A DNA stretch of 36,989 bases from Chthoniobacterales bacterium (GTDB lineage: Bacteria > Verrucomicrobiota > Verrucomicrobiia > Chthoniobacterales > JACTMZ01): assembly GCA_014879535.1 (NCBI GenBank), contig JACSRX010000007.1, forward strand, positions 1-36,989, given 5' to 3'. Position 1 is the stretch's first letter; each line of letters starts with the position of its first letter. Both the position numbers and the translations under genes were made by a program. Shown in pieces: positions 1 to 36,989 of the stretch. The notes below the pieces were generated by a model. That model did not search any database, was not told the origin of the DNA, and saw only the letters and a list, made by a program, of their open reading frames with translations.

Positions 1-273
1 CGGAGTGGAGGGCGTTGTTTCTTGACTCGTGACGGCCGGTGCCGGGGCCGATGCAAGTGTGGGGGCGGTTTCGGTGTAAACCTGGTTCGACCCGCTGTCG
101 CGCACCGGGTAGGTGAAGCGGAACCCGGCGTCGTTGGTTCCGCTGTTTCCGGGGTTCGCGGCTTGGGCCACCAGATTTTCCGGCGACGGCGGGGTTTCCT
201 CCCCGATTCCCCCCACAGGGAGGAACGCAGCGCCACTGAGAGTCAGGATGGCAATGTGTCGGGAAAGCTTCAC
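1..273 (-). CDS. Secreted protein of unknown function, N-terminal part only (runs off the left edge)
   Basis: An open frame reads from a GTG at 271-273 leftward to the window edge with no stop, giving about 91 residues. The N-terminus is a good signal peptide: MKLSRHIAIL followed by a short hydrophobic and alanine-rich stretch. After it comes a low-complexity proline, alanine and threonine-rich region that looks like an extracellular linker. No domain can be recognised in the visible part. No ATG is available in frame; a TTG lies six codons upstream (286-288) and the next in-frame stop is further out, so GTG is the best start. A well-formed promoter at 327-355 lies 53 bases upstream. I see no strong Shine-Dalgarno sequence. 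It lies downstream of and in the same orientation as the GT81-like gene, but has its own promoter, so it may not be part of that pathway. Confidence 0.6.
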   Translation of the reverse strand, partial: MKLSRHIAILTLSGAAFLPVGGIGEETPPSPENLVAQAANPGNSGTNDAGFRFTYPVRDSGSNQVYTETAPTLASAPAPAVTSQETTPSTP

Positions 274-326
274 GGGAGGGTGGAATGGCAAAGCGCGAAT
301 TTTGGCGAATTCATCGCCGTGAGGAC

Positions 327-355
327 AGCATAAAATGCCATGCTGGAATTGTCAT
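327..355 (-). promoter_or_regulatory. Sigma70-like promoter for the secreted protein at the left edge
   Basis: Read on the minus strand, ATGACA (350-355) and TATGCT (327-332) are separated by exactly 17 bases. They match the consensus at five of six and four of six positions. The promoter lies between the stop codon of the GT81-like gene (367) and the GTG at 273, leaving a leader of roughly 45-50 bases. Confidence 0.45.
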
Positions 356-366
356 GGCACATGGCC

Positions 367-1575
367 TCAAGAGTTGTCCGCGATGACCGCAGCATGCAGT
401 TCCTCGAAAAACTCCGGGAGCGCGGATTCCACGCGGTTCCAATTCGGAATAAGTGGCTCTCCCAATGGATCTTGCATGAACTCACGGGCCGCGGTCCGGA
501 TGCTGCGGACAAACGTGTTCACGGCGAGTTCCTCCTGATGCCGGTCGAAGGCCAGCCCGTTGATTTCCGCATCAGCGTGGTAAAAGCGGATGGTGTCCTC
601 GGCCTTGCGCAGGTAGGCGCTCAGCAGCGTATCGAACAGGCCGCTGTCCATCCGGATCCCCTCGGCGGCCACCGTGCGGAAGATGCACCGGGCGATGTCG
701 GTGGCCATCTTGTTGAGCCCCCTTCCGGCGTCGCGCGGCGAGAGTTCCTGGTGTTTGTGGTCGAAGCGGTCCCCGATTTCGACCTGACAGATCGCCTTGG
801 GTGATGTGACCCTGAAAACCTCGGCCAGCATGCCGACCTCCACTCCCCAGTCGGCGGGCATGCGCGTGCGTCGGACGACGTCCAAGTCCACGCAGATCTC
901 GCCCGAGAGCGGATAGCGGAAGGTGTCCATGTAGGTGAGGAAGGGGTGTGTGCCGATGATGCTTTCCAGCGAGCGGATGAGGGGTGTGAACATGAGGCGC
1001 ATCACGCGGCCGTTGAGTTTGTGCGTGAAGCGCGCGGTGTATCCCTTGCAGAAGTCGAAGCCGAGGCTGTCGTTGGCCACGGGATAGCACAGCCGGGCGA
1101 GAAGTTCCCTGTCGTAGGTCAGGATGTCGCAGTCGTGGGCGGCGATCACTTTCGCCTCCGCCGAGGCCAGCACGTAGCCGTAGCAGAGCCACATGTTGCG
1201 GCCCTTCCCCGTGCTTCCCGGGTCGAGATCCGCCGCCGCCAGTTTGCGGATGAGGCGGCGCATCCGCGGGCCGTCGTTCCACAGCAGGGTGGGGTGCCGG
1301 GGGGACCGCGCGAAAAATTCGCGCGCCTTGCGCCAACCGGAAGCGGTGGCCCCGTCGATGCCGACGACGACCTGCCGGAGGTAGTCGACCTCGTCGAGCG
1401 CGTTGAGGATGCCGCGGAGGGCGGGAGTTCCGATCTCGCTGACGTGGCACGGGAGGACGAGTGCGATGGGCATGTCCTCGACGAATTGGCGCAGCTGCGC
1501 CTCAAGCCTGTCCACACCGGGTTCGCCGAGGCGGTGCAGGGTGGCCATGGCGCCGGTTTGGAAGAAATCCGCCAT
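367..1575 (-). CDS. GT81-family glycosyltransferase, glucosyl-3-phosphoglycerate synthase-like
   Basis: A 402-residue cytosolic GT-A glycosyltransferase. Visible features are a GKGRNMW segment (residues 123-129), a metal- and nucleotide-binding DCD triplet (148-150, within HDCDILTYDREL) and later EVGMLAEVF and DHKHQ segments. These fit the GpgS family, which makes glucosyl-3-phosphoglycerate from an NDP-glucose and 3-phosphoglycerate. The frame stays open to a TTG at 1620, but the ATG at 1575 is preferred: family members begin near this point and a promoter (1585-1613) ends nine bases upstream. The gene diverges from a GT4 gene at 1646. The GH13_18 phosphorylase-like gene nearby supports glucosylglycerate metabolism. 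No matching phosphatase is visible in the window. Donor and acceptor are inferred from the family and could differ, for example mannose in place of glucose. Confidence 0.8.
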   Translation of the reverse strand: MADFFQTGAMATLHRLGEPGVDRLEAQLRQFVEDMPIALVLPCHVSEIGTPALRGILNALDEVDYLRQVVVGIDGATASGWRKAREFFARSPRHPTLLWNDGPRMRRLIRKLAAADLDPGSTGKGRNMWLCYGYVLASAEAKVIAAHDCDILTYDRELLARLCYPVANDSLGFDFCKGYTARFTHKLNGRVMRLMFTPLIRSLESIIGTHPFLTYMDTFRYPLSGEICVDLDVVRRTRMPADWGVEVGMLAEVFRVTSPKAICQVEIGDRFDHKHQELSPRDAGRGLNKMATDIARCIFRTVAAEGIRMDSGLFDTLLSAYLRKAEDTIRFYHADAEINGLAFDRHQEELAVNTFVRSIRTAAREFMQDPLGEPLIPNWNRVESALPEFFEELHAAVIADNS

Positions 1576-1584
1576 TGGGTTTGG

Positions 1585-1613
1585 ATTGTCGCCGCGTATG
1601 TGGGCATCATCAA
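1585..1613 (-). promoter_or_regulatory. Promoter of the GT81-like gene, very close to the start codon
   Basis: On the minus strand TTGATG (1608-1613) and GACAAT (1585-1590) are 17 bases apart, each matching four of six consensus positions. The -10 box ends nine bases before the ATG at 1575, so the predicted transcript begins almost at the start codon. It lies inside the longer alternative reading frame from the TTG at 1620, which is one reason to reject that start. Confidence 0.4.
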
Positions 1614-1645
1614 CCCCCAATGAACACGGGTGCCTTCACCGGCCG

Positions 1646-3202
1646 ATGATGACGAAGCTGCCCCGGCATCTCGTGGTTGCGCACTACCACCTGCGGCCGG
1701 GCGGCGTGCGGCGGGTGATCGAGACCGCGCTGCCCGCCATGGCCCGGGACATCGAACTGTCCTCGGTGACGCTGGCGACCGGCGAGGAACCGGATGAGGC
1801 GTGGCTCGCACGGCTCCGGGCGTCGCTTGGCGGCCTGACGTTGCATGTCGAGGTGCGGCGTGAGTTTCGTTACTGGTCGGAGCTTGCGCCGCCGTCATCC
1901 GGATTTGACGCGGCCCTCGTGCGATCCTGCACCGAATTGCTCGCGCATCACGGAGGAGAGGATGCCGTTCTCTGGGCGCACAATCTCGCACTCGGCCGCA
2001 ATGCGCCGCTCGCCGCGGCATGGACGCGTGCCGTGGCGGCCACCGGCGCGGTTTTCGTGTCGCACCACCACGATTTCTTCTTCGACAACCGCTGGGGTCG
2101 CTGGTCGGAGATGGAGAAGTCGGGCTTGGATGTTCCCGCCTCCGCGGCGCGGGTGGTTTTCCCTGCGGGGGCCCGCACCGTGCATCTCGCCATCAACAGG
2201 GCGGATCATGAACTGCTGTCCACCGGATTCGGGGAGAGGGCCCTCTGGGTGCCCGATCCCGTGGTCTCTCCCGTCCGACATGCGGGCCGGAATGAAGCGG
2301 CGGGGGCGTGGCTGGCATCGCGCACGGGACACGCAAGTCCTTACTGGCTGCTGCCCTGCCGCCTGCTGCGCCGCAAAAACATCGCCGAAGCGCTGCTTCT
2401 CGCCCGCTGGCTGCGTCCCGATGTCCGCGTGGTCACCACCGGCGCGCCGACCTCGGTCGATGAAATGCCCTACAACGCGCGCCTGCTTGAGGGAGCGCAC
2501 CGCGGGGGATGGCCGTTGGATTTGTCCGTCTTGGCCGGGGCGCCGGATCCTCCCCCGGTGTCCGCGCTCATCGGCGGGGCCGATGCCGTCCTGCTCACGT
2601 CGCTGCAGGAGGGTTTCGGTCTGCCCTACGTCGAGGCTGCGGTGGCGGAGCGGCCGTTGGTCGCCCGATCATTGCCGAATGTGCTGCCGGACCTTGTCTC
2701 GCTTGGATTGCGTGTCCCGGTCACTTACGACGAGATCCGCGTTCCGTGCGATCTGTTCAATGCGCGCCGGGAGAGGGAGCACCAGCGCCGGTTGTGGGAG
2801 GCGTGGAGGAGGACGCTGCCCGGCGAGGTCCGGTCGCTTGCAGGCGAACCGTTCTTCGTGACCGGAACGCATGATTCGGTTCCGTTCAGCCGCCTTACCA
2901 TGACGGCCCACCTCGAAATTCTGGGCCGCTCCCCGGACGAACTTGCGGCTGCGCTCGCCCCCGCCAACCCGGAACTGGCGGAGTGGTGCGGGAGCGGGCT
3001 TCCCTCCGCAGGGTTCGATGGGCAGGCGGCTTCGGCCCTGTCGCCGGAGCGATTCGCGGAGCATTTCCGTGAGGCTGTCGTGAAAGCGCTCGCGGTTGGT
3101 GGTGCGCCGGATGACGCGCCGGAGCGTGTTCTGCACCGCTTCCTCGTGGACCGCCTCCGCAGCGGCAACCTTTATCCGATGGTTTTCGCCCCCGAGACTT
3201 GA
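1646..3202 (+). CDS. GT4-like glycosyltransferase (first of two in the sugar cluster)
   Basis: A GT-B-fold glycosyltransferase of 518 residues. The N-terminal domain starts HLVVAHYHLRPGGVRRV, with the glycine-rich loop usual for retaining GT4 enzymes. An HHHDF motif lies at 140-144. The C-terminal donor domain has LPCRLLRRKN (about 236-245) and the EGFGLPYVE signature, with the paired glutamates at 322 and 330. About 130 further C-terminal residues are of no recognised type. The start is one of two adjacent ATGs (1646 or 1649), where homology to GT4 begins; the open frame itself extends upstream to 1403 over the GT81-like gene. It is divergent from that gene and convergent, seven bases apart, with the GH13_18 gene. 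It probably adds a sugar to a small acceptor related to glucosylglycerate, which is inference from context. Substrates are unknown. Confidence 0.8.
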   Translation: MMTKLPRHLVVAHYHLRPGGVRRVIETALPAMARDIELSSVTLATGEEPDEAWLARLRASLGGLTLHVEVRREFRYWSELAPPSSGFDAALVRSCTELLAHHGGEDAVLWAHNLALGRNAPLAAAWTRAVAATGAVFVSHHHDFFFDNRWGRWSEMEKSGLDVPASAARVVFPAGARTVHLAINRADHELLSTGFGERALWVPDPVVSPVRHAGRNEAAGAWLASRTGHASPYWLLPCRLLRRKNIAEALLLARWLRPDVRVVTTGAPTSVDEMPYNARLLEGAHRGGWPLDLSVLAGAPDPPPVSALIGGADAVLLTSLQEGFGLPYVEAAVAERPLVARSLPNVLPDLVSLGLRVPVTYDEIRVPCDLFNARREREHQRRLWEAWRRTLPGEVRSLAGEPFFVTGTHDSVPFSRLTMTAHLEILGRSPDELAAALAPANPELAEWCGSGLPSAGFDGQAASALSPERFAEHFREAVVKALAVGGAPDDAPERVLHRFLVDRLRSGNLYPMVFAPET

Positions 3203-3209
3203 AGCCTGG

Positions 3210-4829
3210 TCACGACCAGCGGACCTCGTAGGGGGCGAGCCGGATTCCTTCATGCTCCTGGCTGCGGCCGGCGATCTCGTGGAGGCACAGCACGCGGTCC
3301 GCGCCCTCGCCGCGTTCCACGGCGAAGATGCCCGCTCCCGCGTCGAGGATGCGCTGCGGGGAGGAGGGGGCGAACGCCCGGTGGCCGCGGCGCTGTCGGA
3401 GGAGCCCGGCGATGTTTTCAAAGATGCGCCGCCGGAGCGAGCCGGGGCGTTCCAATTCGCTTTCGAGGGTGTCGCGGCGGAACTTTTCGCGGTTGATCCG
3501 CCGCGGGATGCCGGAACTCCGGGCGCCGTCTGCATCGCCGCGCGAGCCGAAGAGCGAGTGGAAGTAGATTCCGGGAACCCCGGCCAGGGCAAACGCGATC
3601 GCATGGGCCGCGGTGAAGCGCCGGACGGCTGTTTCCTCGTCCACGCCCGCAGCAAGCGCGTCGAAATAAGACACGTTCAACTCGTAGGGCGCCACGGTGC
3701 CGTCCGGCAGGGACTTCATGCCCACGAATCCCCCCGCCGTGCGGGCGAGATCCACCAGGTTTCCGATCTGCGCATCGGACAGGATTCCGCGCGCGGGGTT
3801 CAGGCCGATGCCGTCGTGCGAGGCGAGGAAGTTGAAGAATGTGGTTCCATCCGACGGCGTCTGCAGCCCCGCGGCCCAGCGTGTGAGAGCCGTGGCGTCG
3901 CCGGTGCATATCGTGTGCAGGACAAGCGGCGGCAGGGCGAAGTTGTAAACCATCTGGGCCTCGTCCCTCCCGTTGCCGAAATACGAGATGTTGTCCGCGT
4001 GGGGGACATTCGTCTCGGTGACGATGCGCGCACCGGGTGCGGCCCCGTCGGTCAACGCCCGCCAGGCACGCACGAGTGCATGGGCCTGCGGTAGGTGCAG
4101 GCAGGTGGTGCCGGGCTCTTTCCAGATGAATCCGACGGCATCTAGCCGGATGTAGCGTGCTCCCTGGCGCAGGTAGAGGAGCAGTGCCTCGCTCACGGCC
4201 AGCATGACGCGCGGGTTGTGGAAGTTGAGGTCTGCTTGGTCGGCGCTGAAGGTGGTCCAGACCTTGCGTGTCCCCTCCGGGGTTGGAAACCCGGTCAGCA
4301 GGGGCAGCGCGCGCGGACGGATGACACGCGACAAATCCGGGTTGCCCGTGACGGTGACAAAAAAATCCCCGAAATCCCCGGTGCCGCGGAGGAATTTTGC
4401 GAACCAATCGCCCTGCACGGAGGCATGGTTGAAGACCGCATCGGCCATCAGGTCGAAATCTGCACCGAGTGCGCGGATGTCGTCCCATGTTCCCAGCACC
4501 GGATCGACGGCATGGAAGTCTTTGACTGAGAATCCGTCATCCGAGGACCATGGAAAGAACGGGAGCACGTGCACGCCGCTGACGAGTCCGGTGGCATGGC
4601 GCCCGAGGAATTCGCGTAGCGTCGCCAGCGGGCATTGTCCCGGGGCGGAGACTTGGTCGCCGTAGGTGATGAGTATCGCCTCGCCGGGATCGTCGAAGCC
4701 CGGCGACCGGGGAAGGCGGGCGTCCGCCCGCGCGCGGGCGCACAGCTCCCGTGCGAGCGGCGGCGCGTCGGCGCCGTAGAGGAATGCCAACTCGCGGTGC
4801 AGTCTTTCTTCCCAATCCACGGCATCCAC
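3210..4829 (-). CDS. GH13_18 sucrose-phosphorylase-like glycoside phosphorylase (glucosylglycerate phosphorylase candidate)
   Basis: A GH13 subfamily 18 enzyme of about 539 residues. Characteristic segments include LITYGDQ, FPWSSDDGFSV and VWTTFSADQADLN. The catalytic set is visible: nucleophile Asp in YIRLDAVG (about 230), acid/base Glu in TETNVPH (about 272) and stabilising Asp in FLASHDGIG (about 339). Family members reversibly phosphorolyse an alpha-glucoside to glucose 1-phosphate. Known specificities are sucrose, sucrose 6'-phosphate, glucosylglycerol and glucosylglycerate. The GpgS-like gene in the same cluster makes glucosylglycerate the best guess. The start is uncertain: the frame is open to 4916 with ATGs at 4916 and 4904. 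The residues before the GTG at 4829 look like a shadow of the divergent gene at 4873, so the shorter form is given. Confidence 0.82.
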   Translation of the reverse strand: MDAVDWEERLHRELAFLYGADAPPLARELCARARADARLPRSPGFDDPGEAILITYGDQVSAPGQCPLATLREFLGRHATGLVSGVHVLPFFPWSSDDGFSVKDFHAVDPVLGTWDDIRALGADFDLMADAVFNHASVQGDWFAKFLRGTGDFGDFFVTVTGNPDLSRVIRPRALPLLTGFPTPEGTRKVWTTFSADQADLNFHNPRVMLAVSEALLLYLRQGARYIRLDAVGFIWKEPGTTCLHLPQAHALVRAWRALTDGAAPGARIVTETNVPHADNISYFGNGRDEAQMVYNFALPPLVLHTICTGDATALTRWAAGLQTPSDGTTFFNFLASHDGIGLNPARGILSDAQIGNLVDLARTAGGFVGMKSLPDGTVAPYELNVSYFDALAAGVDEETAVRRFTAAHAIAFALAGVPGIYFHSLFGSRGDADGARSSGIPRRINREKFRRDTLESELERPGSLRRRIFENIAGLLRQRRGHRAFAPSSPQRILDAGAGIFAVERGEGADRVLCLHEIAGRSQEHEGIRLAPYEVRWS

Positions 4830-4872
4830 GTTTAACTGCCAAGGCCGCCCGTGCAATGCGGCAATCGGCACC

Positions 4873-6159
4873 GTGAGGACGACTTTCCCGCTTACCAGCC
4901 ACATTCCGAGGCGCATCGGATTCGTCTCGACCCGGTTTCACGGCACCGACGGGGTGACCCTGGAGGCGGGCAAATGGGCGGAGGTGTTCACGGCGGCGGG
5001 AGCCGAATGCTGCTGGATGGGCGGGTTGCTCGACACGCCCCAGGAAGCGAGCCGGCACGTCCCGCTGGCCTTCTTCGGCCATCCGGACATCCTTGAGGCG
5101 CAGGAGGAAATATTCGGGCGGACCACGCGGTCGCCGGGCACCACCGCGCGCATCCACGAGCTGAAGGAAAAGCTCAAGGCGGAGCTGTATGCGTTCGTGG
5201 CGGAGTTCGGCATCAAGCTGCTGGTTCCGCAGAACATCCTCGCCATCCCGATGAACATCCCGCTCGGGCTCGCGACGACCGAGTTCATCGCGGAGACAGG
5301 CATCCCCACCATCGCGCACCACCATGACTTCTCGTGGGAAAGGGAACGCTTCACGGTGTCGTCCGGCGCCGATTATCTCATGGCGGCCTTTCCTCCGTCG
5401 CTTCCGAACATCGAGCATGTCGTCATCAATTCCATGGCGCAGAAGGAGCTGGCCCGGCGCTACGGACTGTCGTCCGCGCTCATCCCCAACGTTCTCGACT
5501 TCGAGACATCGCCGCCCGGCATCAACGACTACAACCGCGATTTTCGCCGCGACATCGGGGCGGCCGAGGACGACATCCTCGTGCTCCAGCCGACGCGCGT
5601 GGTGCCGCGCAAGGGGATCGAGCACGCCATCGATCTGCTGCGGCAGCTGCGCGACCCGAAGGCCAAGCTCATCCTTTCCCATCCCTCCGGCGACGAGGGC
5701 AACGACTACATGCACCAGGTCAACGAGCGGATTGCGGACGCCGGCATCACGGCCATCGACATCGCGGACCGTGTGGGCGAACGCGGAGGGGTCAACAGGG
5801 AGGGACGCAAGACCTACACGCTTTACGACGTCTATCCGCACGCCGATCTCGTCACCTACCCGAGCTACTACGAGGGCTTCGGGAACGCGTTCCTCGAGGC
5901 GGTTTACTTCGGCAGGCCCGTGCTGGTGAACAAATACGCCGTCTATGCCCGCGACATCGATCCGCTGGGGTTCCGGACCATCGAGATGTCCCAGATCGTG
6001 ACCCGTGATGTCGTGGCGCAGGCGCGGCGAATCCTGGAAGACGGCGATCTCCGGGCCGAATGGGCGGCGGGGAACTTCGAGTTGGGCAGGAGGCATTTCT
6101 CCTACGCCGTGTTGCGCCGCAAGCTCGGGGCGCGGCTGGCGTCCCTGTTCGGGGAGTGA
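4873..6159 (+). CDS. GT4-family glycosyltransferase (second in the sugar cluster)
   Basis: A 428-residue retaining GT-B glycosyltransferase. RRIGFVSTRFHGTDGVTLEA (13-32) forms the N-terminal nucleotide and acceptor loop. HHHDFSWERERF (149-160) recalls the acceptor region of sucrose-phosphate-synthase-like and trehalose-synthase-like GT4 enzymes. TRVVPRKGIE (241-250) carries the basic residues that contact the donor phosphates. YEGFGNAFLEA carries the paired glutamates (334 and 342). The start is a GTG with no clear ribosome-binding site; no better start is in frame. It is divergent from the GH13_18 gene and ends one base from the nadB stop. It shares HHHDF with the other GT4 in the cluster. 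Mannosylglucosylglycerate synthase-type activity is possible from context, but the donor cannot be read from the sequence. Confidence 0.82.
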   Translation: MRTTFPLTSHIPRRIGFVSTRFHGTDGVTLEAGKWAEVFTAAGAECCWMGGLLDTPQEASRHVPLAFFGHPDILEAQEEIFGRTTRSPGTTARIHELKEKLKAELYAFVAEFGIKLLVPQNILAIPMNIPLGLATTEFIAETGIPTIAHHHDFSWERERFTVSSGADYLMAAFPPSLPNIEHVVINSMAQKELARRYGLSSALIPNVLDFETSPPGINDYNRDFRRDIGAAEDDILVLQPTRVVPRKGIEHAIDLLRQLRDPKAKLILSHPSGDEGNDYMHQVNERIADAGITAIDIADRVGERGGVNREGRKTYTLYDVYPHADLVTYPSYYEGFGNAFLEAVYFGRPVLVNKYAVYARDIDPLGFRTIEMSQIVTRDVVAQARRILEDGDLRAEWAAGNFELGRRHFSYAVLRRKLGARLASLFGE

Positions 6160-6160
6160 G

Positions 6161-7750
6161 TCAGACCCGCCGCATGACGGTGTCGTGGAGGAGGCGCTCG
6201 TCCGTCTGCGGATAATCGAGGGTGTAGTGCAGCCCCCGGCTTTCCTTGCGGCTGAGCGCACAATCCACGATGAGCGCGGCGACGGTGACGAGGTTGCGCA
6301 GCTCGAGGAGGTCGGTGGTGACCTTGAAGTTCCAGTAGAACTCCTGCACCTCCTTCTGCAGGTTGCGCAGCCGCGCGGCGGCGCGCTGGAGGCGCTTGTC
6401 GGTGCGGACGATGCCCACGTAGTCCCACATGAGGCGCCGGATTTCGTCCCAGTTGTGGTAGATGACGACCAGTTCGTCCACATCGGTGACGCTGCCCGGG
6501 CGCCACTCGGGGATCCGGATTTCGCCGGGGGCGCGCTGGTTCCTGGTCGCCTTGACGAAGGCGTTGTGGGCGAAGACCAGCGCCTCGAGGAGGGAATTGC
6601 TGGCGAGCCGGTTGGCGCCGTGCAGTCCGGTGCAGGCGGCTTCCCCGATGGCGAAGAGTCCGCGGAGGCTGGTTTCGCCGTGCTCGTTGGTCTTCACGCC
6701 GCCGCACTGGTAGTGCGCGGCGGGCACGACGGGAATGGGCTGCGCTGCGATGTCGATGCCGAGGCGGGCGCAGGTCTCGTGGATTTTCGGGAACCGCTCC
6801 TCCAGGAATCCGCGCGGTTTGCCCGTGATGTCGAGGAAGACGCACTTGGCCCCCGTGCGCTTCATCTCCGCGTCGATGGCGCGGGCCACGATGTCGCGCG
6901 GGGCGAGGCTTTTCAGCGGATGGTAGCGGTCCATGAAAGGCTGCCCGCTGCTGTTGACGAGCACGCCCCCCTCGCCGCGGACGGCCTCGCTGATGAGGAA
7001 GGATTTCGCTTCGGGGTGGAAGAGGCAGGTCGGGTGGAACTGGACGAATTCCATGTTGCTGACCGCCGCGCCGGCCCGCCACGCCATGGCCACGCCGTCG
7101 CCGGAGGCGATGTCCGGGTTGGTCGTGTAGAGGTAAACTTTGCCGCAGCCTCCGGTGGCAAGCACGATGCGGTCGCTGCGCAGGGTGTTCACCGTGCCGG
7201 ATTTCTCGTCGAGGACGTAGAGGCCCACCACGCGGTCCTCCGTGGCGTAGCCGAGCTTGCCGGTGGTGATGAGGTCCACGGCCATGTGGTCCTCGAACAC
7301 GCGGATCGAGCCGTGCTTCTCCACCGCGGCGAGGAGGGTGTTTTCGATTTCCAGCCCCGTGAAATCGTGGGCGTGCAGGATGCGGCGCTTGGAGTGTCCG
7401 CCCTCGCGTCCGAGGTCCAGCTCCGTCGTCCCTTCCGGGGTTTCGCGCAGGTCGAAGGACATTCCGAGGGCGATCAGTTCCCGGATGCGTCCGGGGCCGT
7501 CGCGCACCACCATCTCGACGATGTCCTCGTGGCAGAGGCCCGCCCCGGCATCGAGGGTGTCCTTGGCGTGGAGTTCGAAGGAATCCTCCGGGCTGGTCAC
7601 GCAGGCGATGCCTCCCTGGGCCCATGCCGTGTTGGTCGTGGCGCGTCCGCGCTTGGTCACGATGGCGACCGAGCCGGTCTCCGCGGCCTTGAGCGCGTAG
7701 GTCAGCCCGGCAATGCCGGAGCCGACGACGATATGGTCATACTTTTCCAT
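6161..7750 (-). CDS. nadB: L-aspartate oxidase
   Basis: A flavoprotein of 529 residues that oxidises L-aspartate to iminoaspartate, the first step of de novo NAD synthesis (quinolinate is then made by NadA). The N-terminus has the FAD-binding loop VVGSGIAGLTYAL, followed by NTAWAQGGIA. The family block REGGHSKRRILHAHD is intact, as is GLFAIGEAACTGLHGANRLA near the C-terminal side of the flavin domain. The helical C-terminal domain is complete. Length is normal for NadB. The start MEKYDH is the usual one, and the frame further upstream lies inside panC. The gene overlaps the end of panC by 14 bases and is the last member of a secG-panC-nadB run. nadA and nadC are not in the window. Fumarate reductase/succinate dehydrogenase flavoproteins are related, but the NadB-specific blocks fit better. 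Confidence 0.95.
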   Translation of the reverse strand: MEKYDHIVVGSGIAGLTYALKAAETGSVAIVTKRGRATTNTAWAQGGIACVTSPEDSFELHAKDTLDAGAGLCHEDIVEMVVRDGPGRIRELIALGMSFDLRETPEGTTELDLGREGGHSKRRILHAHDFTGLEIENTLLAAVEKHGSIRVFEDHMAVDLITTGKLGYATEDRVVGLYVLDEKSGTVNTLRSDRIVLATGGCGKVYLYTTNPDIASGDGVAMAWRAGAAVSNMEFVQFHPTCLFHPEAKSFLISEAVRGEGGVLVNSSGQPFMDRYHPLKSLAPRDIVARAIDAEMKRTGAKCVFLDITGKPRGFLEERFPKIHETCARLGIDIAAQPIPVVPAAHYQCGGVKTNEHGETSLRGLFAIGEAACTGLHGANRLASNSLLEALVFAHNAFVKATRNQRAPGEIRIPEWRPGSVTDVDELVVIYHNWDEIRRLMWDYVGIVRTDKRLQRAAARLRNLQKEVQEFYWNFKVTTDLLELRNLVTVAALIVDCALSRKESRGLHYTLDYPQTDERLLHDTVMRRV

Positions 7751-8597
7751 CCGGCGGGTTGAGGCGCAGGTTGTCGATGAGGCGTGTTTCGCCGATCCGC
7801 ACGGCGGCGGCAAGCACGGCGCTCCGGTCGAGCCGGGTCAGGGGCTGGAGGCTCTCCGCATCGACCAGTTCCACGTATTCGGGGGCGCTCCCGGTCCCCG
7901 CGGTGATGCCATCCCGTGCGGTGGCGGTGATTTTCGACACGGAGGTCTCGCCCTGTTCCGCGAGGGCGCGTGCGTTCTGCAGCGCCGCGGGGAAATGGCG
8001 GGCACGCTCCCGCCCGTCGGCGTCGAGGTAGCGGTTGCGGGAGCTGAGGGCCAGACCGTCGGAGTCGCGCACCGTGGGGTGCGCCATGATCTCGACGGGC
8101 AGGAAAAGGTCGCGCGTCATGCGGCGGATGACCGCGAGTTGCTGGTAGTCCTTTTCGCCGAAGACGGCGGTGTGCGGCCGGAGGATGTTGAAAAGCTTGG
8201 CGACCACGGTGCAGACGCCCCGGAAATGTCCCGGCCGGGCGGCGCCGCACAGGCCGCGCGCGAGTTCCGTTTCCTCCACGATGGTGGAGTCGCCGGGGGG
8301 GTAGATTTCTTCCGCCGACGGGATGAACACGGCATCGGCGCCGTGCCTGAGGCACACGTCCATGTCCTTTTCGAGGGTCCGCGGATACCGCGCCAGATCC
8401 TCCCCGGGGGCGAACTGCGACGGATTGACGAAGATGCTCACCACGACGGTTCCCTCCCGTCCCGCGCGCATGCGCGCGGCATCGATCAAGGCTGCATGGC
8501 CGTCATGCAGGGCGCCCATGGTGGGCACGAGAACGAGCGGTGATGCCGCCGTCGTCCGGAATCCCGCCGCCTCCCCGACGGTGCCGAGTGTGCGCAT
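7737..8597 (-). CDS. panC: Pantothenate synthetase (pantoate-beta-alanine ligase)
   Basis: An ATP-dependent ligase of 286 residues that joins pantoate and beta-alanine to give pantothenate, the precursor of coenzyme A. The sequence has the HIGH-type nucleotide-binding segment VPTMGALHDGH near residues 24-34, the family signature FVNPSQFAPGEDLARYPR, FGEKDYQQLAVIRRM, and the KMSKS-equivalent region LALSSRNRYL. Length is typical. The start MRTLGTVGEAAG is 19 bases after the secG stop, and the gene overlaps nadB by 14 bases, so translation of the two is likely coupled. Linking panC to nadB groups two cofactor pathways that both draw on aspartate (beta-alanine comes from aspartate). panB and panD are not present here. 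Confidence 0.95.
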   Translation of the reverse strand: MRTLGTVGEAAGFRTTAASPLVLVPTMGALHDGHAALIDAARMRAGREGTVVVSIFVNPSQFAPGEDLARYPRTLEKDMDVCLRHGADAVFIPSAEEIYPPGDSTIVEETELARGLCGAARPGHFRGVCTVVAKLFNILRPHTAVFGEKDYQQLAVIRRMTRDLFLPVEIMAHPTVRDSDGLALSSRNRYLDADGRERARHFPAALQNARALAEQGETSVSKITATARDGITAGTGSAPEYVELVDAESLQPLTRLDRSAVLAAAVRIGETRLIDNLRLNPPDGKV

Positions 8598-8616
8598 GGC
8601 GGGCGCGGGTGGAAAA

Positions 8617-9087
8617 TCAATCGGCCGCGGGCTGGGAGGGGGTGCCCTCCTGCGCAGATTGTCCTGCCGGTGCAGCGGCAGGCTGCTCCTCCACGACGGT
8701 CACGGCCTCCACTCCGCCGGACGGTTCCGCGGTGATGGCAATGGCCTCCGGTTTCGCCGGTGCCGCTTCATCCGCGGCGGCGGGCGCAGCACTTGCAGCC
8801 GGGATGGGCTGGGCCAGCAGTTCCTTCTGGATGGCGGTTTCGCCGGTGCCGCTCTTGGCGTAAATGATGGCCAGCAGCAGGGTCAGCGCGAAAAACACGA
8901 TCCCGAGCCACACGGTGAACTTTTGGAGCACGTGGGTGGTCTGTGCGCCGAAGATGTTTTCCGTCATCCCCCCGCCGAATGCCGCGCCCAAGCCTTCATT
9001 TTTCGGGCGCTGCATCAGAACGACGCCGATCATGAGAAGGCAGACAAGCACATGGAATGTGATGAGGATGGGGATGAGAACCGACAT
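8617..9087 (-). CDS. secG: Preprotein translocase subunit SecG with a long acidic/alanine-rich tail
   Basis: A 156-residue membrane protein. Two transmembrane helices (about 3-23 and 55-75) flank the conserved SecG loop VLMQRPKNEGLGAAFGGG, followed by the NIFGAQTTHVLQK segment. SecG is the small auxiliary subunit of the SecYEG channel and helps SecA-driven export. The core ends near residue 85. The remaining ~70 residues are low-complexity, rich in alanine, proline and glutamate, making the protein longer than most SecG. The frame is open further upstream to 9369, but homology begins at the ATG at 9085-9087, directly after a strong promoter. It is the first gene of a run with panC and nadB. 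Confidence 0.93.
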   Translation of the reverse strand: MSVLIPILITFHVLVCLLMIGVVLMQRPKNEGLGAAFGGGMTENIFGAQTTHVLQKFTVWLGIVFFALTLLLAIIYAKSGTGETAIQKELLAQPIPAASAAPAAADEAAPAKPEAIAITAEPSGGVEAVTVVEEQPAAAPAGQSAQEGTPSQPAAD

Positions 9088-9096
9088 GAACCAAGC

Positions 9097-9125
9097 AATA
9101 TGGCAGGGCCCGAATGGCTTGTAAA
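9097..9125 (-). promoter_or_regulatory. Promoter of the secG-panC-nadB run
   Basis: On the minus strand TTTACA (9120-9125, five of six matches) and CATATT (9097-9102, four of six) are 17 bases apart. The -10 box ends nine bases before the secG ATG, predicting a transcript with almost no leader. No Shine-Dalgarno sequence precedes the ATG. It lies in the 133-bp divergent gap between secG and argA. Confidence 0.5.
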
Positions 9126-9220
9126 GAACAGGGGCACGGTGTCCCCCGCTGTCCGGTCCGGCACCCCGGGATGCATTCCGCGTTGATCTTTCACCTTGGA
9201 ACCCCCTAACTCTCTCGCCT

Positions 9221-10495
9221 GTGAATGTGACCGACCTCAGGGAAATCCTGCAATACGTCCCGCGTTTCCGCGAAAAGATCTTCGTGGTGGCGGTGGACGG
9301 GGAAATCGCGTCCTCGCCAAACTTCGCGAATATCCTGCTCGATCTCGCGGTTTTGCGGTCGTTGAGCATCCGGATCGTCCTCGTCCACGGGGCCAGCCAT
9401 CAGGTGCAGGTCGCGGCGGCCAAGGCCGGCATCCTGCCGAGCAACACCGATGGCACCGGGATCACGGATGAAGCGACCCTCGAGGTCAGCATCGATGCCG
9501 CCATGCGGCTGACCCACGAGATCCTCGAGGGTCTGGCCTCGGTGGATCTGCGGGCGGCGTATGCCAATGCGGTCATTGCACACCCGGCCGGCATCCTCGG
9601 CGGTGTGGACCAGGGGCACACGGGCCGGATCGAACGGGTGGACGTCAAGTGCCTGCATATGCTCCTTCACGAGGGGATCATCCCGGTGGTTCCGCCCATG
9701 GGCTTCGACGGCGAGGGGCACACCTACCGGGTCAACTCGGACCACGCCGCGGCGGAACTTGCCGAGGCGGTGCAGGCGGCCAAGGTGATCTACCTTTCCG
9801 CGGACACGAAGCTTCCGGGGGGCGAGCCGCTTCCGCGGCAACTCGGAATGGCCGAGGCCGAGGACATCTGCAAAAAGCGCAAGGGGGCGGAGGGCGCCAA
9901 TCTTTTCTCCAAACTCGACTACGGCGCGAAGGCGTGCCGGCAGGGCGTCCCGCGCATCCACATCCTCGACGGCCGGATCAACGAGGCCCTGCTCGACGAG
10001 GTGTTCAGCAACGAGGGCATCGGCACGATGATCTACTCGAACGAATACCAGCAGATCCGGAAAATTTTCAAAAAGGACATCCGGGCGATCATGTCCCTGA
10101 TCCGGCAGTCGATGGAAAGCGAGGAACTCGTGCGGCGGACGCGGGCCGACATCATCGAACGCATGCAGGATTACTGGGTGCTGGAGATCGACGGCAAGCT
10201 GATGGGCTGCGTCGCGCTCCACATCCACGACGATGCCGGCGAGCTCGCCTGCCTTTACGTGCGCAAGGACCATGAGAACGAGGGCCATGGACGGAAGCTC
10301 ATGGCCTTCACCGAGAATCTCGCGCGGGAGAAAGGACTCAAACGGCTCCTCGCCCTCAGCACGCAGGCCTACAAATACCTGCAGATCAAGGGTGGTTTCT
10401 GCGAGGCCGGTCCGGACGATCTGCCTCCGGCCCGGCGGAAGAAATACGAAACCGACGGACGCCAATCCAAGGTGCTCGTGAAGAATCTCGCCTGA
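9221..10495 (+). CDS. argA: N-acetylglutamate synthase (amino-acid kinase domain plus GNAT domain)
   Basis: A 424-residue two-domain enzyme that acetylates glutamate with acetyl-CoA, the first step of arginine synthesis. Residues 1 to about 285 form an amino-acid-kinase-fold domain related to acetylglutamate kinase (VLVHGASHQV, then YRVNSDHAAAELAEAV). In ArgA this domain is normally the arginine-sensing, non-catalytic part. Residues from about 290 form the GNAT acetyltransferase, with the acetyl-CoA loop in VRKDHENEGHGRKLM. The domain order and length match classical ArgA rather than ArgB or short ArgN-type enzymes. The start is GTG; weak -35 (TTGATC) and -10 (TAACTC, 9207-9212) elements can be seen just upstream. 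A symporter gene follows after ten bases. The other arginine gene in the window, argG, is 23 kb away. Confidence 0.93.
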   Translation: MNVTDLREILQYVPRFREKIFVVAVDGEIASSPNFANILLDLAVLRSLSIRIVLVHGASHQVQVAAAKAGILPSNTDGTGITDEATLEVSIDAAMRLTHEILEGLASVDLRAAYANAVIAHPAGILGGVDQGHTGRIERVDVKCLHMLLHEGIIPVVPPMGFDGEGHTYRVNSDHAAAELAEAVQAAKVIYLSADTKLPGGEPLPRQLGMAEAEDICKKRKGAEGANLFSKLDYGAKACRQGVPRIHILDGRINEALLDEVFSNEGIGTMIYSNEYQQIRKIFKKDIRAIMSLIRQSMESEELVRRTRADIIERMQDYWVLEIDGKLMGCVALHIHDDAGELACLYVRKDHENEGHGRKLMAFTENLAREKGLKRLLALSTQAYKYLQIKGGFCEAGPDDLPPARRKKYETDGRQSKVLVKNLA

Positions 10496-10505
10496 GGCAC
10501 CCCGC

Positions 10506-12050
10506 ATGGAAGGTGTCCATACCCAGTTCCTGTGGATCGACTGGACGGTCCTCGGGCTTTACCTCCTCGCCACCACATGGATCGGTCACGCGCTCCGAGG
10601 CAAGCAGTCCACCATGCAGGACTTTTTCCTCGCGGGGCGGTCGCTTCCGTGGCCGGCGGTGTGCGGATCGATCGTGGCCACCGAGATCAGCGCGATCACC
10701 TTCGTGGGGGTCCCGGGCATGGTTTTCGCGGCGGGGGGCGATTTCACCTACCTCCAGTGGGGCATCGGCTCCCTGATGGCGCGTGTGATCGTGGGGATCT
10801 GGTTCGTTCGGGTTTTCTACGAGCGCGGCATCTTCAGCCCGTATGACTACATGCAGGCGCGCCTTGGCGCCGGGGCGCGGGCGTTCACGACGGCGTTGTT
10901 TTTTGTCGGCTCGGTGCTGGGGCAGGGGGTCCGCCTGCTGGTGACGGCGCTGATTTTGTGGACGGTGACCGGCCTGTCCTTCGAGTGGTGCATTGTGATC
11001 ATCGGGGTCTTCGCCATCGGGTGGACGCTGATGGGCGGCATGACGACGGTGATCTGGACCGATGTGATCCAATTTTTCGTCTTCATCGGCGGCGGGGCGC
11101 TCGCCTTTGCCGTGCTGATGTTCGACATCGACGGCGGATTTTCGGCCTTCCTGTCCGAGGCGGCCGCTGCGGGCAAGCTGCGGCTTCTGGACCTTTCGAC
11201 TGATCCGAATGTGCAGTTCACCCTCTGGGTCGGGCTGATCGCGATGCCTTTCCAGAACGTCGCGGCCTTCGGCACGGACCAACTCAACGCGCAGCGGATG
11301 TTCTGTTGCCGCAATGCCCGGGATGCCTCCAAGGCGGTGATTGCCAGCAGCATCTCGCTCCTCGTCACCGTGCTCATGCTGGCGGTGGGGGCGGCTCTGT
11401 ATGTTTACTACGCGCAGCATGCACCGACGCCCGCCGAGGCGGCCTTGTTCGCCAAGGATGCCGATTCCGTGTTCCCTGTGTGGATCACCACCGTGCTGCC
11501 GCCGGGGTTGAGCGGTTTGATTTTGGCGGGTGCCTTTGCCGCGGCGATCTCCAGCCTCGACTCCGCCCTGGCCGCGCTCGCGCAAACGTCCATGGCGCTC
11601 TGGCACGGTCGTGACGGCCTTGAGGCCGCGGACCAACCGCGCCTGGTGCGCCAGTCGCGATACGCGGTTGTGGGGTGGGGTGTTGCATTGATACTCGTGG
11701 CCATCGGCCTGCAGGCGATCCGGGGACAGATCAACCTGCTCAGCCTGGCTTTCGGGATGGTGTCCTACACCTACGGTCCGATGCTGGGGGCGTTTCTCCT
11801 CGCCCTCAGTCCCGTGCGCCGGGATATCCGCGGCATCGTGATCGGCTCCGTCCTGTCGATCCTGCTCGTGTTGTGGGTGCGCCCGGACGTTTACAACATC
11901 CTCGCCGCATTCGACGTCATCACGCCCGAACAAGCGGCGGCCGCGCGTCCGAAAATCAATTTTGCGTGGCTTTATCCGGTCACTTGTTTGATCACACTCG
12001 GCTGCGGAGTCGTCTTTGGCCGCAAAACACAAGCCCCGCGCGCCGAGTGA
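10506..12050 (+). CDS. Sodium:solute symporter (SSS family)
   Basis: An inner-membrane protein of 514 residues with about 13 hydrophobic segments, fitting the SSS/SLC5 fold that couples Na+ entry to uptake of a sugar, vitamin, amino acid or organic acid. Helix 1 begins near residue 12 (VLGLYLLATTWIG). The conserved region FLAGRSLPWP-VCGSIVATEISAITFVGVPG follows, and NAQRMFCCRNARDASKA marks the family signature around residues 260-276. The SGLILAGAFAAAISSLDSAL segment carries the serines expected in the sodium site. The substrate cannot be deduced. It starts ten bases after argA with ATG and no strong ribosome-binding site, so it is probably co-transcribed with argA. The 266-bp region upstream of dnaA follows. 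Confidence 0.9.
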   Translation: MEGVHTQFLWIDWTVLGLYLLATTWIGHALRGKQSTMQDFFLAGRSLPWPAVCGSIVATEISAITFVGVPGMVFAAGGDFTYLQWGIGSLMARVIVGIWFVRVFYERGIFSPYDYMQARLGAGARAFTTALFFVGSVLGQGVRLLVTALILWTVTGLSFEWCIVIIGVFAIGWTLMGGMTTVIWTDVIQFFVFIGGGALAFAVLMFDIDGGFSAFLSEAAAAGKLRLLDLSTDPNVQFTLWVGLIAMPFQNVAAFGTDQLNAQRMFCCRNARDASKAVIASSISLLVTVLMLAVGAALYVYYAQHAPTPAEAALFAKDADSVFPVWITTVLPPGLSGLILAGAFAAAISSLDSALAALAQTSMALWHGRDGLEAADQPRLVRQSRYAVVGWGVALILVAIGLQAIRGQINLLSLAFGMVSYTYGPMLGAFLLALSPVRRDIRGIVIGSVLSILLVLWVRPDVYNILAAFDVITPEQAAAARPKINFAWLYPVTCLITLGCGVVFGRKTQAPRAE

Positions 12051-12160
12051 TTGGGTCAAGCGATTTTGACAAAAAGTTTGCACGCCCAGCAAAAATCTTG
12101 AGCGGTGTTTTTGGCGCCGATACGCTCGCGGCTGTGACGCCGAGGGAAAGCCAAAACGCT

Positions 12161-12180
12161 TGTGAACAACATGTGAACAG
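12161..12180 (-). promoter_or_regulatory. Two tandem DnaA-box-like 9-mers
   Basis: TGTGAACAA (12161-12169) and TGTGAACAG (12172-12180) repeat with an 11-base period, about one helical turn. Their reverse complements, TTGTTCACA and CTGTTCACA, share the TNCACA core with the DnaA box TTATNCACA. They lie about 140 bases before the dnaA start, where DnaA could bind to control its own gene or start replication. Confidence 0.4.
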
Positions 12181-12214
12181 GTGGCCTTCCCGCAACACCG
12201 CTTCCATCCGTCCC

Positions 12215-12229
12215 CGATTTTCAAAATCG
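12215..12229. repeat. Perfect palindrome upstream of dnaA
   Basis: CGATTTT and its exact complement AAAATCG are separated by one C, giving a 15-base palindrome. It resembles a binding site for a dimeric protein more than a terminator, because no T-run follows. Confidence 0.5.
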
Positions 12230-12271
12230 TCCCTTTCAGGATCGGCAGCTGTTGGAGCGATTCCGCGTCAC

Positions 12272-12291
12272 ATCTGCCGCAACCGGCAGAT
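12272..12291. repeat. Eight-base-stem hairpin in the dnaA leader
   Basis: ATCTGCCG, a CAAC loop and CGGCAGAT form a perfect hairpin ending 25 bases before the dnaA ATG. No U-run follows, so it is not a standard terminator. If the upstream TTGACA is the dnaA promoter, this hairpin lies in the mRNA leader and could affect translation or stability. Confidence 0.5.
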
Positions 12292-12316
12292 TGGAAGTCT
12301 TTAACAGAATAATTTC

Positions 12317-13801
12317 ATGCCCCGTTCGATCTCCCCACGCTCGAAGAGTCGCGCCCCCACAAACGGCGCGCCGACCCGGCAGGCTCCCCCGGGAGGGCGC
12401 GTCGGCCCGTCGAAGGCGGGTTCCGCCCAAACGGTGAATAACTCCGCGTCCGGCGAGGGCCTTGAAGCGCTGTGGAGCCAGATTTCATCGGCCTTGAAGG
12501 CCGAGTTGGGCGACGGGATTTTCGACCGGTGGTTTTCCACATTGCGTCCGTCGGTCCTGGATGCGCACCAGATCGTGCTTCCCATTCCGAACAGCATCTA
12601 TCAGGTCTGGATCGAGAGCAATTACGCCCCCCAAGTCCAGGCCGCCCTGCTCTCCGTGCTCGGCGGCAAGCGCAAGCTGGTCTTCAAGGTGGAGAACGGA
12701 GTCGTGGATGAGAAGACGCGGACCAAGGAGCCGGTCGCCATGGAGGAACCCGTGGAGGCGGTCGAGGCGCCCGGGCTCAAGGGGCTGAACCCGCACTACC
12801 TGTTCGAGACGTTCGTTGTCGGAACGAACAGCGAGTTCGCACACGCCGCGGCACTGGCGGTGGCCAAGTCCCCCGCGCTCACCTACAATCCGCTTTTCAT
12901 CCACGGTGGTGTCGGCCTCGGCAAGACGCACCTTCTGCAGGCCATCGGTCATCATCTGGCCGCATCGCGCTCCGGAACAAAGGTCGCCTACGTGCGGAGC
13001 GAGACGTTCACCAACGAATTCATCAATGCGATCCAGACCAATTCCCTGGTCAAGTTCCGCCGCCGTTACCGGCAGGCGGACATCCTGCTCATCGACGACA
13101 TCCAGTTCCTGGCCGGCAAGGAGCGCTCGCAGGAGGAGTTTTTCCACACCTTCAATTCGCTTTTCGAGGGGCGCAAACAGATCGTCCTCTCCAGCGACCA
13201 GCCGCCGAGCGAGATTTCGCAGCTCGAGCAGCGCCTTGTTTCGCGTTTCGAGTGGGGGTTGACCGCCGAATTGCAGCCCCCGGACATGGAGACGCGGCTG
13301 GCGATTCTGCGCAAGAAGGCCGCCGGGCTGGACGTGAAGCTCCCGGCGCATGTCCTCGATTACCTGGCGCACCGCATCAAATCGAACGTCCGGCGGCTCG
13401 AGGGAGCCCTGCTCCGGGTCGCCTCGTTCTCGTCGCTCAGCGGGCGTCCCCTCACGGACGAATCCATCGAGCATCTCCTGCGCGACATCCTGCAGGAGGA
13501 GGCGCGACGCGTGGTCACCGTCGATCAGGTGCAGCGCAAGGTGGCCGAGCACTATGATGTGCGGATTGCCGACATGACGGGCAAGCGGCGTCCGGCCCAT
13601 ATCGCCTTCGCCCGCCAGGTGGCCATGTTCATTTCCCGCCGACAGACCAAGAATTCCCTTCAGGACATCGGCGAGGCCTTCGGGGGCAGGGACCATGGAA
13701 CCGTCATCCACGCATGCAAGACCGTGCAGGCGCGCATGGAAAAGGAGGAAAGTCTGCGGCAGGTGATCGGGTTCCTGGAGTCCTCTCTGCAGCGCGGATG
13801 A
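12317..13801 (+). CDS. dnaA: Chromosomal replication initiator DnaA
   Basis: A 494-residue initiator that binds DnaA boxes and melts the origin. Domain I (about 47-115) starts GLEALWSQISSALK. A short variable domain II precedes the AAA+ domain, with Walker A GGVGLGKTH (197-205), Walker B in ILLIDDIQF (256-264) and a sensor region around EISQLEQRLVSRF. Domain IV ends with the DNA-binding signature GGRDHGTVIHACKTV (about 456-470). All motifs are intact. About 46 basic and proline-rich residues precede domain I, which is unusual. A GTG at 12434 would remove most of them, but the ATG at 12317 follows AT-rich leader sequence and is kept. dnaN follows, the common bacterial order. Confidence 0.97.
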   Translation: MPRSISPRSKSRAPTNGAPTRQAPPGGRVGPSKAGSAQTVNNSASGEGLEALWSQISSALKAELGDGIFDRWFSTLRPSVLDAHQIVLPIPNSIYQVWIESNYAPQVQAALLSVLGGKRKLVFKVENGVVDEKTRTKEPVAMEEPVEAVEAPGLKGLNPHYLFETFVVGTNSEFAHAAALAVAKSPALTYNPLFIHGGVGLGKTHLLQAIGHHLAASRSGTKVAYVRSETFTNEFINAIQTNSLVKFRRRYRQADILLIDDIQFLAGKERSQEEFFHTFNSLFEGRKQIVLSSDQPPSEISQLEQRLVSRFEWGLTAELQPPDMETRLAILRKKAAGLDVKLPAHVLDYLAHRIKSNVRRLEGALLRVASFSSLSGRPLTDESIEHLLRDILQEEARRVVTVDQVQRKVAEHYDVRIADMTGKRRPAHIAFARQVAMFISRRQTKNSLQDIGEAFGGRDHGTVIHACKTVQARMEKEESLRQVIGFLESSLQRG

Positions 13802-13813
13802 GCCCCTTTGGTT

Positions 13814-13844
13814 TTGACAGCAAGGCCGAATTTTCCGACATAAA
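13814..13844 (+). promoter_or_regulatory. Possible dnaN promoter
   Basis: A perfect TTGACA (13814-13819) is followed 19 bases later by CATAAA (13839-13844), four of six matches to the -10 consensus. The spacing is longer than ideal. It lies just after the dnaA stop codon and about 40 bases before the dnaN ATG, so dnaN could be expressed separately from dnaA. Confidence 0.35.
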
Positions 13845-13883
13845 GCGGCTTGCCGCCCATGCCGGCGGGAAACAGATCAACCC

Positions 13884-14984
13884 ATGAAATTCACCATCTC
13901 GCAGGAAGCCTTCTCCGACGGCCTGCAAAACGCCGTCAGTGCCGTCAATCCCCGCAGCACCCTGCCGATCCTTTCCAACGTCCTTCTGCAGGCCTCCGGC
14001 GACGAACTCGTCCTCACCGCGACCGATCTCGACTTCACCGTGCGCACCCGGGTCACCGCCAAAGTCGGCAAATCCGGCACGACCACGCTGCCGGCCCGCC
14101 GTTTGGGCACCCTGGTCAAGGATCTCCCCAAGACGGACATCGAAGTCGAGGTGGATGCCAAAAGCATGGCGACCCTGCGCAGCGGTGCGGGCGTTTACAA
14201 AATTTTCGGGTTGCCCGAGGCGGAATTCCCCGGACTGCCCGCGTTCGAGGGGGCGGTGGAGTTCCGGTTGAAGTCCGCCGACCTCAAGGGCGCCCTGCGC
14301 AAGACGCACTATGCCATTTCGCTGGACGAGACGCGTTTCGTGCTCAACGGCATTTTCTTCTCCTTCAAGGGCGACAAGCTCACCCTGGTGGCCACCGACG
14401 GGCGCCGTCTCGCCCTTGCCGAGGTCGGCGACCTTGAAATTCCGCCCAGCCAGGAACGCGACTTCATTGTGCGCACCAAGGCGATCCTCGAGGTCATGCG
14501 GGCTCTCAAGGATGATGAGGATGTGGTGGTGCGCCTTGCCCAGAACCTCGTGCAATTCGACTGCGGCTCGACCACGCTGATCTCCAAGCTGGTCGAGGGC
14601 AATTACCCGAACTACCTGCAGGTCATCCCGACCAAGGTCAACGAGCGCGTCACGGTCGAGCGCGAGGCCCTGCTCAATGCCGTGCGCCGCGTCTCCCTGC
14701 TCAACAGCGAGAAAAGCGCCTCCGTGCGGCTCAACTTCACCAAGGGCAGCATCGAGATCACTTCCAACGCACCCGAGGTTGGCGAAGCCCGCGAATCCCT
14801 CGCCGTGTCCTACAAGGGCTCGGACATCTCGATCGCCTTCAATCCCGAGTTCCTCATGGCCCCGCTTCGCAACTTGCAGGAGGATGAGGTGCATTTCGAA
14901 CTGATCGACGACATCAGCCCGGGAGTGATCAAGATCAACGCCCCCTTCGTCTACGTGCTGATGCCGATGCGTGTCGGGGCCTGA
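13884..14984 (+). CDS. dnaN: DNA polymerase III beta sliding clamp
   Basis: A 366-residue clamp, the normal length for DnaN, which forms a dimeric ring holding the replicative polymerase on DNA. It starts MKFTISQEAFSDGLQ with the early signature STLPILSNVLLQ and ATDLDFTVRT. The C-terminus ends PFVYVLMPMRVGA, matching the conserved MPMR end that forms part of the partner-binding pocket. All three clamp domains appear complete. It lies 82 bases after dnaA. The next gene follows 13 bases after its stop, so it heads a run with the lysozyme-like gene, polX and ispA. Confidence 0.97.
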   Translation: MKFTISQEAFSDGLQNAVSAVNPRSTLPILSNVLLQASGDELVLTATDLDFTVRTRVTAKVGKSGTTTLPARRLGTLVKDLPKTDIEVEVDAKSMATLRSGAGVYKIFGLPEAEFPGLPAFEGAVEFRLKSADLKGALRKTHYAISLDETRFVLNGIFFSFKGDKLTLVATDGRRLALAEVGDLEIPPSQERDFIVRTKAILEVMRALKDDEDVVVRLAQNLVQFDCGSTTLISKLVEGNYPNYLQVIPTKVNERVTVEREALLNAVRRVSLLNSEKSASVRLNFTKGSIEITSNAPEVGEARESLAVSYKGSDISIAFNPEFLMAPLRNLQEDEVHFELIDDISPGVIKINAPFVYVLMPMRVGA

Positions 14985-14997
14985 CGAAAGGCACCGG

Positions 14998-15795
14998 GTG
15001 ATTGCGACCCTCCTCCGCCCGGGTGCCGTCCTTGCGACTGCGGTGCTGCTGACCGTGCCCTCGGGTGGCTTGGCGACCGGGGAGGTGAAGGTCAGTGCGT
15101 CCGAGGCCGACAGCATCGGCAGGAAAATCTGGCGCAACGAGTGTGCGGGCACGAGGGACGGCCTGACGTCGTGGAACAAGGGCGAAAACTTCGCGTCGCT
15201 GGGGATCGGCCATTTCATCTGGTATCCCGCCGGGAAGCGGGGGCCGTTCAAGGAAAGCTTCCCGGCCCTGCGCGATTACCTGCAGGCGCAGGGGATCAAG
15301 CTGCCGGGCTGGCTGGCGTCGGCCAAGGCATGCCCGTGGCCGGAGCGCGCGGCGTTCATGGCGGATTTCCGTTCACCGAAGATGGAGGAACTCCGTTCGC
15401 TGCTGGTTTCCACCGTCGGCCTGCAGGCGCGGTTTGCCGCATTGCGGCTGGAGCAGTCCCTTCCCGCCATGCTGGCATCCGCGCCGGCAGCGGAACGGGA
15501 GAGAATCCGGAGCAGTTTCTACCGCGTGGCTGATGCGCCGGGGGGGCTTTACGCGTTGATGGACTATGTGAATTTCAAAGGCGAGGGGACATCGCCGTCC
15601 GAGCGTTACAAGGGGGAGGGATGGGGTCTGCTGCAGGTGCTGGCGGGGATGTCCGACAGCGGTTCGCCGACGGCGGCCTTCTCCCGCAGTGCCGACCGCG
15701 TGCTGACGCGCCGGGTGGAGTTGTCGCCCGCGGATCGCGGGGAAAAGCGATGGCTGCCCGGCTGGCGCAACCGGGTCTCCACCTACGCGCCCTGA
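14998..15795 (+). CDS. Secreted protein with a lysozyme-like N-terminal motif, function unknown
   Basis: A 265-residue protein. Residues 1 to about 28 form a signal peptide (ATLLRPGAVLATAVLL). Residues 44-76 contain WRNECAGTRDGLTSWN followed by SLGIGHFIWYP. A Glu (48) upstream of S-x-GIGH (68-73) resembles T4-lysozyme/GH24 enzymes, where the catalytic Glu precedes T-x-GIGH; this is my inference. The rest is rich in conserved-looking aromatic motifs: GGLYALMDYVNFKGEG, GWGLLQVL, RWLPGWRNRVSTY. I believe this matches a family of uncharacterised secreted proteins found in several phyla. GTG at 14998 is chosen because AAAGG lies seven bases upstream; GTG 14971 would overlap dnaN. polX starts one base after its stop. 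A periplasmic peptidoglycan-cleaving role is possible but unproven. Confidence 0.75.
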   Translation: MIATLLRPGAVLATAVLLTVPSGGLATGEVKVSASEADSIGRKIWRNECAGTRDGLTSWNKGENFASLGIGHFIWYPAGKRGPFKESFPALRDYLQAQGIKLPGWLASAKACPWPERAAFMADFRSPKMEELRSLLVSTVGLQARFAALRLEQSLPAMLASAPAAERERIRSSFYRVADAPGGLYALMDYVNFKGEGTSPSERYKGEGWGLLQVLAGMSDSGSPTAAFSRSADRVLTRRVELSPADRGEKRWLPGWRNRVSTYAP

Positions 15796-15796
15796 A

Positions 15797-17548
15797 ATGT
15801 CCGTTCCTTCCCGCGATCAGGTTGTCGAGATCCTCGAACGCATCGCGTTGCTGCTCGAACTCCGCGGCGAAAACCCGTTCAAGGTGCGAGCCTACCGCAA
15901 CGGAGCCCGCGCCCTTGAACTCCTGGAGGGCGATCTCCCTTCGCTCGTTCGCGAGACCGGGCTTGAGGGCATTCCCGGCATCGGCGAAGCCCTGCGCGAG
16001 AAAATAGGCACGTTGGTGCAGACCGGCAAACTGCCCTACTACGAGGAATTGCGCGCCCATTTTCCTCCGACGCTTTTCGAGCTATTCGATGTGCCCGGCC
16101 TCGGACCCAAGAAGATCAAGGCGCTTTACGAGCAGTTGGGCGTCGCCTCCGCGGACGACCTCGAGGCGGCATGCCGCTCCGGCCGCGTGGCGGATCTTGA
16201 GGGATTTGGAGCCAAGACGCAGGAGAAGCTTCTCCATGCGCTCGACCTGCTCAAGCAGGGGACGGGCCGTCACCTCGCCTCGGCCGCGGCAACCGCCGCC
16301 ACCGCACTTTACGATGCCCTGCGCGCGCATCCCGACACGATCCGTCTCTCCGTGGGGGGGAGCACCCGCCGCCGCAATGACACGGTCCATGACATCGATC
16401 TCATCGTGTCCACCCGCCAGCCTGCGGAAATCTCCCGTGCCTTCCTCGGGCATCCGCTGGTGACCGCGGTTCTTGCCGCGGGCGATACCAAGTCGAGCGT
16501 GGTGCTCCAGGACGGATTGCAGGCGGATCTGCGCGTGGTGACGGATGCCGAGTATCCCTTCGCGCTCAACTATTTCACCGGCAGCAAGGAGCACAACATC
16601 GTGCTGCGCGGGCTGGCCCAGGAGCGCGGCTGGACCCTCAACGAATACCGGCTCGCCCCGGCGAGGAAGGGGGCGCCGGAAATTCCGAAGATCCGCGAGG
16701 AAAGCGATCTCTACCGTCTCTTCGGATTCGATTACATCGAGCCCGAGCTGCGGGAAAACCGCGGCGAGTTCGAGGCGGCAGCCGAGGGGCGTCTTCCGGA
16801 TCTGGTCAGGCTGGAGAACATACGCGGCACATTCCATTGCCACACCACGGCGAGCGATGGACGCAGTTCCCTGGCCGAGATGGCGTCCGCCGCCCGTGAA
16901 CTCGGATTGCAATACCTCGGCATCGCGGACCACAGCAAGGCGTCGGTCCAGGCCAACGGCCTCGATGCGGCGCGGCTGAAAAGGCAGGTTGGCGAGATCG
17001 CCGCGCTCAACAGCGATCAGGACGGCTTCCGTGTTTTCAGCGGGACGGAATGCGACATCCTGAAGGACGGAACGCTGGATTTTCCGGACAAGGTGCTCAA
17101 GCAACTCGACTATGTCGTGGCCAGCATCCATTCGTCGTTCACCATGGATGAGGCCGCGATGACCAAGCGCATCATCCGGGCCATGACCAACCCGCACGTC
17201 ACGATGCTCGGCCATCTCACGGGACGCCTTCTCCTGCGCCGCGAGCCCTACGCCGTCAACATCCCCGCCGTCCTCGAGGCGGCCGCAGAGACCGGCACGC
17301 TGGTCGAACTCAATGCCGACCCGCACCGCCTCGACCTCGACTGGCGCTGGTGGCGGCTCGCCAGGGAGAAGGGTGTCCGCTGCGTGATCAACCCCGACGC
17401 CCATTCGGTGGCCGGCCTGCAAAACCTCTACTTCGGGATCGGCTCCGCCCGGAAGGGCTGGCTGACCAAGGCCGATGTCGTCAATTGCCTGCCGCTGTCG
17501 AAAATCACCGGCGTTCTCTCGGCCAAGCGCGAAGGGAGGAAGCCATGA
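15797..17548 (+). CDS. polX: DNA polymerase X family protein with PHP domain
   Basis: A 583-residue bacterial PolX, a gap-filling repair polymerase. Residues 1 to about 85 form the helical 8-kDa-like domain, with helix-hairpin-helix loops at IPGIGEA (59-65) and VPGLGPKK (99-106). The nucleotidyltransferase palm has GGSTRRRNDTVHDIDLIV, with Asp199 and Asp201, and a third acidic residue in LQADLRVV (Asp244), so the metal-binding set is complete. From about 344 a PHP domain starts FHCHTTASDG and runs through GIADHS and later histidines. In bacterial PolX this domain gives 3'-5' exonuclease or AP-endonuclease activity. Length fits the family (about 570). The start is one base after the previous stop and the end overlaps ispA by four bases (ATGA). 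Confidence 0.95.
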   Translation: MSVPSRDQVVEILERIALLLELRGENPFKVRAYRNGARALELLEGDLPSLVRETGLEGIPGIGEALREKIGTLVQTGKLPYYEELRAHFPPTLFELFDVPGLGPKKIKALYEQLGVASADDLEAACRSGRVADLEGFGAKTQEKLLHALDLLKQGTGRHLASAAATAATALYDALRAHPDTIRLSVGGSTRRRNDTVHDIDLIVSTRQPAEISRAFLGHPLVTAVLAAGDTKSSVVLQDGLQADLRVVTDAEYPFALNYFTGSKEHNIVLRGLAQERGWTLNEYRLAPARKGAPEIPKIREESDLYRLFGFDYIEPELRENRGEFEAAAEGRLPDLVRLENIRGTFHCHTTASDGRSSLAEMASAARELGLQYLGIADHSKASVQANGLDAARLKRQVGEIAALNSDQDGFRVFSGTECDILKDGTLDFPDKVLKQLDYVVASIHSSFTMDEAAMTKRIIRAMTNPHVTMLGHLTGRLLLRREPYAVNIPAVLEAAAETGTLVELNADPHRLDLDWRWWRLAREKGVRCVINPDAHSVAGLQNLYFGIGSARKGWLTKADVVNCLPLSKITGVLSAKREGRKP

Positions 17549-18435
17549 CAGCCTCCGAACTCGCGCGCTGGATCAGGCCGGTCCGGCGCGATGTTGAAAA
17601 GGCGCTGAAGGCTTGCGTTCCGCCCGCCCGTGTCAAACCGGCCACCATCCACCGCGCCATGCGTTACAGTCTCCTCGCCGGGGGCAAACGCCTCCGGCCT
17701 CTGCTCTGCTGTGCGGCCGCGGAAGCTTGCGGGGGAACGGTCCGGCAGGCGATGCCAGCGGCCTGCGCCGTCGAGTTGGTGCATGCCTATTCGCTCATCC
17801 ACGACGACCTGCCCTGCATGGACGACGACGACCTGCGCCGCGGGAAGCCGACATCGCACCGCGTCTTCGGCGAGGGCATCGCGGTCCTGGCTGGTGATGC
17901 CCTCCTCACCGAGGCCTTTGCCGTCCTCGCCCGTGCCCGCCCCGCCGCTCGCCACACGGGCGCCGATCTCGTCGCCGTGCTGGCCGAGGCGTCGGGATCG
18001 CGCGGTCTCATCGCCGGGCAGGTTGCCGATTTGGAGGCGGAGGGCAAAAAGCCGTCCGAGCCCGCGCTGTATTTCGTCCATGCCGCCAAGACCGGCATGC
18101 TGCTGCGCGCGGCCCTCAAGCTCGGCGGCATGTGCACCGGTGGCAGCGCGAGCAGAATTGCCACCCTCGACCGCTTCGGATTCGCGCTCGGTCTGGCCTT
18201 CCAGATCCAGGACGACATCCTCGACGAGACCCAGAGTGTGGCGAAACTCGGGAAAACCGCGGGCAAGGACGCTGCCGCCGGGAAGATGACGTTCCCCGCG
18301 CTTTACGGGCTGCCGCGATCGCGTGAGATGGCGGCGCGTTGGACGAGGGAGGCTGTCCATCACCTGAGGCCATTCGGCTCAAAAGGTGATGTCTTGCGGG
18401 CGCTGACGGAAAGGCTATTGCACCGCGACCATTAG
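17545..18435 (+). CDS. ispA: Polyprenyl (farnesyl/geranylgeranyl) diphosphate synthase
   Basis: A 296-residue short-chain trans-isoprenyl diphosphate synthase, condensing isopentenyl diphosphate with allylic diphosphates. LLAGGKRLRPLL is the IPP-binding region. The first Asp-rich motif reads IHDDLPCMDDDDLRRGKPT, with the two-residue insert typical of bacterial FPP/GGPP synthases. The second reads QIQDDILDE. The start ATG overlaps the polX stop (ATGA) and is preceded by a strong Shine-Dalgarno sequence (GGGAGGA). The open frame extends upstream to 17350 only because polX is read in another frame. The 3' end overlaps the convergent GT9 gene by 21 bases. Product chain length (C15 or C20) cannot be fixed from sequence. 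It could feed menaquinone side chains (menB is nearby) and undecaprenyl carriers. Confidence 0.93.
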   Translation: MTASELARWIRPVRRDVEKALKACVPPARVKPATIHRAMRYSLLAGGKRLRPLLCCAAAEACGGTVRQAMPAACAVELVHAYSLIHDDLPCMDDDDLRRGKPTSHRVFGEGIAVLAGDALLTEAFAVLARARPAARHTGADLVAVLAEASGSRGLIAGQVADLEAEGKKPSEPALYFVHAAKTGMLLRAALKLGGMCTGGSASRIATLDRFGFALGLAFQIQDDILDETQSVAKLGKTAGKDAAAGKMTFPALYGLPRSREMAARWTREAVHHLRPFGSKGDVLRALTERLLHRDH

Positions 18436-19476
18436 ACGGCTGTTTTCCGGCTGGATGATCCCGCCGCCGGACAGCACGTCGTCGCAGGCTGCAAGAACAC
18501 GGTCCGAGGGAATCTCCCGCATGAGATTCTCCGGGGGAATGGCGAGAGCAGCCTCCTCGCCGAGCCAATCGTGGGGCCGGACTGTCCTGTGCCGGACCCG
18601 CCACGGATACCACTCGAAGATTTTGGAGCCGCCGAAAAGGGCGACTGTGGGGCAATTGCACGCGGCGGCCAGATGCATCGCGGCAGTGTCCACCCCGACG
18701 AAGAGCTTGGCGCGGTGGAGGAGGCCCGCAAGCTGCGCCCAGTTGGTTTGTCCGTCCGTCGAGACGGCCGCAGGTCCAAGAGCCTCCCGCAACCTCGCCG
18801 CCAAAGCCCGTTCCGCGGGATCGGGCCCGCAACTGAGGATCACGCGGGGAACGTGCTTGAGGAGCTTCCGGCCCGTCTCGATCCAGCGATCTTCCAGCCA
18901 TGCCTTGTTTCCCCGCCGTGTTCCTGCGTGGATGACCGCGTAGTCCGTGAAAGATTCCGCCGGCTCCCAAGGCTGCACGGCGGTGGGATCGAAACGCAGG
19001 GGGGGGATTTCCTCCGGAAGGGGCAGGATGTCGGCGACGGCGATGTAGTCGCGCTGCACTTCGTGGAACCCGTAACGGCGTGTCAGGGACGGCCGGTTGA
19101 ACCCCGGCTTCCAGAATCTCGGGAAACGGCGAGCCACCGTGTTCGTGGTTCGTCCCCGCGCACCACTCAATGCGACGAGCCAGCGCCCCCGGTCGCCGCC
19201 GCCGAGTTCGAACGCGTGCTCGAACCGAGCGGTGCGCAATTGCCGGAGCAGGCTGGCATCCGCCCCACGGTGGGCATCGCGCGCCGTGCCGTGCTCCGGG
19301 ATCATGGCGGTGCGCAGTTGGTCGATGTGCGGACAACCTGCCAGAATTCCCTCCGATCCACGCCGCACGACCACCCAGATTTCCGCACGGGGGAGGGCCT
19401 GTTTCACCGCCGCCAAGGTCGGAGTGAGCAGCAGCGCGTCCCCGATGTGCCGGAGTTTGACGAAAAGCAACCGCAT
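18415..19476 (-). CDS. Glycosyltransferase family 9 protein (LPS heptosyltransferase-like)
   Basis: A 353-residue GT-B enzyme of the GT9 family, whose members add heptose or related sugars to lipopolysaccharide core on the cytoplasmic face. The N-terminus is classic: MRLLFVKLRHIGDALLLTPT, a KxRxxGD acceptor and catalytic region. In the C-terminal half, YAVIHAGTRRGNKAW and LFVGVDTAAMHLAAACNCPT with VALFGGS form the donor site. Two adjacent ATGs (19479 and 19476) are possible starts. The frame extends upstream but homology begins here. A small secreted-protein gene ends 24 bases upstream on the same strand. kdsD, another LPS gene, lies just beyond, supporting an outer-membrane role. The exact sugar is unknown. 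Confidence 0.88.
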   Translation of the reverse strand: MRLLFVKLRHIGDALLLTPTLAAVKQALPRAEIWVVVRRGSEGILAGCPHIDQLRTAMIPEHGTARDAHRGADASLLRQLRTARFEHAFELGGGDRGRWLVALSGARGRTTNTVARRFPRFWKPGFNRPSLTRRYGFHEVQRDYIAVADILPLPEEIPPLRFDPTAVQPWEPAESFTDYAVIHAGTRRGNKAWLEDRWIETGRKLLKHVPRVILSCGPDPAERALAARLREALGPAAVSTDGQTNWAQLAGLLHRAKLFVGVDTAAMHLAAACNCPTVALFGGSKIFEWYPWRVRHRTVRPHDWLGEEAALAIPPENLMREIPSDRVLAACDDVLSGGGIIQPENSRLMVAVQ

Positions 19477-19503
19477 CATCCGGCCGGGCAACGCCCCTTG
19501 ATG

Positions 19504-19809
19504 CTACCAGAGGCGGATTCCGAAAATGATGAAGCCTTTCGGTTTTCCGGGGTCATTCGGATCCCACGAGGTGAGATAACGTCCGTCCCCGTATCCCTTC
19601 GCCGCCATGGGGTTGATCAATTGCCACGGCTGCTTCGTCTGGAATGCCGCCGCCACGATGCCTTCCACGCGGGAATCGGGGTCCAAGGGCGTGACCGGTT
19701 GCGGGGGCGGTGTGACGACGCGGCGCGGTTGGCGCGGGGCGACGAAATCCTGTGCAAGACACGACCCGGCGGCAAAGAGCGAGATGAGAATGACCGGCAT
19801 CAGGCGCAT
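19504..19809 (-). CDS. Small secreted protein of unknown function
   Basis: A 101-residue protein. MRLMPVILISLFAAGSCLAQ is a clear signal peptide, with a likely type I cleavage after CLA. The mature part has a proline-rich stretch (TPPPQPVTPLDP) and then a compact conserved-looking domain with GIVAAAF, QPWQLINP, YGDGRYLTSWDPNDP and GIRLW at the end. I do not recognise the family. The start at 19809 is chosen over an upstream in-frame start (19857) because the signal peptide starts there and a promoter ends seven bases before it. The GT9 gene follows 24 bases downstream on the same strand, so the two may share a transcript. Confidence 0.65.
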   Translation of the reverse strand: MRLMPVILISLFAAGSCLAQDFVAPRQPRRVVTPPPQPVTPLDPDSRVEGIVAAAFQTKQPWQLINPMAAKGYGDGRYLTSWDPNDPGKPKGFIIFGIRLW

Positions 19810-19816
19810 GGGCGGG

Positions 19817-19844
19817 ATTTTAGGACTCCTTCCACCGGCGGCAA
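19817..19844 (-). promoter_or_regulatory. Promoter of the small secreted protein gene
   Basis: On the minus strand TTGCCG (19839-19844) is followed after 16 bases by TAAAAT (19817-19822), five of six matches to the -10 consensus. The box ends seven bases before the ATG. The same TTGCCG plus 16-base arrangement occurs before exoD and the Rrf2 gene. Confidence 0.45.
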
Positions 19845-19898
19845 TCATGAAAATCACTCTCGCCTTGGGCCGGAGATGCCGGAATCATCCCGTGAACG

Positions 19899-20873
19899 AT
19901 GGATTATCTGTCCAAAGCCAGCCGCGTCATCCTGATCGAGGCGGATGAATTGCGCCGTTTGGCGGAACGGCTCGATGGGGAGGCCTTCCGGCGCGCCGTG
20001 GAAATCCTTCTCGAGTGCCTTGAGAACCGCGGAAAGATCGTGGTTTGCGGGGTGGGGAAATCCGGCCACATCGGCGAAAAGATCGCGGCGACCCTCACCA
20101 GCACCGGTTCCACCGCCGTGGTGCTCAATTCCCTCAACGCCCTCCACGGCGACCTCGGGTTGGTTGCCGACGGCGATGTTGTCGTGGCCCTCAGCTACGG
20201 CGGCGAGACCGCGGAACTGCTCAACATCCTGCCGCCGCTGGCCCGCTTCAACGTCAAGCTGATCGCCATCACCGGCAACCCGCAATCCACCCTCGCGCAG
20301 GCGGCCGACGTGTGCCTCGACGTGCAGGTGGCCCAGGAGGCGTGCCCGCTGAACCTCGCCCCCACCTCCAGCACCACGGCCATGCTGGCCTTGGGTGACG
20401 CCTTGGCCATGGTGCTGCTCGAGGCCCGCGGATTCCGGCAGGAGGACTTCGCGCGGTTTCACCCGGGGGGGAGCCTTGGGCGCGTGCTGCTCTTCCGCGT
20501 GAACCAGATCATGCGCAAATCCACGCAGTTGGCGGTGGCCGTGCCGGACGACACCGTCCTTGACGTGCTCAAGAAAATGACGAAATGCCGCACGGGTGCG
20601 GCGGCTGTCGTCGATGTCGGGGGCCAGCTTTGCGGTGTCTTCACCCACGGGGACCTCGCCCGCCACTACCAGAAGCACCCCGACCTCGGCTCCCTCCCGG
20701 TGGGGCGCTTCATGACCAAGACGCCGATCACGGTCGGGGGTGACAGGCTTGCCGCCGAGGCATTGCACGTGCTAAAGACCCACCGCATCGACGATCTCAT
20801 CGTGGTTGATCCGGAGAACCGGCCGATCGGCATCGTCGATTCCCAGGACCTCTCCCGCCTCCAAGGCGTGTGA
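19899..20873 (+). CDS. kdsD: Arabinose-5-phosphate isomerase (KpsF/GutQ family)
   Basis: A 324-residue isomerase that converts ribulose 5-phosphate to arabinose 5-phosphate, the first committed step to Kdo of lipopolysaccharide. The SIS sugar-isomerase domain spans about 35-170, with VCGVGKSGHIGEKIAATLTS, ALHGDLGLV and ALSYGGETAELL. The family block FHPGGSLGRVLL follows. Two CBS domains (about 205-262 and 270-324) complete the usual architecture and may bind nucleotide effectors. The segment before HGDLG reads VLNSLNA, where many family members have FVHPAEA-like sequence; this is a variation, not a loss of the core. No clear ribosome-binding site is visible. kdsA, kdsB and kdsC are not in the window. 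Confidence 0.94.
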   Translation: MDYLSKASRVILIEADELRRLAERLDGEAFRRAVEILLECLENRGKIVVCGVGKSGHIGEKIAATLTSTGSTAVVLNSLNALHGDLGLVADGDVVVALSYGGETAELLNILPPLARFNVKLIAITGNPQSTLAQAADVCLDVQVAQEACPLNLAPTSSTTAMLALGDALAMVLLEARGFRQEDFARFHPGGSLGRVLLFRVNQIMRKSTQLAVAVPDDTVLDVLKKMTKCRTGAAAVVDVGGQLCGVFTHGDLARHYQKHPDLGSLPVGRFMTKTPITVGGDRLAAEALHVLKTHRIDDLIVVDPENRPIGIVDSQDLSRLQGV

Positions 20874-20900
20874 TGAGGTCCGTTCAGAACCCGCTTTATT

Positions 20901-21458
20901 ATGCCAGCAGCCAACGACATCCGCAAAGGAATGGCCATCAAATACAACAACGATACGTATGTTGTTCTCGAGGTCCATCACCGCACCCCGGGCAACCTTC
21001 GTGCCTTCGTGCAAGCCATCATCCGAAGCATCAAGACCGGGAAATCCAGCGACGTGCGCTTCAGCTCGACCGAGAAGGTCGAACTCGTGGATTTGCAGCG
21101 CCGCCCGCTCGAATTCAGCTACAAGGACCATGAGGGCTACCATTTCATGGATCCCGAGAGCTACGAGACGCTCGAGCTGGACGAGGTTCTGCTGGCGGGT
21201 GCGAAAGATTACCTCGTGGAAAACCTCAAGGTCGATGTCCTTTACGCCGAGGGGCGGGCCGTCGAGGTCGAATTGCCGGCCTCGGTGACGCTCAAGGTCA
21301 TCGAATCCCCGGAGGGGCTGCGCGGTGACACCGCCAGCAATGTGCAGAAACCCGCAACCCTCGAAACCGGCCTGATCATCAACGTCCCCCTCTTCATCAA
21401 GGAGGGCGAGATGGTGAAGATCGACACGCGCAACGGCGCCTACATGGGGCGCGCCTGA
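20901..21458 (+). CDS. efp: Elongation factor P
   Basis: A 185-residue EF-P, of normal length with the three beta-barrel domains of the family. It binds between the P and E sites and rescues ribosomes stalled on polyproline. Domain I starts ANDIRKGMAIKYNNDTYVVL. The C-terminal signature is intact: GLRGDTASNVQKPATLETG and VPLFIKEGEMVKIDTR. The tip loop, which in Escherichia coli reads KPGKGQAF with modified Lys34, reads TPGNLRAF here, so Asn32 replaces the modified lysine. That rules out standard EpmA lysylation at that residue. An Asn-tipped EF-P may act without modification or use another one. It starts 27 bases after kdsD and is followed by a membrane metalloprotease-like gene. Confidence 0.95.
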   Translation: MPAANDIRKGMAIKYNNDTYVVLEVHHRTPGNLRAFVQAIIRSIKTGKSSDVRFSSTEKVELVDLQRRPLEFSYKDHEGYHFMDPESYETLELDEVLLAGAKDYLVENLKVDVLYAEGRAVEVELPASVTLKVIESPEGLRGDTASNVQKPATLETGLIINVPLFIKEGEMVKIDTRNGAYMGRA

Positions 21459-21475
21459 CGCGTCCTTCCCGCGCC

Positions 21476-22264
21476 ATGGCCAGACGCGCCCGCCGCCCGG
21501 TTGCCAAGCCGCGGCGCGAGCGTCTCAACACGTCGTTCGCCGCGGCATCCGAACCGGTCGTGGTTCCGGTGCGCTGGGTCAAGTCCGTCGTCGGGGTCTT
21601 CCTGCTGCCGCCGTGCTACATCGTCACGGCGTCGTTTTTCAGCGCCCTGACCCATGCCGCGGAGAAGAACGTCTGGTTCACGCCGGAGTTCTGGTTTTTC
21701 GGGCTCGGCGTGGTGCTCTGGCTCATCGCGTATTTCGGGTTGCCGCGGCCGTTGTTGATCTATGTTTTCGGCCACGAGCTGACCCATGCGCTGGTCGTGC
21801 TGCTGATGGGAGGGAGGGTGTCCCGGTTCAGCGTCAGCCGGGACGGCGGCCACATCATCTCGAGCAAGATCAACACATGGATCGCGCTGGCTCCGTATTT
21901 CATCCCGATCTACAGCGTCATCGTCATCGGTCTCTACGGCCTGGGCTCGTGCTTCTACGACCTCGAGCCCTACCGGTCCCTGCTCTATGCCCTGATCGGG
22001 GTGACATGGGCGTTCCACGCGACCTTCACGCTGTCCATGATCCCCCGGGGGCAGACCGATCTCACCTACGGCGGGACCTTCTTCTCGCTCACCGTCATCT
22101 ACCTGATGAACCTGCTGCTGCTGTCCCTGCTCCTGATCGTGGCCACCCCCTACGTCAGCTTCCGGAGTTTCGGCGGCGAATTGCAGGGGCACGCGACGGC
22201 GTTCGCGTCGCATGCTGCGTGGGTTTTCGAGGTGTTTGCGCGCTCGCTGTCCGGACGGTCCTGA
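21476..22264 (+). CDS. Multi-pass membrane protein with HELTH zinc-protease motif (M50-like), uncharacterised
   Basis: A 262-residue integral membrane protein with about five to six hydrophobic segments after a basic N-terminus (RRARRPVAKPRRER). HELTH at 100-104, just after a membrane segment (LLIYVFGHELTHALVVLL), fits the HExxH zinc and catalytic motif of intramembrane metalloproteases such as peptidase M50. A downstream PRGQTDLTYGG (190-200) has an Asp (195) that could be the third metal ligand, as in the NxxPxxxxDG region of site-2 proteases. His125 and His181 are other candidates. The family assignment is by motif only. The gene lies 17 bases after efp and 48 bases before menB. It may be a membrane-embedded protease or a non-proteolytic relative; the substrate is unknown. 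Confidence 0.75.
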   Translation: MARRARRPVAKPRRERLNTSFAAASEPVVVPVRWVKSVVGVFLLPPCYIVTASFFSALTHAAEKNVWFTPEFWFFGLGVVLWLIAYFGLPRPLLIYVFGHELTHALVVLLMGGRVSRFSVSRDGGHIISSKINTWIALAPYFIPIYSVIVIGLYGLGSCFYDLEPYRSLLYALIGVTWAFHATFTLSMIPRGQTDLTYGGTFFSLTVIYLMNLLLLSLLLIVATPYVSFRSFGGELQGHATAFASHAAWVFEVFARSLSGRS

Positions 22265-22312
22265 GGCGCGCCCCGCCTTCCCCCGGCGGTTCTTATCTGC
22301 TTGTCTTGGCGC

Positions 22313-23137
22313 ATGAGCAAAACGGCGTGGAGGAAGATCAGGGACTACACGGATTTGAAGTTCGAGTGCACGGACGACGGGATCGCGAAGATCACGATCA
22401 ACCGTCCCGAAGTGCGCAACGCCTTCCGTCCGCAGACGGTCGAGGAAATGCGCGATGCCTTCGACCGCTGCCGGGACGATTCCTCCATCGGGGTGGTGAT
22501 TCTCACCGGCGAGGGAACCAAGGCCTTCTGCTCCGGGGGCGACCAGAAGGTCCGCGGCCACGGGGGGTATGTCGGGGAAGACGGCGTTCCTCGGCTCAAC
22601 ATCCTCGATGTGCAGAAGCAGATCCGGGGTTTGCCGAAGCCCGTGGTCGCCATGGTGGCGGGTTACGCCATCGGCGGGGGCCATGTGCTGCATGTGGTCT
22701 GCGATCTCACGATCGCGGCGGACAACGCGCGGTTCGGTCAGACCGGCCCGCGGGTGGGATCGTTCGACGGCGGCCTCGGCTCCAGCTACCTCTCGCGCAT
22801 TGTGGGGCAGAAAAAGGCCCGTGAAATCTGGTTCCTCTGCCGGCAATACGATGCGCGGCAGGCGCTTGAGATGGGGCTGGTCAACACCGTCGTCCCATTG
22901 GACAAGCTTGAGGAGGAGACGCTCAAGTGGTGCCGGGAGATGCTGGAACTTTCGCCGATGGCGCTCCGCTGCCTCAAGGCCGCGCTCAATGCCGACTGTG
23001 ACGGCCAGATGGGCCTGCTCGACCTCGCGGGCAACGCGACCCTGCTCTATTACCTGAGCGAGGAGGCCAAGGAGGGGAAACAGGCCTTCGTCGAGAAGCG
23101 GAAGCCGGATTTTTCCAAGTATCCTCGCTTCCCCTGA
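22313..23137 (+). CDS. menB: 1,4-dihydroxy-2-naphthoyl-CoA synthase
   Basis: A 274-residue crotonase-fold enzyme that closes the second ring of menaquinone by cyclising o-succinylbenzoyl-CoA. Diagnostic MenB blocks are present: [75 protein letters not shown] and the end DFSKYPRFP. The SFDGG segment resembles the bicarbonate-dependent enzymes such as that of Escherichia coli. The length is slightly shorter than the E. coli enzyme because of a shorter N-terminus. The ATG at 22313 is used; the frame is open from a TTG at 22301. Other men genes are not in the window, but chorismate, the pathway's precursor, is made by the product of the next gene, aroC. Confidence 0.95.
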
Positions 23138-23152
23138 AGCGGCGGCTATAAT
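23130..23152 (+). promoter_or_regulatory. Perfect TATAAT -10 box before aroC
   Basis: A perfect TATAAT at 23147-23152 ends eight bases before the aroC ATG (23161). No convincing -35 hexamer is seen 16-18 bases upstream, where the sequence is the menB 3' end. No Shine-Dalgarno sequence separates it from the ATG, so the transcript is predicted to be leaderless or nearly so. It would drive the aroC-to-yrbL-like run. Confidence 0.4.
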
Positions 23153-23160
23153 GGCCGACC

Positions 23161-24252
23161 ATGTCGAGCAGCACCGGCCAGCTTTTCCGCATCGCGACCT
23201 GGGGCGAGTCCCACGGTGGCGGCGTGGGTGTCGTCATTGACGGCTGCCTTCCGCAGTTGGAGCTGTCGGAGGCCGACATCCAAGCCGAACTCGACCGGCG
23301 CCGCCCGGGCCAGAGCGACATCGTCACACCGCGCAAGGAAGCCGACCGTTGCGAGATTCTGTCCGGCGTGTTCCAAGGCCGGACCTTGGGAACGCCCATT
23401 GCGATTCTCGTGCGCAACGAGGATGCGCGCCCCGAGGCCTATCGCGAGATGGAGACGGCCTTCCGGCCGTCGCATGCGGACTTCACCTACCAGGCGAAAT
23501 ACGGCATCCGCAACTGGCAGGGGGGGGGACGTTCCTCGGCCCGCGAAACCATCGGCCGCGTTGCCGCCGGCGTCGTGGCCCGCAAGGTGCTGGCCGTGCT
23601 GCATCCGGGCATCGAGGTGGTGGCTTGGGTGAGCCGCGTCCACCAGGTCGAATCTTCCGTCGATCCCGCGACCGTCTCGGCCTCCGCCATCGAGGCCAAT
23701 GCGGTGCGCTGCCCGGATGCCGCCGCCGCGGAGCGCATGATCGCGCGGATCAAGGAGGCGCGGTCGGACGGCGATTCCGTGGGCGGCCTCCTCGAATGCG
23801 TGGTGCGGGGATGCCCCGCCGGACTCGGCGAACCGGTCTTCGACAAGCTGGAGGCCGATCTGGCCAAGGCCATGCTCAGCCTGCCGGCAACCAAGGGGTT
23901 CGAGATCGGTTCCGGTTTCGAGGGGACCAAGCTGACGGGCCACGAGCACAACGACGCCTTTGAAATGCGCGGAGGGCGCACCCGCACGGTCACGAACCGA
24001 TCCGGAGGCGTGCAGGGCGGCATCAGCAACGGCGAGGACATCGTCTTCCGCGTGGCTTTCAAGCCGACGGCGACGATCGCCAAGGTCCAGCGCACGGTCA
24101 CCGCGGACGGCGAGAACACCGAACTTGCGGCACGCGGGCGTCACGATCCGTGCGTGCTGCCGCGGGCGGTGCCGATTGTGGAGGCGATGGTGTGGCTTGT
24201 TCTCTGCGATCATGCCCTGCGTCAGCGGGCACAGGGGGCCGTCGCTTCCTGA
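23161..24252 (+). CDS. aroC: Chorismate synthase
   Basis: A 363-residue FMN-dependent lyase that converts 5-enolpyruvylshikimate 3-phosphate to chorismate, the last shikimate step. All family signatures are present: [73 protein letters not shown] and [17 protein letters not shown]. Length is normal. The conserved GGG of the third signature is encoded by a run of nine G (23520-23528). The frame is intact across it. It opens a tightly packed run with the CvpA-like gene (one-base gap), gatB, a small membrane protein and the yrbL-like gene. It could supply chorismate to the neighbouring menB pathway and to aromatic amino acids. Confidence 0.96.
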
Positions 24253-24253
24253 C

Positions 24254-25084
24254 ATGTTTCCGGGCGTCCTTTCCAGCTGGTCCTCGTGGCTTCCGTTGGC
24301 GGCCGGTCTTTACCTTCTTTTTGAAATCTGGCGCGGCTGGCGGCGCGGTGTGGTGCGGCATGGCGTCAGTGTTTTCGCGCTCGTGGCCGCGGGTGGCGTC
24401 GGCTGGCTGTTCGCCTGGATGACGGGCCCGATTTCCGACCGCATCATGCCGTTCCCCGTGCCCGTCGGACGCGTCATGTTCGGGTGCGCGGCCGGCTTGG
24501 CGTTCTATGTGGCCGCGGTGGTCCTGTCGTCGTTGCTGTTCAAAAAGACATCCCAGCAAAGCGCGGGGATTGTCCGCCTCATTTACGGGATCGGGGGGGG
24601 GCTGTTCGGCCTGGTGTTCGGCCTGCTCATTCTCTGGGGCGGCATTTCACTGGTCCGCATGATGGGGGCGGTGGAGGAGGGCCGGGAAACGGGTGCCGGA
24701 AGCGCACAAATGGCGTCGATGAAGGAAACCCTCGAGAAGGGCAGGGCCGGGCAGATGGTGGACAAAATCGACCCGGTTCCCGCCAATGTTTACAGCCTGA
24801 TCACCAAATTCATCCGGGTGACACAGTCTCCCGAGGCCACAGCGCGGCTTTTCGCCGATCCCGGGGTGCAAAGGCTCCTCGCACAGCCCAAACTGGATTC
24901 GCTGTTCGCGGATCCGGGCATTGCCTCGGCTGCGTCACGGGGCAACCATTTCGCATTGCTGACCAGTCCGAAACTCTTCGAAGCGGCCAGCGATCCCGAA
25001 GTGCAGAAATCTTTCGCCGAATTTGATTTCGAAAAAGCGCTCGACTATGCGCTCCAGTCCCCGCCAACTTCGCCCGCTCCATGA
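24254..25084 (+). CDS. CvpA-like inner-membrane protein
   Basis: A 276-residue protein. The N-terminal ~140 residues contain four hydrophobic helices (about 11-25, 38-56, 74-93 and 108-132), with GWRRGVVRHGVSVFAL and a glycine-rich last helix (RLIYGIGGGLFGLVFGLL). This fits the CvpA family, named from colicin V production and linked to envelope stress. The C-terminal half is soluble and helical, with repeated ADPGVQRLL / ADPGIASA / SDPEVQKSF segments that look like degenerate repeats. The ATG at 24254 follows the aroC stop by one base. The longer open frame (from 23960) lies inside aroC. The last four bases (ATGA) overlap gatB. A run of nine G at 24593-24601 codes for part of the glycine helix. 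Confidence 0.75.
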   Translation: MFPGVLSSWSSWLPLAAGLYLLFEIWRGWRRGVVRHGVSVFALVAAGGVGWLFAWMTGPISDRIMPFPVPVGRVMFGCAAGLAFYVAAVVLSSLLFKKTSQQSAGIVRLIYGIGGGLFGLVFGLLILWGGISLVRMMGAVEEGRETGAGSAQMASMKETLEKGRAGQMVDKIDPVPANVYSLITKFIRVTQSPEATARLFADPGVQRLLAQPKLDSLFADPGIASAASRGNHFALLTSPKLFEAASDPEVQKSFAEFDFEKALDYALQSPPTSPAP

Positions 25085-26538
25085 CCATGGAATACATCGC
25101 CACCATAGGCCTCGAGGTCCACGTTCAGCTCAAAACACGCAGCAAGATGTTCTGTGCCTGCGCCGTGGAATATGGCGCTGCGCCGAACACTCACACTTGT
25201 CCTGTCTGTCTCGGCCTCCCCGGCGCCCTGCCGGTGATGAACGAGGAGGCGCTGCGCCTCACCATCCTCACCGGACTGATGCTCGGCTGCAAAATCGCCG
25301 ACGTCTGCAAGTTCGACCGCAAGAGCTACTACTACCCGGACATGCCGAAGAACTACCAGATTTCGCAGTATGACATGCCGCTCTGCCTCGGCGGCGGTGT
25401 GCCGCTGCACGATCTGGCGTATCCCAAGGATGCCCAGAAGAGCATCGCCACGCCGGACAAGGTCGTGCGCCTGACCCGCATCCATCTGGAGGAGGACGTG
25501 GCGAAGAGTTTCCACCTCGAAAACTCGTCGGGCATCGATTTCAACCGTGCCGGCACGCCATTGATGGAAATCGTGTCCGAGGCGGACATCGCCGGTCCCG
25601 AGGAGGCCTTCGCCTACCTGACTTCGCTCAAGCAGCATCTCATCTACGCCGACGTGAGCGATGCCGACATGGAGAAGGGGCAGATGCGCTGTGATGTGAA
25701 CGTCTCCGTCCGCCCGGTTGGAACCGAAAAATTCGGCACCAAGATCGAGTTGAAGAATTTGAACACGGTCAGCGGTGTCCGTCGCGCCCTCGCCTTCGAG
25801 ATCGGGCGCCAGATCGAAGTGCTCCGCGGCGGAGGCACCCTGCAGCAGGAGACGCGCCGGTGGGACGACGACCTCGGGGAAACGCAACTCATGCGCATCA
25901 AGGAATCCGCGCACGATTACCGTTATTTTCCGGATCCCGACCTCATGCCGGTGCGCACGGGGGATCTGCTGGCGGCGGCCAAGGCCGATCTTCCGGAGAC
26001 CCCGGCCCAGAAGCGGGCGCGCTACGAGAAAGATTTTGGCGTGAGCGGCTACGATGCCGCCGTCCTTGCGGACAATCTCGAGCTCGGGGCCTATTTCGAG
26101 CAGGCGGCGGCCGGTTCCCCGCGTGGAAAGCAGATCGCCAACTGGGTGCTCAATGACCTGCAGAGCGCGCTCGGCGCGGCGGACAAGACCATCGCGGAGT
26201 GCCCGGTGAAGCCCTCGCAGCTCGATGCGCTGGTGGCGCTCGTCGCCGGCGGCCAGATCAACGGCAAGCAGGCCAAGGAAGTGTTCACCGACATGTTCGC
26301 CGGCGGGCGCGACCCCGCCATGATCGTCGAGGAGAAGGGACTCAAGCAGGAGAGCGATGCCGGGGCGATCGGCGGTCTTTGCGACGAGGTCATCGCGGCC
26401 CATTCCCAGTCCGTGGCCGACTACAAGGCGGGCAAGGCCGCCGCGCTCAATTTCCTCAAGGGACAGGTCATGAAACTCTCCAAGGGCAAGGCCAACCCGG
26501 CCATGGTCGGCGACCTGCTCGCGCAGAAACTCGGGTGA
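25081..26538 (+). CDS. gatB: Aspartyl/glutamyl-tRNA amidotransferase subunit B
   Basis: A 485-residue subunit of the GatCAB complex, which amidates Glu-tRNA(Gln) and/or Asp-tRNA(Asn). The family signature LEVHVQLKTRSKMFCACA and the zinc-site cysteines (CAC, then NTHTCPVCLGLPG) are present, as are FDRKSYYYPDMPKNYQISQY, MRCDVNVSVRP, KIELKNLNTVSGV and the later HDYRYFPDPDL block. The C-terminal YqeY-like tRNA-binding tail is complete. The start ATG overlaps the previous stop by four bases, so translation is coupled. gatA and gatC are not adjacent and must be elsewhere. Presence of GatB suggests that at least one of Gln-tRNA or Asn-tRNA is made indirectly in this organism. Confidence 0.96.
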   Translation: MTMEYIATIGLEVHVQLKTRSKMFCACAVEYGAAPNTHTCPVCLGLPGALPVMNEEALRLTILTGLMLGCKIADVCKFDRKSYYYPDMPKNYQISQYDMPLCLGGGVPLHDLAYPKDAQKSIATPDKVVRLTRIHLEEDVAKSFHLENSSGIDFNRAGTPLMEIVSEADIAGPEEAFAYLTSLKQHLIYADVSDADMEKGQMRCDVNVSVRPVGTEKFGTKIELKNLNTVSGVRRALAFEIGRQIEVLRGGGTLQQETRRWDDDLGETQLMRIKESAHDYRYFPDPDLMPVRTGDLLAAAKADLPETPAQKRARYEKDFGVSGYDAAVLADNLELGAYFEQAAAGSPRGKQIANWVLNDLQSALGAADKTIAECPVKPSQLDALVALVAGGQINGKQAKEVFTDMFAGGRDPAMIVEEKGLKQESDAGAIGGLCDEVIAAHSQSVADYKAGKAAALNFLKGQVMKLSKGKANPAMVGDLLAQKLG

Positions 26539-26540
26539 TC

Positions 26541-26903
26541 ATGAAATTCTGCGGCCGTTGGTTTGTCGGGTTCGGCGTGTTTTTGTTCGCCTGCGGGGTG
26601 GCCGGTTTCGCCTCCAATCCCGTGGCGGCCAAGACGGCCCTCATTTCGGGAAGCGTGTTCGGGGGGCTGTCCGCGTTCTGGGGCATCCTGATGCTGCGAA
26701 GGCATGCATGGGCGCGGTTCGGGGCCATGGCGAGCACCCTGCTCCTCACCGCAGCGTTTGCATGGAGAGCCTGGGCCGGTTGGTCCGCCGTGGCGCAGGG
26801 GGAGCCCAAGATTTTCGCTTCGGTGCTGATTTCCATGATGCTGGTGGCGTCGCTGGCATCGTTGGTGGCATTGCAACGCAGCAGGCTGCATGGCGCGTCC
26901 TGA
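26541..26903 (+). CDS. Small four-helix membrane protein, possibly TMEM14/UPF0136-like
   Basis: A 120-residue hydrophobic protein with four predicted transmembrane segments: about 8-24 (FVGFGVFLFACGVAGF), 32-52 (ALISGSVFGGLSAFWGILML), 58-80 and 92-111. The spacing of glycines in the first two helices recalls the TMEM14/UPF0136 group. I treat that as a resemblance, not an assignment. The ATG is two bases after the gatB stop and the 3' end overlaps the yrbL-like gene by 14 bases, so it belongs to the aroC run. The longer frame open from 26199 is inside gatB. Function unknown. Confidence 0.65.
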   Translation: MKFCGRWFVGFGVFLFACGVAGFASNPVAAKTALISGSVFGGLSAFWGILMLRRHAWARFGAMASTLLLTAAFAWRAWAGWSAVAQGEPKIFASVLISMMLVASLASLVALQRSRLHGAS

Positions 26904-27582
26904 AGTGATCCTTGGCGCGGCGAGGCCTTTCGCACGCGGCGGATGCCGCCTGATCTACCGCGATCCGCGTGACGATTGGCGCGCCGTGAAGATCACTGTC
27001 TCGGGCGGTGGGGAGGGGGCGAAGAAGCGCGCCGAGGCGGGCTGGATCCGCTACCTGCACCGGCACGACTATTACGATGAGAACAACCGCCAGTGGCGCG
27101 AGCACCGCAAACTGGCGCGGCGGATGGGATTGCCCTGGCCCCGCCATCTTTCGCGATGCTACGGGCTCGTGAGGACGGATGTGGGCGTCGGCTTGGTTGT
27201 CGAGAGGGTTGCCAATGCCGACGGGACGCCGGCGCTGAACATGGAGGAATATCTGCGCTTGCGCGGCTTGGATGCGCGTTGCCGCCGCGCCTTGAAGGAA
27301 TTGCGCCGGTTCCTCCTCGGGCGCCGTGTTCTTCTGCGTGATGCCGCGGCCAGCAACATCGTGCTGCGGGAGCAGGGGGACGGCACGCTGCTCCCCGTGA
27401 TCGTGGACGGGTTGGGAAATTCGGAGTTCATCCCCGTGAGCGGCTGGATTCCCTGCGCGGGGCGGCGCAAGATCGGCAAACGGTGGAGGGCGCTCCTGGG
27501 CAACGTCCGAAAACTGGCACGACAAGCGGGGAGCCGGGGTGCAACCCAAGCGGGGAAATTGTCCGGCAAGGGCCTCGTGTGA
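26890..27582 (+). CDS. YrbL-like protein (PhoP-regulated YrbL family, kinase-like fold)
   Basis: A 230-residue soluble protein that I match to the YrbL family. The family has a protein-kinase-like fold and no settled function; in Escherichia coli yrbL is controlled by PhoPQ. Features that fit are an early GCRLIYRDPRDDWRAVKI (strand with an invariant-type Lys in AVKI), RYLHRHDYYDENNRQWREH, GLVVERVANADGTPALNMEEYL and the catalytic-loop-like RVLLRDAAASNIVLRE, followed by PVIVDGLGN where a DFG-like Asp would be. The C-terminus is basic. It overlaps the preceding gene by 14 bases and ends 13 bases from the convergent prfB. Kinase activity is inferred from the fold only. Confidence 0.7.
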   Translation: MARPEVILGAARPFARGGCRLIYRDPRDDWRAVKITVSGGGEGAKKRAEAGWIRYLHRHDYYDENNRQWREHRKLARRMGLPWPRHLSRCYGLVRTDVGVGLVVERVANADGTPALNMEEYLRLRGLDARCRRALKELRRFLLGRRVLLRDAAASNIVLREQGDGTLLPVIVDGLGNSEFIPVSGWIPCAGRRKIGKRWRALLGNVRKLARQAGSRGATQAGKLSGKGLV

Positions 27583-27595
27583 GGCGGCGACACCC

Positions 27596-28725
27596 CTACA
27601 AATCCTCGTCCGCCGCACCCTTCTTGTAGGTGAGTCCGCGGAGCTTGCCGTGGATGAAGGCGTCGAGGTCGCCGTCCATGACGCCCTGCACGTCGCTGGT
27701 CTGCACGCCGGTGCGCAGGTCCTTGACCATCTGGTAGGGCTGGAAGACGTAGGAACGGATCTGGTTGCCCCAGGCGATGTCGCCCTTCTCGCCGTATTGG
27801 CGCTCGACCTCGGCGCGCTTCTTGTCCTGCTCGATCTGGTAGAGCTTCGCCTTCAGCAGCTTCATCGCGAGGTTGCGGTTCTTGAGCTGGCTGCGCTCGG
27901 CCTGGCACGCCACCACGATGCCCGAGGGCATGTGGGTGATGCGGACGGCGGTCTCGACCTTGTTGACGTTCTGGCCTCCCTTGCCGCCGCTGCGGTAGGT
28001 GTCGATCCTGAGGTCGCGCTCCTCGACTTCGATCGGGGCATCCTCGGGGATCTCGGGGGTCGCATCGACGCTGGCGAAGGACGTGTGGCGGCGTTTGTTG
28101 CTGTCGAACGGCGAAATGCGGACGAGCCGGTGCACTCCGCGCTCGGTCTGGAGATGGCCGTAGGCGTATTCGCCGGTGACCTTGAGGGTGGCCCACTTGA
28201 TGCCGGTTTCGTCGCCGGGCTGGATGTCGAGGATCTCGGAGGCCAGTCCGTGGCGCTCGATCCAGCGCTGATACATGCGCAGCAGCATGTCCGCCCAGTC
28301 GCAGGCCTCGGTGCCCCCGGCCCCGGAGTGGATGGTGAGGTAGGCCGCGTTGCGGTCGAACTCGCCGCCGAGGAGGCAGCGGATCTCGAATTCGTCGAGG
28401 TTCTGCCCGATGTCCCGGAATTCCTTGAGCACTTCCTGCTCCGCGAGGGTGCGGGCGTCGCCGGCGGGCTCCTCCTCCGCGAGCTCGCGCAGCACTCCGA
28501 GGTCGGCGATGCGGACCTCCAGTCCCCTGAACGGCTCGAGGAGCCCGCGCAGGCGCGAGACGCGTTCGACATCGGCCTGGGCTTTTTCCTTGTTGTCCCA
28601 GAACCCCGGCTGCGCCATGCGGTCCTCGACGCCGGTCAACTCAAGCGAGAGCTTGTCGTAGTCAAAGAAACCTCCGCAGCTGCGTCAATCGCGACGCAAG
28701 CCCGGAGGTGTCGATGTTGTCGAAT

Positions 28726-28739
<14 letters not shown>
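27596..28739 (-). CDS. prfB: Peptide chain release factor 2, expressed through a programmed +1 frameshift
   Basis: RF2 ends translation at UAA and UGA. The main frame holds the anticodon-like SPF (about 209-211) and GGQ (about 254-256, in RSGGKGGQNVNKVE) of the 380-residue product. The first 25 codons are in a different frame: GTG at 28739 starts STPEFDNIDTSG and ends LRRFL followed by an in-frame UGA as codon 26 (28662-28664). A +1 shift at CTT-TGA-C gives LRRFL-DYDKLSLELTG, which aligns with Escherichia coli RF2 (LRGYL-DYD). The gene is therefore not broken: low RF2 favours the shift and so raises RF2. It overlaps ftsB by 14 bases and is last in eno-ftsB-prfB. The short form from TTG at 28639 would lack the N-terminus. 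Confidence 0.95.
28661..28675 (-). promoter_or_regulatory. prfB programmed frameshift site
   Basis: Read on the minus strand: GGAGG (28671-28675), a three-base spacer TTT, then CTT TGA C (28661-28667). An internal Shine-Dalgarno-like sequence three bases before CUU and a UGA followed by C are the elements of the Escherichia coli site. The stop is codon 26 counted from the GTG, the same codon as in E. coli. Confidence 0.93.
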
Positions 28740-30401
<1,662 letters not shown>

Positions 30402-30423
30402 TCAGCGAGAATGGGCTCCCCGG

Positions 30424-32301
30424 TCAGAGGATTTCAAGATTTTTGAAAGCGGTGACGGAGAGGATGTCCACCTCGCGTTCCCCGGATTCCGAGGGCATGC
30501 GGACAGTTTCCCCGGCGGCATGGCCGATGAGTGCGGTGGCGGCGGCGGCGAGGTAGGAGACGATGTTCTTTGCGGAGTCGCCGTCCCACGCGCCGAGGAT
30601 GTGCAGTTCCTCCTCCGCGCCGGAGTCCTTGTCGCGCAGGCGCACCGTGGTGCCGATGCCGGCGCGCGAGGTGTCGGGGTTCTCGAAATTCGTGCCGCGG
30701 CAGTTGGCCAGCATCTGCTCGAGTTCCGCCTTCTGACGGAGGAGCACCCCCTGCTGTTCCTTGGCGAACTTGAAGCCGGCGTTCTCGCGCAGGTCGCCCT
30801 GCTCGCGGGCGACCTGGATGTCGCGGCTGTTGGCAGGGATGCGCACGTTGACCAGGTCGTCGTAATCCTTCTTGCGGCGTTCCAAGCTCGTCCACGAAAC
30901 CGTGAGGATCTTGGCGGCGGGTGCCGCGGCGGGGGTCTTCTCCTCGCCGGCCTCGAGAAGTTCCTGCAGTTCGGGGCGCGCCTTGATGGCGCGCGCGAGA
31001 AGGGACCGTTTGTCCGTGGCCTCGAAGACGGGTGTGCGCATGATCTTGCGAACGAGGTCGCGCGCCGCCTCCCCGTCGGCGGACGCCAGCGCGGTTCCCA
31101 TGAGGGTCTTGTCGTCGGCGAGGACCTTGTGGAGCCTGACGGCGCGCTTGCTGTCCTTGATGGCTTCGCGTTCGACAACCGTGATGGCGGCTTCAAGGGT
31201 CTCGGGGGTGATCAACCCTGCGAGACCCGCAGGACGCTTGGACAGGAGCCATGCAAGCAACTCGGGGTTGGTGTTGCGCTCGGAAATGGTGCGGCGGAGA
31301 TTGTCGCGCAGGGGCTCGAGGTGTCCCTTGTCGAGAAGGAGCCGGGTGGCTTCCGTGATCACCTTGCTGTCGCCCTCGGAGAGGACATCGATCAGCAGGT
31401 TGTCGCCGGCGGCTCCCCCGAGGGCCGCGCCGGCCTCGAGGGCGTGGCGGATGCGGGCGGCGGGGAGCGGTGCAATCAGGGCGGCGAGATGCGCGGGAGG
31501 GTGGGAGAGAAAACTGGTCAGGGTGAGCGCACCACCGGGCAGCGGCGCCTTGCTGCGATCGATGATTTCATCCCGGATGCACAGCAGGTGGATCGCGTGG
31601 GCGGGCGAGCGGCGCTGGTGGTCGGCGGCGGCCTTGTCAAGCAGGCCGAGCACGCGGGCAAGTTCGTCGGGGGCGCGGTCGAATTTCGCGAGGCCGCGGA
31701 GCAGCGTTTCGGCTGCGGCAGCCTGCTCCTTGGGCTGGCGGGCCTTCTCGAAGGCATCGACGATGTCGAGGTGCGGGGCTTCGGGGCGCTCGCGCACCAG
31801 GATGAACTCGTTCTTTTTGGACGGGATGATGAAGCGTCCGTCAGTCTTCAGCTTGGTGCGCAGGGAGGTCCACCATCTCTTGAACGGCTCCTTGCCGCCT
31901 TCGGGGAAAGCCGCATCCGGGAGAGCGGACCGCAGGTAGTCGGAGAGTCCGTCGAGGGTGAGGCGCGAATTGAAGTCGGTGATGACATTGTGGACGAATT
32001 CCACCGGGTTTCCCAGCGCCTCGCGGCGGACGCCCTCGGCGTCGCCCATCCTGCGTGCCTCGATATGGGTGTCCGGAATGGGGGTGAGGGCTGCGGCAGC
32101 AAAGCCGATCTGCATGGTCTGGCGGCGGCCGCCGAGAAATTCGAGTTCAAGCTGGCCGAGCATGAAATCGGCGCCTGCGACGCGGGCGCAACCCCAGCTC
32201 TTGTGCAGGGCGAAAGCGCCGGGGGCGAGTTGGTCGAGTATGTTTGCCTGTTGCTGGGAGATTTTACCTTCTTCGACGGCCTTCAGTAATTCCGAATGCA
32301 T
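30424..32301 (-). CDS. greA: GreA/GreB-family transcription elongation factor with a long N-terminal extension
   Basis: A 625-residue protein, about four times the usual GreA length. Residues from about 465 are a GreA/GreB module: the coiled-coil tip reads AREQGDLRENAGF with Asp503 and Glu506 in the positions that bind the second Mg2+ in RNA polymerase for transcript cleavage. A GreA C-terminal domain follows (GIGTTVRLRDKDSG to HAAGETV). The N-terminal part starts with a small beta-like region (about 23-80; PGAFALHKSWGCARVAG, then LELEFLGG) that resembles the CarD/TRCF RNA-polymerase-interacting fold, then about 350 mostly helical residues. Chlamydia and Borrelia also have long GreA proteins, which supports a PVC-type host. 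Role of the extension is unknown. Confidence 0.88.
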   Translation of the reverse strand: MHSELLKAVEEGKISQQQANILDQLAPGAFALHKSWGCARVAGADFMLGQLELEFLGGRRQTMQIGFAAAALTPIPDTHIEARRMGDAEGVRREALGNPVEFVHNVITDFNSRLTLDGLSDYLRSALPDAAFPEGGKEPFKRWWTSLRTKLKTDGRFIIPSKKNEFILVRERPEAPHLDIVDAFEKARQPKEQAAAAETLLRGLAKFDRAPDELARVLGLLDKAAADHQRRSPAHAIHLLCIRDEIIDRSKAPLPGGALTLTSFLSHPPAHLAALIAPLPAARIRHALEAGAALGGAAGDNLLIDVLSEGDSKVITEATRLLLDKGHLEPLRDNLRRTISERNTNPELLAWLLSKRPAGLAGLITPETLEAAITVVEREAIKDSKRAVRLHKVLADDKTLMGTALASADGEAARDLVRKIMRTPVFEATDKRSLLARAIKARPELQELLEAGEEKTPAAAPAAKILTVSWTSLERRKKDYDDLVNVRIPANSRDIQVAREQGDLRENAGFKFAKEQQGVLLRQKAELEQMLANCRGTNFENPDTSRAGIGTTVRLRDKDSGAEEELHILGAWDGDSAKNIVSYLAAAATALIGHAAGETVRMPSESGEREVDILSVTAFKNLEIL

Positions 32302-32321
32302 ATATTACCGCCAAGGTTAAC

Positions 32322-32333
32322 GATGACGTCATC
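32322..32333. promoter_or_regulatory. Perfect 12-base palindrome in the greA/exoD divergent gap
   Basis: GATGACGTCATC is a perfect inverted repeat in the 86-base gap between the divergent greA and exoD genes, 20 bases before the greA start and just upstream of the exoD promoter. A GTTAAC palindrome lies three bases to its left. It could be an operator for a dimeric regulator acting on either gene. Confidence 0.35.
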
Positions 32334-32350
32334 TCGCGGCGATTGAAAAT

Positions 32351-32378
32351 TTGCCGGGGCGTGCAAAGCCGTTATCCT
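32351..32378 (+). promoter_or_regulatory. exoD promoter
   Basis: TTGCCG (32351-32356) is followed after 16 bases by TATCCT (32373-32378), four of six matches to each consensus box. The -10 box ends nine bases before the exoD ATG. The -35 sequence and spacing are identical to those before the Rrf2 gene. Confidence 0.4.
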
Positions 32379-32387
32379 GACGGGCCA

Positions 32388-33056
32388 ATGAGCTGCACAC
32401 CGGAAGCTCCGCAGGGGGCATCTGCGGGAATCGCCCCCGAGCGGCGTCTGAGCGAGGAGTTGGAAAGCCTGCTTCTGTTGGCGCCGGGGCGTCCGCTGGC
32501 GTTGCGGACGGTGGTTGAGCACCTGCACTTCCGAGGTTTGCCTGCGCTGGTCGTGCTGCTGTGCGTTCCGTTTCTTTTTCCCGTGGCGATTCCCGGACTT
32601 TCGCTGCCATTCGGCGCCGCCATCGCGCTGTGCGGTCTGCGGTTGGGCATCGGGAGCGGATTGTGGATGCCGGATTTCATCCTGCGGCGGGAAGTTTCGC
32701 CGGACTTGCTGGCCAAGCTTGTCGGGGGGGCGGTCCGTTTCTACCGGCAGGTCGAGCGGTTGGTGCGGCCGAGGATGCACTTCCTGCAGCGGTGGCCCGG
32801 GATGATCAACATGCTGGGATTCATGATCATGACCGGCGGCATCCTGCTCAGCCTGCCAATCCCGCCGCCGTTTCCGCTGACCAACACCATCCCGGCCTTG
32901 GCTGTCATATTCATGGCACTCGGTCTCATGGAGCGCGACGGGGTCAGCATCCTGCTGGGCTACTGCTTTACCCTTGTGGGCGTCTGCTACGTGGGATTGA
33001 TATTTTTCCTGGGGACGGCCGGGGTGCGCGGCCTCTGGAACTGGTGGACAGCCTAA
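32388..33056 (+). CDS. ExoD-family membrane protein
   Basis: A 222-residue membrane protein of the ExoD family, first linked to exopolysaccharide synthesis and alkaline tolerance in rhizobia; the molecular role is not settled. After a polar N-terminus (RRLSEELESLL) come family-like segments LRTVVEHLHFRGLPALVVLL, FPVAIPGLSLPFG, a long amphipathic stretch with VERLVRPRM, and LGFMIMTGGILLSLPIPPPFPLTNTIPA. Five or so hydrophobic helices are visible. The frame is open upstream to 32244, but homology begins at the ATG at 32388, next to a promoter. The 3' end overlaps the convergent rrf2 gene by four bases. No exopolysaccharide genes adjoin it. Confidence 0.85.
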   Translation: MSCTPEAPQGASAGIAPERRLSEELESLLLLAPGRPLALRTVVEHLHFRGLPALVVLLCVPFLFPVAIPGLSLPFGAAIALCGLRLGIGSGLWMPDFILRREVSPDLLAKLVGGAVRFYRQVERLVRPRMHFLQRWPGMINMLGFMIMTGGILLSLPIPPPFPLTNTIPALAVIFMALGLMERDGVSILLGYCFTLVGVCYVGLIFFLGTAGVRGLWNWWTA

Positions 33057-33544
33057 GTCTCCGGGGGGGGCGCGCGCCTTGAGGAGGTTTCGCGGTGGGC
33101 GCCGCTGGCGCGCAATTTTTCCATCGTTCCGCGCACGGTGTCCGCAAGGGTGTGCCGGTCGAGGATGTTGGCGATGGAGTTTCGGACGTCGAGCATGAGC
33201 GCGCGCAGTCCGCAGTTGGCCTCATCGGGGCACGAGCACTTCGTGTAGCTGACCTGGCTCACGCAGCGGATCGGGGCGAGGGGGCCGTCGATCAGCCTGA
33301 CGATCTGGCCGATCGTGATGCTGTCCATCGGTTTGCTCAGGAAGTAGCCCCCGTGTTTCCCGCGCTTTGTTCCGACGTAACCCGCCTTGCGCAGTTGCAT
33401 GAGGATCTGGTCGAGGAAGCCCTTGGGCAGGTTTTCGCGGGCCACGATTTCCTGCGCGCGGAGCAGGGGTTCGCCCGATTCGCGGGCGATCCCAAGGTCT
33501 ATGAGCGCGCGCAGCGCGTATTCCCCACGTTTGGACAGCTTCAT
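33053..33544 (-). CDS. Rrf2-family transcriptional regulator with a four-cysteine cluster
   Basis: A 163-residue DNA-binding protein. MKLSKRGEYALRALIDLG opens the winged-helix domain, with the recognition region LPKGFLDQILMQLRKAGYV and wing TKRGKHGGYFLSKP. Cysteines at 94, 103, 105 and 111 lie where IscR, NsrR and RirA have their Fe-S ligands, although the spacing is not identical to any of them. A cluster-sensing role is therefore plausible but unproven. No suf, isc or cysteine genes are in the window, so targets are not evident. It is divergent from argG across 98 bases and convergent with exoD. Its promoter (33555-33582) ends ten bases before the ATG. Confidence 0.88.
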   Translation of the reverse strand: MKLSKRGEYALRALIDLGIARESGEPLLRAQEIVARENLPKGFLDQILMQLRKAGYVGTKRGKHGGYFLSKPMDSITIGQIVRLIDGPLAPIRCVSQVSYTKCSCPDEANCGLRALMLDVRNSIANILDRHTLADTVRGTMEKLRASGAHRETSSRRAPPPET

Positions 33545-33554
33545 GGTCTGCGGG

Positions 33555-33582
33555 ATTGTAGGCGACTCCGGCGGCTCGGCAA
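33555..33582 (-). promoter_or_regulatory. Promoter of the Rrf2 regulator gene
   Basis: On the minus strand TTGCCG (33577-33582) and TACAAT (33555-33560, five of six matches) are 16 bases apart. The -10 box ends ten bases before the ATG. The overlapping GGCAAGCCCGGCAAGCC direct repeat (33578-33594) covers the -35 and could be an operator. Confidence 0.45.
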
Positions 33583-33605
33583 GCCCGGCAAGCCTTCACC
33601 CGGCA

Positions 33606-33634
33606 TTGCCAGCACGGGTGCGGCACTGTAGGAA
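33606..33634 (+). promoter_or_regulatory. Weak candidate argG promoter
   Basis: TTGCCA (33606-33611, five of six matches) is followed after 17 bases by TAGGAA (33629-33634), a poor -10 match. The AGGAA could equally be a Shine-Dalgarno sequence eight bases before the argG ATG, so the promoter call is tentative. Confidence 0.25.
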
Positions 33635-33642
33635 ACGGGCCG

Positions 33643-34932
33643 ATGAAAATTGTCTGTGCTTATTCGGGCGGACTCGACACCTCGGTCCTGCTGCAATGGT
33701 TGAAGGAGACTTACGGGGCGGAGGTCATCGCGTTCTGTGCGAACATCGGACAGGAGGAGGAACTGGACGGATTGGAAGAGAAGGCGCTGGGCACCGGGGC
33801 TTCCAAATGCTTCGTCGATGACCTTCAGGAAGAGTTCGCGCGCGACTTCATCTTCCCGATGCTGCGTGCGGGGGCGATTTACGAAGGCCAGTATTTTCTG
33901 GGCACGAGCATTGCGCGTCCGCTCATCGCGAGGCGTATGGTCGAGATCGCGCGGGCGGAGGGGGCCGGAGCGGTGGCTCACGGGGCGACGGGCAAGGGCA
34001 ACGACCAGGTGAGGTTCGAACTCGCGGCCGCGGCGCTCGCGCCGGAACTCGAGGTGATTGCGCCGTGGCGGCAGGAGCGCTTCCGCGAGAAGTTCCCAGG
34101 ACGTTCCGAGATGATCGCCTACGCGGAGGCGCACGGCATCCCGGTTCCTGTCACGGCGAAGAAACCGTATTCGATGGATCGCAATCTCCTGCACATCAGC
34201 TATGAGAGCGGCATCCTCGAGGATCCGTGGTTTGACGCCAGCGACGAGGAGAACAAGGACATGTTCCGCCTGAGCGTGGCACCGGAGGATGCCCCGGACG
34301 ATCCCGAGATGGTCGAACTGCGCTTCGAGGGGGGCAACTGCACCGGCATCGTGTGTGCCGGCCTTTGGGAGATGCTGGAGTCCATGGGCTACGCCGGCGC
34401 CCAAGATGCGGCACTCAGCCCTTTCTGGGTCATGAAGGTGCTCAACCGCCTTGGGGGGAAGCACGGGATCGGCAGGGTGGACATGGTGGAGAACCGCTTC
34501 GTGGGCATGAAGAGCCGCGGGGTTTACGAGACGCCGGGCGGCGCGATTCTTCATTTTGCACACCGCCAGATGGAGTCGCTGACCATGGACCGCGAGGCGA
34601 TGCATCTGCGCGACTCGCTCATTCCGCAATACAGCACGCTCGTCTACAACGGATTCTGGTTCGCGCCAGAGCGGTTCGCGCTGCAGGCGCTTGTGGAGGA
34701 AACCCAGAGGAATGTGGAGGGCGAGGTTCGCCTGAAGCTCTTCAAGGGCAATGTGATCGCCGCGGGTCGCCGCAGTCCGGTCAGTCTCTACAATCCGCAC
34801 ATGGCGACGATGGAGGCGGATCCCACCCAGGCCTACAATCAATCCGATGCTACCGGGTTCATCCGGTTGAATGCCCTGAGGCTCAAGGTTGCGGCAACCG
34901 TCGCGGCCGAACGCGGTCTTACACCATCATAA
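33643..34932 (+). CDS. argG: Argininosuccinate synthase
   Basis: A 429-residue ATP-dependent ligase joining citrulline and aspartate in arginine synthesis. The ATP pyrophosphatase loop [15 protein letters not shown] is at residues 6-20. The family signatures [13 protein letters not shown] and [16 protein letters not shown] are intact. [20 protein letters not shown] and [26 protein letters not shown] complete the citrulline and aspartate sites. Length is typical. It is a single gene: divergent from the Rrf2 regulator and overlapping the convergent GYF_2-like gene by 14 bases. argH is not adjacent. The first pathway enzyme, ArgA, is encoded 23 kb to the left. Confidence 0.97.
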
Positions 34933-35440
34933 GCAGGAGCAGAATGCCCACCGTCAGGCCGACGGCGAGCAGCGCGAAGCCGAAAACTATCAGGGCGCCG
35001 CGTTTGCCGAGTCCCGGACGGCGTCCGGGTTTCGGTTTGCGGCTGCTGCCGCGGCTGCGCGAGGACCGAGGCTGTTTGGCCGGAAGCGCGGCGGGTGCCC
35101 CCTTGGGGATGGTGATTGGTGCCTCCGCGGTGAGCGCTCCGTCCGCGGGAAGACGATCATCGGGATTGTCCGATCCAACGCATGCGGGAAACTCCGCAAC
35201 CGGCCGCCACCCCTTCTGTCCCTCGAACCAGAAAAGCGCGTCGTCCTCAAACCACGCGGCGCGCAGGCCCGCCAGCACATCCATGGGGGCCGCCGGCCCG
35301 TAAACTTCGCCGCCCCACGAAATGTAGATGAGCGGTTCCCCGGCCTGGAGCCTCTCGATGTTCCACTCGGCGGGGGGTGCCGGAAAAGCGGCGGGTTGCG
35401 TGCGCTCGGAGGATCCGGGAGCGGGAGGATTTGGATTCAT
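34919..35440 (-). CDS. Tail-anchored membrane protein with a GYF_2-like domain
   Basis: A 173-residue protein. Residues about 27-85 ([22 protein letters not shown], with [17 protein letters not shown]) fit the pattern of GYF_2 domains: an aromatic strand, GP, a helix, then a W-x-x-G-x-x-x-W-P segment. A basic linker rich in Ser, Arg and Lys ([16 protein letters not shown]) follows. One transmembrane helix ends the protein (about 146-170; [21 protein letters not shown]). The domain probably lies in the cytoplasm and binds a partner, by analogy with GYF domains. Start: ATG at 35440, with a GTG one codon earlier. It is 16 bases after the lipocalin gene on the same strand and overlaps the end of argG by 14 bases. 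Confidence 0.68.
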
Positions 35441-35456
35441 CACAGGCGGCGGCTGC

Positions 35457-35960
35457 TTAATGCGGGGTAGGTTGCAGGCGGTTCACATCATAACCTTGGG
35501 TGGCAAGCCGTCTGCGGATGCCCCCGAGAACGACGGGATCGAGTTCTGGTGTGCGCGACAGAATCCAGAGGAAGCGGCGATCCGGGGTGCCGACGGCCGC
35601 CCAGCGGTAGTCGCGGTCGAGATCCAGAATCCAGTAATCCCCCTCGAACGGCCAGAAAAAGCGGACTTTCAACCTGGCGTTGTTGCTCCCGGGCACGACG
35701 CGGGCGGTTCCTTCAATCGAGTCGAGGCGTCCCTTGCGGCGGCAGAAATTCTGCACGCGGATGCGTCCGTCGGGCGCCGGGATGTAAACCGCCCGGGTCG
35801 CGGAACAGCCGCGCTGGAAAGGGCTCGGGAAGGATTCTATCTCATGCCATTGACCCGCGTAGCGTGCGAGATCAACCGATGGCACCGTGGCGGGGGGCGG
35901 CACGGATGCGCAGCCGGCGAGAAGCAACGCGGCGAGGCCGGAGGCCGATCGGCGAATCAT
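35457..35960 (-). CDS. blc: Bacterial lipocalin lipoprotein (Blc family)
   Basis: A 167-residue lipoprotein. The signal MIRRSASGLAALLLAGC ends in a lipobox (LAGC), so it should be lipidated and probably sent to the outer membrane. The mature part is a lipocalin: the GxW motif in YAGQWHEIESF near residue 42, RGCSATRAVY, GRIRVQNFCRRKG, FEGDYWILDLDRDYRWAAVG and the family end block RRFLWILSRTPELD. Blc proteins bind lysophospholipids or fatty acids and help maintain the envelope. The start at 35960 is fixed by the signal sequence; the open frame extends further. It lies between an unidentified membrane protein and the GYF_2-like gene on the same strand. Confidence 0.92.
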   Translation of the reverse strand: MIRRSASGLAALLLAGCASVPPPATVPSVDLARYAGQWHEIESFPSPFQRGCSATRAVYIPAPDGRIRVQNFCRRKGRLDSIEGTARVVPGSNNARLKVRFFWPFEGDYWILDLDRDYRWAAVGTPDRRFLWILSRTPELDPVVLGGIRRRLATQGYDVNRLQPTPH

Positions 35961-35963
35961 CGG

Positions 35964-35974
35964 CCCAAATTGGG
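35964..35974. promoter_or_regulatory. Short palindrome just before the lipocalin start
   Basis: CCCAA-A-TTGGG is a perfect inverted repeat three bases before the lipocalin ATG. It may be an operator or chance; no convincing promoter hexamers flank it. Confidence 0.2.
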
Positions 35975-36012
35975 GTGGATGACGCAGGTTGGCCAGTTGA
36001 AAGGTTGAGATG

Positions 36013-36989
36013 TCATGCCGGAGGCTGGCGGGATTTCCAGCGCGCGTAGAGGACGACTGCAAGCAGGATGAGGGCTGTTGCAAGCCAGAAGGGTTGCCAT
36101 GGGAAGCGCCACGGCGGAAGTGTGTGCACCATGAACTCGTTTGTCGGGGGGAGTTCCATGGCCCCCTGCAGCGGCACGAGGCGCCATGTGGTGCCGGAAC
36201 CTGCAACGAGTCCGCTGACCGAGGCCGTGACCACGGCGAGTTCCTTGCCGTTGCCGCTGGCGCGTTGAACGGAGAGGATGCGGGTTTCTCCTTCATGCTC
36301 CATCGGCTTCACCTCGGGGACGCGCGGTCGACCGGTGGCGGGATCAATCTCCATGATGGTCGCGAGGCGTTCGAGCCGGAAGGCCGTCACTTTGGGATCG
36401 TAGGGCAGGGCAAGGTGGAGCATCGCCGTGGTGCGTGCGGGTTGCTGCCCGATCCACTCCAGCTTGGAACGTGCAGGAGCGTCCGGTGGGGTTTGCAGGG
36501 GTCCTCGAGCGGGCGGCAGCCCGGGCTCCTGCGGGACCTCCACCGGGTGGAGAGTCATTGCTGCTTCATCGATGCGGAATGGATCCGTGACGGCGGAGAT
36601 ATCTCCGGATGCGGCGTTGCCGGCGGTCAAGCGCCAGGTGTTGTCGCCAGCCAAATTGTGATCCGTGATCATGATTGTGAACCGGGGATCGGACTCCTTT
36701 TCTGCCGGTGAGGGTGCGTCGAGCACCTTGAAATCCGCCTTCTGCGCAACGCTGGGAAACAAGGCCGTGATCTTCCCGTAAATCGAGGTCAGGAACCCCG
36801 GGGTTTCCTCCTCCCGGATCGTCGGCGTGAAAGGCGCCCACGTTGCCGAGACCGGTTCGTAGATTTCCAATTGCGGGTTTTCCCAGCCGGCCTTCGAGGA
36901 GGCGAAAACCATCCCGATGTCATTTCCTGGGGGAATCCTATCCACGCGAATGTCTTCGTTCAGGACCCATTGTGGAGGAGGGGTGGGGG
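36013..36989 (-). CDS. Membrane-anchored protein of unknown function, 5' end missing (right edge)
   Basis: The frame is open from the window edge to the stop at 36013, giving 324 visible residues; the true start is outside. An apparent GTG at 36945 is not needed because coding continues upstream (WVLNEDIRV). The visible part has no recognised domain. It is rich in beta-type sequence with a proline-rich middle (EVPQEPGLPPARGPLQTPP), suggesting an exported multi-domain protein. One C-terminal transmembrane helix (WQPFWLATALILLAVVLYARW) followed by KSRQPP places most of the chain on the far side of the membrane. A BatD-like or adhesin-like protein is possible but not supported. The lipocalin gene follows after 52 bases on the same strand. 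Confidence 0.6.
   Translation of the reverse strand, partial: PTPPPQWVLNEDIRVDRIPPGNDIGMVFASSKAGWENPQLEIYEPVSATWAPFTPTIREEETPGFLTSIYGKITALFPSVAQKADFKVLDAPSPAEKESDPRFTIMITDHNLAGDNTWRLTAGNAASGDISAVTDPFRIDEAAMTLHPVEVPQEPGLPPARGPLQTPPDAPARSKLEWIGQQPARTTAMLHLALPYDPKVTAFRLERLATIMEIDPATGRPRVPEVKPMEHEGETRILSVQRASGNGKELAVVTASVSGLVAGSGTTWRLVPLQGAMELPPTNEFMVHTLPPWRFPWQPFWLATALILLAVVLYARWKSRQPPA

Follow-up and report, generated by a model that had tools for sequence, protein, structure and literature searches.

Genes and layout of the locus

The window analysed here is one whole contig (C94, 36,989 bases) of a draft Verrucomicrobiota genome (G000; 3.17 Mb in 97 contigs, 95.9% complete). At its left end, where the DNA beyond the first gene lies out of sight, four intact open reading frames stood on alternating strands. 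A GpgS-type (GT81-like) glucosyl-3-phosphoglycerate synthase (gene A, 367 to 1575, minus strand, 402 residues) was divergent from a GT4 glycosyltransferase (gene B, 1646 to 3202, plus strand, 518 residues) across 70 bp, and a GH13_18 glucosylglycerate phosphorylase-like enzyme (gene C, 3210 to 4829, minus strand, about 539 residues) was divergent, across about 43 bp, from a second GT4 enzyme distantly related to mannosylglucosylglycerate synthase (gene D, 4873 to 6159, plus strand, 428 residues, full-length). B and C converged, 7 bp apart. An earlier reading of this DNA from the letters alone (hereafter the sequence-only reading) had described two divergent pairs of genes, as found here, and had assigned each gene to its family, with which model, structure and motif matches agreed. 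Two starts were corrected: A very probably begins at 1575 and not at 1620, because the N-terminal MADFFQ is conserved across homologs, and B begins near 1646, 1403 being merely the start of the open reading frame. To the right, outside the module, followed nadB (L-aspartate oxidase; 6161 to 7750, minus strand; PRK09077, 759 bits, above cut-off), a neighbour also found in the sister genome G007. Farther along the contig, about 6 kb from the cluster, lay dnaA (Pfam) and a dnaN-like gene recognised by eye (12434-14984), and at 30424-32301 a GreA/GreB-type protein had about 470 additional residues at its N-terminus, with no Pfam match.

Gene A matched the NCBIfam model NF040724 (GpgS_Meth) over its full length with 312 bits (E 6e-93), under the equivalog cut-off of 700 bits. 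Its overall phmmer match to a solved mycobacterial GpgS was weak (E 5e-4), and the GKG, DxD, GVExG and His positions corresponded; we take the catalytic residues of GT81 GpgS enzymes to be the Lys of GKG, the DxD motif, the Glu of GVExG and the active-site His. The family of B had no NCBIfam model, and its match to Glycos_transf_1 was weak. The protein carried the motifs HHHDF and QEGFGLPYVE, a long C-terminal extension and, like D, an E-x7-E motif. Its predicted structure (mean pLDDT 66.0) showed a GT-B fold with Z scores of up to 17 to GT4 structures; the model supports a GT-B fold of GT4 type, not a substrate. B and D were homologous over about 260 columns, with the HHHDF stretch common to both. 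D matched NF041101 (mannosylglucosylglycerate synthase, MggS) along residues 15-416 with 203 bits, under the equivalog cut-off of 640, and its relatives scored 183-238 bits; the structure model of D was uninformative (mean pLDDT 36.8).

Gene C matched the GH13 catalytic domain, and its best solved relatives were GH13_18 phosphorylases. Glucosylglycerate phosphorylases (GGaP) are marked by (T/S)ETN at the end of strand 5 and by a conserved Glu in loop A (PMC7178133). C had TETN at residues 271-274 and PYELN at 381-385, both invariant in four homologs (the window protein and three others); PYELN also occurred in C of two distant loci, its placement in loop A being by position. C thus carries both published marks and is, by its sequence, GGaP-like. 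That C might instead be a sucrose phosphorylase, and the cluster a sucrose module, is extremely improbable: sucrose phosphorylase (TIGR03852) was the top NCBIfam match of C, but at 162 bits it fell well under the cut-off of 334, TETN and PYELN point to glucosylglycerate, and the gene adjoins GpgS and MggS-like genes. On motifs and score we therefore rejected a sucrose module. The sequence-only reading had allowed for an enzyme acting only on sucrose, and the marks of sucrose phosphorylases were missing from the protein.

Distribution in the order and the phylum

Among 213 genomes of the window's order, A was present in 64, B in 31 (E 1e-20 or better), D in seven and C in four, with the divergent A-B pair in about 20; A and B were missing from nine of the 11 genomes of the window's genus. 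Relatives of B were sought among plasmids, where none was found. D always adjoined A or lay within about 10 kb of it, and in G029, G019 and G075 it stood divergent to A without B. The sister genome G007 had kept A and B, with X (a phosphatase-like gene described below), C and D all absent; some 20 codons from the 3' end of D survived, still in frame, beside nadB (L021, 8243-8308), so D was once present there and was then deleted, and C was probably deleted together with it. In other families A occurred without B, often adjoining pssA and psd. One such lone window-type GpgS (L062, 9293-11970) adjoined genes matching models of phosphatidylserine synthase and decarboxylase, and by eye the settings in L119, L120, L124, L128 and L129 looked alike, some with phosphoglycerate mutase near.

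A profile of B matched in 70 of 388 sampled genomes of the phylum, and 67 B-bearing loci were read and scored with profiles. GpgS lay within 1.5 kb of B in 48 of the 67, X adjoined B or was fused to it in 45 (three fusions included), and an M20-family hydrolase was found in 42, D in 34 and C in 25. All six genes, namely GpgS, the GT4 enzyme B, the HAD X, the MggS-like GT4, GGaP and the M20 hydrolase, occurred together in 19 of the 67 loci by a manual count from the profile table. In most phylum loci the M20-family metallohydrolase gene stood between GpgS and D (e.g., L131, 8846-10015); the cluster of the window showed no such gene. Between GpgS and B of L185 lay a GNAT-type acetyltransferase recognised by eye (5622-6071), whose family occurred in eight loci, and beyond it and the six genes no other recurrent partner was found in the phylum loci. 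The four genes of the window do co-occur in relatives, a point on which the sequence-only reading had let its proposal depend. A strongly diverged D was seen in L152, L158 and L162, behind X, with B, X and this D all read in one direction.

The GpgS of almost all phylum loci was of the bacterial type (NF010496, above cut-off in L131 and L103), not of the window's type. A tree of 43 B proteins fell into two clades split by one branch with 100/100 support. The 16 sampled proteins of the first all came from the window-type side, from the window's order and mostly directly beside A; in the second, 23 of 27 proteins accompanied a bacterial-type GpgS. Judging from this tree and the neighbouring genes, a change of GpgS type goes with a change of B clade. 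GpgS-B loci were also observed in Xiphinematobacter (G017; L102, 8767-11165), where the pair, with a bacterial-type GpgS, was intact, and in the similar genome G027 (L108, 9484-11858), where GpgS was intact and B was broken by two frameshifts.

A phosphatase-like gene lost from the window genome

The sequence-only reading had remarked on the lack of a visible phosphatase, and for the window this held. A search for an X ortholog in the G000 assembly gave at best a generic HAD at 28 bits, the order-wide search of 213 genomes added none for G000, and no member of the MpgP family (TIGR01486) scored over the cut-off in G000 or in 14 related genomes. Relatives, in which the same reading had suggested looking for a linked phosphatase, do have a candidate. 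This is X, which encodes a HAD-IA hydrolase of about 240 residues and starts either inside the end of B or right beside it. It sits directly behind B and before C or D in L022/L080 (two loci read on the same contig), L053 and L055. The gene order, with strands as in the window, was A reverse, B and X forward, C reverse and D forward in L022/L080 and L053/L054, and A reverse with B, X and D forward in L055. The window repeats the order of L022 minus X, and by the gene order of L022/L080, L053 and L055 the site of the missing gene is the 7 bp at 3203-3209. In three relatives X was joined to the C-terminus of B in a single open frame, of 715 residues in G462, 753 in G451 and 877 in G423.

X has been lost in the window genome. 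Within the order it was present in five of 213 genomes, in four of the five within the B locus, and it was missing from many A-B pairs, also without a linked replacement; a search behind B in the loci without X revealed no recurrent substitute phosphatase. The loss is real, recurs in relatives and is not unique to the window. A phosphatase gene might still lie to the left of A, where the contig ends; in the three relatives with a fuller set X stood between B and C or D, not left of A. Two unlinked candidates in G000, a HAD-IIB protein in L068 and a HAD-IA protein in L109, were set aside as generic HADs, the former scoring below every family cut-off except the broad HAD-IIB one. The sequence-only reading had offered three explanations, a phosphatase elsewhere, a phosphorylase working in the synthetic direction or a product that keeps its phosphate; these are superseded in part by the finding that relatives have a linked phosphatase-like gene behind B that is absent here.

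In most members of X where HAD motif I was readable it was D-x-Y-G-T, not D-x-D. A D-x-Y motif I is that of haloacid dehalogenases and is unusual for a phosphatase, so phosphatase activity of X is not assured.

Proposed pathway and alternatives

We favour, as the probable reading, that the window carries a pared-down version of a Verrucomicrobiota-wide locus that would make and recycle a glucosylglycerate-based oligosaccharide, likeliest a mannosylglucosylglycerate-like compatible solute. A would transfer the glucose of an NDP-sugar onto 3-phosphoglycerate, B would add a further sugar to the resulting glucosyl-3-phosphoglycerate, and X, where present, would remove the phosphate from the product of B. 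D may add mannose directly to free glucosylglycerate, and C, with phosphate, would split glucosylglycerate to glucose 1-phosphate and glycerate, allowing its recycling. That B accompanies either of two unrelated types of GpgS, and that it can be fused to X, suggests that B works side by side with GpgS and that the phosphate comes off at B's own step or close to it. Since X is absent from the window genome with no obvious replacement, either dephosphorylation by an unlinked phosphatase or a supply of glucosylglycerate from C running backwards has to be assumed there. The idea of a module that makes and recycles glucosylglycerate and may extend it, already put forward in the sequence-only reading, is supported by the GGaP motifs, the MggS-like D and the conserved pairing of GpgS with B and with D, and that reading was broadly right. 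Its companion suggestion of one or two further sugars needs qualifying: several relatives have GpgS with just one of the two enzymes B and D, and a trisaccharide completed by either is therefore at least as likely as two sugars added in turn.

Other readings of the same genes differ mainly in the order of steps and in the product. Characterised MggS acts on free glucosylglycerate, and given the MggS-like D and the homology of B to it, HHHDF included, X could serve as a direct GpgP on glucosyl-3-phosphoglycerate, leaving B to use free glucosylglycerate as D would. The B-X fusion is compatible with either order. B and D would then be redundant, yet many loci keep both, and fusions of a glycosyltransferase with a HAD usually join consecutive steps, transferase then phosphatase, the order in which sugar transferase-HAD fusions work in trehalose- and sucrose-phosphate synthesis; we regard dephosphorylation before B as possible but rather doubtful. 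It is unlikely that GpgS and B make the primer or head group of a larger glycan or glycolipid, a role that glucosylglycerate has in mycobacterial methylglucose lipopolysaccharide, and not a free solute. The intact GpgS-B pair kept in Xiphinematobacter and the lone GpgS beside phosphatidylserine synthesis genes in other families (L062) would suit such a role, but linkage to an MggS-like D and a GGaP-like C speaks for a small, soluble and recycled glycoside, and the B of G027 is broken by frameshifts. Quite improbable, finally, is a window genome that works without any phosphatase, C synthesising glucosylglycerate from glucose 1-phosphate and glycerate, D extending it, and A and B serving another product. 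G000 has neither X nor an MpgP over cut-off, C and D form a divergent pair, and GH13_18 reactions are reversible (PMC7178133), all of which would be in keeping with that arrangement; against it, G029, G019 and G075 hold D with A alone and no C, which argues that D is independent of C, and the generic HAD phosphatases of G000 (L068, L109) could serve.

The preferred reading, of a pathway through glucosyl-3-phosphoglycerate with phosphate removal at or near B, has evidence to reckon with as well. A and D both score below their equivalog cut-offs, X has the D-x-Y form of motif I and is missing, with no linked substitute, from many A-B pairs of the order, the scheme gives no part to the M20 hydrolase of 42 of the 67 loci, and Xiphinematobacter, an intracellular symbiont with 817 proteins, has kept GpgS-B, which is unexpected for a salt-stress solute.

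Comparison with known systems

Mannosylglucosylglycerate (MGG) is made by a phosphorylating route through GpgS, MggA and MggB and by a non-phosphorylating route through MggS; Petrotoga mobilis has GpgS, MggA and MggB plus MggS, and Rhodopirellula baltica has GpgS, MggA and MggB. The latter belongs to a related phylum and builds up MGG when exposed to salt and nitrogen limitation (PMC3694870). By analogy, the Verrucomicrobiota locus most likely mirrors both routes. It shares with the Rhodopirellula and Petrotoga pathways the GpgS step, glycosyltransferase and phosphatase partners and, by model match, an MggS-like D, B being likened to MggA and X to MggB by role and not by sequence. It differs in that one locus also links GGaP and another GT4 enzyme, joined in relatives by an M20 hydrolase, and the window differs further in having no X and a D outside the MggS equivalog cut-off. 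The GpgS-GpgP sets with a GH13_18 enzyme, of the Meiothermus, Spirochaeta and E. coli type, likewise have GGaP beside GpgS, with both GGaP marks, whereas the window has two GT4 genes and no GpgP/MpgP-type phosphatase, and the HAD of its relatives belongs to another subfamily (HAD-IA, D-x-Y-G-T). The B-X fusion of three relatives, a GT-B domain followed by a HAD, recalls the two-domain enzymes of trehalose- and sucrose-phosphate metabolism; unlike these it combines another GT4 subfamily with HAD-IA instead of HAD-IIB in a glucosylglycerate context, and in the window B is unfused.

In the part of the open-access literature available to us, two papers named both glucosylglycerate and Verrucomicrobia, in passages on other matters than this locus, and no description of a glucosylglycerate pathway in Verrucomicrobiota was found. 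The points added here are X, the linked phosphatase-like gene that relatives have and the window genome lacks, the joining of B and X in one frame, the exchange between GpgS types and the six-gene locus found across the phylum. Tentatively, and as a possibility short of our main expectation, the phylum may hold an undescribed six-gene locus in which a GT4 enzyme of a family with no model makes a phosphorylated trisaccharide that is handed to its own HAD phosphatase, in some cases fused to it, two unrelated GpgS types have been exchanged together with the GT4, and the product is perhaps a new or further modified glycerate glycoside. The Verrucomicrobiota are abundant in both soil and fresh water, and the locus offers a defined set of genes to test for a glycerate-based osmolyte, with a candidate phosphatase named by gene order and fusion, a GT4 family that has no curated model and a linked M20 hydrolase that is unexplained. 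The repeated loss of X raises the question of which phosphatase acts in its place, or whether the product keeps its phosphate. A second type of HAD was also seen beside GpgS-B: in G094-G096 a REG-2-like HAD gene, above cut-off, converges on B (L103, 8189-8896).
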